A DNA stretch of 64,000 nt, from the NCBI RefSeq assembly GCF_016786325.1, contig NZ_JADWYU010000204.1, positions 1 to 64,000 of the forward strand, written 5' to 3'. The translations under genes were made by a program, and so were the position numbers. Below the pieces are notes generated by a model. That model saw nothing but the letters and a program-made list of their open reading frames with translations, was not told the origin of the DNA and made no database searches. This stretch comes from Frankia nepalensis (lineage in GTDB: Bacteria > Actinomycetota > Actinomycetes > Frankiales > Frankiaceae). The first letter of the stretch is position 1, and each line of letters begins with the position of its first letter. Positions 1 to 64,000 of the stretch are shown here, in pieces.

Positions 1-150
1 CCGGCAGACTGTCACTCCCCTCTGCGGCGAAAACGGGCAGGTAGCCACGGGTCGGCCAGACGACCGGCGACAGGCATTCTCCCCGGTCCCCCTGCATGGC
101 CCGGGCGACGGCCGGCGGTCGCCGCGGGTTCTCGCGGCGCGCGGACGGCT

Positions 151-1179
151 CTAGCCGCGGGTGATGACGGTCTTGCCGCGCAGCGCTGCCCACGTCCGTG
201 GCGCGGACTCCCAGTCGGCGACGGTTTCCACGGCTGGGCGCAGGTCCAGCCCGGCGGCGAGCAGATCGAGTGCCTGGGGAATGTCGGCACGGGCGTTGGC
301 GCGTCCGGTGACGAAACGGATGCCGTTGGTGTAGAGCTTGAGAATCGGTAGGGCGAGGGCGCCGCCGTAGTAGATGCCGGTGTCGGTGCAGACCCCGTAT
401 GGCCAGGTTGCTTTCAGCGTCGCGTCCAGGCTGGCCGGGTTGGCCGACGTGCTGACGGTGATCGGGTACGGCTCGGCCTTCGGGTCGGGCAGCTTGGCGT
501 CCACGGGGTTGGCGCCGAGTTTCTCGGCGGCGCCGAGGCGCCTCGGGTCGGTGTCGATGTAGTCGACATGGGCGCCCAGGGCGGCGGCGAACGCGGCGGC
601 GTACACCCCGATGGACAGCCCGCCGGTGACCAGGACGCGTCGGTCGATCTCGTCGAGGGCGGCGAGCTCGTCGGCGTAGGGGCCGACGGTGCGCCACCCG
701 TCGGGGATGTTGTCCGACAGCGACGCCACGGCGACGGGGTCCAGGAACGCTGGCAGCGGAATCAGCATGGCGTCGGCGTATGGCACCAGGACGAGGTCGG
801 CGAGGAACCCGCCGCCGTCGAGGCCGGCGATCGACCCCAGACCGTACATCGCCTGGGGTGGTACGGAGCGGCAGCTGCCCGTCACGCCGCGCCGGCACTC
901 GCGGCAGTGGCCGCAGCTGAGCTGGAACGGGACGATGACACGCTCGCCGGGCCGCACGGTGGTGACGGCCTCGCCGACCGCGACGACCTCGGCGACGCCC
1001 TCGTGGCCCTGGGCATAGCCGGCAGGCAGCGGTGCGCGGGACCGGGCCACCGCGACGTCGAGGTCGCAGCAGGCGACGGCGACGGGGCGCACGATCGCCT
1101 GCTCCGGCGCGGCGAGTTCGGGATCGGCGGCGTCGTGCCAGGTGTAGCTGCCGGGGGCGTCGTAGACGAGCTGGCGCAT
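151..1179 (-). CDS. Zinc-dependent alcohol dehydrogenase (MDR family)
   Basis: A 342-residue medium-chain dehydrogenase/reductase. The N-terminal GroES-like half has a GHE motif around residue 58 and the structural-zinc lobe CGHCRECRRGVTGSC. The Rossmann half starts near VLVTGGLSIGVYAAAFAAAL. The family oxidises alcohols or reduces aldehydes with NAD(P). The glycine-rich loop (GGLSIG) differs from the usual GxGxxG, so cofactor preference is unclear. The ATG is preceded by GAGGAA at good spacing. It lies divergent to a TetR gene with two palindromes between them, so TetR control is likely. The substrate cannot be told from sequence. Confidence 0.88.
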   Translation of the reverse strand: MRQLVYDAPGSYTWHDAADPELAAPEQAIVRPVAVACCDLDVAVARSRAPLPAGYAQGHEGVAEVVAVGEAVTTVRPGERVIVPFQLSCGHCRECRRGVTGSCRSVPPQAMYGLGSIAGLDGGGFLADLVLVPYADAMLIPLPAFLDPVAVASLSDNIPDGWRTVGPYADELAALDEIDRRVLVTGGLSIGVYAAAFAAALGAHVDYIDTDPRRLGAAEKLGANPVDAKLPDPKAEPYPITVSTSANPASLDATLKATWPYGVCTDTGIYYGGALALPILKLYTNGIRFVTGRANARADIPQALDLLAAGLDLRPAVETVADWESAPRTWAALRGKTVITRG

Positions 1180-1310
1180 GACTGTTCCTCGATTCGGTGA
1201 AGGAGCACGCCCATCCGCGGCGCGTCGACCTCGGCCAGACCGGCCGCGCGCCGCTTGGCCGCGTCCTCGACAGGCCTCTCCGTGCGACGCTCGGCACCGT
1301 CCAGTAGGTG

Positions 1311-1362
1311 TATGACGGTCGTTATAGTCGAGGTCGACGTTACGCTATGACGATCGTTATAG
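1311..1362. promoter_or_regulatory. Two matching palindromic operators, probable TetR sites
   Basis: TATGACGGTCGTTATAG (1311-1327) and CTATGACGATCGTTATAG (1345-1362) are two copies of one near-perfect palindrome in the divergent dehydrogenase/TetR promoter. The second ends 16 bp before the TetR ATG. Centre-to-centre spacing is about 34 bp, roughly three helical turns. The spacing and symmetry suit a pair of TetR dimers repressing both directions. Binding is inferred; the repeats are seen directly. Confidence 0.8.
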
Positions 1363-1378
1363 CCAGGAAAGGATCAGG

Positions 1379-1963
1379 ATGGCCGAGCCAGGCCCGACGC
1401 CACGCCAGCGGATCGTCGCGGGAGCGGCCGATATGATCCGGCGCCGCGGCCTCAACGCCACCAGCATCCGCGAGGTCGCCCGGCACGCCCAGACACCGTT
1501 GGGCTCCACCTATCACTATTTCCCCGGAGGTAAGCAGCAGCTGGCTGTCGAAGCGGTTCGCCTCACGGGTGACACCGTGGCCGCGATGCTGCGCGCGATG
1601 CTGCGCGCCGGGCCGGTCGATGGCCTGCGCGCCTTCCTCGCCCTCTGGCGCGAGATTCTCACCAGCACGGATTTCCAGGCCGGGTGCCCCGTCCTCGCCG
1701 TCTCGATCGAGGAGCCCGCCGACGACACGCGACCGGCCATCGTCGCCGCGGCGGCGGAGGTGTTCGGCGGCTGGGAGACGCAGCTCGCCGAGGCGATGCG
1801 GCTCCACGGCGCCGACCCGGCCACGGCCGCGTCGCTCGCGACCCTCGTCATCGCGGCGATCGAAGGGGCGGTCGCCATGTGCCGGGCCCAACGCACCACA
1901 CGACCGCTCGACCGCGTCGCCGCGCAGCTCGAAACACTGGTGGCCGCGGCGGTCGGCAACTGA
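1379..1963 (+). CDS. TetR-family regulator, LmrA/YxaF-like
   Basis: A 194-residue repressor. The helix-turn-helix spans about residues 10-55 (ATSIREVARHAQTPLGSTYHYF). The ligand domain contains GCPVLAVSIE, typical of the LmrA/YxaF-like C-terminal type whose members sense hydrophobic compounds and control detoxification genes. The start is supported by AGGAAAGGA just upstream. The two palindromes in its promoter suggest autoregulation together with control of the divergent alcohol dehydrogenase. Confidence 0.9.
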   Translation: MAEPGPTPRQRIVAGAADMIRRRGLNATSIREVARHAQTPLGSTYHYFPGGKQQLAVEAVRLTGDTVAAMLRAMLRAGPVDGLRAFLALWREILTSTDFQAGCPVLAVSIEEPADDTRPAIVAAAAEVFGGWETQLAEAMRLHGADPATAASLATLVIAAIEGAVAMCRAQRTTRPLDRVAAQLETLVAAAVGN

Positions 1964-2154
1964 AGGCCCCACGACTTCTCCCCGCACCTGACGACCAGGA
2001 AGGACAGCCGGGTCGGCGACTGGGCCGCGAAGAGCAACACTGGTGAAGCCGGGCACGTCGGGGTTCCTGAGGCCCGGTACCGGTCGGGCGGAGTCCGAGT
2101 GGCTGGGACGTCCGCGGGTGCCACCGGTCCGCGCGCCATCCAGGTGGGGGTGAC

Positions 2155-4857
2155 ATGAGCCGGGTCGGCGAGCCGGTCAGACGTCTGCTGCGCGCGCATG
2201 CCCGGCCGCTCGACAACGGGCTCGCGCCCGGCCTGCGGGCTCGAAGCCTGATACGGCTCACCGCCTGGGGGCTGACGACCGCCGACGGAGGACTCGGCTG
2301 GCGCGGCACCTGGGCGGCGGGGGCGCTCACCCGGGCCACTGTCCAGGACGGCGACCCCGGAGCGGCCTCCGCGCTCGCGGCACTGCTGACAGTCGCGTGG
2401 CCCGGCCACGAGTTGGCGGTGGCGGCCACCCGGGCGCTGACGGCGGCACTGGAGGCGCCCGCTGACCCGCGCCGGGCGGTCGGCGGCGCGGCGGCGCGGG
2501 AGCTCATCATCGAGGTGCTCGCCGATCACTGGACGCTGGCCAGGTCTCCGGCGCTGCTCGCGCTGCTCGAGTCAGCGGCGGGGCCGGCGCAGGGATCAGC
2601 CCGCGCGTTCCCGGACACCGGGGAGGCGGCGCGGGTCCCGCTCCTGCTCCTGCTGGCGGCGTCGGACCGGGCGAGCCCGCTTTCCGGCATCATCCCCGCC
2701 AGCCATCCAGCACCCCTGGTGGAGGCGTTGGACGACCCGGACGGCCAGGTCCGGGCGGCCGCCGCCGACCTGCTACGGGCAACCACCGCGCCGGACGCGA
2801 TGGACGCGCTCGCCGCCGCGTGGCTGGCCGACCCGGACGACACCCGCATGGCACTGCTCATCGCGAATCCGACACTCCCAGGCGCGCCCGCCGCGTGGCT
2901 GGCCGTCGCCGCGCTCCAGCGCCGCCACGAGGCGGTCGCCGAGTTCGGCGCGTATGCGGTGCCCGCCTTGCTGGGGCAGCTGCGCTCCGCGCCGGCCGCG
3001 CTCGCGGCCGCCATCGGCGAGGCGTTGCGATCGCTCACCGACCCGGCCGCCCGGGAACGCGTCTGCGCCCTGGCGGCCGCTGGCGACTCCGAGGCGATGG
3101 CCGTCGCCCTCGACGCCGGCTACCTGCCCGTGGCCGAGCCCGACCGGGCCGCGTTTCTGATCGCCACCGGCCAGTGGGACCGCTACCACGCGCTCGACAT
3201 CGACGGCCGGCTCGCCCGCCTTGCCTACAGCCTCGCCCGCCCGGAGCTTCAGGCCCGCCTCCGAGACACCGCCCGCGGCGCCGGGCGCCCTGACATCCTG
3301 CGGGCGATGCTCACCGGAGCCCCCGGAGCCCTCACCAGGACGGCCGCCACGACGAGCACCAGCCACCCCGCGGACGCGTCCCGGGCGCCGACGCCCGCCG
3401 AGGCGGCGGACCTCGCCCGCGCGTTGATCGCCGCCGGCCGGCACGGCGACCTGTGGAACCTCGCGCGCGCCGGCCTGCCGTTCGTCGGGTCGCTGGTCGC
3501 CGTCGCCCGGCTGCGCGCCGCCGGCTGGTCCCCGAGCGAAGCCGACGAGGCCGAGGTCTTCGGGATGCTGGTCCGTGCCTGCCAGCCTCCCGCGGAAGGC
3601 TCGACCGGCGAGCCCCGGCCGGGACCGGACCACCTGTCCGTGCTGCCGCCGGCGCTGCGGCCCCTCAGCACCTTCGACACGGGGGTCGTCTATCCGGGTT
3701 ACCCGCTCGCCCTGGTCCTGGCCGCCGACAGCGCCGAACTGACCATCGCCAGTCGACTGATGACCAAGGGACACGCGGTCAGCCGATGGGACGTGGTCAC
3801 CGGGCAGCGGCTGTGGGCGGTGAACCAGCTCAACGTTCTGCGCCTGTTCCACAGCACGGGTGGCGAGGTGTTCGCCTTCCAGGGCAGCGGCCGCGGGGAG
3901 GTCGACGGGCACCTGGTCGTTCTCGATGGCACGAGCCGCCGTGTGGTGTCCAGCCCGCTCGACGTCGCCGCGGCCGTCCCCGGCCCGAACGGCACCGCGG
4001 TCATCGTGGATACGTCCGGCCGGGTGACGACCTGGTCGCGCGACGGCGACGTGGTCAACCCGGGACACCAGGCCGACCAGTTCTGGGAAGGCGGGCGGTG
4101 GGGAGTCAAGGCCGCGCTGTCGGCGGCCGGGAGAGTGCTCTGCCTACTGGACCAGAACTGCGGAATTTCAGGCAGGGTGGTGTTCGACGGACCCCCCGGT
4201 CCCGGAAGGCAGGTCTTTCTCTACGACCTGCGGGACGGCGGGCCGCCGCTGGCCGGCACCGTTCCGGCCAGGTCGAAGGAGGTCGCGTTCACGCCCGACG
4301 GCGTGGAGGTCCTGTTCCTCGCCGACCACGTCCTGCCTGACCTCGATCCTCCCGTCCACCGGAACACCGGCCTGGTGCGGTATCCGGTCAACCGCCGGCC
4401 AGACCAGGCCGACGCCGTCCGCTGGCCCGACGCCGAGAAGCCGGTCACCGCGTTCGCCGTCGTGGAACAACATGGCGTCGTGGTCATCTCCCGCGAACAC
4501 CGCGTCGAGGTGCGCTCCTGGCCAGGTGGCGAGCTGGTGGACCAGGTCAGGGCCGAGCACGTCGACACACTCACGGTCTCTCCGGACGGCGGCCTGCTCT
4601 CCGCCGGGTCGTCCGGCCGGTTCTCGAACTGGGCGCTGTTCCCAGCCGTCATCTGGCGGCCCCTGTCGGAGGCGAAACCGTCCGACCTCACCGGCGTCGA
4701 GAGCTGGCTCGCCCAGCCGGCCGGCGACCGGCATCGTGTCCACCTGGAGGCGCTGGCCGCTCTCCTGCGTCACCGGTTCCGGCACGAGGTGCAGGTCGGC
4801 GACGCCCCGCGGGCCCGTGTCACCGACCCGCGCGACATCCAGCTGGACGAATCATGA
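2155..4857 (+). CDS. Large HEAT-like solenoid plus beta-propeller protein, function unknown
   Basis: A 900-residue soluble protein with no signal peptide or membrane segment. Residues about 1-430 are alanine/leucine-rich helical repeats of HEAT/armadillo style (e.g. LVEALDDPDGQVRAAAADLL). Residues about 515-850 show WD40/propeller-like strands (e.g. VSRWDVVTGQRLWAV, TLTVSPDGGLLSAGSSG). No catalytic motif is visible. Such pairings usually act as scaffolds, and NTPase-linked actinobacterial proteins sometimes carry them, but I cannot name a partner. It stands alone after a weak AGGTGGGGG ribosome site, with 266 bp of non-coding DNA after it. Confidence 0.75.
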   Translation: MSRVGEPVRRLLRAHARPLDNGLAPGLRARSLIRLTAWGLTTADGGLGWRGTWAAGALTRATVQDGDPGAASALAALLTVAWPGHELAVAATRALTAALEAPADPRRAVGGAAARELIIEVLADHWTLARSPALLALLESAAGPAQGSARAFPDTGEAARVPLLLLLAASDRASPLSGIIPASHPAPLVEALDDPDGQVRAAAADLLRATTAPDAMDALAAAWLADPDDTRMALLIANPTLPGAPAAWLAVAALQRRHEAVAEFGAYAVPALLGQLRSAPAALAAAIGEALRSLTDPAARERVCALAAAGDSEAMAVALDAGYLPVAEPDRAAFLIATGQWDRYHALDIDGRLARLAYSLARPELQARLRDTARGAGRPDILRAMLTGAPGALTRTAATTSTSHPADASRAPTPAEAADLARALIAAGRHGDLWNLARAGLPFVGSLVAVARLRAAGWSPSEADEAEVFGMLVRACQPPAEGSTGEPRPGPDHLSVLPPALRPLSTFDTGVVYPGYPLALVLAADSAELTIASRLMTKGHAVSRWDVVTGQRLWAVNQLNVLRLFHSTGGEVFAFQGSGRGEVDGHLVVLDGTSRRVVSSPLDVAAAVPGPNGTAVIVDTSGRVTTWSRDGDVVNPGHQADQFWEGGRWGVKAALSAAGRVLCLLDQNCGISGRVVFDGPPGPGRQVFLYDLRDGGPPLAGTVPARSKEVAFTPDGVEVLFLADHVLPDLDPPVHRNTGLVRYPVNRRPDQADAVRWPDAEKPVTAFAVVEQHGVVVISREHRVEVRSWPGGELVDQVRAEHVDTLTVSPDGGLLSAGSSGRFSNWALFPAVIWRPLSEAKPSDLTGVESWLAQPAGDRHRVHLEALAALLRHRFRHEVQVGDAPRARVTDPRDIQLDES

Positions 4858-5124
4858 TGCAGACCGACGCCTTGGAGCGGTAGGCGCTCCGCCGCCCCGG
4901 CAGGTCATCCCCGCGGGCGCAAACCAGAACGCGCTCGCCAACGACGTCACCCGCCACCACAGGCTGACCACGAGTACGGGTCTCGACAGGTGAACGCGTC
5001 GCCCCTGTCGGGGATCAGCCGGTCCAGTATGGTCTGCGTCGTGGTCGATCTGATCGTGACGCGGGCGCGTGCCGTCTTCGAGCCTTCGTCACGAGGGCTG
5101 ACGGAGCGGAAGGGATGAGCGTCG

Positions 5125-6006
5125 GTGGCAGAGAGCGGCGTCACGGGTAAAAAGCCCTGGAATTTCGAATCGGTCGTGGCCGGCGACGAGTTCCGAGCTG
5201 GCGGCACGCCGATCGAACTGCGTACCGACGCGCCGCATTCGGCCCGCATGCACGACTACTATCTGGGTGGTAAGGACAACTATGCGCCGGACCGCGAGGC
5301 CGCCGAACAGTTCCTGAAAGTGTATCCGGACATCGCTCTCACGATACAGGAGAACCGTGCTTTCCTGCGACGGGTGACCCGTTTCGCCGCGAACTCGGGT
5401 GTCCGCCAGTTCCTCGACGTAGGATCGGGCATTCCCACCAGCCCGAGCATGCACGAGGTGGCTCAGAGCGTCGCGCGGGAGTGCCGGGTCATTTATGTCG
5501 ACAACGACCCGGTCGTGCTCGCCCACGCGCGAGCCCTGCTGGCCAGCGCACCGGAAGGCCGCGCGGAGCTGCTGGACGCGGACCTGCGTGAACCAGAGAA
5601 GATCTTCGCTTCTGCCGTCGTTCGCGACACCTTCGACCTCACCCAGCCCGTCGCGCTCTCGATGGCCGCGGTCCTGCATTTCATTCCCGACTCCGACGAC
5701 CCCTACGGTCTCGTCCGCCGGTATCTGGACGCGCTCCCCGGCGGTGGTCTTCTTACGATAACCCACGGCAATCCGGAGGCCTCGCCAGAGAAGTCGGAAC
5801 AGGGTGCCCAGGTCTACCGGCAGCGCGGGTTCAAGGTGTGCGTGCGTTCCCTCCCAGCGGTCGAGCGATTCTTCGACGGTCTGCACCTGGTCGACCCGGG
5901 TTTCGTGTATGTACACCGCTGGCGCCCGGAAAGTTTAGCCGAGGCCGAACTGGCCGACTCCCACGCCAACCTCTGCGGAGGAGTGGCGCGGCTCCCCGTT
6001 AGCTGA
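5125..6006 (+). CDS. SAM-dependent methyltransferase, DUF574 / Methyltransf_19 type
   Basis: A 293-residue protein with the family hallmark HSARMHDYYLGGKDNYAPDR near residue 45, then the SAM-binding strand-loop FLDVGSGIPTSPSMHE (about 95-110) and the acidic strand VIYVDNDPVVLAHAR. These proteins are greatly expanded in actinomycetes and their substrates are mostly unknown. The GTG start follows GGAAGGGA. It is monocistronic here, with no adjacent biosynthetic genes. Confidence 0.92.
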   Translation: MAESGVTGKKPWNFESVVAGDEFRAGGTPIELRTDAPHSARMHDYYLGGKDNYAPDREAAEQFLKVYPDIALTIQENRAFLRRVTRFAANSGVRQFLDVGSGIPTSPSMHEVAQSVARECRVIYVDNDPVVLAHARALLASAPEGRAELLDADLREPEKIFASAVVRDTFDLTQPVALSMAAVLHFIPDSDDPYGLVRRYLDALPGGGLLTITHGNPEASPEKSEQGAQVYRQRGFKVCVRSLPAVERFFDGLHLVDPGFVYVHRWRPESLAEAELADSHANLCGGVARLPVS

Positions 6007-6259
6007 CCCGGTGGCTGCCGAAAATGTCATCGCCCTGCTCGGACGGTCTCGGATGTGCTCCGATAGATGTCAAGCGACCAGTACTGATCGTTCGTCGACT
6101 CGCAAGTTGAGCTCGGAGGCGGGCCTGGAGGCGGCAGCAGACGCCAGCATGAAAGCCCTGGGCTAGACCGTCCGCTGTTCTGGCGGCATGGCCACCGCTG
6201 CGCTCGTTGTTACATGGCGATCTTGAATCGCCTGCCCGCCTGCCTGGGAGCCGCTGCCG

Positions 6260-6442
6260 GACTGGGGGAACGTCACACGGCGGGTGCCATCGATCACCAT
6301 GTGCTCCGAGTTGACGCCGCACTCCGGTGACCGGCGGGTGGAGCTGCGCCACCCGGGCTTCACCGCCCGCACAACCGGTGATGTGGTCGCCTGGCTGCCC
6401 GACGAGCGGGTGCTGTTCACCGGTGACCTGATCTTCACCTGA
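6260..6442 (+). pseudogene. Relic of a metallo-beta-lactamase-fold hydrolase
   Basis: An open frame with no start matches the middle of MBL-fold proteins: DRRVELRHPGF, then TTGDVVAWLPDERVLFTGDL, which in the family carries the metal-site aspartate and the strand after it. It ends in TGA straight after LIFT. The HxHxDH motif and the C-terminal third are absent, so it cannot be active. It lies between the methyltransferase and the P450. Confidence 0.8.
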
Positions 6443-6514
6443 TCTCCTCCGGTGGGTCACGGAGGTCGTTCTACAGTGGGCTCCGACCGTGGCGGGTGTG
6501 GAGGAGGACCACGA

Positions 6515-7696
6515 TTGGAGATTGACTTCGCCGATCCGGGGTTCCTGCGGGACCCATACCCGACGCTCGCCCGGCTGCGGGAGCACGCCCCGGTGAGTTG
6601 GCACGCCGGCACGGGCCGGTGGCTGGCGGCGAGCCACGCCGCGGTGGGCGCGGTGCTGCGCGACCGCCGCCTCGGCCGGCTGTGGCGGGACAAGGAGCCC
6701 GCGGCTTTCTTCGCGCCCTTCAACCTGCTGCACCGCAACCAGATGATGGAGAACGAGCCACCGGCGCATACCCGGCTGCGGTCGCTGGTCGCGCAGGCGT
6801 TCAGCCGCGGCCACGTCGAACGCCTGCGGCCGGCGGTGGCGGCCGAGGCCACGGCGCTGCTGGCCGCGGCCGGGCCCGACTTCGACCTGCTCGCCGACGT
6901 CGCCGAGCCGCTCGCCGTCACGGTCATCGCCGAACTGCTCGGCGTGCCCCGCGAGGACCGGCACCGGCTGCGGCCGTGGTCGGCCGCGATCGTGCGGATG
7001 TACGAGGTGGCGCCGTCACCCGCTACCGAGGCCGCGGCGGTCACGGCCGCCGGCGAGTTCGCGGGCTACCTGCGCACGCTGGCCGCGCGCCGCCGCGACG
7101 ACCCGCGCGACGACCTGATCAGCCACCTGGTGGCCGCGCGCGACGGCACCGACCGTCTGTCCGCCGACGAGCTGGTCGCCTCGGCGATCCTGCTGCTCAA
7201 CGCCGGCCATGAGGCCTCGGTGAACGCACTCGGCGGCGGAGTGGTGGCCCTGCTGCGGCATCCAGACCAGCTGGCCCGGCTGCGCGCCGACCGTAGGCTC
7301 ATCCCGGCCGCGGTCGAGGAGATGATCCGCTACGACCCGCCGCTGCACCTGTTCATCCGCACCGCCACCGCGGACGTCACGGTCGCCGGCGTCACGATCC
7401 CGGCCGGGGCCGAGGTGGCCGCGCTGCTCGGCGCCGCCAACCGCGACCCCGCGGTCTTCGCCGACCCGGACTCCTTCGACGCCGGCCGCGACCCCAACCC
7501 CCATGTGGGCTTCGGTGCCGGCCTGCACTTCTGCCTCGGCGCGCCGCTGGCCCGCATCGAGCTGCAGGCAGCCCTGGCCGCGCTCCTCGACCACGCCCCG
7601 ACCTGGGCGCTGGCCGCCGAACCGGTCCAGCGCCCCACCTTCGTCCTGCGCGGCTACACCGCCGTCCTGTTGACCCAGCCACCAGCACGTACCTGA
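6515..7696 (+). CDS. Cytochrome P450
   Basis: A bacterial class-I P450 of 393 residues from the TTG at 6515, which has GAGGAGG at 6501-6507. An in-frame GTG at 6452 would add 21 residues but has no ribosome site. Visible motifs are the I-helix NAGHEAS (the usual acid-alcohol pair is E-A-S rather than D/E-T), the K-helix EEMIR, and the haem loop FGAGLHFCLG with Cys340 as haem ligand. The family hydroxylates small hydrophobic substrates using a ferredoxin partner; none is encoded nearby. The gene sits between relics on both sides. Confidence 0.92.
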   Translation: MEIDFADPGFLRDPYPTLARLREHAPVSWHAGTGRWLAASHAAVGAVLRDRRLGRLWRDKEPAAFFAPFNLLHRNQMMENEPPAHTRLRSLVAQAFSRGHVERLRPAVAAEATALLAAAGPDFDLLADVAEPLAVTVIAELLGVPREDRHRLRPWSAAIVRMYEVAPSPATEAAAVTAAGEFAGYLRTLAARRRDDPRDDLISHLVAARDGTDRLSADELVASAILLLNAGHEASVNALGGGVVALLRHPDQLARLRADRRLIPAAVEEMIRYDPPLHLFIRTATADVTVAGVTIPAGAEVAALLGAANRDPAVFADPDSFDAGRDPNPHVGFGAGLHFCLGAPLARIELQAALAALLDHAPTWALAAEPVQRPTFVLRGYTAVLLTQPPART

Positions 7697-7714
7697 ACCT
7701 GCACTTGCCGAATC

Positions 7715-8081
7715 CTCACAGGCGAACAGGTCCGCGCTGTCGTCATGGCGTTCCAACAGCGCCACGACCACAGCCAGCACCTCCGGGTCGGCAACCGCCT
7801 GCACGCGTCGCCGGCCACTTTGGCGGGATAGTCGAAGATGATCTGGTCGCCGTCGATCTCCACATGCTCGCGCCGCATCGTCGTCAGACCGTAGGAGTCG
7901 TTGCGATCGGCATACTCCTCACCGCCGATGCGGAAGAATCCGACATCGAGCAAGCGCGCCGCGGCCGCCAGCACCCGCTCCCGGCTCAGCGTCGGCGCCC
8001 GCAGGTCCTTCTCGATCCGCTCCCGCAGCCGGGGCAACCGGGCCGCCACCTTCTTGGCCCACAATTTCTCGCTGGTCGCGG
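7715..8081 (-). pseudogene. Internal fragment of DNA topoisomerase IB, frameshifted
   Basis: The minus strand reads VAARLPRLRERIEKDL, then LLDVGFFRIGGEEYADRNDS and YGLTTMRREHV: the N-terminal/core boundary of poxvirus-type topoisomerase IB, which relaxes supercoils by a tyrosine intermediate. Near 7800 the frame changes and continues as VQAVADPEVLAVVVALLERH, ending around LFAC. The catalytic Arg/Lys/His/Tyr region and the true N-terminus are missing. The fragment is fused in frame to a YciI relic upstream. Confidence 0.82.
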
Positions 8082-8284
8082 CGTCGCAGAGCATGATCGC
8101 GAAGCCGCGGACGTTCTCGTCACGTCCGCGTGACGGGCCAGCGGCGAGCAGCAGGCCCCGCGAGTTCATGTCGGCCATGTCCGCGAAGTGTGCGTCTCGG
8201 ACACGCGTTTCCTCCTCGGGGGCCAGCGGCCGGATAGCCGTCCGGGCGCACCAAGGTGACGAGCGTGTAGCTGGTGAGCTTCAT
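8082..8284 (-). pseudogene. YciI-like protein relic with one frameshift
   Basis: The start MKLTSYTLVTLVRPDGYPA and the later segments PEEETRVRDAHFADM and GLLLAAGPSRGRDENVRGFA fit a YciI-family dimeric alpha-beta barrel protein of about 95 residues. The two parts lie in different frames, joined at the G5 run at 8218-8222, where one base has been gained or lost. The C-terminal third is replaced by topoisomerase IB sequence. The ATG overlaps the stop of the upstream SRPBCC relic (ATGA), showing that they once formed a coupled operon. Confidence 0.78.
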
Positions 8285-8391
8285 CGGGCGCCGACCAGCG
8301 GGGCTCCGGTCTCGACGAATGTCTTCAGGCCGCCCAGCGCGAACATCCAGCCCGGTCTCGTCCGGGCTGTCCTCGCCGAGGTCGCCATCAT
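8281..8391 (-). pseudogene. C-terminal relic of an SRPBCC (AHSA1-like) protein
   Basis: The 36-codon frame ends PGWMFALGGLKTFVETGAPL and VGAR, the typical last helix of AHSA1-like SRPBCC proteins, which bind hydrophobic ligands in a helix-grip cavity. The rest of the domain is not recognisable upstream. An AGGAGG lies just before the two ATG codons at 8386-8391, so a short peptide could still be made, but I regard it as a fragment. Confidence 0.65.
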
Positions 8392-8571
8392 GTCCTCCTG
8401 CTGTGGTGCTCGGGCCAGCGCGGACGACATTATCATCAGCCGGACTCATGGCCGCGTGCGAGTCACCTTCTAAGGGCCTCGCGGAAGGTGCCTTGTTATG
8501 AAGCTTTCTTTGTCTATTTGCTGACGATCAAAGTTGTGACCAGCGCAGATGCCCGGCGGTGAATCCCGAGG

Positions 8572-9048
8572 CTAGAGGTGAAGTGGGCGAATCGGTGCGC
8601 CTACCAGGGTCGGGTCGGTCTTCCAGTCGGCGTCGGGGACGTCGATGTACAGCTCGATCTCATTCCCGTCCGGGTCGTGGATGTAGAGGCTGTGGGTGAC
8701 GGTGTGGTCGGACGCGCCGGCGATCGTCACACCGGCCGCGGTGATGTGGGCGAGTGCCTCGCGCAGCTCGTCGTCGTTGTCGCCGACTTTGAGCCCGAAG
8801 TGGTACATCCCGACGCGGCGTCCGGCTGGAATCGGCTTTGCGTTCTCGCCCACTTCGATGAGCAGCAGCTCGTGGTGTGTCCTCGGGCCGGCCGAGAACG
8901 CCGCGGCCGGGATGCGGCGCGAAGCCGGCGCCGGGGCCAAGGGGTCGGGCAGGACTTGGCGCCAGCCCAGGACGTCCCGGTAGAAGGCGGCCGACCGGTC
9001 GATGTCCCTCACGTACAGGACGAGATGTCCGAGTTCCTTGATCTTCAT
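8572..9048 (-). CDS. VOC-family (glyoxalase/extradiol dioxygenase fold) protein
   Basis: A 158-residue protein with two beta-alpha-beta-beta-beta modules. Candidate metal ligands are the histidine in LGHLVLYVRDID, the histidine in GMYHFGLKVGD and the glutamate in DGNEIELYIDVPDADW, the arrangement found in single-chain extradiol dioxygenases and glyoxalases. The last segment is like that of small catechol-2,3-dioxygenase-type proteins. AGGAGA precedes the ATG. The substrate is unknown; there is no operon partner on its strand. Confidence 0.85.
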   Translation of the reverse strand: MKIKELGHLVLYVRDIDRSAAFYRDVLGWRQVLPDPLAPAPASRRIPAAAFSAGPRTHHELLLIEVGENAKPIPAGRRVGMYHFGLKVGDNDDELREALAHITAAGVTIAGASDHTVTHSLYIHDPDGNEIELYIDVPDADWKTDPTLVGAPIRPLHL

Positions 9049-9378
9049 GTCAGGTCTCCTGACGGTTCAAGTGGCCGAGTGATCCGTTTACCAGCGGACT
9101 GGGAGAAGCGGGCACACCATGCGCTGACGTCCGCGGTGGCGGGGATCCGCACCAGGAAGCTGTCGCGCTCGTGTCCGACCTCATGGCGGACGCTGACAGG
9201 ACGACGGGGAAAGGGCGCCGGCGCCATCTGTGATGGAAGATCTCTGCGGCCCTGCCGGGTGGACTCCGGCTGGTACCCGCGCCGTTTCGTTGTGGGTGGG
9301 TACCAGCCGGGTCGGCGGCCGCTTCGGTGTGTATCCCCGGACGTTCTGGTCAGCGGCAGCGGTCGGTGCGTTGTGCTG

Positions 9379-10326
9379 TCAGTCGCCGATCTCGATGACG
9401 ATCTTTCCGCGGGCGGTGCCGCTGGCGAGGGTGGCTAGCCCGTCGGTGGCGTTCTCGAGGGGCAGGACGGTGGTGATGTCGACTTTGAGGGTGCCGGCGG
9501 TAACCTGCTCGGCGAGTTCCGCGATGACCTCGCGGACGGGGGTGGCCATGACGCTGGTTCCGGTCAGGCCGAGCGCGGCGAGGGCCTGTTCGTCGGCGGC
9601 GCCCAGGGTGCTGGCGACCTTCCCGCCCTTGCGGACCAACTCGAGGGGCGCGGTGTCGGGGGTGTAGGCCACGAGGTCGATCAGGGCGTCGACGCCGTCG
9701 GGGTAGACGGTGGCCACCTGCTGGGCGACCGGGCCGGCGGTGTAGTCGATGACGGTGGTCGCGCCGAGCGTGGTCAGCCGGTCGGTGTCGACGGCGGTGG
9801 CGGTGGCGACGACGGTGACGCCGCGGGCGGCGAGCAGCTGGACGGTGTAGGAACCGACGCCGCCGCCGGCTCCGACGACGAGGACGGTCTGACCGGGCCG
9901 CGGTTCGATAGCGTCGACGGCGGCCTTGGCGGCGGCCGCGGCGAGGGGGAGCGCGGCGGCGGCGGTGAAGTCGAGGCCGGTCGGCTTGCGGGTGACCGCG
10001 GCGGCGGGCAGCAGCGCGTACTCGGCGAGAGTGCCGGCCTGGATCGGTGGAACGAGCAGCATGTGGCCGATCACCTCGTCGCCGATGGCGACGTGGTCGA
10101 CGCCGGCTCCGACGGCCTCGACGACGCCGGCGGCGTCACGGCCGAGGACCAGCGGGTACACATGCGGGAGCATCTCGGCCATCATCCCGGCGGCCAGGGC
10201 GTTGTCGAGGGCGTTGAGACCAGCCGCCTTCACGCGGACCAGCACGGTGTCCTCGACGGGTGCGGGGACCGGCAGGTCGGACAGGCGGGGCTGCTCGCCC
10301 GCAGCCGGGACGTTCAGTGCGCGCAT
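9379..10326 (-). CDS. NADP-dependent quinone-oxidoreductase-like MDR enzyme
   Basis: From the ATG at 10326 (GGGAGC upstream) the protein has 315 residues. It lacks zinc-binding cysteines. It has the MDR nucleotide loop VLVVGAGGGVGSYTVQLLAA and ends ARGKIVIEIGD, as zinc-free quinone reductase/enoyl reductase-like members do. An upstream in-frame extension to 10461 would read through the operator palindromes and is not preferred. It is divergent to a MarR gene that probably represses it, a common arrangement for electrophile- or quinone-responsive reductases. Confidence 0.88.
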   Translation of the reverse strand: MRALNVPAAGEQPRLSDLPVPAPVEDTVLVRVKAAGLNALDNALAAGMMAEMLPHVYPLVLGRDAAGVVEAVGAGVDHVAIGDEVIGHMLLVPPIQAGTLAEYALLPAAAVTRKPTGLDFTAAAALPLAAAAAKAAVDAIEPRPGQTVLVVGAGGGVGSYTVQLLAARGVTVVATATAVDTDRLTTLGATTVIDYTAGPVAQQVATVYPDGVDALIDLVAYTPDTAPLELVRKGGKVASTLGAADEQALAALGLTGTSVMATPVREVIAELAEQVTAGTLKVDITTVLPLENATDGLATLASGTARGKIVIEIGD

Positions 10327-10416
10327 GGGTGCTCCCTGGGGGATCGGATCGATGACGACACCGGTGATGAGCGGGCGGCGCGGCCGCCAGGCGCCCTCCG
10401 GCAGCCCGCCATCAAG

Positions 10417-10495
10417 TTGAAGCTTCAATAAAAAACTAGGCGCAAATGCTTGACGTGTCAAGTAGTTTGCGATCTTGGTTTTGTTGATGCTTCAA
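10417..10495. promoter_or_regulatory. MarR-type operators in the divergent promoter
   Basis: TTGAAGCTTCAA (10417-10428, perfect palindrome) and TTGATGCTTCAA (10484-10495, one mismatch) flank a different palindrome, CTTGACGTGTCAAG (10449-10462). The first copy is nearer the reductase start and the second nearer the MarR start (14 bp before its GTG), so each gene has its own site. MarR dimers typically bind such 12-16 bp sites. Confidence 0.78.
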
Positions 10496-10509
10496 GCTAG
10501 GCTGGCGGT

Positions 10510-11001
10510 GTGGACGCGCAGCAGCCGCGCTGGCTGACCGACGAGGAGATGCAGACCTGGTTGGCCCTCGCCAGGGTGCTGATCAGGCTCCCGGCCGCGC
10601 TCGACGACCAGCTCCAGCGGGACGCCGGGATCAGCCACTTCGAGTACCAGGTGTTGGCGATGCTGTCCGGGGCACCCGAGCGCACCCTGCGTATGAGCGC
10701 CCTGGCCGTCTTTGCCGGCGGATCGGCCTCCCGGCTCTCCCACGTGGCCGGGCGGCTGGAGAGGGCGGGCTGGGTACGCCGCACACCGGACCCCGCCGAC
10801 GGCCGCGGCACCTTGGCGACCCTCACGGACGCGGGCTGGGAGAAAATCGCCGCGACCGCTCCCGGGCATGTCGAGACGGTCCGCGCCCTGGTCTTCGATC
10901 CGCTCACTCGCGTGCAGCAGCGGCAGCTGGGCGACATCGGGCGCCGCATCGCACGCACCGTCGATCCTGACGGTAGCGACCTCGACAGCTTCTCCGGCTG
11001 A
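10510..11001 (+). CDS. MarR-family transcriptional regulator
   Basis: A 163-residue winged-helix protein. The recognition region is LRMSALAVFAGGSASRLSHV and the wing is WVRRTPDPADGRGTLATLTD, containing the conserved DxR near the wing tip. The GTG start has only a weak ribosome site, which fits low expression of an autoregulated repressor. It is divergent to the MDR reductase, with matching operators between them. No cysteine sensor is evident in this chain. Confidence 0.92.
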   Translation: MDAQQPRWLTDEEMQTWLALARVLIRLPAALDDQLQRDAGISHFEYQVLAMLSGAPERTLRMSALAVFAGGSASRLSHVAGRLERAGWVRRTPDPADGRGTLATLTDAGWEKIAATAPGHVETVRALVFDPLTRVQQRQLGDIGRRIARTVDPDGSDLDSFSG

Positions 11002-11100
11002 GTCGTCTACAGACGGCTCCGTCGCGGATTCGGCGCCGGCTCAGCGGCTACTTCTCTGAACCACGGCGGAGTGCGCCACTGGCCGATCGCCCCGTCCCGA

Positions 11101-11256
11101 TTCGCTGCCCTCGGCATGGCCGTACCCGAGATCCGCAGGCTGATCGCCGCCCTGCTCCACCGCGTCCACCCCACCGACTTCGTCTGGACCTGGTCGGACT
11201 GGCGCCGACGCCGCCAACACCAGGCCCGACGCCGCCACTACAAACAACAAGGACAT
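11101..11256 (+). pseudogene. C-terminal relic of a DDE transposase (IS701-like)
   Basis: The frame reads MAVPEIRRLIAALLHRV and then WTWSDWRRRRQHQARRRHYK, the basic tail common to actinobacterial IS701/IS4-type transposases. Nothing of the DDE core remains. The frame runs without a stop into a TetR relic, giving an artificial 175-codon open frame (11071-11598). Confidence 0.55.
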
Positions 11257-11400
11257 ACCCAAAGTCGTTGCAGAATCGGGAAACCGCTGAAGACGAGAAT
11301 CCGCCCGCCTGCCAGGACGGGCTGCCGCCGGATCCAGTTCGTGGCCGGGGTCGTCGACATCGAGCGCGGCGCCGCCGGTCGCGGATCGCGCGGCGCCGCC

Positions 11401-11598
11401 GGCGCCGACGGCTTCGACCAACTCCTTTCCGGGCTGCCCGCCGACCAGTTCGCCGCCCTGCGCGCGGCCGGCGCGGCATATGTGTCCGTGCCCTCCGAGG
11501 AGGTCTTCTCCTACGGCATGGCCCGTTTCCTCGACGGCATCGCCAGTGAGCTGTCCGCCGCCGGCGGGTCCGGCACGTCGCCTCCCGTGGATCCCTGA
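11401..11598 (+). pseudogene. C-terminal relic of a TetR-family regulator
   Basis: The segment GADGFDQLLSGLPADQFAAL, then the FSYGMARFLDGIASEL helix, looks like the last two helices of a TetR ligand-binding domain. No helix-turn-helix precedes it; the upstream part of the same frame is transposase-like. I read it as a gene broken by insertion and deletion. Confidence 0.55.
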
Positions 11599-11721
11599 CA
11601 GCGGGAACCGCGGCAACCGGCCTGGCACGGGGCGCGAGCCTTTGGCGAGATTCGGCTGTCAGACGTTGTCAGGCCACTTCGAGCCGCGGCGCGCAGGCAG
11701 GCGGCCGCGGACGGAACCGCG

Positions 11722-12276
11722 TCAGATCTGCTCGAAGGTACGAAGCGGCTTCCGGCCGTCCCAGCCGGACGCGGCCTGGTGGACAAGAGTCGCTATGCCG
11801 TCCGTGGCGGCTGTGACCTCCATGATCTCGACTATCGTCGCAGGCCCGGCGGGAGGCTCAACATAGGCGTAACGAGCGGCGCCGCCCCCGTCACCCGACC
11901 ACACCACGGGCCATCCGGCGGCGTCGACGGATCGCATCGTGGCATCGAAGTCGGTGGTCCACCAAGCCAGCTGGTGGAACCCCTCCGACCCGGACTCGAG
12001 GAACTCGGTGTAGATGCTGGGTGTGTCGTCCTCCTGGCAGATCAGTTCTACCTGCAGGTCACCCGTGTTACCGAAGGCGATCGACAGGGGGACCGTGCAG
12101 GGCCGGCCTCGGTAGCTCCCGCTTTGCGACTGCCCACGCATGACATACCAGGGCCCGACCCCCAGCGCGAGCCAGCTGGCCAGGGCCTGATCGAGATCGC
12201 GGACGACGTAGCCGATCTGGCGCACGGCTCCCGGAAGAACGGCCGGCGCGACAGCTGAGCCGGGGTGTGGGCGCAT
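11722..12276 (-). CDS. VOC-family protein, Glyoxalase_4 type
   Basis: A 184-residue protein from the ATG at 12276, where AGGAGG lies 5 bp upstream; an earlier ATG at 12333 lacks a site. The first module is QIGYVVRDLDQALASWLALG, the second SEGFHQLAWWTTDFDATMRS. The layout matches methylmalonyl-CoA-epimerase-like Glyoxalase_4 proteins often found beside P450 and steroid-type catabolic genes. It is probably co-oriented with the downstream-acting P450/aldehyde dehydrogenase group, though about 200 bp separates it from the P450. Confidence 0.85.
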   Translation of the reverse strand: MRPHPGSAVAPAVLPGAVRQIGYVVRDLDQALASWLALGVGPWYVMRGQSQSGSYRGRPCTVPLSIAFGNTGDLQVELICQEDDTPSIYTEFLESGSEGFHQLAWWTTDFDATMRSVDAAGWPVVWSGDGGGAARYAYVEPPAGPATIVEIMEVTAATDGIATLVHQAASGWDGRKPLRTFEQI

Positions 12277-12483
12277 CAGTGCCTCCTGCGGTTGGTTGGT
12301 CCTCGGCTGAGTCCATGGGTCGGCTGAGTCCATGGGGTGGGGCGGCTGCCTGTGCCCTGGCCGCCGGACACGACGACGGGCGGTCGTTCTCTCGCGGATC
12401 TCGCTCTCAACCCGCGGATCACGGCATGAGGCCGCCGGGACCAGGAACTGGATGGTGCGGCCTGGCCGGGCGCGCGGGTGTGG

Positions 12484-13680
12484 TCACGGGATATGGACGG
12501 GTAGCTTCTCCCAGCCGCGTACCGTTGACGTGCGGGCCTGCACGGCGTTGTCCCAGTCGACCTCCCAGGTGGGGAATCGGCGCAGCACCTCCTCGAGCGC
12601 CACCCTGCCCTCGAGGCGAGCCAGCGCCGCGCCCAGGCAGTGGTGGATGCCGTAGCCGAAAGAGAGGTGGCGGCCGACGTCGCGGTGGATGTCGAAACGG
12701 TCGGGGTCCGAGAACCGGCGCTCGTCCCGGTTGGCGGAGCCGTTGAGGAGCAGGATGACACTGCCCGCGGGAACGGGCCGACCATGGTGCTCGACGTCAT
12801 GGAGGACGTATCGGGCCTGCACGGGCGAGGGGGACTCGTAACGGAGGAGTTCCTCGACCGCGTTGGGAATTAGCGATGGGTCCTCGACGAGCTCACTGCG
12901 TTGGTCCGGGTGCTCGGCGAGCAGCTTCCCGGCCCAGCCGATGAGCCGTGCTGTCGTTTCGTTGCCGGCTCCGGCGAGCAGGTAGACGTAGTTGAGCACC
13001 TCTTCCCGGTTCAGGGTGCGGGTGGTGCCGGTCTCGTCCTCGAACTCCGCGTTGAGGAGTTCCGTCATGAGATCGTCGGAGGGGTGCTTGGACCGCCACT
13101 CGATATAGGCGGCGAACGGTTCGGTGAGGCTCATGTCCGGCGGCGCGAGATCGTCGCCTTCCTCAAGGCGCAAATTGTCGTCGAAGAGGGTCCGGATCGC
13201 TTCCTGATCTTCTTCGGGAATTCCCAGGAGATAGCCGATGATACGCATGGGCATCGCCGCGCCCAGGTCGGCGACGAAGTCGAATCCTCCTGATCCGACG
13301 AGGGGGTCGAGGGAATGGCGGCAGAACTCGCGGACCTTTGGTTCGAGCGCGTTCATCTTCCTGGGCGTGAATACCCGGGCCATGACGCCGCGGTGGACCT
13401 GATGGACGGGCGGGTCCTCGAAAAGGATCGACCCCGGTGGAATCGGAGCATTAGCCCTGATGAGCTCGAGGAGGGTGCCCCTGCCTGACCGGTAGGTCTG
13501 CCAGTTGCTCAGGCAGGGCTCGACGTCCTCGAATCGGCTTAACGCGTAGAAGTCGTGCCTGTCGTTGTAGTAGAGCGGCGCCTCGTCGCGCATCCGTCGC
13601 CATGTTGGATAGGGGTCCGCGTCGATCTGGAAGTCATAAGGGTCGTAGTAGAGGTCGCTGTCGGGGGTCGTCACTGGCAT
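12484..13680 (-). CDS. Cytochrome P450
   Basis: A full-length 398-residue P450. The I-helix AGAGNETTARLIGWA carries the acid-threonine oxygen-activation pair, the K-helix is EELLRYESPSPVQAR, and the haem loop is FGYGIHHCLG with Cys348 as axial ligand. It resembles bacterial CYPs acting on terpenoid, steroid or fatty substrates, but the family member cannot be fixed. It lies 214 bp downstream of the aldehyde dehydrogenase on the same strand, suggesting a two-step alcohol-to-acid oxidation. No ferredoxin gene is visible nearby. Confidence 0.94.
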   Translation of the reverse strand: MPVTTPDSDLYYDPYDFQIDADPYPTWRRMRDEAPLYYNDRHDFYALSRFEDVEPCLSNWQTYRSGRGTLLELIRANAPIPPGSILFEDPPVHQVHRGVMARVFTPRKMNALEPKVREFCRHSLDPLVGSGGFDFVADLGAAMPMRIIGYLLGIPEEDQEAIRTLFDDNLRLEEGDDLAPPDMSLTEPFAAYIEWRSKHPSDDLMTELLNAEFEDETGTTRTLNREEVLNYVYLLAGAGNETTARLIGWAGKLLAEHPDQRSELVEDPSLIPNAVEELLRYESPSPVQARYVLHDVEHHGRPVPAGSVILLLNGSANRDERRFSDPDRFDIHRDVGRHLSFGYGIHHCLGAALARLEGRVALEEVLRRFPTWEVDWDNAVQARTSTVRGWEKLPVHIP

Positions 13681-13894
13681 ATCAGGACTTCTTTCTTCTG
13701 GTGAATGGGGTGCCTGTTCTGTGGCGGCGCGTCCACGGCGGCGACGGTTGCCGGAAAGATCGTATTTGCGCGGGAGTGCCGTGCGTGTCAGTTACCGGGA
13801 GCCACGCCAAAGCTCTGTCGGCCTACTGAGGGCGCCAGGTGTCACGGCGCGCGCCCGGCCACGCGCCGACCGCGGTGGCGCGGCGGTTCGATGC

Positions 13895-15373
13895 TCAGAC
13901 CTTCGGCCAGGCCAGCGCCTTCGTCTCCAGGTACTGTTCGAACCCCTCGACGCCGTTCTGCCGGCCTATACCGCTGTGCTTGTAACCGCCGAAGGGCAGG
14001 TCGGCGCCATACGGAGTGCCGCCGTTGATGCCCAGGTCGCCGGTGCGGACGCGGCGAGCCACGGCCAGCGACCGCTCAAGGGAGCCGGAGAACACGGCGC
14101 CCGAAAGCCCATAGCGGCTGTCGTTGGCGATCCGGACGGCGTCATCGTCGTCGTCGAAGGGGATCACGACGAGAACCGGTCCGAATATCTCCTCCTGGGC
14201 GATCGTCATCGAGTTGTCCACGTCGGTGAACAGGGTGGGCTCGACGTACCAGCCCTTCGACAGGTGCCGAGGGCGCCCGCCGCCGAGGGCAAGCGTCGCG
14301 CCTTCCCGGACACCGCGCTCGATGTAGCCGAGCACGCGGTCGCGTTGCTTCGCCGAGATCACCGGGCCCATCATCACGTCCGGACGCTGCGGGTCGCCGT
14401 AGGGCGCCGCCGCCAGCGCGGCCTTCAGGATTTCGACGCCTTCGTCGTAGCGCGACCGGGAAAGCAGCATCCGAGTCTGGATGGCACAGCCCTGCCCGGC
14501 GTGGTAACAGACCCCCAGGCCGGTCGTGACCGCCGCCGGGAGGTCGGCGTCGTCCAGCACGATCGTCGCCGACTTGCCGCCGAGTTCGAGAAAGACCCGC
14601 TTCAGCGTGGCGGCCCCCTTCTCCATGATCCGCTGACCCACCGCGGTCGATCCGGTGAAGGAAATGAGGTCGACCTGCGGCGACAGGGTCAGCTGCTCGC
14701 CAACCAGGTGGTCCGAGGAGGTGACGACGTTGACGACGCCGGGCGGGATGTCGGTGCGCTCGGCGACGAGGCGACCGATTCTGGTGGCGTTCCAGGGTGT
14801 GTCCGGAGCGGGCTTGAGCACCACTGTGTTTCCAGTGGCAAGCGCCTGGCCGAGCTTGTTCAGCGCCACCTCGAACGGGAAGTTCCAGGGCACGATCGCG
14901 CCGACCACGCCGACCGGCTCCTTCCAGACGCGTCGCTGGGTGAGCACGCCCATGGCGGGGGCATCCGGGAGTTCGGCCTCCCACCGGAACTCCTCGATCA
15001 GCTTCGCCGGGTAGCGGAGCGCGCTCGCCAGCGGATCGTCGAGCTGCGGGCCGTTCGTCACCATGCGCGGGCAGCCGACCTCGAGGATGAGCTCCTCCCG
15101 GAGTTCGGCCTGCTCAGCCTCCAGCGCGTCCTGCAACTGTTCGAGGCAGCGCTTGCGCAGCGCCCGGTTGGTCGACCAGTCCGTCTCGTCGAACGCGCGC
15201 CGGGCCGCGGAGATGGCCCGCCGCATCTCCGTGTTCGACGCGTCAGCGACCTGGCCTAATGTCTCCTCGGTGGCTGGATTGATGTTGTCAAACGTCTTGC
15301 CCGAGTCTGCCTCGACGAGCTCTCCATCGATGAGAATCCTCGTTTCGGAGCCAATCTTCCGGGTTTCAGGCAC
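13895..15373 (-). CDS. NAD(P)-dependent aldehyde dehydrogenase
   Basis: A 492-residue ALDH-superfamily enzyme from a GTG at 15373 with AGGGGAA just ahead; an ATG at 15448 would add a charged, unconserved leader. The general-base glutamate is in FLELGGKSATIVLDD and the catalytic nucleophile is Cys296 in AGQGCAIQTRMLL. IVPWNFPFEVALNKLGQALA and the Gly-x-Thr-x-x-Gly loop FTGSTAVGQRI bind the coenzyme. It oxidises an aldehyde to a carboxylate, perhaps the product of the neighbouring P450. Confidence 0.94.
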   Translation of the reverse strand: MPETRKIGSETRILIDGELVEADSGKTFDNINPATEETLGQVADASNTEMRRAISAARRAFDETDWSTNRALRKRCLEQLQDALEAEQAELREELILEVGCPRMVTNGPQLDDPLASALRYPAKLIEEFRWEAELPDAPAMGVLTQRRVWKEPVGVVGAIVPWNFPFEVALNKLGQALATGNTVVLKPAPDTPWNATRIGRLVAERTDIPPGVVNVVTSSDHLVGEQLTLSPQVDLISFTGSTAVGQRIMEKGAATLKRVFLELGGKSATIVLDDADLPAAVTTGLGVCYHAGQGCAIQTRMLLSRSRYDEGVEILKAALAAAPYGDPQRPDVMMGPVISAKQRDRVLGYIERGVREGATLALGGGRPRHLSKGWYVEPTLFTDVDNSMTIAQEEIFGPVLVVIPFDDDDDAVRIANDSRYGLSGAVFSGSLERSLAVARRVRTGDLGINGGTPYGADLPFGGYKHSGIGRQNGVEGFEQYLETKALAWPKV

Positions 15374-15546
15374 GGTTCCCCTGCCGCTCAGCTTGGTGTC
15401 GGTGTTCGGGCTCGTTGTCGGCGCGCGTTCAGACCGGGTCCGCGGCACGCGCGTCCCGCCGTCGGGTTTTCGGCCGGAATGGATGGAAGTCCCGTGGTGG
15501 AGTGCGCGGGTGCCGGCCCCGGCGTTGCTGATCGACCGGCGCGGTA

Positions 15547-16278
15547 CTAGCCGGTGTCGTCCCGTCGGCGGCGTGGCTTCTTGGGCTCGCGCAGTTGCAG
15601 CGCGTTGATGTAGATTCTGGTGATCTGTTCGACGGCGGTGTCGAAGTCGTACCCCGAGTCGTCCTGCAGAAGGGACTGTTCGGCGAACCGTATGGTCATC
15701 ACGGCCAGGGCGTCGGTCACGATGACAGGGTCGAGGGCTGGGTCCGCGAGACCACGTTGCTGCAGCTGTTCGATCGAATGCGCCATCTCCTTCACATGCT
15801 GCTGGTAGAACTGGGTCCAGAGCACCCGGATCTGCTCGTTGTGGCGCGACACCTGCTCGATCACGCCCATGATCCGCGCTTCCTTGCGGTGGGCCTCGAG
15901 GCGGGTACGCATGGCCGCGGCGACGCGCTCGTGCGGCGTGGCGGTGGAAGTCGGGTCCAGGATGATGTCCACGCCGGCGTTCAGCGTGTGATCGAGCGCC
16001 GCCGCCACCTCACGCAGGATGTCCTCCTTCGAGTCGAAGTAGTGGTAGAAGGCGCTGTGGGTCAGGCCGGCCCGTTCGGCGACGTCCGAGATCCGAGCCT
16101 CGTGGAAGCCCTTCTCCTCGAAGACCGCCTTCGCGGCCTCTACCAGGCGCGCCCTCGTCTCGGCCCCCCGGCGCGAGCGCGGGCCGTCGTCGTCCCAGCG
16201 CTGAGCGCGGAGCCGAGCATCGGCGCCGGAGACGGCGGGCGACGCCGTCGCCTGGCTTGGCTGGGGGAGGGGCTCCAT
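15547..16278 (-). CDS. TetR-family transcriptional regulator
   Basis: A 243-residue regulator from the ATG at 16278, preceded by AAGGAG. The open frame extends further up, but that part has low-complexity arginine-rich composition and no ribosome site. The helix-turn-helix is RISDVAERAGLTHSAFYHYF. The C-terminal domain (FYQQHVKEMAHSIEQL) resembles regulators of fatty-acid or steroid catabolism genes. It sits upstream of the aldehyde dehydrogenase on the same strand and may control that group. Confidence 0.9.
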   Translation of the reverse strand: MEPLPQPSQATASPAVSGADARLRAQRWDDDGPRSRRGAETRARLVEAAKAVFEEKGFHEARISDVAERAGLTHSAFYHYFDSKEDILREVAAALDHTLNAGVDIILDPTSTATPHERVAAAMRTRLEAHRKEARIMGVIEQVSRHNEQIRVLWTQFYQQHVKEMAHSIEQLQQRGLADPALDPVIVTDALAVMTIRFAEQSLLQDDSGYDFDTAVEQITRIYINALQLREPKKPRRRRDDTG

Positions 16279-16834
16279 CTGCTGCTCCTTCAGGGCCGCC
16301 AGGCGACGGCGCGGCGGCGGTTCCATAGGGCGGGCTGGTCCGTCGTTGGTTCTGACGCGGTGATCGGCTCGGTCGGGCAGGAACGCACACGTGGGGAGGG
16401 CCCGACGGCCCGCTGACCGTGGGTCGGCCGCGGGGGCGGCTGACCCATGAGACACCTCCTTGCGTCGCTGCCCACGCCCGGCCGCGAATACCTCGGACCG
16501 GACGATGCCAGAAACGCGACGGTCCCAGGTCCGCGAGGCGTGCTGTTGGCCGACGGGCGCGTTCCGACGGACACTCGGCGCGTGGCACCACGGCGCCGGG
16601 CGCGGCGACCCCTGCCGACAACCTCCTCGACGGCGGTGTCGGGGGCGCGGGATCTCCCGCCTGGGGCTGCCTCGATCAGCCGGTCGCCGAACGGCACTCG
16701 CTGCTCGCGTCCGACCTCTGGTGTCTCCATCACCGCTCACCCGCTCTTTGCGCCCAGGTGCTGTTGCCGCCTGGCAGTCGTCAGGCGGCTCCTGCCGCAA
16801 GCCTGATGTTCCAGGGCCGCAGCCTGATGAAGTC

Positions 16835-16886
16835 GACATGATCGTGAAAAAAGTTTGACGATCATGTCTGGAAAAGTTGACGTCAA
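16835..16886. promoter_or_regulatory. Long inverted repeat plus TTGACGTCAA palindrome
   Basis: A perfect 11-bp inverted repeat, GACATGATCGT (16835-16845) and its complement (16858-16868), separated by 12 bp, is followed 8 bp later by the 10-bp palindrome TTGACGTCAA (16877-16886). The symmetry suggests regulator binding about 560 bp upstream of the TetR start. An operator role is inference. Confidence 0.55.
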
Positions 16887-17421
16887 TGTAGACGGTCTTC
16901 GACGGGTCGGCAAGCGCCTGCTGCCCCGCTGGGACTCGTTGGGCCCGGTCACGGACCCATGCATCCGGTCGCGAGTCGCCGTCCGGTTCGGAGGGGCGAC
17001 GACTGGCTCGATGACGGACGCACTTCGCGGTCGGTCACGACACCTCGCGGTGGCGGCGCGGGCGTCACTGGTGGCCGCGCCCGCGGCCGGGTTGACCGGC
17101 CGGGGCGTGCGGGTCGCCGGCTCCGGCGCGGCGCGGCGCGGGTCAGGCGAGTGCGCGCCTCACACCCGTTCGCTATGCATTGTGACCGAACGTGGGCGGA
17201 AGGTGATCGACGTCTGGGTCTTGACTTTGACATAGAGAGCTGTGACTGTTCCTCACGTTCTGGCCAGTCGGGTCGAGCGGGCGTGCTCACCTAGCCGGAC
17301 GACGTCATGGACCGACGCATGCCGGCGACAGAACGGTTGCGAACCGGGATGCTTCCGGGGCGGTCGTGGCCACCCGGCCATCAGACGCCTCGGTGAGTGG
17401 CCGGATTCTCTGACCACTGTG

Positions 17422-17450
17422 AGCGAAACGCGCCTTCGGTGCGTTTCGCT
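17422..17450. terminator. Strong hairpin with 10-bp perfect stem
   Basis: AGCGAAACGC (17422-17431) pairs with GCGTTTCGCT (17441-17450) across a 9-base loop containing CTTCGG. There is no T-tract on either strand, so it would be an actinobacterial-style I-shaped terminator or an RNA structure in a leader of the downstream ABC gene. No gene clearly ends at it. Confidence 0.5.
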
Positions 17451-17642
17451 ACCCGTCGCGGAAGCTTCCCGCGCCAACGTGATGGCGTTCGGGCTGTTTT
17501 AGCGACCTCCCATTCTACGGATTCCGCGCGGCATGCCGCGATTTCGGTCTGAAACCGCGTCGCCGGCATCGTGGCGGCCGCCGCGGCCAGGTCGCCGGCA
17601 ACGCGACGACCCAGTGACTACCAAGGGGAAGGTCATCCAAGC

Positions 17643-18995
17643 ATGAGGTTCCGGAACGGTCTGTTACCCGTGTTAGCGACAATGCTGGTCCTGGCGGCGG
17701 CCTGCGGCGGCAGCGGCGCCGACGGCACCGACGGCGCGGCCTCGGCGGATTCGAGCGCCGGCACGACGGTCGCGCTGTCGCGCTCCACCGCCAGCAGCCC
17801 CGCCACCTGGACGTCGATCCCGGTCTCGGGCGACCTGCAGTGCTCTGGCCAAGCCCCCGACCCGACCCAGGGCATCACCGACACCAGCATCAAGATCGGC
17901 GGCCTCGGGACGCTCAGCAACTCCGGAACGTCCACCTACCAGGAGACGGACCTGGGGGCGCGGGCCCGGTTCGCCCGGGAGAACGCCGCCGGCGGCGTCT
18001 TCGGCCGCAAGATCGACTATATCGGCATGTCCGATGACGGGCTCAGCGCGCAGCAGAACGCCGACGTCGGCAAGAAGCTGGCCGAGAACGAGAAGGTCTT
18101 CGCGGTGGCCCCGGTGGCCACGTCGATCTCGGCCTACGCGGACTCGCTGTGCGCGAACAAGGTGCCGGCGTTCGGCTGGTCGTTCAACAACGGCCTGTGC
18201 AACCGGGCGAACACCTTCGGCATCACCGGCTGCCTGCTCCCGGACAAGTACAACTCGATCCAGGTCGGTCCCTACGTCGAGCTGCTGGCCGACAAGTCCG
18301 ACAAGAGCGTCGTGCTGCTGGGCGTCGACAACGCCTCCGCCAGGCAGGGGGTCGCGGACACGAAGCGCTCCCTGGAACGGGCCGGGCTGAAGGTCGTCAT
18401 GACCAGCAACACGCTGCAACTGGGGCAGCCGCCCGCGGATCCGTCCACGCTGGTTCGGCAGATCATGACCGCCAACAGCGGCAAGCCGCCGGCGATGATC
18501 TACCACGTCACCGACTTCGTGAACGTCACCGCGCTCGTCCAGACGCTGACCGCGGCCGGCTACCAGGGCATCCAGATCAGCGCGGTGGGCTATGACCCGC
18601 GGCTGGCCGGTCTGAAGGCCCTGGACGACACCTACACGTATCTCCAGTGGCTGCCGTTCCAGACGACGGACAACGCGGTGGTCCGGCAGATGACGGATGA
18701 CATCGCCAAGTACGGCGAGGGCGCGGGGCTGTCGATCACCACGGCGATGGGGTGGATCACGGCCGACATGGTGATCGCGGGCCTCAAGGCGACCGGCAAG
18801 GATCTCACCGTCGACAAGTTTCTGAGCACGTTGAACGGCCCCGATTTCCACTACGGTGACGGCATTTTCCTCGGGCGGACCGCCTGGCCGGAGAACCACT
18901 ACTACGCGGCGCCGTGCGCCACCGCCACCAATCTGAAGGACGGAAAGTACGCCCTGGCCGTCCCGCTCGTCTGCAACGACCCCTACGCCGACTAG
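17643..18995 (+). CDS. ABC importer substrate-binding lipoprotein (branched-chain amino-acid type)
   Basis: A 450-residue protein from the ATG at 17643 (AAGGGGAAGG upstream). The signal peptide ends in the lipobox LAAAC, so it should be lipid-anchored outside the membrane. The rest is a type-I periplasmic-binding fold (Peripla_BP_6) starting at ITDTSIKIGGLGTLSNSGTS. Members bind amino acids but in catabolic clusters often aromatic acids. It is followed by a hairpin and the ATPase and permease genes, so it is the capture subunit of that importer. The link to MhpB downstream makes an aromatic ligand plausible (inference). Confidence 0.92.
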   Translation: MRFRNGLLPVLATMLVLAAACGGSGADGTDGAASADSSAGTTVALSRSTASSPATWTSIPVSGDLQCSGQAPDPTQGITDTSIKIGGLGTLSNSGTSTYQETDLGARARFARENAAGGVFGRKIDYIGMSDDGLSAQQNADVGKKLAENEKVFAVAPVATSISAYADSLCANKVPAFGWSFNNGLCNRANTFGITGCLLPDKYNSIQVGPYVELLADKSDKSVVLLGVDNASARQGVADTKRSLERAGLKVVMTSNTLQLGQPPADPSTLVRQIMTANSGKPPAMIYHVTDFVNVTALVQTLTAAGYQGIQISAVGYDPRLAGLKALDDTYTYLQWLPFQTTDNAVVRQMTDDIAKYGEGAGLSITTAMGWITADMVIAGLKATGKDLTVDKFLSTLNGPDFHYGDGIFLGRTAWPENHYYAAPCATATNLKDGKYALAVPLVCNDPYAD

Positions 18996-19008
18996 TCCGT
19001 CCCGTGGG

Positions 19009-19050
19009 CCAGGTGGGTGGGAAAGGCGGAAGCCTTTCCCACCCACCTGG
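19009..19050 (+). terminator. 19-bp perfect intercistronic hairpin with GGAA loop
   Basis: Bases 19009-19027 pair perfectly with 19032-19050, leaving the GNRA tetraloop GGAA. It begins 13 bp after the stop of the binding-protein gene and ends 92 bp before the ATPase start. There is no T-run. Such hairpins protect the 3' end of the upstream message or attenuate read-through, giving more binding protein than membrane components. Confidence 0.8.
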
Positions 19051-19142
19051 CGAAACCTGTGTCGGCGGGAGCGCCGGGCCGGGAAAACCCGGCGGCACCC
19101 CTCGACCGTTACAGGCCTGAACGGGCCGAAGAAGGAGCGGGT

Positions 19143-19943
19143 GTGGTTGCGACCAGGCCTGGCCGCGACGCCGTCGCGGCCACAGCGGGCCCGGCCCTGG
19201 AGGTCCGCGGTGTGACCAAGCGTTTCGGCGGGCTGACGGCCATTCGGGAGGTATCGCTGCGGGTGGAGGCGGGTGAGGTCCGCGGCCTGATCGGCCCGAA
19301 CGGCGCCGGCAAGACCACCCTGTTCGACATCATCTCGGGGCTGACCCCGCCCACGTCGGGGACCGTGCACCTGGACGGGTCCGACGTGACCCGCCAGATG
19401 CCGGAACGGCGGGCGCGGTCCGGGGTGCGCCGCACGTTCCAGCGCACCCAGCTGTACGGCCGGCTGTCGGTGGAGGACAACGTGCTGGCGTCGATGGAGT
19501 GGCGCGGGGGCGGCGGCGGTCTGGTGGCCGACCTGGTCGCCGCGCCCAGCCGCCGACGGCGGGAGGCCGAGCGGCGGGAGCGGGCGACCGCGGTGCTCGA
19601 GGCGTGCGGGCTGGCCGACCTGCGACACCGGCCGGCCGGCTCGCTGCCGATCGGTCAGGCGCGGCTGGTCGAACTGGCGCGGGCGATCGCCGACCGGCCC
19701 CGGCTGCTGCTGCTGGACGAGCCGACGTCGGGGCTGTCGGCACAGGAGACGGAACGTTTCGGCGAGCAGATCCAACGGCTGCGCTCCGATGGGGTGGCGG
19801 TACTTCTCGTCGAGCACGACGTGGGCTTCGTCATGGGCCAGTCGGACCGGGTGGTCGTGCTGAACCTCGGCGCGGTGCTCGCGGAGGGGACGCCGGACGA
19901 GATTCAGGCGCACCCCGAGGTCCGAGCGGCCTACCTGGGCTGA
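19143..19943 (+). CDS. ABC importer ATPase, LivG-like
   Basis: 266 residues from the GTG at 19143, with GAAGGAG 5 bp ahead. Walker A is GPNGAGKTT (51-59), Walker B LLLLDEP, and the end FVMGQSDRVVVLNLGAVLAE is LivG-like. The signature loop reads LPIGQ rather than LSGGQ or LSYGQ, an unusual variant, though the partner ATPase domain has a canonical one. It energises branched-chain-type import with the fused permease/ATPase encoded 72 bp downstream. Confidence 0.93.
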   Translation: MVATRPGRDAVAATAGPALEVRGVTKRFGGLTAIREVSLRVEAGEVRGLIGPNGAGKTTLFDIISGLTPPTSGTVHLDGSDVTRQMPERRARSGVRRTFQRTQLYGRLSVEDNVLASMEWRGGGGGLVADLVAAPSRRRREAERRERATAVLEACGLADLRHRPAGSLPIGQARLVELARAIADRPRLLLLDEPTSGLSAQETERFGEQIQRLRSDGVAVLLVEHDVGFVMGQSDRVVVLNLGAVLAEGTPDEIQAHPEVRAAYLG

Positions 19944-20015
19944 CCGGGCGACTGATCTGACTGATCTGACCGACCGACTGAACGGCCGACCGGATCTGCG
20001 GCGAAGGGCAAAGCA

Positions 20016-22877
20016 GTGGAGGAGTTCCTCAACCTGGTCGTCGGCGGCATCGTCGCCGGCGGTCTTTATGCCATCCTGGCGGCCGGCGTCGTCCTGACCT
20101 ACCAGACGTCCGGCATCTTCAACTTCGCGCACGGCGCGGTCGCTTTCGCCACCGCGTACCTGTTCGTGCAGCTGAACGTGACCGCTGGAATCCCAGTCGT
20201 CCCGGCGGCGGTCATCGCCGTCCTGGTCTTCGCGCCGCTGCTGGGGTTCGTGCTGGACCGGCTGATCTACCGGCGGCTCACGCAGTCCTCGGTGGCGGTG
20301 AAGATAGTGGTTCCGGTCGGCCTGCTGATCGCGGTGCCCGGGATCTGCCTGTTCGTCTCGGACCGGTTCAACCTGTGGTTCGGCTGGCACATCGCCGGGA
20401 TCGAGGAGCTGTTCCTGATCCCGGGGCTCGGGCCGACTCCGAAGAAGGTGTGGACGGTCGGCACCGTCCTGGTGGACAGCAACCAGGTCGCCGTCTTCGG
20501 CGCGGCCGTCCTGACGGCGGCGGGCCTGTGGCTGCTGCTGCGGCGGACGAGGCTGGGCCTGCGGATGCGGGCGGTGGTGGACCGGCGCGGCCTGGCCGCG
20601 CTGCGCGGGATCGACCCCGACCGGACGTCCGCGATCTCCTGGATGCTCGGCAGCTTCCTGGCAGGGCTGGCCGGGGTGCTGCTCGCTCCGATCTTCACGC
20701 TCAACACCCCGGTGTTCACGACCGTGGTGCTGATCTCGACGCCGGCCGTCGTGTTCGCTCGATTCAGATCGATCCCACTGGCGCTGGCCGGCGGCCTGCT
20801 GATCGGGGTCCTGCAGAACCTCGTCGTCGGCTACGCCCACTTCGCCGAGAACATCACCGGGTTCTCGACGTCGGTGCCGTTCATCCTGCTGTTTCTCCTG
20901 CTGGTCGTGTTCGCCGTCGACCGCGGCCGCCGGGCCGGTACCCAGACCGACGACGACCCGCCCGCGCCGTCCTACGGCGAGGAGTCGAGACGGCGGAAGG
21001 CGATCGTGTGGTCCGCGTGGTCGGTCGCCGTCCTGGCCTACGCGCTGTTCTTCGCGGACGACTACTGGCAGTCGCTGATCATCCGAGGGCTGGCGCTGTC
21101 CGTGGTCCTGCTCTCCTTCACCGTGGTGACCGGCGTGGGGGGCATGGTCAGCCTCGCGCAGGCGGCGTTCGTCACCGCCTCCGGCATCACGGCCGGTTGG
21201 GTGGTCAGCCACCACTGGCCCTTCGCCGTCGCGCTGGTGCTGGGAACGCTCGTCGCCACCGTGATGGGCGTGGTGGTATCGCTGCCCGCGCGGCGACTCG
21301 GCGGGCTGCCACTGGCGTTGGCGACACTGGCGCTGGCCTACATCTGCCAGAACCTGTTCTTCCAGCTGCGCGGCGTGAGTCGCAACGACGTCGGCGGATG
21401 GGTACTGCGGCCACCCGCGCTGGGGCCCGTGGATCTCGCCGACTCCCGGTCTATGATCATCTTTCTGGCCATCGTGCTTGGCCTCGTCGTCCTGCTGGTC
21501 CGGAACCTGATCCGGTCGAGTTCGGGCCGGGCGATGGCGGCGCTGCGGGCCACCGAGCCGGGGACGGTGACCATCGGGGTCTCCGCCGCCCGCACGAAGA
21601 CCGCGGTGTTCGCCCTGTCGGCGGCGATCGCCGGCCTTGGCGGCGTGCTGCTCGCCGTGTCGTCCGGCCGCGTCACCCACCTCGACTACCCGGTCGAGAC
21701 CGGTCTGTTCTGGCTGGCCACGGTGGTCGTGTTCGGGGTGCGCCGGCCAGGCGGCGCGGTGATCGCGGCCTTCGGCGCGGCGGTCAGCCCCGAACTACTC
21801 AGCCACGTCGCGCAGACCTCGTACCTGCCGCAGGTGCTTTCCGGCCTGGCCGCGATCAACCTCGCGCAGAACCCCGACGGGATCCTCGCTCTCACCGCCC
21901 AGCAGCGGTTCGAGCGCCGGCGCCGGCGGGAGGAACGCGCCTTGCGCAAGGAGGCCGGCACAGCCGCGGCCGCACCGCCCGTGACCCCGGCCTCCGTGCC
22001 CACCGAGGCCCTGCCGGCCGAGGCTTCGTCGTCGTCGGGCGCCGCGGGCGCCATGGATGCCTCTGACAAGCCCTTGGTGCTCGAGGTCGCGGGCGTGCGC
22101 GCGGGATACGGCGCCGTGGAGGTGCTGCACGGGGTCGACCTGGCCGTGCGTGCCGGCGAGGTGCTCGCCCTGATCGGCGCGAACGGCGCCGGCAAGTCGA
22201 CGTTGTGCTCGGTCGTCACCGGGGGCGTGCCGGCGACGCGGGGAACGATCCGGCTCGGCGGCGCCGACGTGACGGGCCTGCCACCGCACCAGCGGGTCCG
22301 CCACGGCGCCTTCCTCATCCCCGAGGGCCGGGGCATCTTCCCTGCCCTGACCGTGGACGAGAACCTTTCGCTGTGGCTGCCAGCCGAAGGGGACCGGGAA
22401 TCCGCCTACCGCCGGTTCCCGGTGCTCGGCGAACGCCGCGGCCAGCTCGCCGGATCGCTGTCCGGCGGCGAGCAGCAGATGCTCGCGCTGGCGCCCGCCC
22501 TCGTGAAGCCGCCAGCCCTGCTGATCGTCGACGAGCCGTCGCTCGGCCTGGCCCCGCTCATCGTGGCCGAGGTCTACGCGGCGCTGCGAGAACTGCGCGC
22601 GGCCGGTACCGCGATCCTGCTGGTCGAGGAGAAGGCGCACGACGTGGTCGCGCTCGCCGACAGCATCGCCTTCATGGCCGTCGGGCGGGTGGCCTGGCAA
22701 CGGCGGACCGCCCAGGTCGACTCGGACCTGCTGGTCCAGTCGTACCTCGGCATCAGCGATGTCCCGCCCGGTTCTCGCGAGCGACCGGCGGCCGAGGACG
22801 CCGCCCCCGTGGCCGGGACCGGTGCCACCGACACCGGCGGTCGCGCGGCTCACCCGGTGATCGGTCCCCGTCGTTAG
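20016..22877 (+). CDS. Fused LivH-LivM-LivF: two permease domains plus ATPase in one chain
   Basis: A 953-residue protein. Residues about 1-310 are a LivH-like permease (start MEEFLNLVVGGIVAGGLYAI). About 330-640 is a LivM-like permease (GVGGMVSLAQAAFVTASGI). After an alanine-rich linker, about 685-915 is a LivF-like ATPase with Walker A GANGAGKST at 721-729, signature LSGGEQQ at 815-821 and Walker B LLIVDEP near 835. These are normally three genes. GTG start, GAAGGG upstream. With the LivG-like ATPase and binding lipoprotein it makes a complete importer. Confidence 0.93.
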   Translation: MEEFLNLVVGGIVAGGLYAILAAGVVLTYQTSGIFNFAHGAVAFATAYLFVQLNVTAGIPVVPAAVIAVLVFAPLLGFVLDRLIYRRLTQSSVAVKIVVPVGLLIAVPGICLFVSDRFNLWFGWHIAGIEELFLIPGLGPTPKKVWTVGTVLVDSNQVAVFGAAVLTAAGLWLLLRRTRLGLRMRAVVDRRGLAALRGIDPDRTSAISWMLGSFLAGLAGVLLAPIFTLNTPVFTTVVLISTPAVVFARFRSIPLALAGGLLIGVLQNLVVGYAHFAENITGFSTSVPFILLFLLLVVFAVDRGRRAGTQTDDDPPAPSYGEESRRRKAIVWSAWSVAVLAYALFFADDYWQSLIIRGLALSVVLLSFTVVTGVGGMVSLAQAAFVTASGITAGWVVSHHWPFAVALVLGTLVATVMGVVVSLPARRLGGLPLALATLALAYICQNLFFQLRGVSRNDVGGWVLRPPALGPVDLADSRSMIIFLAIVLGLVVLLVRNLIRSSSGRAMAALRATEPGTVTIGVSAARTKTAVFALSAAIAGLGGVLLAVSSGRVTHLDYPVETGLFWLATVVVFGVRRPGGAVIAAFGAAVSPELLSHVAQTSYLPQVLSGLAAINLAQNPDGILALTAQQRFERRRRREERALRKEAGTAAAAPPVTPASVPTEALPAEASSSSGAAGAMDASDKPLVLEVAGVRAGYGAVEVLHGVDLAVRAGEVLALIGANGAGKSTLCSVVTGGVPATRGTIRLGGADVTGLPPHQRVRHGAFLIPEGRGIFPALTVDENLSLWLPAEGDRESAYRRFPVLGERRGQLAGSLSGGEQQMLALAPALVKPPALLIVDEPSLGLAPLIVAEVYAALRELRAAGTAILLVEEKAHDVVALADSIAFMAVGRVAWQRRTAQVDSDLLVQSYLGISDVPPGSRERPAAEDAAPVAGTGATDTGGRAAHPVIGPRR

Positions 22878-23017
22878 TCCCTGTCGTTAGTCCCTGGGAT
22901 TCGGGCCGGGAACCGCCTGGATTGCGCGGTCCGCGCCCAGCCGGTCATGTCACCGGGTTCCGCTCCGAACCGCGATGCCCCGACCAGTCGCCAGCCAACG
23001 GACCACAAAGGAGAGTC

Positions 23018-23953
23018 ATGAAAGCCGTACGTGCCGCGGAAGGCGGCGTCCAGGTCGTCGATCTCCCCGAGCCACCCGGCACCGGCGAGCTCCTTCAGAT
23101 GCGTTCGGCGAGCATCTGCAGCTCCGACCTGCTGTACATCTCCTACGGCCTGCGCTACATCCTCGGCCACGAGCTCGCCGGCGTCGACGCGGGCGGCAAC
23201 GCCTTCATCGTCGAGGCCCTCTACGGCTGCGGGGAATGCGACCAGTGCCAGCGCGGCCTCTACAACCGCTGCCCGACGCACGGCGAGCGCGCTCTCGGTT
23301 TCAGTGTCGACGGCGGCATGGCCGAGCAGTTCCGCGCCCCCGCCACCCGGCTGGTCCCGCTGCCGGCAGGCCTCGACGTGCGCGACGCGTCCATCGTCGA
23401 GCCGGCGTCGGTCTCCTGGCACGCCTTACGGCTCGCCGGCACCGGACCGGACACCCGGGTCGCCGTCGTCGGCGCCGGCGCGCTGGGCCTGCTCGCCGTC
23501 GCCGGCGCCCGTCGGCAGGGAGCCGAGGACGTCGCCGTCGAGGCGCGCTACCCGCACCAGATCGAGGCGGCGGAGCGCCTCGGCGCGAAGGCCGGCCCCG
23601 ACGGCCTGTACGACGTGGTGGTCGAAGCGGCCGGGAACCCGGCCGCGCTCGCCCGCGCGATCGACCTCGTCGCCCCCGGCGGCACGGTCGTCGTCGTCGG
23701 CGTCTACATGGGCAAGATCGAGATTGACTGGCCCACGCTGTTCTTCCGCGAGGGACGGGTCATCCCCTCCCTCGGCTACTGCGGTTACAGCACCGGACGC
23801 GAGATGGCGGACGCCGCGGCGATGCTCGCCGACGACCCCGAGATCACCCGGGCGCTCATCACCCACCGCTTTCCGATCGAGGACGCCGATGAGGCGTTCC
23901 GGGTCGCCGGTGACAAGAAATCGGGCGCCATCCGGGTCGTGATCGAACCGTAG
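23018..23953 (+). CDS. Zinc-dependent alcohol dehydrogenase (threonine-dehydrogenase-like)
   Basis: 311 residues from an ATG with AAGGAGAG upstream. Catalytic-zinc ligands are suggested by SICSSDL and GHEL, and the structural-zinc lobe is CGECDQCQRGLYNRC. The Rossmann loop is VVGAGALGLLAVAGA. It is short for the family because the N-terminal segment is trimmed. It follows the importer on the same strand and precedes the SnoaL-like and dioxygenase genes, so it probably oxidises an intermediate of the imported compound. Confidence 0.9.
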   Translation: MKAVRAAEGGVQVVDLPEPPGTGELLQMRSASICSSDLLYISYGLRYILGHELAGVDAGGNAFIVEALYGCGECDQCQRGLYNRCPTHGERALGFSVDGGMAEQFRAPATRLVPLPAGLDVRDASIVEPASVSWHALRLAGTGPDTRVAVVGAGALGLLAVAGARRQGAEDVAVEARYPHQIEAAERLGAKAGPDGLYDVVVEAAGNPAALARAIDLVAPGGTVVVVGVYMGKIEIDWPTLFFREGRVIPSLGYCGYSTGREMADAAAMLADDPEITRALITHRFPIEDADEAFRVAGDKKSGAIRVVIEP

Positions 23954-23978
23954 GAAGCGTCGAGGAGGGCTGCCGGCG

Positions 23979-24521
23979 GTGGCGAACAGAGGCCGGACCT
24001 GGCGCGCGAGGAGACGAGCGCGCGGGGACGTGGAACAGAAGCTCGAGGAGCTGGCGGCCCGGCTGCGCGCGGCGGAGGATCAGCTGGACATCCTCCGCCT
24101 GCTCAACCGCTACGGCCCGCTGGTCGACAGCGGGTCGGCCGCCGAAGCGGCCGACCTGTGGGTCGCCGGCGGCGGCTATGACTTCACCGGCGTGACCGGC
24201 GATGGCACCCGCGTCGAGGCACCGCGGGGACTGGCCGCCCTGTACCAGACCGACGTGCACACGGACCTGGTCGCCACGGGCGTGGCTCACCTCACGGCCA
24301 GGCCCCACATCACCCTGCACGGCGAGACGGCGGACGCGGTCGGCTACTCCCTCGTGATCCGGCGGGAGGACGACCACTGGTACCTCTGGCGAGCCGCGAT
24401 CAACCACTGGGCGCTGGCACGTACCGCCGACGGTTGGCGCATCACAGAGCGCTACAACCGCGTACTGGACGGATCCCTCGAATCTCGCGCGACCATGCGC
24501 AGGATTCTTGCCGACCCGTAG
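23979..24521 (+). CDS. SnoaL-like (NTF2-fold) protein
   Basis: A 180-residue alpha+beta-barrel protein. After a basic N-terminus and helical segment, the SnoaL_4-type domain starts near QLDILRLLNRYGPLVDSGSA and includes AHLTARPHITLHGETADAVG. The family holds hydratases, cyclases, isomerases and dioxygenase small subunits; the residues visible do not settle which. GTG start 25 bp after the dehydrogenase; an internal GTG at 24030 is an alternative. Likely cotranscribed with mhpB. Confidence 0.85.
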   Translation: MANRGRTWRARRRARGDVEQKLEELAARLRAAEDQLDILRLLNRYGPLVDSGSAAEAADLWVAGGGYDFTGVTGDGTRVEAPRGLAALYQTDVHTDLVATGVAHLTARPHITLHGETADAVGYSLVIRREDDHWYLWRAAINHWALARTADGWRITERYNRVLDGSLESRATMRRILADP

Positions 24522-24631
24522 ACCACACTCAGCCGTCGCCGCGCCGGGGGACCGGACGGGCCGAGGCGACCTCACGGGCTCCCAAACCCGCCCGGGCGCC
24601 GCCCGGCTCCGCCGCATAATCGGAGGTTGCG

Positions 24632-25579
24632 ATGCCATTGGCGCTCTGCTGCATGTCCCATAGTCCGCTACTCGATATCACCGAGCAAAGCCCCGAGCTC
24701 GAGGCCGACGTTCGGGCGGCGCTGTCCGCCGCCCGCGCGTTCGCCGAGGACTTTGCCCCCGATGTCGTCGTCGTCTTCGCACCCGATCACTTCAACGGTT
24801 TCTTCTATCGCCTCATGCCGCCGTTCTGCGTCGGGATGGCGGCCACGACGGTAGGGGACTACGGCAGCTTGGCCGGCACCCTCCACGTGCCGACCGGCCT
24901 CGCGCAGGCCTGCGCGCAGGCCGTGCTCGCGGACGGTGTCGACCTGTCGATCTCCCATCGGATGAAGCTCGACCACTCCAGCGCGCAGCCGCTGCGTGAA
25001 CTGTTCGGCGCGCTCGACGCCCGGCCGGTCATCCCGGTGTTCATCAACGCGGCCGCCGCCCCCCTCGGACCGTTGGCACGAACCCGCCAGCTCGGAGCCG
25101 CCATCGGACGGTTCTTCGGACGACGTGACGAGCGAGTGCTGCTGGTCGGCTCCGGTGGGCTTTCGCACGACCCTCCGGTGCCCACCCTCGACAGCGCGCC
25201 CGCGGCCATGGCCGAACGTCTCGTGTCCGGTCGTCCCCTGACGATCGAGGAGGCGGCGCGCAAACATACGGGCGCCATCGCCGAAGGCCTACGTCTCGCC
25301 GACGGTTCCAGCGAGCGCCGGCCACTGAGCCCCGCATGGGACACCGAGTTCCTCTCCCTGGTCACCAGCGGCGCGCTCACAGAGCTGGACGGCTGGAGCA
25401 ACGACGAGATCGGTCAGCACGGGAGCGGCGCGCACGAGATCCGCGCCTGGATCGCTGCCTACTCCGCGCTGGACGCGGCGGGACCCTACGAGGCCACCTA
25501 TCGCTACTACCGCCCAATCCCGGAATACATTGCCGGCTTCGCCGTCACCACCGCTCGGCCCGGCGGCGCTGACAACTGA
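24632..25579 (+). CDS. mhpB: 2,3-dihydroxyphenylpropionate 1,2-dioxygenase (class III extradiol)
   Basis: A 315-residue protein closely matching MhpB over its whole length: FAPDHFNGFFYRLMPPFCVG, GSGGLSHDPPVP and YYRPIPEYIAGF. The two histidines of the catalytic pair known in the Escherichia coli enzyme are His115 (KLDHSS) and His179 (GLSHDPP), at identical numbering. The enzyme opens the ring of catechol-type propionates next to the hydroxyls with Fe(II) and O2. The downstream hydrolase and hydratase (MhpC, MhpD) are not present here. It may therefore act on a related catechol made by the upstream genes. Confidence 0.93.
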   Translation: MPLALCCMSHSPLLDITEQSPELEADVRAALSAARAFAEDFAPDVVVVFAPDHFNGFFYRLMPPFCVGMAATTVGDYGSLAGTLHVPTGLAQACAQAVLADGVDLSISHRMKLDHSSAQPLRELFGALDARPVIPVFINAAAAPLGPLARTRQLGAAIGRFFGRRDERVLLVGSGGLSHDPPVPTLDSAPAAMAERLVSGRPLTIEEAARKHTGAIAEGLRLADGSSERRPLSPAWDTEFLSLVTSGALTELDGWSNDEIGQHGSGAHEIRAWIAAYSALDAAGPYEATYRYYRPIPEYIAGFAVTTARPGGADN

Positions 25580-25724
25580 GCCGGCCACCCGGGCGGACGC
25601 GGCATTTCCGCCCACGGCCGGGGCGGCCACCGCTCTGGCCCTCACCCCCCAGCACCACCGGTTCCGGCAAGGCCCGAGGCGGACGCCCGGCTGTGGCAAT
25701 CCTGTCTGTGAGCGGAGGCTCGGT

Positions 25725-25889
25725 ATGAACGTTGAAGACCTCATCCTGATCAGCGTCGACGACCACCTGGTCGAGCCACCGAACATGTTCGAGGGGCGGC
25801 TGCCCGCGAGGTTCGACTCGGTGAATCCGGCCGCGGTGCTCTCCGCGAGTGATCTCCGCTCCACCTCGCCAGGCGAAACGCCAGCTTGA
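25725..25889 (+). pseudogene. N-terminal relic of an amidohydrolase (PF04909)
   Basis: It starts with a good ribosome site (GCGGAGG) and reads MNVEDLILISVDDHLVEPPN, then MFEGRLPARF, exactly like actinobacterial metal-dependent amidohydrolases. After about 29 codons the similarity stops, and a TGA follows at 25887. The metal-binding core is gone. It once formed the next gene after mhpB, so the catabolic operon has lost at least one step. Confidence 0.8.
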
Positions 25890-26101
25890 CAGTACGCGAT
25901 CGGCGATCGCATACTGCGCCGGCCGGGGAGGATCGACGATCGCATGGGTGGACCGCGGGCTCGCCACCTATCGTCCAGGCCCTCGAGGCCGGTGGTGGCG
26001 CGGACACGATCCTTGGACGGATCAGCGACGACGGCACCAGCGACGGTCCTGCCCGGTGTCAGCAGGCGCATGCTCCGCCGTAGCCACAGGGCCTTCGGAA
26101 G

Positions 26102-26146
26102 GACGTGCTGGCCCCGGACGCGCCGACGCGTCCGGGCCAGCACGTC
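26102..26146 (-). terminator. Long hairpin terminator
   Basis: A near-perfect 20-bp stem (26102-26122 pairing with 26127-26146, one bulged base) with loop CCGA lies 7 bp beyond the stop of the minus-strand hydrolase gene. No T-run follows. Position and strength fit an actinobacterial terminator, possibly serving both converging directions. Confidence 0.82.
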
Positions 26147-26153
26147 GCGTCTC

Positions 26154-27653
26154 CTACCCTCCGATCTGTGAACGCGCCGCGGCGTTCACCAGCTCCACCC
26201 CGTCCGCGGGGCGCAGGAAGCCGCGGACGACGCCGGCGGCGGTGGCCCTGCCCCACTGCGCGACGAAACCGCCGTGGTTCTTGTAGAGGCTGGCGATCTT
26301 TTCGGCGGTGAACGGCACGGTCGTTCCGAACAGCACGCAGAGCGCGGGCGTGTTCCCGACCCCGCCGAGCGCCGCGATGGGGGCGTCGACATGCGGGGAC
26401 CGCACGCCGCCGAGCGTGTTGCCGTTGGCGTCCTTGGCGAACACCACGGGCGAGACGCCCGTCGTCTGCAGGGGCTGCGCGCGCGGCGGTTCCACGCGGT
26501 TCGTGACCCACTGGTTGAGCCAGTGGATGGCCGCGTCGAGCACCCAGTGCGCGCCCCCGGTGTTGACCGGCAGGTCGCACGCGCCGGCTGAGGTGTTGGT
26601 GGGCGGATTCTGCATGGATGCCAGGCCGCGGATCGCGCCCTGCCCGTCACCGATGTCCGTGCGCCCGATCTCCAGCCCGTAGTCGTCGAAGTGCGCCGTG
26701 CCCGCGACCTCCCACGAGCGGAATCGCTTCGTGTCCGGCTGGCGGCCGGCGAGGTTGCTGAAGGCGACATCCGTCTCGGCCTGGAAGACGAAGACGGGGA
26801 CGTTGAGGTCGTCGCGGATCAGGGTCGCCGCGGGGGCTGGCACGATGGGTGTCGCGGCGGGCGGCGCCACCTGCGAGAGGGCCGAGCCGGTGGCGGCGCG
26901 GCTGTGCACGAGGTACCCGTCGTAGACCTGGGCAAGCGGGTGCACCGCGTCGATGTAGGTGATCAGGCGGGCCGCCGACTGCGACTCGCCGATGGAGATC
27001 AGCTTGCGCGGCTTCAGGCCGCCGAGCAGCTGCGCGGAGTTGGTGCGCAGCGCCTGGCCGACCTGCGAATAGATGTCGTACGAATAACTGTCACCGGGAT
27101 GGGACAGCGGCGCGTAGCGCGCGGCGTTCCCCGGAATGGCCGGGCTGTTGCCCTTGGCGGTGTTGACGCCGATCCACTGGGCCGAGACGCCGACCCAGAC
27201 GTAGCCTTCCCGGACCAGCTCGGTGTGGCTCATCGTCCAGTCCGGCGCGGCGTCAACGCCGCCGCTTACGTTGAGCCACTCGACGATGACACTGCCGTTG
27301 AACTTCTTCGGGTTGGCGGGCCGCCGGACCACCGCCCGCGTCGTGTACGGCGCGGTGCCGTTCGGCGTCACGGTCCACTTGCCGTCGCTGGTCAGGGGGC
27401 TGGCGGACGTGTAGCTGCTCGCGGTGCCCGAGAGGAAGAACTCCTTCTCCTGGTAGGCGATGGTGGCCAGGTCGAAGGTGGTCGAGAACATGACCTCCGA
27501 CGGAGTCCCGCCGGCGACCGGACCGGTCACGGTCGGACTCGGCGTCGCGGCGGTCGCCGCGGCCGTGCCGAACACCGTGACCGGCACCGTGGCAAGGGCT
27601 GTCGCCAACGATGTGACCACCACAGATAAGACAATGCGGCGCCGTTTCTTCAT
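26154..27653 (-). CDS. Secreted alpha/beta-hydrolase-domain protein
   Basis: 499 residues from the ATG at 27653 (AAGGAG, 9 bp). A Sec-type signal (MKKRRRIVLSVVVTSLATAL, then an Ala-rich stretch) suggests export. The nucleophile motif ISIGESQSAARL gives a probable catalytic serine, and the downstream GTAHFDDYG may supply the histidine. It matches the large 'alpha/beta hydrolase domain' esterase-like family of actinobacteria, of unknown substrate. Its own terminator lies just downstream; upstream 145 bp separate it from the end of the next minus-strand... plus-side spacer, with no shared operon evident. Confidence 0.86.
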   Translation of the reverse strand: MKKRRRIVLSVVVTSLATALATVPVTVFGTAAATAATPSPTVTGPVAGGTPSEVMFSTTFDLATIAYQEKEFFLSGTASSYTSASPLTSDGKWTVTPNGTAPYTTRAVVRRPANPKKFNGSVIVEWLNVSGGVDAAPDWTMSHTELVREGYVWVGVSAQWIGVNTAKGNSPAIPGNAARYAPLSHPGDSYSYDIYSQVGQALRTNSAQLLGGLKPRKLISIGESQSAARLITYIDAVHPLAQVYDGYLVHSRAATGSALSQVAPPAATPIVPAPAATLIRDDLNVPVFVFQAETDVAFSNLAGRQPDTKRFRSWEVAGTAHFDDYGLEIGRTDIGDGQGAIRGLASMQNPPTNTSAGACDLPVNTGGAHWVLDAAIHWLNQWVTNRVEPPRAQPLQTTGVSPVVFAKDANGNTLGGVRSPHVDAPIAALGGVGNTPALCVLFGTTVPFTAEKIASLYKNHGGFVAQWGRATAAGVVRGFLRPADGVELVNAAARSQIGG

Positions 27654-27918
27654 CCGATCGCACTCCTTGATCGTGCTGCTTTTCCTGAGCAGCGACGACC
27701 GGCGCGGGGTGGTCGGTGCGGCCGTTGCCACTCGCGGACGAAACGTGGATGAAATGGAACCGTAAAGGATCACCCGAGGACTGTCAAGTCATGACAGGGG
27801 TGACATGATCTGCCATCGCCGGCGGTCCATGCCACCCGCATTCGGGTCCGGGCGGACCAGTTGGTCGCCGCGACGCGCGCTCGCGCCCCTTGGGCTTCTT
27901 CTTGCGGCCCGCGGGTTT

Positions 27919-28812
27919 CTAACCGACCAGGCCAAGCACCCGCACCGCGTTCTCCTTGAGCACGAGCGGCACCACGTCCGGTCTGAGATCCAGCTTCTCG
28001 AAGTCGGCCAGCCAGCGGTCGGGTGCCAGGACGGGGAAGTCCGAGCCGAAGAGGACCTTGTGCCTGAGCAGGCTGTTGGCCTGGCGGACGAGCTGGGGTG
28101 GGAAGTACTTGGGGGACCAGCCGGAGAGATCGATGTAGACGTTTTCCTTGTGTGTGGCGATCGAGATCGAGGAGTCGACCCACGGGACCGAGGGGTGCGC
28201 AAGGATGAGCGTCAGGCTCGGGAAGTCGGCGGCGACGTCGTCGAGGAGCATCGGGTCGGAAAAGCGCAGCTTGATGCCGCGTCCACCGGGCAGTCCGGCC
28301 CCGATCCCGGTCTGGCCGGTGTGGAAGAGCGCGACCGTGCCGAGCTCGGCCAGGGCTTCCCAGAGCGGATAGTGCGCCGGCTCGTCGGGCGCGAAGCCCT
28401 GCAGGCTGGGGTGGAACTTGAAGCCGCGGACGCCGTATTCCTCCGCCAACCGCCGGGCCTGGACCACCGCGGCCTTTCCCTGGAGCGGGTCGACCGATCC
28501 GAAGGGAATGAGGACGTCGGCGTGTTCCGCGGCCTTCTCGGCGATCTCCTCGCTCGACAGGGCGGGACGGTTGAGGTTGGTCGTGGCGTCGACGGTGAAG
28601 ACGACCGCGGCCATCGAGCGTTCGCGGTAGTAGTCAGCGAGCTGGTCGATGGTCGGGGTGCGTGGGTGGTCGGCGCGGAAGTACCTGGCGGAGGCGTCCA
28701 TCAGCTCCTGGTCGAGGGAGAGGTGGCCGTGGGCGTCGCACTCGACGTGGGCGTGCACGTCCAGCGCCACGATGCGCTCGACGTCGATGCGGGGGGTGTA
28801 GCGGATGGCCAT
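27919..28812 (-). CDS. Metal-dependent amidohydrolase/decarboxylase (PF04909)
   Basis: 297 residues with GGAGGAAA before the ATG. The metal site is suggested by DVHAHVE near the N-terminus, with GFKFHPSLQGF, LILAHPSVPW and LFGSDFPVL further on (the aspartate of GSDFP is the family's catalytic metal ligand). Members decarboxylate or hydrolyse, e.g. ACMS decarboxylase relatives. Last gene of a four-gene operon, 17 bp after the 3-hydroxyacyl-CoA dehydrogenase, so it may act on a ring-derived acid. Confidence 0.9.
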   Translation of the reverse strand: MAIRYTPRIDVERIVALDVHAHVECDAHGHLSLDQELMDASARYFRADHPRTPTIDQLADYYRERSMAAVVFTVDATTNLNRPALSSEEIAEKAAEHADVLIPFGSVDPLQGKAAVVQARRLAEEYGVRGFKFHPSLQGFAPDEPAHYPLWEALAELGTVALFHTGQTGIGAGLPGGRGIKLRFSDPMLLDDVAADFPSLTLILAHPSVPWVDSSISIATHKENVYIDLSGWSPKYFPPQLVRQANSLLRHKVLFGSDFPVLAPDRWLADFEKLDLRPDVVPLVLKENAVRVLGLVG

Positions 28813-28829
28813 CTCCGTGTTTCCTCCGG

Positions 28830-29774
28830 TTACGGCAGTACGGTCCCTTGCGCCTTGCGTTGAAGAAGGTCGACCAGCAGCGCGTCGCGCTCGGTGACCA
28901 GGCGCCGCTGGTCGACTCCGGCCAGCGCGTCGTCGACGCCGCGGATGAGAAGGTCCGCGAGCGCGGGGGTCAGCCGCGGCTGGCCGAGGTCGTCCATCCA
29001 CTCCTGCGTGGGCGGACCGAGGTGCTCCAGGACGTGCGCCAGGCCCCCGGCGCCGCCGGACAGATGCTGGTTGAGCAGCGGCCCGAGCAGCGCCCAGCGC
29101 AGGCCGGGGCCGTGGGAGATCGCGGTGTCGATGTCCGCGACGGTGGCCACACCCCGCTCGACCAGCGAATAGGCCTCGCGCCACAGCGCGGCCTGCAGCC
29201 GGTTGGTGACGTGACCGGGCAGCTCCTGGCGCACCAGGATGGGGCGTTTCCCGATCGCGGTGTAGAGCGCCATCGCCGCGCGGACGACCCGGTCGTCCGT
29301 GCGTTCCCCGGGGACGACCTCGACGAGGGGGATGAGGTGGGCGGGATGGAACGGATGCCCGACCAGCACGCGTTCCGGGTGACGCCCGCACATCGCCTGC
29401 AACTGGGACGGCATCAGTCCCGAGGAACTGCTCGCGATCGGGGTCTCGGGCACCGCCGCCTCGTCCAGCTCGGCGAGCAGCCGTTGCTTGAGGTCGCGGC
29501 GCTCGGGGCCGTTCTCCTGGACGAACATGGCGACCGCCGCCGCCTCGCCGGCGCTCGCCGTGAAGGTGAGCCGATCGATGGACGCGCCCCGCGCCAGCCC
29601 GAGACGGGTCAGCGCGGGCCACGCCTCACCGACCGCGCCGCGCAGGGCCGGCTCCGCGCCAGGCGCGGGATCGTAGGCGACCACGTCGTGGCCCCTTGCC
29701 AGGAACAGCGCGGTCCACCCCGCGCCGATCACGCCGGTTCCCACCACGGCGACGGGCGGGGGTGCCGCCGTCAC
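28830..29774 (-). CDS. 3-hydroxyacyl-CoA dehydrogenase family protein
   Basis: 314 residues with the NAD-binding loop VAVVGTGVIGAGWTALFLARG and the catalytic histidine region VGHPFHPAHLIPLVEVVPG. Its length and single C-terminal domain are like 3-hydroxybutyryl-CoA or L-carnitine dehydrogenases. The GTG start overlaps the stop of the upstream synthetase gene (GTGA), showing translational coupling. Role: oxidation of a beta-hydroxyacyl intermediate. Confidence 0.9.
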   Translation of the reverse strand: MTAAPPPVAVVGTGVIGAGWTALFLARGHDVVAYDPAPGAEPALRGAVGEAWPALTRLGLARGASIDRLTFTASAGEAAAVAMFVQENGPERRDLKQRLLAELDEAAVPETPIASSSSGLMPSQLQAMCGRHPERVLVGHPFHPAHLIPLVEVVPGERTDDRVVRAAMALYTAIGKRPILVRQELPGHVTNRLQAALWREAYSLVERGVATVADIDTAISHGPGLRWALLGPLLNQHLSGGAGGLAHVLEHLGPPTQEWMDDLGQPRLTPALADLLIRGVDDALAGVDQRRLVTERDALLVDLLQRKAQGTVLP

Positions 29775-31744
29775 GAGGTCCCGCGTTCGCGCGCGTACGC
29801 GGCGAAGGCGTCGAGCGCGCCGGGATCGAGCAGCGCGCCCGGTGACGCGACGTCGGTGGGCGCGGCGCCGCGCAGGATCCGCTTGACCGGCACCTCCAGC
29901 TTCTTGCCCGTGCGGGAGTACGGCACCGCCACCACCGGCACGATCGTGTCGGGGACGTGGCGCGGCGAGAGCGCGGCGCGGATCTCCTTTGCCAGCCGGT
30001 GCCGGAGCGCCTCGTCGACGACGACACCCGCGGCGGGTACCACGAACAGGATCAGCTCACCCGTGCCGCCGGCGGGGTCCTCCAGGTAAACGATCACGCT
30101 GTCGACGATCTCGGTCACGTCTTCCAGCACGCGGTAGAACTCGCCGGTCCCGAGCCGCACACCGCCGCGGTTGAGGGTCGCGTCGGAACGGCCAGTGATG
30201 ACGCATGACCCGACAGTCGAGAACCTGCACCAGTCCCCGAACCGGAACACGCCGGGGTACTGGGCGAAGTAGGCCGCCCGCAGCCCGCCGCCGTCCTCGT
30301 CGCCCCAGAACCCGACCGGCATCGACGGCATCGGGGCGGTGATGACCAGCTCACCGACCTCTCCCACGAGGTCGTTGCCCTCCTCGTCGAAGGCCCGGGC
30401 GTCGACGCCGAGGCTCGCGCCGGACATCTCGCCGGCCCAGACCGGCTGCAGCGGGGAGGCCTGGACCAGGCCGGTGCAGACGTCGGTGCCGCCGCTGCCG
30501 ACGTTGAGAAGCACCCGGCCGCCGAACTGCTCGGCGACCCACCGGAAGCCCTCGGGCGGGAAGGGGCTCCCGGCGACGCCGATCTGCTGGAGCCTGGAAA
30601 GGCCGAACTCCTCGGCGGGGCGCAGGCCCGCCTTGCGGCAGCTCATCAGGTAACCGGGGCTGGCGCCCATCAGGGTCGCGCCGGTCTCCTGGGCGAGCCG
30701 CCACTGCTCCCGCGGGTCGGGGTACAGCGGGTTGCCGTCGATCATCACGATCGCGCTACGGACCAACAGCGCCGAGACGAGGGTGTTCCACATCATCCAG
30801 GCGGTCGTGGTGAACCAGAGCAGCCGGTCGCCGGGGCCGAGATTCCAGTGGAAGGAATGGTTCTTCAGGTGCTCGAGCAGGAGGCCACCGTGCCCGTGGA
30901 CGATCGCCTTCGGCTTGCCCGTCGTCCCGGAGGAGAACAGGACGCAGAGCGGGTGCGCGAACGGCACGGGCTCGAAGGAGAGCTGCTCGTCGGTCGGAGC
31001 CGCCAGTGCGGACCAGTCCACCGTGCCGTCGAGTACCAGCGGTCCGTAGGGAACATGCACCACATGCTCGACCGTCGCCAGGGCGGCGCGGATCTCGACG
31101 AGCTCGGAACGTTTGTCGATCTGTTTGGCGCCGTAGGTGTAGCCGGCGACGGCCAGCAGCACCTTCGGTCCGATCTGGTCAAACCTGTCGATCACGCTTT
31201 GGGGACCGAACTCGGGCGCGCATCCGGCCCAGATGGCCCCCAGGCTGGCGGTGGCGAGAAACGCGATCAAGGCCTCGGGGCAGTTGGGCAGATAGCCGGC
31301 GACGCGGTCGCCGCGTCCCACCCCGAGGCGTCGCAGGCCTTCGCGGACACGGCGGACCTGCTCGGCGAGCTCGCCGAAGGTCAGCTCGACCGGATCACGG
31401 GTCTGGGAGTACGCCAGGACCGCCGTCGTGGCGGCGTCGTCCGGGGCGCCGAAGCAGTGCTCCGCGTAGTTGAGTGTGGCGCCGGGAAACCACCGGGCTC
31501 CCGGCATGACGCGATCGGCCAGCACCTCGGTGTACGGCGCGTGGGCCTTGACGTCGAAGTACCGCCAGACGGCTTCCCAGAACCCCGCGAGGTCGGCGAC
31601 CGACCACCGGCGAAGATCCTCCCAGGACGAGACGTCCGCGCGGCCTGTCGCGGCCAGCCAGGAAAGGAAGCCGCGGACCCGTGCCTTCGCCACCTGGTCG
31701 GGGTGCGGGTCGTAGAGCAGTTCGGGGCCGGCAGGCGCGGTCAT
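29771..31744 (-). CDS. Acetoacetyl-CoA synthetase (acetoacetate-CoA ligase)
   Basis: 657 residues, the usual length. The AMP-binding loop is LFSSGTTGKPKAIVHGHGG, with the N-terminal WFPGATLNYAEHCF and the later GELVITAPMPSMPVGFWGDE typical of acetoacetate-CoA ligases. It activates a beta-keto acid with ATP and CoA. The ATG overlaps the stop of the upstream crotonase gene (ATGA). In this operon it would feed a beta-oxoacyl-CoA to thiolysis; the true substrate may be a larger keto acid. Confidence 0.92.
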   Translation of the reverse strand: MTAPAGPELLYDPHPDQVAKARVRGFLSWLAATGRADVSSWEDLRRWSVADLAGFWEAVWRYFDVKAHAPYTEVLADRVMPGARWFPGATLNYAEHCFGAPDDAATTAVLAYSQTRDPVELTFGELAEQVRRVREGLRRLGVGRGDRVAGYLPNCPEALIAFLATASLGAIWAGCAPEFGPQSVIDRFDQIGPKVLLAVAGYTYGAKQIDKRSELVEIRAALATVEHVVHVPYGPLVLDGTVDWSALAAPTDEQLSFEPVPFAHPLCVLFSSGTTGKPKAIVHGHGGLLLEHLKNHSFHWNLGPGDRLLWFTTTAWMMWNTLVSALLVRSAIVMIDGNPLYPDPREQWRLAQETGATLMGASPGYLMSCRKAGLRPAEEFGLSRLQQIGVAGSPFPPEGFRWVAEQFGGRVLLNVGSGGTDVCTGLVQASPLQPVWAGEMSGASLGVDARAFDEEGNDLVGEVGELVITAPMPSMPVGFWGDEDGGGLRAAYFAQYPGVFRFGDWCRFSTVGSCVITGRSDATLNRGGVRLGTGEFYRVLEDVTEIVDSVIVYLEDPAGGTGELILFVVPAAGVVVDEALRHRLAKEIRAALSPRHVPDTIVPVVAVPYSRTGKKLEVPVKRILRGAAPTDVASPGALLDPGALDAFAAYARERGTS

Positions 31745-32541
31745 CGGTCGCCCCCCGCGACGACCTTCGCGGCCCGCCCGTCGAGGAACGCCGTCATGCG
31801 GTCCTTCGCGTCCTGGCTGCTCTGCGCGACCGCGGACATCAGCGACTCCAGCAGCAGCCCGGTCTCCGGCGATGCCTCGGCGATCCGGGGAAGGGCGTGG
31901 ATCACGGCGAAGTTGCTGACCGGCGAGTTCGTGGCGATCTTCTCCGCGAGCTCGAACGCCTTGTCGAGGCCGGCCCCCTCGGATACGCGGTAGTGCGCGA
32001 GTCCGGCCTGGGCGCCTTCGTCCGCGTCCAGCACCCGGCCGGTCAGCATCATGTCGACCACGCGGTGAGCGCCGATCAGCCTCGGGACCCGGACCGAGGC
32101 GCCGCCGCCGACGAAGAGACCACGCTGCGCTTCGGGCAGCGCGAAGAACGCGGTGTCCTCCGCGACGCGTAGATGAGCCGAGGCCGCGAGCTCCAGCCCA
32201 CCGCCGATCACGGCGCCCTTCAGCACCGCGATCACGGGGATGGCGCCGGACTCGATGCTTCGGAAGGCGTCATGCCACATGCGGGAGTGGTGGAGCCCGG
32301 CGACGGCGTCGCCGTCGGTGAGCGCGTTGAGGTCCAGGCCCGCCGAGAAGTGCCTGCCAGCGGCGGCGATGACCGCCACCTTCGCCCAGGTCGGCGGCGT
32401 CCCGAAGAACGACCCGAGTTCCTGGATCGTCCGGTCGTCCAGGGCGTTGCGCTTGTGGCTCCGGTTCAGGGTCACCACAGCGACCGGGCCTCGTCGCTCG
32501 ACGATCAGCGACGAGGCCTCCTCCCGCGCGGTGAGGCTCAT
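31741..32541 (-). CDS. Enoyl-CoA hydratase/isomerase (crotonase)
   Basis: 266 residues from the ATG at 32541 with AAGGAGA; an earlier ATG at 32592 lies within the operator region. The oxyanion-hole motifs are HFSAGLDL and KGAVIGGGLELA. The usual catalytic glutamate region reads FALPEAQRGLFVGGGA. First gene of the operon crotonase, acetoacetyl-CoA synthetase, hydroxyacyl-CoA dehydrogenase, amidohydrolase. Repression by the divergent MarR protein is likely. Confidence 0.92.
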   Translation of the reverse strand: MSLTAREEASSLIVERRGPVAVVTLNRSHKRNALDDRTIQELGSFFGTPPTWAKVAVIAAAGRHFSAGLDLNALTDGDAVAGLHHSRMWHDAFRSIESGAIPVIAVLKGAVIGGGLELAASAHLRVAEDTAFFALPEAQRGLFVGGGASVRVPRLIGAHRVVDMMLTGRVLDADEGAQAGLAHYRVSEGAGLDKAFELAEKIATNSPVSNFAVIHALPRIAEASPETGLLLESLMSAVAQSSQDAKDRMTAFLDGRAAKVVAGGDR

Positions 32542-32565
32542 CGAGCGTCTCCTTGCCTCGACCGA

Positions 32566-32616
32566 AACCATCAGGAACCTTGATGGTTGCATGGTGCGAT
32601 ACCATCAGGTTTCCTG
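32566..32616. promoter_or_regulatory. MarR-type operator cluster
   Basis: Bases 32567-32587 form a 21-bp palindrome with ACCATCA and TGATGGT arms. The same half-site returns as ACCATCAGGTTTCCTG at 32601-32616, and ATGGT/ACCAT pair around 32598. These lie between the crotonase start and the MarR start, as expected for a repressor controlling both. Confidence 0.75.
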
Positions 32617-32641
32617 TCAATCTTGGTAGACGGAGCCCGTC

Positions 32642-33088
32642 ATGACCGGGAGCGAGCCGCGGAAGAGCCCGTCCCTGCTGTACGCGGTCAAGCGCCTCGA
32701 ACTGGTGATCCGGTCGCACCTGGACGTCATGCTCCTGGGCTCCGGCGTGACAACGCCGCAGTACACGGCGCTCACGGTGCTGGACCACCGGGACGGCGTC
32801 TCGGCCGCCAAGCTCGCGCGGGACTCCTTCGTCACCCCACAGGCGATGGCCGACATGCTGCGAGCGCTGGCGGATCGCGGACTGATCAGACGCGCCGCCA
32901 ACCCGGAGAGCAAACGGGAGCGCCTCGTGTACATCACCGACGACGGCCGACGGCTCCTCGGCAAGTACGCCGACGCCGCCGACGAGATCGCCCGGCGGAT
33001 GGTGTCGGACCTCGCGGCCGACGAGGTCGCGGCCTTTCGTGACGCCCTTGACCTCTCCTGGATCGCCCTCCGTGACCGGCACGAGTAA
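32642..33088 (+). CDS. MarR-family transcriptional regulator
   Basis: 148 residues. Recognition region AAKLARDSFVTPQAMADMLR, wing IRRAANPESKRERLVYITDD with the conserved acidic-x-Arg-like tip. Divergent to the beta-oxidation-like operon, with an operator cluster between. Its ligand is probably a CoA thioester or the growth substrate, by analogy with MarR regulators of aromatic-CoA pathways. Confidence 0.9.
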   Translation: MTGSEPRKSPSLLYAVKRLELVIRSHLDVMLLGSGVTTPQYTALTVLDHRDGVSAAKLARDSFVTPQAMADMLRALADRGLIRRAANPESKRERLVYITDDGRRLLGKYADAADEIARRMVSDLAADEVAAFRDALDLSWIALRDRHE

Positions 33089-33266
33089 GTGCCTGGCTGC
33101 GCGGCGTCCGCAGCAAGCTCGGAACAAGCGATCGGACCGCCGCCGGCACCCTGGCGCCCAGGGCCTGGGCTGCTGGCCTGACGCCGCGTCGGCGCGGTAG
33201 GGCGGGCCGTCCGCTTCCGTCGTGGTGGGTCGCGGCGCGCGATCCTGAGTCCTCGCCTCCCGACGC

Positions 33267-33305
33267 TTGATAATTAACGTACAGCTGTCCATTATCTGTC
33301 GCGTG
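33267..33305 (+). promoter_or_regulatory. Promoter of a probably leaderless TetR gene
   Basis: TTGATA (33267-33272), 17 bp, then CATTAT (33290-33295) make a good -35/-10 pair. The predicted transcription start 7-8 bp later coincides with the GTG codon at 33303. No ribosome site exists between. GATAAT and ATTATC also form inverted arms across the promoter, a possible autoregulatory site. Confidence 0.65.
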
Positions 33306-33929
33306 ACGTTCAGCCTGCCGCCGTCGGTCGAGGTCCGGGACCGCCGGGTGCGTCGTTCGCGGGCCGCGCTGTTGCGGGCGGCGATCGAGCTGGTGACGGA
33401 GCGGGGCACGGCCGCGGTGCCGATCTCGGAGCTCGCCGAGGCGGCGGACGTGAGCAGGCAGGTGCTCTATCAGCAGTTCGGGGACCGGGACGCGCTCCTG
33501 CTCGAGGCGGCGCTGGATCTCGCCCGGCGTGATCTGATGCCGCGGCTCGGAGATCCCGCGGCCACGGTCCCGGGCCGGGCCCGGTCGCTGGCGCTGGCGC
33601 GGCATTTCGCGGAGTACCGCGGGTTCTACCGGGCGGTGATGACGGGGTCGACCGCGTTCGCGCTGAGCAGGGCGTTGGAGGGCCTGCTCGTCCCGTTCAA
33701 CCGGCGGCTTTTCCACGAGGCTTTCGGCGGGACGCTGGACGCGCGCACGGTCGACGACCTGGCGACGTACCTGACCGGCGGCGGGCACGCCTTCGTCTAT
33801 TCCTGGCTGATCGACGGGGATGATCCGCTCGATCCGGAGGAGTTCGCCGACCGGCTCACCCGGATGGTGTCCGTCGTCGTGGACGCGCTGCTCGCGAGGC
33901 ACGCGGCCGGTGGCGAGGCGGTCCCGTGA
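33303..33929 (+). CDS. TetR-family transcriptional regulator
   Basis: 208 residues from the GTG at 33303; a TTG further up is part of the promoter. Helix-turn-helix PISELAEAADVSRQVLYQQF. The C-terminal domain is of the type with HFAEYRGFYRAVM. Probably translated from a leaderless message. It is upstream of a carboxylesterase gene on the same strand, which is its likeliest target along with itself. Confidence 0.88.
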   Translation: MTFSLPPSVEVRDRRVRRSRAALLRAAIELVTERGTAAVPISELAEAADVSRQVLYQQFGDRDALLLEAALDLARRDLMPRLGDPAATVPGRARSLALARHFAEYRGFYRAVMTGSTAFALSRALEGLLVPFNRRLFHEAFGGTLDARTVDDLATYLTGGGHAFVYSWLIDGDDPLDPEEFADRLTRMVSVVVDALLARHAAGGEAVP

Positions 33930-34110
33930 CGTCCAGCGACGGTCCCGGCGCGTGGGCTGAACTCCGTGCGGCGGCCGTGCTCACTGGTCGCGACGCGGTG
34001 CGCTCGCCGCCGCGGAAGGGGATGCGGCGCCGTCGGTCCCGCGTGGACCGATACGTGGCAGGAGTGGTCAGGCTTTCTGGTGCTGGTGATCAAACCGAGA
34101 GGACGGTTCG

Positions 34111-35658
34111 ATGAACTTAGAGGAGACCTCCGGGGTGGGGCGCTCAGGCGAGGTGCAGGCGCGCATCGCCCCCGGAGCGGTGCGCGGCCGTTGGGAGGGC
34201 GGGCTGGCCGTCTTCCGGGGTGTTCCGTTCGCGCGGCCGCCGGTGGGGGAGGACCGGTTCGCGGCGCCGCGGCCGGTCCCCGCGTGGGACGGCGCGCGGG
34301 AGGCGTTCGCCTTCGGCCCGCCGCCTCCCCAGGATGTGGGGATTCCCGGGCGGAGCGGTGTTCTGGAGGCGTCGGCGGGCGACGGCTGGTTGACGGTCAA
34401 CGTCTGGTCGCCGGAGCCGGACCCGGCGGCCCGGCGCCCGGTCATGGTGTGGATCTACGGCGGGGCGTACAAGCTCGGTTTCTCGGGCAGCCCGGGCTAC
34501 GACGCCCACCAGATCGCCGCGGACGGCGACGTCGTCGTGGTCTCCTTCAACTATCGCGTTGGCATCGAGGGGTTCGCGCATATCGCGGGCGCGCCGGCGA
34601 ACCGTGGGCTGCTCGACCAGGTCGCGGCGCTCGAATGGGTGCGTGACAACATCGCGGCCTTTGGTGGTGACCCCGAGCGGGTCACGGTCTTCGGTGAGTC
34701 GGCGGGGGCGGGGTCCATCGCCGCGCTGCTGGCGATGCCGCGCGCGGCGGGCCTGTTCCGGCGGGCGATCCTGCAGAGCCCGGCCGGCATCTTCTTCTCG
34801 GACGCGCTGGCGGCCGACATCGCGGCCGCCATCGCCGCGGCCGCGGGACAGCGGGCGACGGTCGAGGACCTGTCCTTGGTGGATCCCTACCAGCTGGTGG
34901 ACGCCGGCGCTGTCGTGACCACCAAGATGCGCGAGCACGCGGACCGGTGGGGACCGGTGGCCCACACGATCTCGCCGTTCGCCCCGGTCGTCGACGGTGA
35001 CGTGCTCCCAGTCGCTCCCTGGGAGGCGCTGGCCGCCGGGTCGGCGCGGGACGTCGAGCTGATCATCGGGCACAACCGCGACGAGTGCCGGCTGTTCACC
35101 GTCCTCGCCGGTCAGCACGGCCACGTCGGACAGGACGACGCGGCGGTCGCGCTGCGCGCCTTCGGCCCTGGTCCCGACGGTGAGCGGGCCTACCGCGCGG
35201 CCTTCCCGGACGCCTCGGCCGGGCAGCTGCACGAGCTCGTCCAGACCGACTGGCTGTTCCGCATGCCCACCCTGCACCTGGCCGACGCGCAGAACGCCGG
35301 CGGCGGCCGCGCCCACCTCTACGAGCTGACCTGGCCGGCCCCCGGCGGCGACGGGGTGCTGGGCGCCTGCCACGGCCTCGACGGCCCGCTGGTGTTCGGC
35401 ACCTTCGCCGCGCACCTCGGCCCCCTGCTCCTCGGCCCCGAGCCGCCCGCCGAAGCGAGAACGCTGGCCGCCCGGATCCGCGGCGCCTGGACCGACTTCG
35501 CCAGCACGGGCGACCCGGGCTGGCCCGCCTACGACCCCGAACGGCGACTCACCCAGGTCTTCGACGCGCCCCCGACCGTCACCCCCTATCCAGAGGAGAA
35601 ATCCCGGGCGCTGTGGCGGGACCACGTCTTCTCCGCCCTGCCCCTGCTCGTCCCGTAG
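34111..35658 (+). CDS. Type-B carboxylesterase
   Basis: 515 residues, the usual length for bacterial PF00135 esterases. Oxyanion hole WIYGGAYKLGFSG, nucleophile elbow FGESAGAGS, and a likely catalytic histidine in GACHGLDGPLVFG. There is no signal peptide, so it is cytoplasmic. The ATG follows GAGAGGAC. It hydrolyses esters of small alcohols or aromatic acids; the neighbouring binding protein suggests uptake and use of an ester-type nutrient. Confidence 0.93.
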   Translation: MNLEETSGVGRSGEVQARIAPGAVRGRWEGGLAVFRGVPFARPPVGEDRFAAPRPVPAWDGAREAFAFGPPPPQDVGIPGRSGVLEASAGDGWLTVNVWSPEPDPAARRPVMVWIYGGAYKLGFSGSPGYDAHQIAADGDVVVVSFNYRVGIEGFAHIAGAPANRGLLDQVAALEWVRDNIAAFGGDPERVTVFGESAGAGSIAALLAMPRAAGLFRRAILQSPAGIFFSDALAADIAAAIAAAAGQRATVEDLSLVDPYQLVDAGAVVTTKMREHADRWGPVAHTISPFAPVVDGDVLPVAPWEALAAGSARDVELIIGHNRDECRLFTVLAGQHGHVGQDDAAVALRAFGPGPDGERAYRAAFPDASAGQLHELVQTDWLFRMPTLHLADAQNAGGGRAHLYELTWPAPGGDGVLGACHGLDGPLVFGTFAAHLGPLLLGPEPPAEARTLAARIRGAWTDFASTGDPGWPAYDPERRLTQVFDAPPTVTPYPEEKSRALWRDHVFSALPLLVP

Positions 35659-35852
35659 CACCGAGTCGAAGGCGGCCATGGCCGCGGCCGCCAAGACGAC
35701 CCGATGGCCATATCCCGAGAACTGGCCGACACAACGCGGCCTGAGCGCGGTCCTGACACCATTGCGGCCGCCAGGACGCGAAATTCCGCCTTTCCAGCGC
35801 CCGACGTGTCTCGTCTTCCCGTGACATTCCCCTGACATTCCAGGAGTACCCG

Positions 35853-37253
35853 ATGGCTCACCGGCCCGATCCCGAAATCACCGCTATCGCGGCGGCCCCA
35901 CCGCCGATGCGGACGACGCGCGAGCGACACTCAGGAATCCTGCTCGACAAGTTATCGCCCAGGCGGACGTGGCATCGGCCCGCGCGTACGCGCCTGGCCG
36001 CCCTGGCCGCCCTGGCCGCCCTGGCCGCCGCGAGTCTTCTCGCGACCGCCGGATGCGGAGGCGGTGACGGCGACGGCGCCGAGGACCCGCCGACGGCCAG
36101 CGCCTCGAACGCGGCCGGGGTGCTCGGGCCGAAGGCCCCAGCCCAGGGCGAGCCGGTCCGGATCGGGGTGATCTCGGACGGCAAGGGGGCCTTCGGGGAC
36201 ATGTCCGTGCAGTTCGCCGTGGCTGACGCCACCGCCGCGTACCTGAACGAGCACCGCTCCGGCATCGGCGGCCGGCCCATCCAGCTGGTCACGTGCGAGG
36301 CCCAGGCCGACCCGAGCAAGAGCGTCGACTGCGCGAACCGCATGATCGAGGAAGACGTCGTCGCCGTCGTCCTGCCCGAGCTGACGGCGACGGACGACGT
36401 GTGGAAGACGCTGCACGACGCCAAGATGCCGGTGATGCTCTTCGGCGCGAGCAGTGCCACCCTGCTGGCCGACGCCGCCTCGACCTTCACTCTCGGTGAC
36501 CCGCTGTTTGGTCGTGTCGAGCTGCCCATCGAGCTCGCCAAGGACGCCGGCACGGACAAGGTGGCCGCCGTCGTGATCGACGTGCCCGCCGCGCTGAGCC
36601 TCTATGACACGATCGCGCCGCCCGTGTTCGAGGAGGCCGGCGTCGAGCTCGACGTCGTCCGGGTCCCGCCGGGCACCGCCGACATGACGCCCCAGATGCA
36701 GAACGTGGCCGCCAGCGGCGCCGGTGTCGTGCAGATCGTGGGGAATGACGCGTTCTGCATCAGCGCGCTGAACGGCCTGCGGGCGGTCGGCTACCAGGGG
36801 AAGATCACGGTGATCGCGCAGTGCATCACCGACGCGACCCGTAAGGCGGTACCAGGAGACGTGCTCGAGGGGATCGCGATGGCCGCCGCGACGCCGATCG
36901 GAACCGACAACCCCTCGACCCGCCTGTACAACGCCGTCGCGGAGACCTACGGAAAAGACATCGACACCAGCACCGCCGCCGGAGTCAGCATGTTCATCGC
37001 GCTCGCCGGCTTCCAGGCGGCCACCGAGGGGATCTCGCCGGACGCCATCACCTCGGAGGCCATCGTCTCCACCATCAGGGCGATGCCGGAGAAGGAACTG
37101 CCCGGCGCGGGCGGACTGCAATTCCGCTGCAACGGCAAGGCCAGCCCGGCGGAGCCCGCGATCTGCGTCCGCGGCGGTCTGATCACCACCCTGGACGCGA
37201 AGGGTCAGCCCGCCGAGTACCAGACAGCCGGCGCCTCGCCCATCGAGGACTGA
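35853..37253 (+). CDS. ABC importer substrate-binding lipoprotein, branched-chain type
   Basis: 466 residues with CAGGAG before the ATG. A 45-residue basic leader precedes an alanine-rich hydrophobic stretch ending in the lipobox LATAGC. The mature part begins VRIGVISDGKGAFGDM, a Peripla_BP_6 domain. No permease or ATPase lies beside it, so it must use a transporter elsewhere or act as an orphan receptor. It is followed closely by the DUF3237 gene, probably in one operon. Confidence 0.9.
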   Translation: MAHRPDPEITAIAAAPPPMRTTRERHSGILLDKLSPRRTWHRPARTRLAALAALAALAAASLLATAGCGGGDGDGAEDPPTASASNAAGVLGPKAPAQGEPVRIGVISDGKGAFGDMSVQFAVADATAAYLNEHRSGIGGRPIQLVTCEAQADPSKSVDCANRMIEEDVVAVVLPELTATDDVWKTLHDAKMPVMLFGASSATLLADAASTFTLGDPLFGRVELPIELAKDAGTDKVAAVVIDVPAALSLYDTIAPPVFEEAGVELDVVRVPPGTADMTPQMQNVAASGAGVVQIVGNDAFCISALNGLRAVGYQGKITVIAQCITDATRKAVPGDVLEGIAMAAATPIGTDNPSTRLYNAVAETYGKDIDTSTAAGVSMFIALAGFQAATEGISPDAITSEAIVSTIRAMPEKELPGAGGLQFRCNGKASPAEPAICVRGGLITTLDAKGQPAEYQTAGASPIED

Positions 37254-37285
37254 GACCGCCCGGACTGGAGGAGGTGAAACATCCG

Positions 37286-37768
37286 GTGGACGACCGGCCC
37301 GTGACGATGCCGCCCCCGCCCTCGCTGGTGCCGATGGCGCAGGTGTGCTGCAACGTCGGGCCGGTCGTCTCGCTCGGGCCGGCCACCTACGGCGAGCGCC
37401 GGTACGTGTCGCTGGGCGACGGAAGCGTCCGCGGGCCGGAACTCAACGGCGCGCTGGTCGAGGGCGGCGTCGACTGGCAGATCGCGCGGTCCGACGGCGC
37501 GCTGGACATCTCCGCGCACTATGTCCTCCGGCTCGACGACGGCGCGCTGGTCGAGGTCCGCAGCGACGGCCTGCGGTACGGTCCGCCCGAGGTGATGGCA
37601 CGCCTGGCGCGTGGTGAGGCGGTGCCAGCGGAGGAGTACTTCTTTCGCACCACCGTGCGCTTCACCACCGGCGCGCGAGCCTGGCTGCACCTCAACAGGA
37701 CGCTCGCGCTCGCCGTCGGCCAGCGCGAGGCACGGCGGGTGGTGCTGGACTTCTACCGGGTCACCTGA
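37286..37768 (+). CDS. DUF3237-family protein
   Basis: 160 residues. I choose the GTG at 37286, because a near-complete anti-ribosomal match GGAGGAGGTGA lies at 37267-37277; the open frame extends to a GTG inside that motif. The segments LNGALVEGGVDWQIARSDGA and EVRSDGLRYGPPEVMARLA are typical of DUF3237 beta-barrel proteins found in aromatic and aliphatic catabolic clusters. Biochemical role unknown. Confidence 0.88.
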   Translation: MDDRPVTMPPPPSLVPMAQVCCNVGPVVSLGPATYGERRYVSLGDGSVRGPELNGALVEGGVDWQIARSDGALDISAHYVLRLDDGALVEVRSDGLRYGPPEVMARLARGEAVPAEEYFFRTTVRFTTGARAWLHLNRTLALAVGQREARRVVLDFYRVT

Positions 37769-37770
37769 CC

Positions 37771-37930
37771 GAAATCCGGCAGGTCTGGAACCGCCAGCGT
37801 AAGGGCGAGGTTCTCCTCGATGTCGAGGATGTCGGCCTCGGGCACACCACCAGGCCGCGGTGGAACCCCGCGGACCAGTGGATCTGGTCCGAGCAGACCG
37901 TCCACCCTTCAGAGGTCGTCGCGGGACGGC
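37771..37930 (+). pseudogene. Relic of a large serine recombinase
   Basis: In frame after the DUF3237 stop, the sequence reads IRQVWNRQRKGEVLLDVEDV and RWNPADQWIWSEQTVHP, a stretch found in the 'Recombinase' domain of actinobacterial large serine integrases. The catalytic domain and zinc ribbon are absent. It marks a lost phage or integrative element, though no attachment site is visible. Confidence 0.72.
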
Positions 37931-37986
37931 CCGCGGTCTGGCCCAGCCGGCGCCGCGGTCGGCGGGTCGAGAGCCAGGACCGCTGG

Positions 37987-38517
37987 TCAGTGAGGTTCTG
38001 ATGGTCCCGTCGGTGTCGGTGCGTCAGGGGTTGGGAGGTGGCGAGCCAGGAGGCCGGCGAGGCGGTCCATCTCCGCGGTGGGGACCCGGTGATGGGCTGG
38101 TCGCTGTAGATGAGTGAACACGGCGGGGCCGCGTTCGTCTGGGGGCAGGTCCGGGGCCCGTGGGATCACATGGATATGGAGATGCTCGAAGCCGGTGGCC
38201 TCGCAGAAGCACGCGACGTAGGTCTTCTGGCAGCCGAGCGCCGCGGCGAGCGCGTTGCTCAGCCGCCAGGTCACCACTCCGAGCTCGGCTGCCTCGGCGG
38301 GCGTGAGGTCCGCCAGCGACAGGATGTGGCGGCGGGAGACGACGACGAGCCAGCCGGGCATGGCCGCGGTGAGCGCGTGGGCGACCCGCCAGCCGTCCGC
38401 GACGAGGATCCGTTCTCTGGGCGGGAGCGTCGCGGGGTCGGCCCCGTTCTGCGCGCACGAATAACAGCCGGTCGCGGGCGGGGGCGGCGAGCACGGGCCT
38501 TCGCCAGTCGGGGGCAC
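37987..38517 (-). CDS. HIT-family nucleotide-binding protein
   Basis: 176 residues from the GTG at 38517, preceded by GGGAGC. It carries the histidine triad HLHIHVIPR. CYSCAQN near the N-terminus supplies two cysteines that could take part in a zinc site of the HINT/Fhit type. Such proteins hydrolyse or transfer nucleotidyl groups on phosphoramidates or dinucleoside polyphosphates. The open frame upstream of 38517 is proline/serine-rich and probably not translated. Confidence 0.88.
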   Translation of the reverse strand: MPPTGEGPCSPPPPATGCYSCAQNGADPATLPPRERILVADGWRVAHALTAAMPGWLVVVSRRHILSLADLTPAEAAELGVVTWRLSNALAAALGCQKTYVACFCEATGFEHLHIHVIPRAPDLPPDERGPAVFTHLQRPAHHRVPTAEMDRLAGLLARHLPTPDAPTPTGPSEPH

Positions 38518-38839
38518 GGGGTTGCTCCCTGGTCCTTTGTACTCGTGGTCGGCCGGGTGGTCAGGGGACGGGCTCGGCGAGGTGCCGGTGCTGTGGCCGC
38601 GACGCCCCCGCGCAGCACTGGTGATGCCGGCAGGTCCGGCTGCCGTTCCTGGCTGGCTATCGTAAGGCTGTGAGGGAGCCTCCGCGGGCCGCCCGAACCA
38701 GCCCGCCGGCCCGGCCGCGCACCGACGGAAGCTCGCGGCACAGCCGTAGTCGGCCCGCGGGGGAACCAGGTGCCGCCTCAGCACAAGTTGAGCTGGCTCA
38801 CCACGACGACCAGGACCTCAAGGTCCATCGCGAGCATCT
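38518..38839. other. Intergenic region, no gene seen
   Basis: About 320 bp between two minus-strand genes. Frames here are low-complexity and lack ribosome sites. It should hold the HIT gene promoter and the end of the phosphatase transcript, but I see no clear hairpin. Confidence 0.5.
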
Positions 38840-40087
38840 TCAGAGCCTGACGACGACCAGGGCGATGTCGTCGGGGCCGCCGTTGCTGACGTCGAGGCGG
38901 GTGAGCAGGGTGTCGGCCAGGACCTCGACGTCCAGCTCGCGGCACTCGGTGACGGCGTCGGTCAGGCGGCCCAGGCCGCTGTCGATGTCCTCTCCTCGGC
39001 GTTCGATCAGTCCGTCGGTGTAGAGCACGAGGACGTCGCCCGGTGCGTAGGTCCCGCTGGCCTGGGGCCGGGGGACAGGCAGCGGGCGCACGCACAGCGG
39101 CGGGTCGGTGGCCTGGTCCAGGAGTTCGTAGGAGCCGCGTCCGGTGTGGGCGAGCACGGGTGGCGGGTGTCCGGCGTTGCTGTAGATGATCAGGTGGCTG
39201 CGTCTGTCGATCAGGACCGAGACCACGGTCGTGCCGAGCGCGCCTTCGATGGACCGGGCATAGAGCCCGAGAATCTCCAGTGCCGGCGCGGGGCTTGGGA
39301 TGGCGCGGATGGCGGTGCTCAGGGCGCTACGGAGCATGCCCATGACCGCGGCGGCCCCCAGCCCGTGGCCGACGACGTCGCCGACGGCGACCGCGGTGTT
39401 GTCGTGCGGGAGGTCGACGATCTCGTACCAGTCGCCGCAGACATTGAGTGAGGTCGACGCGGGCAGGTAGCGGACGGCGACATCGCGGTGGGCGGGCAGG
39501 TCCGGGGTACGGAGCATGACTTCCTGGAGAGTGAGCGCGACCTCGTGGGCGCGGGCGTGAGCTTCGCGGAGTTCCTCGTTGCGCTGCTGCGACTCCACCG
39601 CTCGTGCGTACAGTTCCGCCTGGAGGGCCCGCATCTGGTCCCGCTCGTCCTGGTCAGTCGTCAGGCGCTGGGCGCGGTGGGCCTCGACGAACGCGGTCAC
39701 GTCCTCGGAGCGGTGAAGGATCCACCTCACCGAGCCGTCCGGCGCGAGTACCGGAGTGTTGACCGGCGACCACCAGCGCTCCTCGAACATACCCGGATGT
39801 CCCAGGACCGGGATGTCGTATTTCAGCAACGCCATCGTGTCCCGCCGCCTGGTATCCAGCACCCAGCGCAGAGAGGCGGTCAACCTCCGCACTCCGTCGG
39901 CGTTCGGGTCACCAGGATTGTCAGGAAAAGCTTCGAAGATGTGCCGTCCGACGAGGTCCTGCCGAGTCCGCCCGGTCAGCGCCAGGTAGGCCTGGTTTAC
40001 GCCCACGATTATCAGATCCGGGTCCAGTACCAGGTACGGGGTGGCCGTGGCGGCGAACAGCGCTGCATAGTCAATGTCCGAAGTCAT
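38840..40087 (-). CDS. PAS-domain SpoIIE-type protein phosphatase
   Basis: 415 residues. The PAS domain spans about 8-130 (TATPYLVLDPDLIIVGVNQA), a coiled-coil linker about 140-190 (ERDQMRALQAELYARAVESQ), and a PP2C/SpoIIE phosphatase 195-415 with the metal-site motifs CGDWYEIVDL, VGDVVGHGLGAA and YTDGLIERRG, then GGPDDIALVVV. Such proteins dephosphorylate anti-sigma-factor antagonists in response to PAS-sensed cues. The target pair is not encoded here. Confidence 0.94.
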   Translation of the reverse strand: MTSDIDYAALFAATATPYLVLDPDLIIVGVNQAYLALTGRTRQDLVGRHIFEAFPDNPGDPNADGVRRLTASLRWVLDTRRRDTMALLKYDIPVLGHPGMFEERWWSPVNTPVLAPDGSVRWILHRSEDVTAFVEAHRAQRLTTDQDERDQMRALQAELYARAVESQQRNEELREAHARAHEVALTLQEVMLRTPDLPAHRDVAVRYLPASTSLNVCGDWYEIVDLPHDNTAVAVGDVVGHGLGAAAVMGMLRSALSTAIRAIPSPAPALEILGLYARSIEGALGTTVVSVLIDRRSHLIIYSNAGHPPPVLAHTGRGSYELLDQATDPPLCVRPLPVPRPQASGTYAPGDVLVLYTDGLIERRGEDIDSGLGRLTDAVTECRELDVEVLADTLLTRLDVSNGGPDDIALVVVRL

Positions 40088-40619
40088 CGCACCCCTCCGC
40101 CCGCTGGTCTAGTAGCTGTGGTCCTCTCCCCGCAATCTAGCGACTGGCTATGCCGATGGGGCCGAGCACCATCTGTCGCTGAAGTCGAGTACCACCGCGC
40201 ACAGGTGGCGACACCGTGTCGATGAGGTCGGGGCTTTGTCGCACATTTGGTAGTGAATTTCCGTCATTTGAGGGAGAGGGAACGCGGCGACGTCCGGTAT
40301 CCGTCTGGGGCCGACGTATGTCGCGTTCCTTGTGGCGTCGGCGGTGGATCTCTCGGTGGTGGCGCTTCTGGTTGGCACGCGGCACCTCGCGGTACATGGC
40401 GGGCCTGCTGGTCGACGAGTTCGACAAGAGCGACTACGACCTGCCCAACGACCTGCTGACTCTGTTCGAGGACGCCGAGTTCGACCTGCTCGAGCTCATC
40501 CGGGTGCGTGAGACGGAGCGGCCTGGGCCTACCCGCGGACTGGGGAGGCACGGCGCTCGCGCGCGGTGGGGTGGTGCGTGCCCGCCAGTTCCCGATCGTC
40601 GTGGTCACCAGCAACGGGG

Positions 40620-40740
40620 AGCAGGACTTCCCGGTAGTGAGCGGACAGGTAGGTGGACTTCGACCGGGCGGCTGAGGAGGCGGCTTCCCCGAGCGCTGCG
40701 CGTAGCCAGCTGTCGCCGCGGCGGGCGCGGCCGGAGTGGG
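40620..40740 (-). pseudogene. Relic of an IS110-family transposase C-terminus
   Basis: The minus strand reads RRGDSWLRAALGEAASSAAR and SKSTYLSAHYREV, matching the conserved GNxxLRRxLxEAAxxAxRxxxTYLxAxYRRL block of IS110/IS116/IS902 transposases. The frame then degrades. Between it and the phosphatase gene I find only short unassigned frames, including YMAGLLVDEFDKSDYDLPND (plus strand, about 40397). Confidence 0.65.
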
Positions 40741-40743
40741 TGC

Positions 40744-40818
40744 AGCGTGCCAAAACTCGATTCGGGGCGTGACCTGCGGTTTCGCTGTTCTATCAGGTGG
40801 CGCGGTGGTGCTCGCGTA
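40744..40818 (-). mobile_element. Inverted remnant of the IS right end seen at 61.1 kb
   Basis: GCGTGCCAAAACTCGATTCG and the following GCGTGACCTGCGGTTT are the reverse complement of the region just after the transposase at 61050-61104, with a few substitutions and single-base losses. The match extends a little into the end of the transposase reading frame. This is a solo end left after deletion of a related copy. Confidence 0.82.
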
Positions 40819-40937
40819 TTCTCGGCGGGCGCTTGGTATGACTGCTGCGTCGTGAGAGTGACTGTTCATGCTGTCAGCGTCAGGGGAGCGGTGGCTGTCG
40901 CGACAGTGCGGCCCGACGGGCGTTACGGGGGCGGAGG

Positions 40938-43925
40938 ATGCGGGAGCGTCTGCTCGGGCAGGTGCGGTCACGGCTGGAAACGTTTGCGGTCGATTGGAAG
41001 GCTGGCCGCGCTGTCTACCTGCTAGGCAAGACGATGCTGACCGGCAACCCGTCGACGCTGAACGAGGCGATCGACCTGCTCCGGCAGGCTGTGGATGCCA
41101 CTCCTGTTGATTGCCCCGACCGTGCCGGGCGGTTGTCCAACCTCGGCGCCGCCTTGAGCCTCCGGTATGAGCGCGATGGGAGACCGGCGGACCTGAATGA
41201 TGCGATCGGTGCCGTGCAGGCCGCGGTGGATGCCACGCCCGTTGACCAGCCCGTCCGCGCCGTGGACCTGTCTAACCTTGGCAACGTCCTGCGCGCCCGG
41301 TTCGAGCAGGTCGGGAGGCTGGCGGACCTGGAGGCCGCGATTGCGGCGGGACAGGCCGCGGTGGACACCGTTCCCGTTGACCATCCCGGCCGCGCTGGGA
41401 TGCTGTCCAACCTCGGCAACGCTCTGAACAGACGGTTCGGGTGGGGCGGCGAGCTGGCGGACCTGGAGGCCGCGATTGCGGCGGGACAGGCCGCGGTGGA
41501 TGCCACGCCCGTTGACCAGCCCGTCCGCGCCGGGCGGTTGTCCAACCTCGGTGACGCCCTGCGCGTCCGGTTCGAACGGCTCGGGGAGCTGGCGGACCTG
41601 GAGGCTGCGATTGCGGCGGGACAGGCCGCGGTGGACGCTACCCCCGTTGGCCACCCTGACCAGGCCGTGTACCTGTCCAACCTCGGTAACGCCCTGCACC
41701 TCCGATTCGAACGGATCGGGGAACTGGCCGACCTGGACGCGGCGATTGTGGCCGGGCAGGCCGCGGTGGACGCCACCCCCGTCGATCACCCCGATCGCGC
41801 CGCGATGCTGTCCAACCTCGGTGGTGCCCTGCACGTCCGGTTCGAACGGGTCGGGGAGCTGGCGGACTTGGACGCGGCGATTGTGGCTGGGCAGGCCGCG
41901 GTGGACGCCACTCCCGTCGACTACCCGGCCCGCGCCGCGATGCTGGCCAACCTTGGCAGCGCCCTGAGTAGCCGGTTCGAACGGAGCGAGGAACTGGCCG
42001 ACCTGGACGCGGCGATTGTGGCCGGGCAGGCCGCGGTGGACGCCACCCCCGTCGATCACCCCGATCGCGCCGCGATGCTGTCCAACCTCGGTGGTGCCCT
42101 GCACGTCCGGTTCGAACGGGTCGGGGAGCTGGCGGACTTGGACGCGGCGATTGTGGCTGGGCAGGCCGCGGTGGACGCCACTCCCGTCGACTACCCGGCC
42201 CGCGCCGCGATGCTGGCCAACCTTGGCAACGCCCTGGGTAGCCGATTCGATCGCGACGGTGAGCCGGCGGACCTGGACGCCGCGATCAGCGACTACCGGG
42301 CGGCGGTTGGGATGGGCGGAGTGGCGCCGCGGGTACGGGCAGGTGCGGCGCATGGCTGGGGGCTGGTCGCGGCACGCGGAGGGCGGTGGCTGGAAGCCGT
42401 GGCGGGGTATGCCGCGGCGACCGAGCTGCTGGGGCAGGTCGCGCCGCGCAGCCTGAAGCGCGGCGATCAGGAGCATCTGCTGGCCGAGCTCGGGAATCTG
42501 GGCGCGGACGCGGCGGCCTGCTGCGTGCGGGCGGGGCTGATCGGCCGGGCGGTGGAGTTGTTCGAGCAGGGTCGGGGGGTGCTGCTGGGTCAGGCGTTGG
42601 ACACCCGCACCGATGTGACCGCTCTTGCCGAGCAGCATCCCGACCTGGCGGCATCGTTCATCGGCCTGTGTACCGCCTTGGACCAGGCCGACGACCTGCC
42701 CGGGCTGACGCAGTCCCAGGTCGGTGAGGATGCGGCCGCGACCGGCGCGGAACGCCGGGCGGCAGGCGCGGCGTTCGACGATCTGATCGCCCGGATTCGC
42801 GGGCTGGCCGGGTTCGAGGGGTTTCTCCATCCACCGCCGGTCACGGAACTGTTGGCGACGGCGACGGACGGCCCGGTGGTAGTCGTGGCGGTCTCGGAGT
42901 TCGGTTCGTACGCGCTGCTGCTGACAGGCGGAGGGGTGGAGGCGGTGCCGCTGGCCGGGCTGACGCCGCAGGCAGTGCACGACCAGGTGATCGCCCTCCT
43001 CGGCGCGCTGGACGACACCACCCCGGCGCTGCAGGGGCGGTTAGGTGAGATCGTCGGCTGGTTGTGGGATGTCCTCGCCGGCCCGGTGCTCGACCGTCTG
43101 GACGTCGTCGGCCCGCCACGCGATGGCGGCCGGTGGCCACGGTTGTGGTGGTGCACCTCGGGGCTCCTGTCGTTTCTGCCGGTGCACGCCGCCGGCCATC
43201 ACCACACCCGGTTCGACCCGTCCCCGGCGACCGTCCTGGACAGGGCGATCGCCTCCTATACCCCCACCATCCGAGCTTTGGCCCACGCCCGCCGCGCCAG
43301 CCCGCTACCGGGCGGCAGCCGTGTCAGCCTCCAGGATGATGGCCGGCTGGTCGCGGTAGCCATGCCCCACACCCCCGACGCCGCCGACCTACCCGGTGCC
43401 CAGGTCGAAACCGCCAGCCTGCAGGCGCGCTTCTCCGGCCAGGTCGACCTGCTCACCGGCCCGCAGGCAACCAGGCAAGCGGTGCTCGGCCGGCTACCGA
43501 CCGCCCGATGGGCGCATTTCGCCTGCCACGGCACCGTCAACCTGGCCGACCCGTCCGCCAGCCAGCTGTTGCTCGCCGACCACCAGACCCGGCCGCTGAC
43601 CGTCCTCGACGTGGCCCGGCTGCGCCTGCGCGACGCGGAACTGGCGTTCCTTTCCGCCTGCGAAACGGCCCGGCCAGGCAGGCGGCTGACCGACGAGGCA
43701 ATCCATCTGGCCTCGGCGTTCCAGCTCGCCGGCTACCGGCACGTGATCGCCACACTCTGGCCGATCAGCGACCGGCACGCCGTCGACATCGCCAACGACA
43801 TCTACACCACCCTCGCCACGACCGGGGACGCCGCCGCCGCCGTCCACACCGCCACCCGCCAGCTCCGCGGCCTCTGGGCCCGCCACCCCTCGGTCTGGGC
43901 ATCCCATATCCACGTCGGCATGTGA
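40938..43925 (+). CDS. TPR-CHAT protein (caspase-like protease with tetratricopeptide sensor)
   Basis: 995 residues. Residues about 25-460 are tandem 45-residue TPR-like repeats (pattern ADLDAAIVAGQAAVDATPVD). About 470-640 is a helical linker, and about 690-995 is a CHAT domain with the catalytic His864 in HFACHG and Cys908 in LSACETA. CHAT proteins are caspase-like peptidases activated by TPR-sensed partners, known in type III-E CRISPR and gasdermin systems; neither partner is seen here. It faces a convergent operon encoding a membrane protein. Upstream lie transposon scraps. Repeat copies include a recent duplication, so repeat number may vary among strains. Confidence 0.92.
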   Translation: MRERLLGQVRSRLETFAVDWKAGRAVYLLGKTMLTGNPSTLNEAIDLLRQAVDATPVDCPDRAGRLSNLGAALSLRYERDGRPADLNDAIGAVQAAVDATPVDQPVRAVDLSNLGNVLRARFEQVGRLADLEAAIAAGQAAVDTVPVDHPGRAGMLSNLGNALNRRFGWGGELADLEAAIAAGQAAVDATPVDQPVRAGRLSNLGDALRVRFERLGELADLEAAIAAGQAAVDATPVGHPDQAVYLSNLGNALHLRFERIGELADLDAAIVAGQAAVDATPVDHPDRAAMLSNLGGALHVRFERVGELADLDAAIVAGQAAVDATPVDYPARAAMLANLGSALSSRFERSEELADLDAAIVAGQAAVDATPVDHPDRAAMLSNLGGALHVRFERVGELADLDAAIVAGQAAVDATPVDYPARAAMLANLGNALGSRFDRDGEPADLDAAISDYRAAVGMGGVAPRVRAGAAHGWGLVAARGGRWLEAVAGYAAATELLGQVAPRSLKRGDQEHLLAELGNLGADAAACCVRAGLIGRAVELFEQGRGVLLGQALDTRTDVTALAEQHPDLAASFIGLCTALDQADDLPGLTQSQVGEDAAATGAERRAAGAAFDDLIARIRGLAGFEGFLHPPPVTELLATATDGPVVVVAVSEFGSYALLLTGGGVEAVPLAGLTPQAVHDQVIALLGALDDTTPALQGRLGEIVGWLWDVLAGPVLDRLDVVGPPRDGGRWPRLWWCTSGLLSFLPVHAAGHHHTRFDPSPATVLDRAIASYTPTIRALAHARRASPLPGGSRVSLQDDGRLVAVAMPHTPDAADLPGAQVETASLQARFSGQVDLLTGPQATRQAVLGRLPTARWAHFACHGTVNLADPSASQLLLADHQTRPLTVLDVARLRLRDAELAFLSACETARPGRRLTDEAIHLASAFQLAGYRHVIATLWPISDRHAVDIANDIYTTLATTGDAAAAVHTATRQLRGLWARHPSVWASHIHVGM
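41720..42228 (+). repeat. 239-bp exact direct repeat, 270-bp offset, inside the TPR array
   Basis: Bases 41720-41958 recur without a mismatch at 41990-42228. The offset equals two 45-codon TPR units, so the reading frame is kept. Neighbouring units are similar but diverged, so this pair arose recently by unequal recombination or gene conversion. Repeats of this size can be miscounted in short-read assemblies. Confidence 0.93.
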
Positions 43926-44107
43926 GGAAGGGATTGGTGCGGCTAGGGGCGGGATGAAGGTAGGAGTTCGCAGTCTCACTCGTGGACTTGGGGCGGAGAT
44001 TCCACGTTTACGCGACAACCTCGTCTCCCATGTCAGTTAACCCAATGTGACCGGGGCCGCGTCCCGAGAGATCTTGATCACCATCTTTCTGAACACCGAA
44101 AAATCGG

Positions 44108-45049
44108 CTAGGTCGGTGGGGTGAAGGTGGGTGTGGTGTTGTCGGAGCCGCGGAGGAGGTAGGTGGTGAGCTGGCGGCCTTGCTCATGTTCGTCTTGGGG
44201 GTCGGTAGGTGGGGGCCAGCGGAGGTGGGTGTAGAGGAGGGCGCGGTGGGTGTCGTAGGCGGCTTCGAGGAGGTCGCCGAAGGCTTGTGCGCGGGTGGGG
44301 ATGGCGAGGGTGAGGGTGAGGGTGGCGATGGTGAGGCCGATGGGGATGGCCCAGAGGGTGAGGGGTGCGAAGGCGCAGTAGAGCAGGGCCCAGAGGGTGG
44401 TGGTGGCGGCGGTGTCGAGGGAGGCGCGGGCGGCGAGGAGGTCCTGGCGGAGGGTGTCGGGGAGCAGGGGCCACAGGCGGGGCCAGCAGATGATGGCGTC
44501 GAGGCCGTATTTGTCGTGGGGGCGGCGTTCGGCGGCGCGCAGGATGTTTCCGATCGGGGTGGGCAGGAAGTAGCCCGGGGTGGCGGCCGGTGGGTGTCGG
44601 CGGCGGCGTTGTTCGAGCCGGTTGTAGGTGGCGATCTGCTCGACGCTCGGTGTGGCGGGTGGGGTGGGGAATGCGGCGGCGTAGGCGGTCTGCCAGGCGG
44701 TTTCCTCGGTTGCGGCGCGGGTGGCGTGCCGGGTGGCGAGGCGGTGGCGCAGCGGGTTGGTCCAGGCGGGCCAGTAGCCCTCCAGCAGTCGCAGCAGCGG
44801 GGTCGCGGCCTGGTGGATGAGGATGCCGGAGGCGCCGATGCTGAGGAGTGCGGTGAGGATGACGGCGCCTTGCACGAGGCCGGTCTGTTTGTTCAGCCAG
44901 TCGGTGTGCCTGGTCAGGGTGTGCAGGCCGCCGGCGTGCCAGGTCCAGGCGGCGAGTCCCGCGAGCCAGAAGATGAGCGCGGGAAGGGAGACCGCGGCGA
45001 CCCGGTCGGCGAGTTTGTTCCCGACCGCTTCCCAGAACGAGCCCAGCAC
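44108..45049 (-). CDS. Polytopic membrane protein of unknown function
   Basis: 313 residues with about four membrane segments: near 21-42 (LPALIFWLAGLAAWTW), 60-78 (GAVILTALLSIGASGILIH) and a long C-terminal hairpin near 215-250 (LWALLYCAFAPLTLWAIPIG). A charged cytoplasmic-type loop of about 130 residues lies between segments two and three. The GTG start is 2 bp after the stop of the zinc-ribbon-like gene, so they are coupled. It does not look like a gasdermin. It may be the effector or sensor of the CHAT locus (inference). Confidence 0.82.
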   Translation of the reverse strand: MLGSFWEAVGNKLADRVAAVSLPALIFWLAGLAAWTWHAGGLHTLTRHTDWLNKQTGLVQGAVILTALLSIGASGILIHQAATPLLRLLEGYWPAWTNPLRHRLATRHATRAATEETAWQTAYAAAFPTPPATPSVEQIATYNRLEQRRRRHPPAATPGYFLPTPIGNILRAAERRPHDKYGLDAIICWPRLWPLLPDTLRQDLLAARASLDTAATTTLWALLYCAFAPLTLWAIPIGLTIATLTLTLAIPTRAQAFGDLLEAAYDTHRALLYTHLRWPPPTDPQDEHEQGRQLTTYLLRGSDNTTPTFTPPT

Positions 45050-45051
45050 GG

Positions 45052-45486
45052 CTAGGACCGGTCCAGCGCGACGTGGTGAGTCGGGCAGGCGGGCACCGGG
45101 GTCGCGACGTCGGGGCGGTACCAGACGTAGTCACCATGCGGGCAGGCGTAACGGTCCGCCCGGATGGCACCGGGATTCCCGATCGGGTCGGCGCCGCGCG
45201 GGGTGCGCTGGTAGCGGGTCTGCTCGTAGGGCGGCCGGAAGTCCGGCGAGTCAGCGAGGACCTCCGTCAGAAACCAGCGGGTGGTGTCGCGGGTGTCGAG
45301 CAGATCCCGCAGTTGGCGGACCTGCCCGGGCATATCGCGCTGGTCGTCCAGCGCGTCGGCGAGTTGACGATCAAGATCGGCCGCGGCCCGCGGGCCGATC
45401 AGATCGGCCAGGTAGGGGCGGATCGCCCGCGCTGCCTCCACCACACCGGCCTCACCGCCAGCTGGGTTCATATCCTCGAGTTGCAT
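45052..45486 (-). CDS. Small helical protein with C-terminal zinc-ribbon-like motif
   Basis: 144 residues from an ATG with AAGGGA upstream. Residues 10-75 are predicted helical (AARAIRPYLADLIGPRAAAD). The C-terminus has YACPHGDYVWYRP and ACPTHHVAL, two CxxH-like pairs that could bind zinc. I do not recognise a named family. It is placed between a broken CHAT gene and the membrane protein on the same strand, so it may be an adaptor of a CHAT system. Confidence 0.78.
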   Translation of the reverse strand: MQLEDMNPAGGEAGVVEAARAIRPYLADLIGPRAAADLDRQLADALDDQRDMPGQVRQLRDLLDTRDTTRWFLTEVLADSPDFRPPYEQTRYQRTPRGADPIGNPGAIRADRYACPHGDYVWYRPDVATPVPACPTHHVALDRS

Positions 45487-45528
45487 TCCGTGTCCCTTGA
45501 TGGCCGTCGTGTTCGTAAGGCATGGCGG

Positions 45529-45789
45529 TCAGGGCCCGACGTGGATATGAGACGCCCACGTCGAAGGCGCGGCAGCCCAACGGTCGCGGAGTTCGCGCAC
45601 GGCCGTGTGGACGGCGGCGGCTGCGTCCCCGGTCGTCGCCAGTGCAGCGTAGATGTCGTCAGCGACGGCGACGGCATGCTGGTCGCCGATCGGCCACAGG
45701 GTAGCGATCACATGGCGGTAGCCCGCAAGCTGGAACGCCGACGCCAGATGTATCGCCTCGTCGACAAGCCGCAGCCGTTCGTGCGACAG
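45529..45789 (-). pseudogene. C-terminal relic of a second CHAT protein
   Basis: It reads VDEAIHLASAFQLAGYRHVI, ATLWPIGDQHAVAVADDIYA and WASHIHVGP, about four-fifths identical by eye to the end of the intact TPR-CHAT protein. The similarity begins just after where the catalytic cysteine should be, so both catalytic residues are lost. It is 42 bp upstream of the zinc-ribbon-like gene on the same strand, suggesting an original CHAT/adaptor/membrane-protein operon. Confidence 0.85.
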
Positions 45790-46022
45790 CCGGTGGTCTG
45801 GATCTCGAGCTGGCTGAGGGGGTGCTCGGATCTCGAAACGGTCCCTGGCTGGTCGGCGAGCCGACCGGGAGTCGGTGAGCGCGGTCGCTTCGGGGCGGTT
45901 TACCCACAGGGCGAGCGGCGGTGCAGTGGCATGGCTCACCTGTGTTCGGCGGGGGGAGAGTCGAGGGACCGTCGGTGGTTCGGTGAGGGGGCCGCATCGA
46001 CCACCGCTGGCGGAGGATGACC

Positions 46023-47285
46023 GTGAGGCCGTTCCGTTCGCTGTCTGTCCGCAACTTCCGGCTCTTCGCCTCTGGCCAGGTCCTGTCGGTCTGCGGGACC
46101 TGGATGATGGTCGTCGCGCAGGACTGGCTGGTGCTCGAGCTGACGGACGACTCGGCGAGCGCGCTCGGGGTGGTGACCGCGTTGCAGTTCACTCCGTCGT
46201 TGCTGCTCACCCTGATCGGGGGCCGGCTCGCCGACCGGTACGACAAGCGGCTGCTGCTCACCGTCGCCAACCTCGTCTCGGGCGCGCTGGCGCTGGCGTT
46301 GGCGGCGCTGGTGCTCACCGGTGGCGTGGCGCTGTGGCACATCCAGCTGTTCGCGCTGGCGTTGGGCGTGGTGAACGCGGTCGAGATCCCCACCCGCCTG
46401 GCCTTCGTCAGCGAGATCGTCGGCCCCGACCTGCTGCCGAACGCCTCGGCGTTGAGCGCGGCCTATTTCAACGTCGCCCGGGTGGCCGGGCCGGCGCTCG
46501 CGGGCGTGCTGATCGCCGCGTTCGACACCGGCCCGGTGATGGTGATCAACGCGGTGAGCTACCTGGCGACCGTGGTGGGGCTGCGCAGGATGCGGCCCGA
46601 GGAGCTGCACCGGGTCGCGCGATCGGCCACCGGCGCCCGGGTCAGGGACGGACTGCGGTATGTCGTTGCCCGCGGGGACCTGGTCCTGCCCCTGGTGCTG
46701 GTCGCCGCCGTCGGCCTGTGCGCGATGAACTTCCAGCTCACGCTGCCGCTGCTGGCCAAGACGGTGTTCCATGCCGACGCGGCGATGTTCGGGCTGCTCA
46801 CCGCCGCCTTCGCCGCCGGGTCGCTGGCCGCGGCACTGGCGACGACGGGGCGGCGCAGTCGACCGGCGGCCGGTCTGGTGAACGGCTCGGCGTTCGGATT
46901 CGGCCTGGTGATGCTGGTGACCGGGTGGGCACCGAACTTCGCCGCGGCCGCGGCAGGGCTGTTCGCCACCGGCTTCGGGGCGATCTTCTTCTCTCAGGCG
47001 GCGAACCACCGCATTCAGCTCGGCAGCGATCCTGCCTTCCGGGGGCGGTTGATGGCCGTCTACTCGACCATCCTGATGGGTACGACGCCGCTCGGTTCGC
47101 TGCTGGTCGGCCTTCTCGCGGAGCTGGCCGACGCCCGCGCCGGGATGTGGTTCGGCGGTGCGGCCGCGATGGTCGCCGCGGCCGCCGTCCACGCCGCCGG
47201 CCGTCGCACCCGACACCGTGGGGCAGCCGAGGCGCCAGCCCTCTCGGCGGGCTCTCCGGTGGTCCCGAGTGCTCAGGCACCGTAA
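46023..47285 (+). CDS. MFS exporter, MFS_3 (enterobactin-exporter-like) type
   Basis: About 420 residues with twelve hydrophobic segments. The loop-2 motif GGRLADRYDKRLLL is the MFS signature between helices 2 and 3, and the start FRSLSVRNFRLFASGQVLSV is typical of the family. I prefer GTG 46023, which has GGAGG 6 bp upstream; ATG 46017 directly abuts that motif. It exports small molecules by proton antiport. No regulator is adjacent. Confidence 0.9.
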   Translation: MRPFRSLSVRNFRLFASGQVLSVCGTWMMVVAQDWLVLELTDDSASALGVVTALQFTPSLLLTLIGGRLADRYDKRLLLTVANLVSGALALALAALVLTGGVALWHIQLFALALGVVNAVEIPTRLAFVSEIVGPDLLPNASALSAAYFNVARVAGPALAGVLIAAFDTGPVMVINAVSYLATVVGLRRMRPEELHRVARSATGARVRDGLRYVVARGDLVLPLVLVAAVGLCAMNFQLTLPLLAKTVFHADAAMFGLLTAAFAAGSLAAALATTGRRSRPAAGLVNGSAFGFGLVMLVTGWAPNFAAAAAGLFATGFGAIFFSQAANHRIQLGSDPAFRGRLMAVYSTILMGTTPLGSLLVGLLAELADARAGMWFGGAAAMVAAAAVHAAGRRTRHRGAAEAPALSAGSPVVPSAQAP

Positions 47286-47419
47286 GGCACGCTCGAGGTA
47301 CTGCCAACGGCGCCTCGCAAGGCGACGTGCTGCCGGCGAGGCGGCGTCAGGTCGGGACTTCCTCATCTCGTATGCGGAGCGCGTGACCAGGCGATCGTCG
47401 CCTGGCTGTTTGTCTAGCG

Positions 47420-47737
47420 CCTCCAGCGGAGGGACTCTCCAAGAGCGATGACTGCTCCGAATCCGATGAGGTCCCCTGCGTCGTCGGCACCGTCTGTGGC
47501 AGTGCCCAGGCCGTGGGCTATGCCCTCAACGGCCAATGGGCCCAAGCCGCCCTCCCCGGCGCCGGCATGCTCCCTGGCGCAGCCGTCGTCGCCAGCGGCG
47601 CCAAAGCCCTCAAGACCTTCAAACCTGAAGGTCGGATAGAGCGTCGGACTCACGTCCGACCAGCCGAGTCCGACCGCCGTTCGGCGGCAGGCGGAACACC
47701 GGACGTCGTCCGCGCGCTCGGAGCGCCGAGCCCATGA
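47420..47737 (+). pseudogene. Possible relic of a polymorphic-toxin-type protein
   Basis: A frame without start reads VVGTVCGSAQAVGYALNGQW, AQAALPGAGMLPGAAVVASG and AKALKTF. This small-residue pattern resembles the pre-toxin linker before the nuclease domain in polymorphic toxins and some Rhs-type proteins. The rest is absent and the frame drifts into unassignable sequence. Low confidence. Confidence 0.35.
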
Positions 47738-47754
47738 CGACGGAAACGTGACAC

Positions 47755-47781
47755 AGTATAGTCGACATCGACGTCGATACT
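47755..47781. promoter_or_regulatory. Imperfect 27-bp palindrome before the crotonase gene
   Basis: AGTAT at 47755-47759 and ATACT at 47777-47781 flank GTCGAC/GTCGAT repeats that make an imperfect dyad, 21 bp before the GTG start. It looks like a regulator site of TetR/GntR size. No regulator gene adjoins it, so the binder would be encoded elsewhere. Confidence 0.5.
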
Positions 47782-47802
47782 GATATATGCGAAGGGTACG
47801 TC

Positions 47803-48612
47803 GTGGCGGAGCGTGTTCTGGTCGAGATCCAGGACGGTGTCGCGGATGTCCGCCTGAACCGGCCGGAGAAGCTGAACGCGCTTGACGGGCCGATGTATCA
47901 GGCCCTCGTCGACGCCTGCGCGGCGATCGGCGAGCAGCCCGCGGTAAGGGCCGTGGTCCTTTCCGGCGCGGGCCGAGGGTTCTGTGCCGGGTTGGACATG
48001 GCGGCGTTCCAGACCATGGCGGGCGACCGCGCGGCCAGCTCGGCGCTGGCAGAGAGGGTTCTCGCGGCTGGTAAGGGCATGAACATCGGCCAGCTCGCGG
48101 TCTCGGCCTGGTCGCGGCTCCCGGTGCCGGTCATCGCGGCGATTCACGGGCCGTGTCTCGGCGGTGGCCTTCAGCTCGCCCTCGGCGCCGACGTGCGGAT
48201 CGTCGCGCCCGATGCCTCGATGGCCGTCCTGGAGATCCGCTGGGGACTGGTCCCGGACATGGGCGGAAGTCTCGCCCTCGCCCAGTTGGTCAGACCCGAC
48301 GTCGCGATGGAGCTCGCCTGGACAGGGCGTGTCGTCGGCGGTGTGGAGGCCGTAGAACTCGGGCTGGCGACGAGGTCGGCGCCCGATCCGCTTTCCGCCG
48401 CCCGTGAGCTCGCCACGCAGATCGCGAGCATGAGCCCCGATGCCATACGCGCGGTGAAACGACTCCTGAGCGGCACCGCCCACCGCACACCGACCGAACA
48501 GATGGCGCTCGAACGACAGGAGAGCGGCGCGCTGGTCGGCACCCCTAATCAGGTCGAGGCGGTCACCGCCGCCTTCGAGAAACGGGCGCCGATCTTCCGC
48601 GCCTCGTCGTAG
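47803..48612 (+). CDS. Enoyl-CoA hydratase/isomerase (crotonase)
   Basis: 269 residues, GTG start after GAAGGG. Oxyanion-hole motifs are GFCAGLDMAAF and HGPCLGGGLQLALGAD; EIRWGLVPDMGGSLAL has the aspartate/glutamate positions used for catalysis in this superfamily. The hydratase versus isomerase role is not settled. It is single, with a palindrome in its promoter. The next plus-strand gene is far away. Confidence 0.92.
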   Translation: MAERVLVEIQDGVADVRLNRPEKLNALDGPMYQALVDACAAIGEQPAVRAVVLSGAGRGFCAGLDMAAFQTMAGDRAASSALAERVLAAGKGMNIGQLAVSAWSRLPVPVIAAIHGPCLGGGLQLALGADVRIVAPDASMAVLEIRWGLVPDMGGSLALAQLVRPDVAMELAWTGRVVGGVEAVELGLATRSAPDPLSAARELATQIASMSPDAIRAVKRLLSGTAHRTPTEQMALERQESGALVGTPNQVEAVTAAFEKRAPIFRASS

Positions 48613-48895
48613 GCGCACCGCGGCCGGTGGCGCACGCCAGGAACACCGGGGGCCGGTTTCCTCGGCGACGCGCGGCGGAGGAACACCGGGCGCCGTCCAG
48701 GAGGCGGGACCGCGGACCGGCGACCAGACGCCCTGGCTGGCCGCCAGTGCCGGCCCCGCCAAGGTTCGCCCCGTATCGACGCCGGACATGATCGCCGTTT
48801 CTGCCCTCCGGGGGTCGTGAACAGGGCCTCATCACGACCCCGTCGGGGCACAATCGGCGATCATGCGGAGCGGGCGGACATTGGCGGTCGCGGCA

Positions 48896-49360
48896 CTAAC
48901 GAATGCCGCTGGCGTCGAAGATCCAGGAGAAGTCGCCGCCAGCAAGACCCTCGCGCCACGCCGCGGGCGCCTGGGCCATCAGCGCCTGCATGTCCCAGTA
49001 GTCCTTCCAGAGGGTGATCACGCCGTCGTGCACGACCTGTACCGACAGGCAAGGCAGCACAATCTCCTCGCCCGAGGCGAAGCGCCAGATCTCGTGATGC
49101 TCCGTCATCACCGTGTCGCCTTCGACGGCTCTCCTGAGATGATCATTCTCAAAGGCGGCGAGGCTGTCGAGGACGGACTTCGCGCGAGCGACGATTCCTT
49201 TCGCCCCCTTGGCCGCCAGGGTGGGCCCCGCGGGCACGTCCCAGTACAGGGAGTCGTCGCCGAAGAAGACGTGGAGGCGCTCCCAGTCGCGGGCGAAGAG
49301 CGTTTCCCAGAACGCCGCCACGAGCACCTCGGGGCTCGCCTCGGACGGGGTGTCGGGCAT
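48896..49360 (-). CDS. Limonene-1,2-epoxide-hydrolase-like (NTF2-fold) protein
   Basis: 154 residues. The motifs FFGDDSLYWDVPAGPTLAAKG, TEHHEIWRFASGEEIVLP and GVITLWKDYWDMQAL match the LEH branch of the NTF2 fold; the aspartates in YWDVP and KDYWD and an arginine in the middle are candidates for the Asp-Arg-Asp site. The ATG follows AAGGAG. It is a paralogue of the gene at 49700-50161, with which it shares the leader GAGCTGACCATG. Confidence 0.85.
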   Translation of the reverse strand: MPDTPSEASPEVLVAAFWETLFARDWERLHVFFGDDSLYWDVPAGPTLAAKGAKGIVARAKSVLDSLAAFENDHLRRAVEGDTVMTEHHEIWRFASGEEIVLPCLSVQVVHDGVITLWKDYWDMQALMAQAPAAWREGLAGGDFSWIFDASGIR

Positions 49361-49429
49361 GGTCAGCTCCTTGTACGGTGCGACGGTGCGGAAGTGGCCG
49401 CGGACGTCGTGGTGGGTCGGGCGCCCGCG

Positions 49430-49590
49430 TCACAGCGTCACGACGGTGCGGCCCTTGGTCCGGCGGTTCTCCACGGCGTCGAGCCAGTCGGGGACGTCGG
49501 CGAGCGTGCTGCTTTGACCGATGACCGGCCGTACGACTCCGCGTCGCGTCAGCCGCAGGATCTCGTTCCAGACGTTGATAGCTGTGCTCG
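49430..49590 (-). pseudogene. C-terminal relic of an MDR alcohol dehydrogenase
   Basis: The minus strand reads LRLTRRGVVRPVIGQSSTLA, DVPDWLDAVENRRTKGR and TVVTL, then TGA: the last helix and strand of an MDR quinone-reductase/alcohol-dehydrogenase-like protein. The catalytic and nucleotide-binding domains are missing. It lies between the two epoxide-hydrolase-like paralogues, probably a casualty of their duplication. Confidence 0.75.
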
Positions 49591-49699
49591 TTCTTCCCGG
49601 TTCCATGCGGCGGGGTCTCCCGTGCCGGCCAGGTCGCGCCCAAGCGGCTGCTGACGGTTCGGGCGGCGAGGGATCACAGCGCTGACGCGCCTGGTTGCG

Positions 49700-50161
49700 T
49701 CAACGGACACCCGTGGCGTCGTACAACCAGGACTGATCCTTGCCGAGGCTCGCGACCCAGGACGCGGGCGCCTTCGTCATGAGGGCCTGGAGGTCCCAGT
49801 AGTCCTTCCAGATGGCGATCACGCCGTCGCGTACGACATGTACCGAGACGCAGGGAAGCACGATCTCGTCCCCGGTGGCGAACCGCCAGATCTCCTGGTG
49901 CTCGGTCATGACCGTGTCGCCTTCGGCGGCCGTCCGGATGTGGTCGTTGCCGTAGAAGACGAGGGCGTCGAGGACGGACGTGGCGCGGGCGATGATGTCC
50001 TCCGGGCCTTTGGCCGCCACGGTCGGTCCCGTTGGCACGTCCCAGTAGACGGAATCCTCGCCGAAGAACGTGCGCGCGCGGTCCCAGTCACGTGTGTACA
50101 TCGCTTCCTGGAACGCGGCGACGATCTCCTTCGGGGTTGCTCTCACCGTTGTGTCGGACAT
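49700..50161 (-). CDS. Limonene-1,2-epoxide-hydrolase-like (NTF2-fold) protein
   Basis: 153 residues from the ATG at 50161 (GGGAGC upstream); an upstream ATG lies in a poor context. It keeps YWDVPTGPTVAAKG, TEHQEIWRFATGDEIVLP and GVIAIWKDYWDLQAL, so it is a close paralogue of the gene at 48896-49360. It lies 31 bp after the molybdopterin oxidoreductase stop on the same strand and may be cotranscribed with it. Confidence 0.85.
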   Translation of the reverse strand: MSDTTVRATPKEIVAAFQEAMYTRDWDRARTFFGEDSVYWDVPTGPTVAAKGPEDIIARATSVLDALVFYGNDHIRTAAEGDTVMTEHQEIWRFATGDEIVLPCVSVHVVRDGVIAIWKDYWDLQALMTKAPASWVASLGKDQSWLYDATGVR

Positions 50162-50192
50162 GGTCAGCTCCCTGGTGTTGGCCGGAGGAACG

Positions 50193-52364
50193 CTAGCGGA
50201 CCGGCGATGGGGCAATGCCCGGCTCCGCGCGCACGTCAACGGGAATCCCGGTGATCTGGGACATGCAGCTCACGGGGTCGAAGGCCCCTGGTCCACGCGG
50301 GGTCAGGACGTTCACGTTCGCACCGCCACGCCGCCGTGCCACCGGCATGCCGGTCGTCTCGGCATTGCCGAACCCGTGGGTCATCGCCACCACTCCGGGA
50401 CGCAGCCGCGGATCGAACCGCACCTCGGCGGCGAGCGCGCCCCACTCGTTGCTGACCGAGGCTCGTGACCCAGGGGTGAGACCGAGGCGGGCACCATCCT
50501 GCGGGTTCATCCAGAGCGGGTTCGGCCAGTCGCCCGGGCGCTTCGTCGGCAGGTTTCCCATCGCCGAGTTCAGCGCGTCCTGGGTTCGTCTCGTGATGAG
50601 CTTGAAGCGCCCGGGCTCCTCGGCGCGGAGGTCCTCGAACAGGGCATGTCCCCGGGCGAGAGTGGAGCCGAGCGCCTCAGGCACGCACTCGAGCGGGCTG
50701 TCGGCCCCGAGCCGTTCCCGAGAGCGTTCGGGTCCGTGTTCGCGCAACGGCACGACGCCGCCCGCCGCGCGTAGCGCGGACACGGCGAGGCCCTTCGGGG
50801 CGAGCGCCCGGTCGAACAGCAGGGGCAGTGCGTCGGTCGCGGCCGGGTCGACGAGGGCCTTGCGGCCCATCGCCTGGAGCAGCTGGCCGAGAATGCGCCA
50901 CTCCTCGCGCTGCTGCGCCTCCGCCTCGACCACGGCCGGGGTCCACTGCAGGTAGGGCTCCACCTGAATGCCCTGGACGAAGGTGTTGAGATCCGGCCGC
51001 TCGAACTGGTCGGTGGCCGGGAGCACGAAGTCGGCGAGCTCACCGGTGGCGTTGCGGTAGAGGTCGATCGTGACGAGCAGGTCGAGCGATCTCAGTGACT
51101 CGGTGAGCTGGGGGCCTCCGCCGACGCTGAGCGCCGGGTTTCCCGCGATGACGACCAGCGCCCGCAACGGCTCCTCCGCCGCGCCGATGAACTCTGGGAG
51201 CAGGGCGGCGGGGAGCAGGCCCATCGCGCGCCGGAAGTCACCCCATCGTGTCGTGTGGAACGAGGCCGAGGTTCTGTCGACGGGTCCGAAGCGTGCCCCG
51301 ATCCCGCGGGCGGGGAAATAGTTCCCGCCGGGCCGGTCGAGGTTTCCCGTCAGCAGGAGCAGCATCTGGACCAGCCAGTAGGCGAGCGCGCCCTGCCTGC
51401 CCATGTTCAGGCCGGTGGACACGTGGATCGCCGCGGCCTCGGCGGCCGCGAAGTCCCGGGCGAGCTGTGCGATGACCTCGGCGGGCAGACCCACGACGTC
51501 GGCCACCGCGTCGGGTGAGTACGCAGCGACGAAGGCGGCGACCTCCGCGGCACCTGTGACCGCTCCCTGCGCGGCGCCCGGCCGGAAGCCCACCGTGCGG
51601 TGGATCTCGTGCAGGAGCGCGGCCAGCAGGTAGGGGTCGCTGTCCGGCCGGATCTGTAACGTCGGGCCGATGTCGGGTTCGACGTCGACGGGGTTCACGA
51701 AGACGACCCGGCCGCCGCGGTCACGGATTCGCCGGAGCTCCACGACCGGGTTGGCGACGCTGATGAACGACGACTTGCTGACCCGCGGGTTGGAGCCGAT
51801 CACGAGAAGCAGCTCGGTGCGCCTGAGATCGGGGATCGGGTTCGCGGTTGGCGAGCCGTAGAGCAGCTCGGCGACCGCGTACTTGTTGGAACAGTCCTGC
51901 GTGGCGGCGGAGAAGACCCGGTCCGTTCCCAGCGCGCCCGCGAAGTGCCCCGACGCAGCGCTGCCCAGGGCGTTGAACGCGACCGGGTTTCCGATGTAGA
52001 TGCCCGCGGCCCTCGGGCCATGCGTGGACATGACGTCCCGCAGCCGCGAGGCGATCTCCTCCAGTGCCTCGTCCCACGAGACGGGGACGAAGCGGTCGCC
52101 TTCCCGGCGTAGCGGTACCCGCAGCCGGTCCGGATCGTGGTGCAGGTCGATGGCACGAAGCCCCTTGTTGCACGCGAAGCCGCGCGTGACGGCGTGATCG
52201 TGGTCCGGCCGCAGGCGGACGAGGTGGCCGCGCTCGACCGTGGCGACCGTTCCGCAGCCGGCCTCGCAGAGCCGGCAGTAGGTGCGGACGGTGCCAGCCC
52301 GCCCGTCGAGCAGCCCGGCCGCGGTGCCTGTGCGCCCGGGGCGGTCAGAGGACTCAGGGCTCAT
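50193..52364 (-). CDS. Molybdopterin oxidoreductase (DMSO-reductase superfamily)
   Basis: 723 residues from the ATG at 52364 (GGGAG upstream). An N-terminal [4Fe-4S] site is visible: C30, C33, C37 in CRLCEAGCGTV and C65 in FACNKG. The Mo/W-bisPGD domain follows (SFISVANPVVELRRIRDRGG), with Cys in TQDCSNKY near residue 140 a candidate metal ligand, and a C-terminal molydopterin-dinucleotide-binding barrel. It has no twin-arginine signal and no electron-transfer subunits next to it, so it acts in the cytoplasm with an unknown donor. Divergent to an IclR regulator. Confidence 0.92.
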   Translation of the reverse strand: MSPESSDRPGRTGTAAGLLDGRAGTVRTYCRLCEAGCGTVATVERGHLVRLRPDHDHAVTRGFACNKGLRAIDLHHDPDRLRVPLRREGDRFVPVSWDEALEEIASRLRDVMSTHGPRAAGIYIGNPVAFNALGSAASGHFAGALGTDRVFSAATQDCSNKYAVAELLYGSPTANPIPDLRRTELLLVIGSNPRVSKSSFISVANPVVELRRIRDRGGRVVFVNPVDVEPDIGPTLQIRPDSDPYLLAALLHEIHRTVGFRPGAAQGAVTGAAEVAAFVAAYSPDAVADVVGLPAEVIAQLARDFAAAEAAAIHVSTGLNMGRQGALAYWLVQMLLLLTGNLDRPGGNYFPARGIGARFGPVDRTSASFHTTRWGDFRRAMGLLPAALLPEFIGAAEEPLRALVVIAGNPALSVGGGPQLTESLRSLDLLVTIDLYRNATGELADFVLPATDQFERPDLNTFVQGIQVEPYLQWTPAVVEAEAQQREEWRILGQLLQAMGRKALVDPAATDALPLLFDRALAPKGLAVSALRAAGGVVPLREHGPERSRERLGADSPLECVPEALGSTLARGHALFEDLRAEEPGRFKLITRRTQDALNSAMGNLPTKRPGDWPNPLWMNPQDGARLGLTPGSRASVSNEWGALAAEVRFDPRLRPGVVAMTHGFGNAETTGMPVARRRGGANVNVLTPRGPGAFDPVSCMSQITGIPVDVRAEPGIAPSPVR

Positions 52365-52415
52365 GCGTTCTCCCACCCCGGATCACCAGATCGTGCATGG
52401 CGGCAGACTCGCACG

Positions 52416-52451
52416 GTTGAAAGATGCGCCACAAGGGTTGAAATATGCAAC
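52416..52451. promoter_or_regulatory. Two IclR-type operator half-copies, 21 bp apart
   Basis: GTTGAAAGATGC (52416-52427) and GTTGAAATATGCAAC (52437-52451, an imperfect dyad) are direct repeats two helical turns apart, 22 bp before the IclR start and 52 bp before the oxidoreductase start. Sequence and place suit an IclR dimer-of-dimers site for the divergent pair. Confidence 0.7.
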
Positions 52452-52472
52452 CAGTCCGGCAACAGTGCAGCC

Positions 52473-53339
52473 ATGGCCCGTCCCTCGCCGCAGACCGACA
52501 GAGTCGTTGCGCTCATCGAGCTGATCGCGCTGCGGCCAGCCGAGGGCGTGACCCTGGCGGAAGTCACCCGCGGCTTGGGCGTGAACAAGTCCACCTGTCA
52601 CTCGATGCTCAGTGCCCTCACCTCGGCGGGCTGGTTGCTGCGTGACCCGGTCCGCAAGCGCTACTGCCTCGGCCCAGGCCTGGTCGCGGTTGGTCGGGTG
52701 GCCAACGACGGCTTTCCCGCGCTCGCCTTCGCCCGGTCGGCCATGGCCGACCTCAGCGCCGCCGCCGGTGCGAACTGCCTGGCGTTTACGATCACCCGGG
52801 ACCAGCTGACCGTCGTCGACGAGGTTCGCCATCCACGGGCTCCCGTGGGGGGCCTGCGGGTCGGCTCCACGGTCCCGTTTCGTCCTCCGTTCGGCGCCGC
52901 CGCCGTCGCCAGCGACGACACCGACCGCTGGCTGGCGCAGGCGCCGGCCGCGCACCGCGAGAGCTACGCCGCGGCGTTGGCCTCGGTCCGGGCGCGGGGC
53001 TATGCCGTCGAGCTGGCGCCCGAGCCCATGGAACAGCTGCGTCGCCTCGCCAGCCGCCTTGGCCTGCCCGAACTGTTGGAGCGGCTCGCGGAGGAACTGA
53101 CGGGTGACGACCACTACCTGGTCGGGGACCTCGAGCCCGACCGCGAGTACGACGCGACCTCGATCAACATCGCGGTACCCGGCCCAGGGGGCCAACCGGT
53201 TCTGCTGCTCAGCCTGAGCTGCTTGCCCGCGCCGCTGCCGGGTGCCCGGGTGGTCGAGCTCGGCAACCAGCTCCTCGAGGTGGCCGGCCGGCTGAGCGCC
53301 GCCCTGGCGGGGACATCCCGAACCGCGCGAGCCTCGTAG
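52473..53339 (+). CDS. IclR-family transcriptional regulator
   Basis: 288 residues from the ATG at 52473; the open frame upstream overlaps the divergent gene. Winged helix VTLAEVTRGLGVNKSTCHSM with LLRDPVRKRYCLGPGLVAVG, then a GAF-like effector domain. Only a poor ribosome site precedes it. Divergent to the molybdopterin oxidoreductase, with repeated operators between, so it probably senses that enzyme's substrate. Confidence 0.9.
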   Translation: MARPSPQTDRVVALIELIALRPAEGVTLAEVTRGLGVNKSTCHSMLSALTSAGWLLRDPVRKRYCLGPGLVAVGRVANDGFPALAFARSAMADLSAAAGANCLAFTITRDQLTVVDEVRHPRAPVGGLRVGSTVPFRPPFGAAAVASDDTDRWLAQAPAAHRESYAAALASVRARGYAVELAPEPMEQLRRLASRLGLPELLERLAEELTGDDHYLVGDLEPDREYDATSINIAVPGPGGQPVLLLSLSCLPAPLPGARVVELGNQLLEVAGRLSAALAGTSRTARAS

Positions 53340-53495
53340 CACGGCCACCGGCGTTCGCGGACAGCCCGCACCGCGATCATGCGCCGCCGTGGCGGACAGC
53401 GAAGTCGCGGGTCAACGCCCCGAAACCGACCTCTGGCATGGCACAAGCCAGACTGGGCTGATCTGTACGACCTCCGATGGAGGCTTGGTCGGGTG

Positions 53496-54164
53496 TCAGC
53501 CTTCGGTGGGTGGGTGGACTGCGTCTGACGGGTGCGTGTCGAGGCGCGCGACGAGCAGGTCGATGAGCGCCGCGCGCTCCCGGGCCGTGTCGACCGGTTC
53601 GTCGACGACCATCTGGATGAAGACAAGTCCGCGAAGTGCCGCCCAGAGCAGGTCGCCGATGGCCTGGGCGTCGGTGTGGTGTCGCCGGTGCGCGATCAGG
53701 TCTCGGCCGAGTCGGGCGAGCTCGGCCGCCATCAGCGCGAGTTGCCCTGAGGTTTCGGCGAGTCGGTTGGCCCGGGTCGCGACGAGGATCTCGAGGCTGG
53801 CGCGGGATGCCGGTGTGGAGAACGCGGCCCAGGCGGCCTCGACGAGCGCGCTGACCTGGTCTCGCGGGGATCCCGGCGCGATGCCCACCGCGGCCATGCG
53901 CGTTCGCAGCTCCTCGAAGGACGAGTCGACGACGGCCGCCAGTAGCCCGTCGCGGTCTCCGAAGTGGTACTGGATGACGCCCCACGTCACGCCGGCTCGC
54001 TCGGCGATGTGCTTGGCGCTGGCCGCGGCGAAGCCCTCCTCGACCACGCACCGCACGGTCTCCTCCATGATCATGGCGCGTGTCCGCTCGGCCCGGGCCT
54101 GAGCCCCGCTGGTAGGCCGGGTCGGCGCGATGGACCTGCGACGACCGGTGGCGCCCGAGGTCAC
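53496..54164 (-). CDS. TetR-family transcriptional regulator
   Basis: 222 residues from the GTG at 54164, which overlaps the stop of the upstream dehydrogenase-like gene (GTGA), so the two are translationally coupled. Helix-turn-helix SAKHIAERAGVTWGVIQYHF. Ligand domain with LEILVATRANRLAETSGQLA. It probably acts on the palindrome at 55277-55292 in the divergent promoter of the operon it belongs to. Confidence 0.9.
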   Translation of the reverse strand: MTSGATGRRRSIAPTRPTSGAQARAERTRAMIMEETVRCVVEEGFAAASAKHIAERAGVTWGVIQYHFGDRDGLLAAVVDSSFEELRTRMAAVGIAPGSPRDQVSALVEAAWAAFSTPASRASLEILVATRANRLAETSGQLALMAAELARLGRDLIAHRRHHTDAQAIGDLLWAALRGLVFIQMVVDEPVDTARERAALIDLLVARLDTHPSDAVHPPTEG

Positions 54165-55231
54165 GGCATGAGGCCCTGCACCTGTGCCACCGGGAGGGCG
54201 GACAGGTGCGTAAGCCCTGGCGGTGCCGCGCACACGGCCGGGATCGCGTTCACCGCCTTGGCCGCCGTCGCGATGACGCCGGCCTCGTTGTGGTCGGTGT
54301 ACTCGTCGCCGACGTGGGTGTTGATCTCGACACCGGGAACGCCCTTGATCACGACCCGGTGCACGCCGGGCCGGCCGCCAGGTGGGGTGGGCCAGTCCGG
54401 CGCCGCGGCGGAGGTCAGTCGGTTCACGTGCTCCATGATGATGGCCGCGCGTCCGCCGACGACGCCTTCGACCGCGAAGCGGACGGCCGCCACCTCGCCC
54501 GGGGCGACGGTCATCATCGTGCAGTCGATGGTCTGGGTGGCGGTCCAGGCCTCGTGGCGCTCGCGCAGCTCGTCCACCACCACCCCGAGCCTGTCGGCCA
54601 GCAGCCGGACCGGGCCGCCCCAGATCGACGCGAGCACGCCGGGCAGGAACAGCGGCGGCACCCGGTCGGGTGTCGTGCCGAACCCGAAGCTCGCGCCGGT
54701 GAACTCGGCATCGTCGTACGAGCCGTAGTCGCAGATCTCCTGCACCAGGATCTCGTCGGCCCGTTCGGACAGGCTCAACGCGGCCAGGGGCAGGAGGTCC
54801 CCGGAGAACCCGGGGTCGATTCCGTTCACGTACATGGTGGTGCCACCGGTCTCGCACGCGGCCTCGATCGGCTCACGCAGCCAGGCGTCGGCGTGCGGCG
54901 GGTAGATGAGCCACACCAGCGACGTACCGACCACGTTGGTGCCGGCCGCCAGGAACGCCGTGATCTCCCGCAGCGCGGCGTCGGGCCGGCTCTCGGCCTG
55001 CGACGTGTAGACGACGCAGTCGGCCTTTAACGCCACCAGCGCGTCGACGTCGTCCGTGGCGACGACGCCGGTCGCGGTGTCGAGGCCGCACAGCTCCGCC
55101 GCGTCGCGACCAACCTTGCCGGGGCTGTTGGCGTGCACTCCGACCAGCTCAAGTCCAGGCCGCCGGATGATCGAGCGCAGGGCATGACGCCCGACGTTGC
55201 CGGTCGAGAACTGGATCACGCGCAGAGACAT
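54161..55231 (-). CDS. Dihydrodipicolinate-reductase-like dehydrogenase
   Basis: 356 residues from the ATG at 55231; GTGAGGG lies just ahead. The Rossmann start is VIQFSTGNVGRHALRSIIRR; the middle has NGIDPGFSGDLLPLAALSLS. It matches the family that includes 2,4-diaminopentanoate dehydrogenase (DapB-like N domain with a distinct C domain), widespread in mycobacteria and relatives with unknown substrates. A divergent paralogue at 55342 shares motifs such as KAVNAIPAVCAAPPG. Coupled with the TetR gene downstream. Confidence 0.85.
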   Translation of the reverse strand: MSLRVIQFSTGNVGRHALRSIIRRPGLELVGVHANSPGKVGRDAAELCGLDTATGVVATDDVDALVALKADCVVYTSQAESRPDAALREITAFLAAGTNVVGTSLVWLIYPPHADAWLREPIEAACETGGTTMYVNGIDPGFSGDLLPLAALSLSERADEILVQEICDYGSYDDAEFTGASFGFGTTPDRVPPLFLPGVLASIWGGPVRLLADRLGVVVDELRERHEAWTATQTIDCTMMTVAPGEVAAVRFAVEGVVGGRAAIIMEHVNRLTSAAAPDWPTPPGGRPGVHRVVIKGVPGVEINTHVGDEYTDHNEAGVIATAAKAVNAIPAVCAAPPGLTHLSALPVAQVQGLMP

Positions 55232-55276
55232 GGAGACCCTCACCTGGATACGGGCTGTGCAACTCTTGCCTCGGAT

Positions 55277-55292
55277 CATAAACGACTTTATG
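55277..55292. promoter_or_regulatory. Perfect palindrome in the divergent promoter
   Basis: CATAAACGACTTTATG is a 6-4-6 perfect inverted repeat midway between the divergent dehydrogenase-like genes (45 bp from the left start, 49 bp from the right). The coupled TetR protein is the obvious candidate binder. Confidence 0.72.
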
Positions 55293-55341
55293 GTTCTCCC
55301 GTCCACGACGAACGGCGGCACGACGAGAGGCGCGGCGAACC

Positions 55342-56445
55342 ATGGGGACGTTGGACGGCGCTGTGAACACCGCGAGACCGGCGCTCCGGGTCGCCGTCTG
55401 GACCACGGGAAACGTGATCCGCCAGGCAGCGCGCGTCGTCCTCGACCGCCGGGACCTCGCGCTCGTCGGTGCGTTCGCCCGGTCGCCCCAGAAGGTCGGC
55501 GTCGATGTCGGGGAGCTGTGCGGTCTCGGTCGCCGCCTCGGGATCACGGCCACCGCGGATGTGGACGAGCTGCTCGGCCTCGACCTCGACTGCGTCATCT
55601 ACTCGCCCCTTCACCTGGATGTCGCGGAACTGGCGAGAATCCTGCGTGCCGGCGTCAACGTCGTGACGACGGCCGAGCTGATGACCGGTTCGACCCTCGA
55701 CGCGACGGCGCGAGCCGAGCTTCAAGGGGCGGCCGAGGCCGGGAACGCCTCACTGTTCGGCAGCGGGATGAACCCCGGATTCGCCCAGCTCCTCGCCGGC
55801 GTCGCCACCGGCATCAGCGCCGGCATACGCAAGGTCATCGTCAGCGAGTCCGTGGACGTGAGCGAGTTCGTCGCCGACGCGAACTTCGAGGCCATGGGCT
55901 GGGGCCGCCCGCGCGGCGACGCCGGCCACGCGGACGCCGTCCGGGCTGGCACCGCCGTCTTCGCCGAGGCCGTCGAGGTGCTTGGCCAGCTGGTCGGCAC
56001 CTCGTTCGACGAGCTGCGTTGTGACGTCGAGTTCGCCCACGCGACCGAGGACCTGACCCTCACCAGCATGGTGATCCAGAAGAACCATGTCGCGGCGATG
56101 GACGTTCACTGGACAGGCGTCGTCGATGGTCACGACGCCGTGCAGCTCCGGCAGCGCTGGCTCGCGAGCACCCTCGTCGATCCGGCCTGGACCGTGGAGC
56201 ACGGCTACAGCGTCGAGGTCTCGGGCGATCCCAACATCCGGATCAAGCTCGATATCTGGCCCACCGACGCCGACCTGGCGAACCTCACCAAAGAAACGAT
56301 GCACGGCATCGGCATGCGGATCACCGCGGTCCCCGTCGTCAACGCGATTCCAGCGGTCTGCGCCGCGCCCGCCGGCATCGTGACCTACGCCGACCTACCG
56401 GTCATCGCCTCGCCATATCTTCGTCGACGCCTCCACGCTGTATGA
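55342..56445 (+). CDS. Dihydrodipicolinate-reductase-like dehydrogenase (paralogue)
   Basis: 367 residues. Rossmann start RVAVWTTGNVIRQAARVVLD, middle FGSGMNPGFAQLLAGVATGI, end VNAIPAVCAAPAGIVTYADL, paralogous to the divergent gene. The family reduces or oxidises imine-type or keto substrates with NAD(P). Having two divergent paralogues under one palindrome suggests consecutive steps or two subunits. A start a few codons later is possible. Followed by SRPBCC and SDR genes on the same strand. Confidence 0.85.
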   Translation: MGTLDGAVNTARPALRVAVWTTGNVIRQAARVVLDRRDLALVGAFARSPQKVGVDVGELCGLGRRLGITATADVDELLGLDLDCVIYSPLHLDVAELARILRAGVNVVTTAELMTGSTLDATARAELQGAAEAGNASLFGSGMNPGFAQLLAGVATGISAGIRKVIVSESVDVSEFVADANFEAMGWGRPRGDAGHADAVRAGTAVFAEAVEVLGQLVGTSFDELRCDVEFAHATEDLTLTSMVIQKNHVAAMDVHWTGVVDGHDAVQLRQRWLASTLVDPAWTVEHGYSVEVSGDPNIRIKLDIWPTDADLANLTKETMHGIGMRITAVPVVNAIPAVCAAPAGIVTYADLPVIASPYLRRRLHAV

Positions 56446-56630
56446 CGCCGCCCTGGCACTGCTGCGCTCCCGCCAGGGCCGTTCGACCGGCAGCGGCGCG
56501 TAGGCGCGGACGCCTTTGATCTGTCACGGCGCCTGGCAGTCGCCCGGGGAGCAACTGCCGTTCGCTGCGCGAGTTCCCCCAGACCAAGAGTCGGGCTCGA
56601 CTCGAGCCCCGGAGGAAGGAGTGTGCCCCC

Positions 56631-57134
56631 ATGGCGGAACAGGGCTTCTCGGAGCGCGTCGAGGTCTCGAGGGCGATCGCCGCCGATCCCGCGACGATCT
56701 TCGCCCTGCTGTGCGACCCGACCGGACACGTGGCCATCGACGCATCAGGGATGCTGATGGCGGCGTCCGGATCGCCGGCCCGGGCGGCCGGTGACACCTT
56801 TGTGATGCACATGGATCGAGATGCCCTTCGCGACGTCGATCTCGGTGAGTACCAGGTGACAGTCACCTTCCTGACCTACGAGCAGGACCGTGAGATCGCG
56901 TGGACCGTCGGAATGGCCGCGGACCAGCGATTCGGCCACGTCTACGGGTACCGGCTGGAGCCCATCCAGGGAGGCACACTGGTCACCCAGTACTACGACT
57001 GGTCCGGGATCAGCGACGAGCTCAAGCAATTCATCACCTTCCCGGTGATCCCGGAATCAGCTCTTCGGGCCACCCTGGGGATTCTGGCGCGCACCGTGGC
57101 GCCGGGCGCCAAGCGACCGGCGGTCGCCGGTTGA
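56631..57134 (+). CDS. SRPBCC-family protein
   Basis: 167 residues with a strong GGAGGAAGGAG before the ATG. The opening ERVEVSRAIAADPATIFALL, C-terminal helix and GTLVTQYYDWSGI strands fit the helix-grip (polyketide cyclase/dehydrase-type) fold, which binds a hydrophobic ligand. No catalytic residue can be named. It lies 107 bp before the SDR gene and probably shares its transcript. Confidence 0.87.
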   Translation: MAEQGFSERVEVSRAIAADPATIFALLCDPTGHVAIDASGMLMAASGSPARAAGDTFVMHMDRDALRDVDLGEYQVTVTFLTYEQDREIAWTVGMAADQRFGHVYGYRLEPIQGGTLVTQYYDWSGISDELKQFITFPVIPESALRATLGILARTVAPGAKRPAVAG

Positions 57135-57241
57135 GCGATCCAGTGCCCGGGCACGGAGACCGCCGGGCCTACCGCCGGGCGCCGGCTCCGGCCGAGCGCT
57201 GCCCGGCGGGTAACAGCGACATACAGAGAGGGAACCAGAGA

Positions 57242-58099
57242 ATGTTCCAGGACAGGTATGGGCCGTGGGCCTTCATCGCCGGCGCTTCGATGGGTATCGG
57301 CCGGGCGCTTTCACTCGAGGCGGCGTCGCGCGGGCTGAATGTCGTCATGAACGCCCGCGGCGCCGAGGCTCTGGCCGCCACGGCCGCCGAGGTGCGCGCG
57401 GCGCACGGGGTCGAGGTCCGTGAGCTCGCCGCCGACCTGACCGACCCGAAGATCGGCGAGATCGTGGCGGCCGCGACCGACGACCTGGAGGTCGGGCTGT
57501 TCATCTACAACGCGACGGTGGCGCCTATCGGGCTGTTCCTGACCCATCCGCTGCAGTTACAGCTGCAGTCGGTGCAGGCGAACTGCGCGACGCCACTCAT
57601 CCTGCTGAACCTTTTCGCGCCGAAGATGGTGGCCCGTGGCCGGGGCGGAATCTCGCTGGTCAGCTCCACCGGAGGTACCCAGGGCGCCGTCACCAGCGCC
57701 ACCTACAACGCGGGCAAGGCCTTCGAATGGATCCTCGCCGAGTCGCTGTGGGGCGAGCTCGGCGACCACGGCGTGGACGTCACCGCCATGCTCGTCGGCC
57801 CTACGGCGTCACCGAACTTCAACGCCTTCAAGGACACCCTCGACCCGGAGCTGTGCAACCGGACCGACTCCGAGGACCTGCTCGACCGGATGCGCAACGG
57901 CCTGGTCAACCCGGCGGAGCCGGAGCAGGTCGCCTCGGCGCTGTTCGACGGGCTGCCCAACGGGCCGGTGACCTGGGCCAAGCCACTCGATGAGTGGATC
58001 ACTACGAGGTCGCTGGCCATGCCACGCGGCGAGGTGACGCTGACCTGGCGCCGGCTCATGGAGACCTCGACCCGCCCGCCCGAGCGACAGGCCCGCTGA
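57242..58099 (+). CDS. Short-chain dehydrogenase/reductase
   Basis: 285 residues from the ATG at 57242, with GAGAGGGA upstream. Cofactor loop AGASMGIGRALSLEAASRG, and catalytic Ser and Tyr-x3-Lys in LVSSTGG and TYNAGKAFE. The NNAG-type structural motif reads YNATV here. Acts on an alcohol or ketone with NAD(P). Co-oriented with the SRPBCC and dehydrogenase-like genes, so probably one catabolic module. Confidence 0.92.
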   Translation: MFQDRYGPWAFIAGASMGIGRALSLEAASRGLNVVMNARGAEALAATAAEVRAAHGVEVRELAADLTDPKIGEIVAAATDDLEVGLFIYNATVAPIGLFLTHPLQLQLQSVQANCATPLILLNLFAPKMVARGRGGISLVSSTGGTQGAVTSATYNAGKAFEWILAESLWGELGDHGVDVTAMLVGPTASPNFNAFKDTLDPELCNRTDSEDLLDRMRNGLVNPAEPEQVASALFDGLPNGPVTWAKPLDEWITTRSLAMPRGEVTLTWRRLMETSTRPPERQAR

Positions 58100-58154
58100 T
58101 CACCCGGCCACGACCGTCGCGGGGCGCGCGGACGATCCCCAGGTAGGTCGCCGG

Positions 58155-58353
58155 TGACCGCCGGCCAGGCATCCGCCGGGCGGGCGGGATGGGCGGCAAG
58201 CTGCGGCACCGCGAGGAACGCGTCGCGCCGGCCGACCGGCAGCCAGCGATGCGCACCGAACAGCAGACCGGCCAGCTGCGCGCCCCACCAGACCGCGACC
58301 GCCGACGCCCTGAACACGGCGACGAACCCGAGTACCAGCGCCTCCGCCGACAC
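58155..58353 (-). pseudogene. Possible relic of a conjugation/type IV secretion membrane protein
   Basis: The minus strand encodes VWWGAQLAGLLFGAHRWLPV, GRRDAFLAVPQLAAHPARPA and DAWPAVTGDLPG, a pattern like the N-terminal region of actinobacterial TraG/VirD4-type or associated conjugal proteins (a membrane helix, then 'hL..PA.AWP...LPG'). The remainder is lost. Identification is tentative. Confidence 0.4.
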
Positions 58354-58378
58354 CGCCGGCCCCTGTGCCAGGCGGGGC

Positions 58379-58426
58379 GCTCACCGCGGCATCGCCGGGA
58401 ACGCTCACCGCGGCATCGCCGGGAAC
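58379..58426. repeat. Perfect 24-bp tandem duplication
   Basis: Bases 58379-58402 are repeated exactly at 58403-58426. The unit begins GCTCACCGCGG and ends CCGGGAAC. There are only two copies and no spacer, so this is a simple slippage duplication within degenerating sequence. Confidence 0.9.
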
Positions 58427-58746
58427 ATCGCGGCGCACCGCGACAGCCCTACAGCCCGGGCAGTGACTCGTACGAGGAAGGCCCGGACATCGCGGACGAC
58501 ATCGTGGAGAACATCCCCGCGGGCGACGGCGGCTGTCACGTCCTGCTGGATGACATCGCCGGGGTGGGTCAGCAGGTCTCTCGGTACGGGACTCCGGGCA
58601 CCAGGTTGTCCCACTGGAAATCCTCGTGCCCTCGCCGCCGATCCAGGCACACGCCTCATCCACCAGGTCGCCGCGTGGAGGGCGTCCCTGAACTCGTGAG
58701 TGTCTCCGCCATGAAGGGGTGCGGCCAGGTATTACAAGAATGCCGT
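58427..58746. other. Non-coding stretch beside the AT-richer orphan gene
   Basis: About 320 bp with no supported gene. Base composition falls sharply near 58730, where the orphan gene's 3' end begins, suggesting a junction between resident and acquired DNA. Confidence 0.45.
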
Positions 58747-59286
58747 TTAGTCATTGGCACTCCAAAAATATTCCTCCTTATATCCAAATGAGCCAGGATG
58801 ATTCATCCGAAAGCCGGGCTCCGAGTTGGGTGAGCCTATTCTGATTCCAAAGGTCCAGAGTGGATCAAAAGACACGTGCTGATCGCCCGCGAAGGTGAAC
58901 TCGGCAAATTTGACTATGCCAGAATTAATGGATGATCTGTCATCGAGTAGGCAGCGGAGAGATGAGCATGGAAGATGGTCGGCCTCACCAAAGTAGATTT
59001 CCGAGAGGCTCGCCACACCAGCTTCCGCCTCTTCGTCGTCGAGCAAAACCTGATCATGCGCGATCCCGCCCACAACCCTCATGGCGAGTTGATCACCCTG
59101 ATCCACGGCGGTGAGTTGAAGGTAAGGGCCTCCCGTCCCCGCCTCAAGGTAGACATTATCTGGAAGTAGATTGAAGCGCCGCGCAGGGTCCGCCTTCATA
59201 AAGAACCCAGGGATCAGCAGATCGCTGAAGCGCTTGGTGCGCAGCAGCAGAAGGATCTCGTCCAGATTCGTTCTGTCAGTTTTCAT
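58747..59286 (-). CDS. AT-richer orphan protein, function unknown
   Basis: 179 residues, MKTDRTNLDEILLLLRTKRF then IPGFFMKADPARRFNLLPDN. Acidic, mixed alpha/beta, no signal or membrane segment. Codon and base use are clearly less GC-rich than neighbours, which points to recent transfer. Its size, composition and place among mobile-element debris recall immunity proteins of toxin systems, but I recognise no family. The ribosome site is poor (AGGCTCCGCCG). Confidence 0.6.
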   Translation of the reverse strand: MKTDRTNLDEILLLLRTKRFSDLLIPGFFMKADPARRFNLLPDNVYLEAGTGGPYLQLTAVDQGDQLAMRVVGGIAHDQVLLDDEEAEAGVASLSEIYFGEADHLPCSSLRCLLDDRSSINSGIVKFAEFTFAGDQHVSFDPLWTFGIRIGSPNSEPGFRMNHPGSFGYKEEYFWSAND

Positions 59287-59448
59287 CGGCGGAGCCTATT
59301 CTTGTTGATCATCCTATTTAGACCACTATCAACATCTTCAAGAATCGTCCAGTAACCCCCTTTCTGGAAGTGCTCGGCGCGTTCGCAGTTTCCCGAGAGG
59401 GTGTTTGCCGCCGAGTTCGACGACGGCGCCAACGACTACGGCCCTACT

Positions 59449-60160
59449 CTAGCGATCCACACGGCCTAGAACGGCCTCCAACTCCCTCCAATACCGGTAC
59501 GTAGCGTAATTCATCCTGCGTTCGTACTCGGCCGCGATCTCGCTGGACGGGTGAACGTTCTGCATGATCCACGTAGTCATCCTGATCTCATGCACGCGGC
59601 GCGGCACCTCGAAGCCGTCCCAGGCCGTCACGTCGAACCCGTAGGCGGCCGCGAACGCCCGGTACTGCGCGTCGGTCCACCACCCCGCGGTCCGGTACTC
59701 CGTCGCCGTCATCGCCAGGTCCCACTCCGGCTGACCCCACCCGAACCGCTCGAAATCGATCAGTACCGGGCCGTCCGCCGTGACCATCAGGTTGGCCACG
59801 TGGGCATCGCCGTGGATCGGCCCGGGAGACAGCGCAAAGTCGAGCCGTGACGCCGCGACGCCGAGCTCTTCGTAGGTCGCTCGCAGGAGGTCCTTGTCGC
59901 CGACCGGGACCGGCGCATGCTCGATCCTGGGAGCCACCCGCCCGACCAGCTCAACCGCGGGAAGAGCGAACCCCGTCGGTGCGGGAAGCCGGTGGAGCCG
60001 GCGCAGGAGACCCCCAGATACCCGGCATCGTCCTCTATCCCGTCACGGCCGATGATCTGCCGCCAGAACGTCACCGGGTGTCCGTCGACCTCCAGGGGCT
60101 GCGGCACATCGGCCAGGCGCGCCGCCGGATAGCCCACCTGGCCCGACCGCGCGATCCTGG
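59449..60160 (-). pseudogene. Aminoglycoside-phosphotransferase-like kinase, frameshifted and N-truncated
   Basis: Two frames together give an APH-fold protein: [20 protein letters not shown] and VTFWRQIIGRDG (start half), then LLRRLHRLPAPTGFALPAVE and the catalytic loop GPIHGDAHVANLM with the metal site VLIDFERFGWGQPEWDL. The frame changes at the G5 run (C5 on the plus strand) near 60012. The N-terminal nucleotide-binding lobe is cut off where the truncated transposase begins near 60160. The 162-residue tail from 59937 could be made alone but would lack the ATP lobe. Confidence 0.82.
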
Positions 60161-60162
60161 CC

Positions 60163-61104
60163 GTGTTAGCCCGGCTACTGCCCCGGGAGGTCCGGTCGCA
60201 CCGGCTGGTGACCCCGGCGACGTTGCTGGCCTGGCATCGCCGCCTGGTCCGCCGACGGTGGACCTACCCGCACCGGATGGGCCGCCCGCCGGTCGATGAG
60301 GAGCTGCGGACGCTGGTGATCCGCCTGGCCCGCGACAACCCGACCTGGGGTCACCGCCGCGTCCAAGGCGAACTGCTCGGCCTGGGGTATCGGATCGGAG
60401 CGGGCACGGTCCGTCGGCTCCTCACCGGCGCCGGTCTCGGCCCGGCCGCACGCCGCCACGCCGACGCCAGCTGGCGCACCTTCCTACAGGCCCAGGCCGG
60501 TGGCCTGCTGGCCACCGACTTCTTCCACCTCGACACCATCGCCCTGCGCCGGCTCTATGTCTTGTTCGTCATCGAGATCCAGACCCGGCGCGTCCACATC
60601 CTCGGCGTGACCGCCCACCCGACCGGAGCCTGGGTCGCCCAACAGGCACGCCAACTCGTCCTGGACCTGGACGGACGCCTCGATGGGATCCGGTTCCTGA
60701 TCCGCGACCGTGACGCGAAATACACGAGGTCGTTCGACGACGTGTTCGCCGCCGAAGGCATCCAGGTCGTGAAGACTCCGCCACGGACGCCGCGGGCGAA
60801 CTGCCACGCGGAACAGTTCATACGCTCCGTCCGCCAGGAGTGCACCGACCGGATCCTCCTCTACGGCGAACGCCACGCCACCGCCGTGCTCGGCGAGTAC
60901 GCCCGCCACTTCAACGACCATCGGCCCCACCAAGGGCGACACCAGCGCCCACCGAACCACGACCCGGCCGCTGCCGCGCCCCTCGACGGCCCGATCCACC
61001 GCCGCAAGATCCTCAGCGGCGTCATCAGCCAGTACCACCGCGCCGCCTGACCGAACAGCAAAACCGCAGGTCACGCCCCCGAATCGAGTTTTGGCACGCT
61101 ACAA
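60163..61104 (+). mobile_element. 5'-truncated insertion sequence with integrase-type transposase
   Basis: The transposase frame (60163-61050, 295 codons) starts inside the family's sequence at [20 protein letters not shown]. It has a helix-turn-helix-like part ([20 protein letters not shown]) and an rve/DDE core with [18 protein letters not shown] and the [15 protein letters not shown] glutamate. Full members have roughly 75 more residues at the N-terminus. The right end survives to about 61104 and recurs inverted at 40744-40818. The left end and part of the kinase gene were deleted together, so it is probably immobile. Confidence 0.88.
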
Positions 61105-61114
61105 CGCGTCCTGA

Positions 61115-61191
61115 TCAGGCCTTCGCGAGGTGGCGGCTGATCACCAGGCGCTGGATCTAGTTGGTGCCTTCGAAGATTTGCATGACCTTGG
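61115..61191 (-). pseudogene. C-terminal relic of an acyl-CoA dehydrogenase with in-frame stop
   Basis: The minus strand encodes KVMQIFEGTN, a TAG at 61157-61159, then IQRLVISRHLAKA and TGA. This is the almost invariant C-terminus of acyl-CoA dehydrogenases, with the usual glutamine codon CAG changed to TAG. Only 25 codons remain next to the IS right end, so the rest was removed during insertion or deletion. Confidence 0.85.
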
Positions 61192-61436
61192 ACCATGAAG
61201 ATCAATATATGCTGTGACCTGCGACGATTCTTGGTCAGTGGTGGCCGTGGGCCTGCGTAGCCGCATCCTGTCCACGGTTGGTTCAGGGCGTGCCAGGTGC
61301 GGCGAGCTCGGTGTCGGGGCCGGTGGATGTCGCCGCGGTGTGAAGGGGCTTGGGCGAGGGTGGGGCGGGGAGCATCTTCGCTGTTCGGCGTGCGTGCGTG
61401 GCGCGGGTCGGCGGTGTGAATCGGTCTTGCGGGGTG

Positions 61437-62030
61437 CTATTGCTCGTCGGAGCCGTGTGGCGGTGTGTGGACGTCGAGGGCGTCCGCGCTCAGGGCGTAG
61501 TCGTCGGGGTGTCGCGCCAGATGGTTCGCGGCCTCGTACAGGGCGGGTAGCGCCGCGAGATCCTTCGACCGGCCGGCGGTCTCCTTCGAGCGGATGATGT
61601 CCTCGAGGCTCGCGACGTAGATCGAGAGACCGAATCCTGTGATGTCATAGCGGCGAGCGTTCCGCATGATCGCGTCGAAGGGTCCTACGCCGGGGAGTTC
61701 GATCAGGACGTCGATGGCCCCGTAGCGGGTTCTGTACATCGCGAAGTACTCGGCGTAGAACTCGGCTGGCTGGACCTCGGGGTGCGGGAGGTACTCGGTC
61801 GAGTTCGCGGCCTTCTTCAGTGTCGCGGTGCCGCTGAGCGCGGCGGCGAGCCGGGCCAGGTTCTCGGGCTCGGGGTCGGGGACGATGTCCAGATCACCGG
61901 TGACGTAGGGGGTTCCCTGGAGTCTCGCGCCGACGCCGCCGACGATCGCATAGCGAACACGGTGCTCGGCGAGCATGCCGAGCATTCTGGGCAGTTCAAG
62001 GAGGAGAGAGGCCCGCGGTTCCTCGGTCAC
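61437..62030 (-). CDS. Nucleotidyltransferase, probable toxin (AbiEii/MenA-like fold)
   Basis: 197 residues. The nucleotidyltransferase core is YAIVGGVGARLQGTPYVTGD followed by LDIVPD (GG-x-GARLQG...D-x-D), with a third acidic strand in YGAIDVLIELPG. The later SLEDIIRSKETAGRSKDLAA is typical of AbiEii-type and related toxins that modify tRNA or proteins. The GTG start overlaps the stop of the small upstream gene (GTGA). Together they form a probable toxin-antitoxin pair in a mobile-element-rich zone. Confidence 0.85.
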   Translation of the reverse strand: MTEEPRASLLLELPRMLGMLAEHRVRYAIVGGVGARLQGTPYVTGDLDIVPDPEPENLARLAAALSGTATLKKAANSTEYLPHPEVQPAEFYAEYFAMYRTRYGAIDVLIELPGVGPFDAIMRNARRYDITGFGLSIYVASLEDIIRSKETAGRSKDLAALPALYEAANHLARHPDDYALSADALDVHTPPHGSDEQ

Positions 62031-62278
62031 TCGGCGGCCGGCCGGGCGCTGGCGAACACCGCGTGCTCGGCCATGAGCATCCGCAGGCGCTGCTCCGGTG
62101 GCATGGCGAGGATTGTCTTCACCTGGATCAGAAGCCCAGGGTCGGACTGCCAGGTCTCCCTGGTCACTGTCTTGAAGAGCGCCTGGGCGCGCGCCCGTGC
62201 CTGCGCGGCGCGCTCGCGGAGATAGGCGGCGCGCTCGGCGGGATCCTCCGGCGGGTCGAAGGGATCATCTAGGTTCAT
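62027..62278 (-). CDS. Small helical protein, probable antitoxin partner
   Basis: 83 residues from the ATG at 62278 with GGGAGG upstream. Acidic N-terminus DDPFDPPEDPAERAAYLRER, then Ala/Arg-rich helix and MPPEQRLRMLMAEHAVF. No DNA-binding motif is plain. Its size, its first place in the operon and its 4-bp overlap with the nucleotidyltransferase gene are what one expects of an antitoxin, but the family is not recognised. Confidence 0.72.
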   Translation of the reverse strand: MNLDDPFDPPEDPAERAAYLRERAAQARARAQALFKTVTRETWQSDPGLLIQVKTILAMPPEQRLRMLMAEHAVFASARPAAE

Positions 62279-62773
62279 CGCTGAACCTCCCACGTCCCGA
62301 CGCCGGGCTGTTCTGAGGTCTCCCGCGGCGGGTGGCTGGCACGGGCTGGACCCACGGGGCGAGACTACCAGCCACTTGACCATGTGGATCAACCAGGACG
62401 CAGGCGCGGGGGCGTGTCTGTGGGACTCCACGCACCATGCTGATGATCTCGTGTGAGGTGTGGGGATCTTTCGGCTGAGTGGTGCTGGAGCTGGTGCGCG
62501 GCTGGTGGCCTCATCGCGCCCATCAATCTTCCCAGCCCAGCGGCCCGACCTCTGCGAGAGCTTCGTCGACCTTGCCGGCGCGGGCGCTTTCGTCGTCGCG
62601 AAGCCCCCGGCCGCGCTTGCCTGCGGCTACTCGTGCGGTTTGCGAATTAACTAAGAGTGATGGGTGGCTTGATCTCGCCCAACGGGCTCACCCGCGACCG
62701 AGCCTCCAGGCCTCCTCCGTCCCCTAGTGCGGGGCCTGGTGGAGCGTAGCCAGCACGCGACCTTGCTCCAATC
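62279..62773. other. Intergenic region, no gene seen
   Basis: About 500 bp with short frames that lack ribosome sites and recognisable domains. It should contain the promoter of the toxin-antitoxin pair on the left and lead into the cupin operator on the right. Confidence 0.45.
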
Positions 62774-62801
62774 TAGTCGGCGGACTATAGTCACGCGACT
62801 A
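62774..62801. promoter_or_regulatory. Two abutting perfect inverted repeats TAGTC-N4-GACTA
   Basis: TAGTCGGCGGACTA (62774-62787) is followed with no gap by TAGTCACGCGACTA (62788-62801). Both have identical 5-bp arms and different 4-bp centres, and GACTATAGTC forms a third dyad at their junction. They lie about 100 bp before the cupin gene. This is a classic tandem operator; the regulator is not encoded alongside. Confidence 0.82.
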
Positions 62802-62904
62802 AGTTGCGACTTCCGCGCGACCATGAACGACGATCTTGTCATGGCCGGCCTTCCGCCAGCACTCAGGCCTGGTAGCTGGTTCCGTTGCCGATAGGAGGAC
62901 TTCA

Positions 62905-63294
62905 ATGCCAGTGATGAAGCCACAGGAGTTACCAGAGAACGGCGGCGGCCGCTGGCCGAACACCGGGTTCCGCTCCGTGCGGTGGGGTGACATAGAGGTC
63001 GGGTACACCATCGCCCCACCGATCGACTGCACGCCCGGCTACCAGGGTCTCCCTGGTGGGGTCTGCAACTGCCCGCACTACGGCTACGTCTTCAAGGGGA
63101 GGCTTCGGGCGATCTACCCGGGAACGGACTGGCCGGACGAGACGGCCGTCACTGGCGATGTCTACTTCTTCCCCGCCGGCCACAGCCTCATCTACGAGGA
63201 GGCGAGCGAGGTCCTCGAGCTGAACCCGGCCGCCGCCCTCGACGCGCTCATGAACCACTTCGAGAAGATGATGGCGAGCGGCTGGTCCGGCTGA
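62905..63294 (+). CDS. Cupin-like protein
   Basis: 129 residues from the ATG at 62905, with TAGGAGGAC at 6 bp. It keeps the small-barrel layout: VCNCPHYGYVFKGRLRAIYP in the first motif region and GDVYFFPAGHSLIYEEASEV in the second (PAGH gives a probable metal histidine). CNCPHY adds two cysteines that could bind metal. Function unknown; it appears to be under the tandem operator upstream. Confidence 0.8.
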   Translation: MPVMKPQELPENGGGRWPNTGFRSVRWGDIEVGYTIAPPIDCTPGYQGLPGGVCNCPHYGYVFKGRLRAIYPGTDWPDETAVTGDVYFFPAGHSLIYEEASEVLELNPAAALDALMNHFEKMMASGWSG

Positions 63295-63309
63295 CGCACG
63301 CCGTCAACA

Positions 63310-63520
63310 GTCAAGATCCCGCCCGGAGCTCCGCGGGCAAACGCCTACGCGGTGCGGTTCGTCCGCGCACTCCGAGCCGAGGCCACCGCCCGCATGCCGA
63401 TCTTCGGTGACCGACACCCGCTGACCGTCCTGGCCGACTACGCGGCCCACGACAACGGCTGGCGACCCCACCGCCGCCGTGATCTTCTGCCACTCCGGCC
63501 CGACCGCCCCATCGCTGTTT
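63310..63520 (+). pseudogene. C-terminal relic of an integrase-type transposase
   Basis: A frame without start reads VKIPPGAPRANAYAVRFVRA, LRAEATARMPIFGDRHPLTV and DYAAHDNGWRPHRRR, clearly related to the end of the transposase at 60163-61050 but more diverged. The catalytic glutamate position is altered (Glu to Val in AVRFV), so even a longer form would be dead. It abuts an IS630-type fragment. Confidence 0.8.
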
Positions 63521-63521
63521 G

Positions 63522-63828
63522 TTGCGGATCGTCAGGCGGTCCTCGGGGTCGGTCGTGAGTGGGCGCCGTGCGCAGATGATCCTTCTGTCGGCGCAGGGCA
63601 TGACCCCACCGAGGATCGCCGAGGTGACGGTCACGTCGGAGGACCGGGTCAGCGACGTGATCCACAACTTCAACCATGACGGCTTCGACTCGCTCTACCC
63701 GAAGTACGCGCGCGGCCGGCCGCGGAAGTTCAGCCTGCCGGAACGCCTCGAGATCAAGAAGATAGCGAAGTCGCGGCCGAGCGAGCATGGGCTGCCGTTC
63801 TCGACCTGGAGTCTGTCGAAGCCCCGAA
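63522..63828 (+). pseudogene. N-terminal relic of an IS630-family transposase
   Basis: The frame reads RRAQMILLSAQGMTPPRIAE, VTVTSEDRVSDVIHNFNHDG, FDSLYPKYARGRPRKFSLPE and HGLPFSTWSLSK, the helix-turn-helix and linker half of actinobacterial IS630 transposases. Similarity ends abruptly after SLSK, so the DDE core is missing. Bases 63829-64000 show nothing I can name. Confidence 0.82.
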
Positions 63829-64000
63829 AGGCTGGCGCACTGACCTGTCCACGTCGGCGGAGGACGGAGCCCCAGCGACCCGACCGGCCGCATCCCCGTG
63901 TGCGTCGCCGACCGCGACCTCGTCGCCCGCACCATCGACCACCTGACCGCCGATCGGAAGATCTCGCGGGCAGTCAGAAAAGCCAGGTGCTGAATCGGCT

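Follow-up and report, generated by a model that had tools for sequence, protein, structure and literature searches.

The window analysed here is a stretch of 64 kb (64,000 nucleotides) from a genome of 10.7 Mb, available as a draft of 398 contigs. On its forward strand, at 40938..43925, it contains a gene for a TPR-CHAT protein of 995 aa, recognised from its open reading frame, its Pfam matches and an AF2 model. The protein runs from an N-terminal helix through nine TPR units of 45 aa and a linker to a C-terminal, caspase-like CHAT domain. The nine 45-codon units, mapped within the ORF, occupy 41064..42278 (+). The array is detected by Pfam TPR_10 (E = 1e-10), and nine helix pairs are present in the AF2 model. 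The CHAT domain (PF12770, E = 4.7e-50) covers aa 706-994, that is, 43053..43919 (+), and includes His864 (in HFACHG) and Cys908 (in SACET), neither of which varies in an alignment across 24 relatives. These two residues form the putative catalytic dyad of a caspase-like protease. CHAT and TPR are the only domains that Pfam reports for the protein, an NB-ARC or NACHT ATPase domain being absent.

A search of the solved structures by sequence gave no match at E up to 1e-3, so that a fold comparison was needed. The AF2 model (pLDDT 89, pTM 0.88) displays a TPR solenoid with the caspase-like domain at its end, and its best fold matches (VIA-align) are TPR-CHAT/Csx29 of Craspase (Z 32.2, rmsd 9.0, 563 residues aligned) and separase (Z 26.6, rmsd 3.1, 326 residues aligned). 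Csx29, from the type III-E CRISPR Craspase, is the closest solved fold, and shares with our protein the combination of a TPR arm and a CHAT protease. It differs, however, in that identity is only 12%, the NCBIfam Csx29 model reaches 42.8 bits on the TPR-CHAT protein (below its cut-off of 300), and the array of the window gene is longer and made of near-uniform 45-aa units. A second NCBIfam match, to the fimbrial StaE, was discarded as spurious (27 bits for a cut-off of 372). Separase likewise joins an alpha-solenoid to a caspase-like protease, and the fold match extends over the protease part; it is a eukaryotic cohesin protease and is not known to contain a recombining array of near-identical repeats. 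No PADLOC family matched the TPR-CHAT protein at E up to 1e-3, and no Cas family was found in a Pfam scan of the ten neighbouring ORFs.

Convergent to the TPR-CHAT gene are two genes encoding a multi-helix membrane protein of 313 aa (44108..45049, -) and a protein of 144 aa (45052..45486, -). They lie behind a remnant of a second TPR-CHAT gene (45529..45939, -), placed upstream of both and reduced to about the last 80 aa of CHAT (homologous part 45535-45774); its counterpart is intact in the two related loci L112 and L114. Neither the 313-aa nor the 144-aa protein has a match in Pfam or NCBIfam, and a fold search with the membrane protein returned no match at E up to 1e-3, which is no proof of a new fold. 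In Frankiaceae, the TPR-CHAT gene is often followed by the 144-aa gene and then by the membrane protein gene, so that in these relatives the 144-aa gene sits between the other two. A conserved operon of the three genes is present at loci L036, L038, L055, L076, L112, L114 and L119, and in Streptomyces and others, weaker relatives of the membrane protein are encoded near TPR-CHAT genes.

Within the array, the segment 41720..41958 (+), which comprises the end of unit 5, unit 6 and most of unit 7, is letter-identical over 239 bp to the segment 41990..42228 (+), which comprises the end of unit 7, unit 8 and most of unit 9. The offset is 270 bp, equal to two 45-codon units, and the 239-mer has no third occurrence in the window. 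The initial annotation had described such an exact repeat, in an array whose other units are diverged, and both statements hold: DNA identity is 100% between units 6 and 8 and 91% between units 7 and 9, against 61 to 84% for the remaining pairs of the nine-unit array. With an inter-unit identity of about 80%, the chance of an exact run of 239 bp is about 7e-24. No other in-register exact repeat is as long in a set of about 95 TPR-CHAT ORFs collected from actinobacteria: those that follow measure 85, 74, 66 and 55 bp, and nearly all belong to the same genus or to Frankia; the exact runs of L055 and L075, which are made by, or adjoin, runs of N, were excluded from this ranking. The identity tract lacks 31 bp of the full 270-bp period, and its flanks fall directly to the usual inter-unit divergence. 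The best 270-bp window has five mismatches, every one of them inside these 31 bp, a clustering expected with a probability of about 2e-5 if mutation were even.

The two 239-mers are flanked by three distinct 31-mers (41689-41719, 41959-41989 and 42229-42259), each unique in the window. The middle one (41959..41989, +) is the junction segment of unit 7, with a head similar to the last unit, a tail similar to unit 5, and bases found in neither of the other two 31-mers. If unit 7 is taken as a hybrid of the last unit and unit 5, four mismatches are left over 57 bp, compared with 10 and 11 for the single-parent fits; unit 5 (41604..41738, +) is the presumed donor of its tail. When changes are polarised with the last unit of the sister species as outgroup, unit 7 has about four of its own and unit 9 has two, and all of them are in the 31-bp segment. 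About six private changes are therefore found in the two 31-bp tails, and none in the two 239-bp tracts.

Could the true array be single-copy, one copy having been duplicated by the assembler? The source genome is indeed a draft of 398 contigs, and the family offers a precedent: in a relative from Frankia sp. QA3 (L075, ORF 5663-9511), the TPR array contains a duplicate of 218 bp that does not keep the unit register (3.17 units); its second copy begins directly after a 100-N gap, and the duplicate is a probable assembly artefact. In the window, however, there is no N, the frame is intact and the offset is exactly two units, while two different 31-mers enter the 239-mer and two different ones leave it. 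Moreover, the middle 31-mer, with its private bases and single occurrence, must have been present in reads, and a single-copy array could yield no read containing it, so that over-counting is hard to explain. We consider the artefact, which had been named at the outset as a possible refutation, highly improbable given these private bases. Barring a mixture of strains, the assembly may under-count units but would hardly over-count them, and the unit count is best read as a lower bound.

The closest relative of the gene is its orthologue in a sister species (genome G003, C1:3266475-3269327), which is carried by a contig of 8.19 Mb and has eight units, versus nine in the window gene. It is the one orthologue above 90% nucleotide identity that was found when the genus and the family were searched for a closer strain. 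The part of the gene that follows the array is 96% identical between the two, and units 1 to 5 correspond one to one, at 90 to 99% nucleotide identity. The last unit of the window array (unit 9, 42144..42278, +) is orthologous to the last unit of the sister array (unit 8; 93% nucleotide identity). Window units 6 to 9 are thus replaced by just three units in the sister species. Two of these, its units 6 and 7, resemble each other at 95%, and both are matched by window units 6/8 (93% and 92%). By parsimony from these two genomes, the simplest ancestral array would have had about seven units (1 to 5, one unit X, and the last), and the simplest history would be one of independent gains, of two units in the window lineage (X plus last) and of one in the sister lineage (X).

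Unit number is variable beyond this pair, with 9 units in the window gene and 8, 12 and 7 in its three closest relatives. In one relative, L112, similarity follows a three-unit period (units 2 and 5 are 91% identical, units 3 and 6 90%), a pattern by which we recognise another multi-unit duplication. Exchange with paralogues was also considered, and rejected: for each window unit, the nearest counterpart lies in the gene's own orthologue and not in another paralogue. Similarity to the sister locus is limited to positions 40814 to about 43925, that is, to the gene and some 120 bp upstream of it, and the flanks are unrelated on both sides. As similarity stops near the gene edges, the neighbourhood is not conserved, and the TPR-CHAT gene may be mobile by itself, as a unit of one gene.

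Divergence between the two species is about twice as high in the array as in the rest of the gene, synonymous sites included (dS 0.136 versus 0.071, p = 0.027; p = 0.0014 for all sites), as unit shuffling would give. Of the 1647 sites that follow the array, 65 differ between the species, while the two copies of the repeat differ at 0 of 239 (95% bound 1.25%). At the between-species rate, the chance of finding no difference in 239 bp is 7e-5, which places the event, or the most recent homogenisation, after the two species had separated. The initial annotation had proposed that the array is remodelled by recombination, and this is well supported by the nine versus eight units, the independent expansions, the chimeric unit 7 and the raised divergence of the array. 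Its more precise proposal, a recent duplication of two units, stands in so far as two units were gained in frame, and recently when measured against the divergence from the sister species; a clean duplication of 270 bp, however, leaves unexplained an identity of 239 bp with clustered private changes at its flank.

We therefore favour, as a likely although not certain reading, unequal exchange with later conversion or selection, in a TPR-CHAT array where an alpha-solenoid recognition arm is coupled to a caspase-like protease. From about seven units in the ancestor, the array would have grown by two in the window lineage through recombination of misaligned copies, which would have exchanged where the last unit ends and where unit 5 ends; this would produce the order 5-6-(9/5 hybrid)-6-9. 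This mechanism is well supported, although it rests on the comparison with one orthologue. After a clean duplication with a period of 270 bp, the copies are at first identical over 270 bp or more, whereas 239 are seen, so that gene conversion must have followed, or the junction must have come under selection. The 239-bp identity might stem from a recent event, from later gene conversion re-homogenising the copies, or from both. Conversion that erased differences elsewhere and selection for changes at the junction both fit.

Alternatively, array length may not have changed at all: units 6 to 9 would have been there already, and a tract of about 239 bp would have been copied from one pair of units to the other. 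Such a conversion would agree with an identity that ends 31 bp before the full period between flanks of ordinary divergence, and conversion between paralogous units would also raise the divergence of the array. However, the hybrid unit 7 and the eight-unit sister array indicate that length did change in the window lineage, and we regard conversion at constant length as quite unlikely. Conversion following an earlier duplication, in contrast, is compatible with both of these features.

Unequal exchange does not require selection. TPR arrays in general grow open-endedly, and coding tandem arrays such as this one might expand and contract by neutral slippage, without any link to recognition. Length, however, is kept in twelve orthologues from other genera (Streptomyces, Actinacidiphila and Actinomadura; loci L047-L053, L056, L067, L079, L100 and L106), which all measure 1171 to 1172 aa, align with one gap column and are 83 to 95% identical. 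Judged by this constancy, the array is frozen in the twelve-orthologue actinobacterial group, unlike that of the window's clade, so that change is not inevitable; the units of these orthologues are also too diverged for easy recombination. A second argument against neutral slippage, which we hold to be unlikely, comes from pN/pS ratios that exceed 1 solely at the ligand-facing positions, taken as a group.

When 228 TPR units of the window's genus were aligned, the most variable unit positions were 29, 22, 23, 40, 33 and 32, which correspond to TPR positions 9, 2, 3, 20, 13 and 12. The hypervariable positions of the TPR concave face described in the literature are 2, 5, 9, 12, 13, 33 and 34 (PMC1261162); position 5 is conserved in the present units. 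At TPR positions 2, 5, 9, 12 and 13 (helix A), pN/pS is 1.67 in the four closest proteins and 0.43 elsewhere, these ratios, like those that follow, being pairwise counts over related and partly homogenised units and not the output of a formal site model. For the two orthologues the values are 1.87 and 0.34, and in more diverged paralogues they are 0.92 at ligand-facing positions and 0.55 elsewhere. This indicates, rather than proves, positive selection at concave-face positions. The idea, put forward in the initial annotation, of a fast-evolving recognition sensor gains from the excess of non-synonymous changes at ligand-facing positions; the term 'sensor' itself, with PADLOC giving no match, goes one step further than the ratios do.

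A recognition role of the TPR array is likely by analogy with the repeats of fungal NLRs. In fungal NOD-like receptors (Podospora and others), TPR, ANK and WD repeats are near-identical and polymorphic in number, and positive selection on the TPRs is located on the concave face (Dyrka et al. 2014, PMC4986451). The window gene resembles them in its near-identical internal repeats, in the nine versus eight units of close relatives and, as far as the pairwise ratios indicate, in its concave-face variation. It differs in that the fungal receptors are eukaryotic, contain a STAND/NOD ATPase and were documented by within-species data, whereas here two species are compared, and the protein has no NOD domain and ends in a CHAT protease. 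In bacteria, highly repetitive beta-propellers of Actinobacteria and Cyanobacteria were recently amplified, and a link to innate immunity has been proposed for them (PMC9218822). The two cases have in common near-identical units that are still being amplified, although the propellers are built of WD40-type blades and the window gene encodes a TPR-CHAT protein. In other systems, CHAT-linked sensors are diversified by DGR mutagenesis (PMC10907252).

In the favoured reading, the array would bind a variable target and binding would control the CHAT protease, a control that probably serves defence or self/non-self recognition, with membrane-associated partners. It is possible, if on the whole unlikely, that Pseudofrankia-type TPR-CHAT genes make up a bacterial repertoire of recombination-diversified receptors. 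Their arm would vary by unit exchange and ligand-facing selection, and target binding would free the CHAT protease onto the 144-aa and 313-aa membrane partners, in a parallel to fungal NLR allorecognition that dispenses with the STAND ATPase. While the pattern is already known from fungal NLRs, array remodelling with apparent concave-face diversification is found here in a bacterial, protease-linked case. Its role is made testable by arrays that are frozen in one actinobacterial clade and churning in another, and the conserved, unannotated membrane protein is a candidate substrate of the CHAT protease.

The size of the family differs between assemblies. The sister genome G003 has about 14 largely intact TPR-CHAT genes of 7 to 24 units (L111-L113, L115-L120 and L123 among them). 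The draft genome of the window has two, the second of which (G000:C132) reaches to about 100 bp from a contig end; the number of family members is probably underestimated in draft assemblies. Elsewhere in the window, at 58378-58426, a unit of 24 bp is present in two exact tandem copies.
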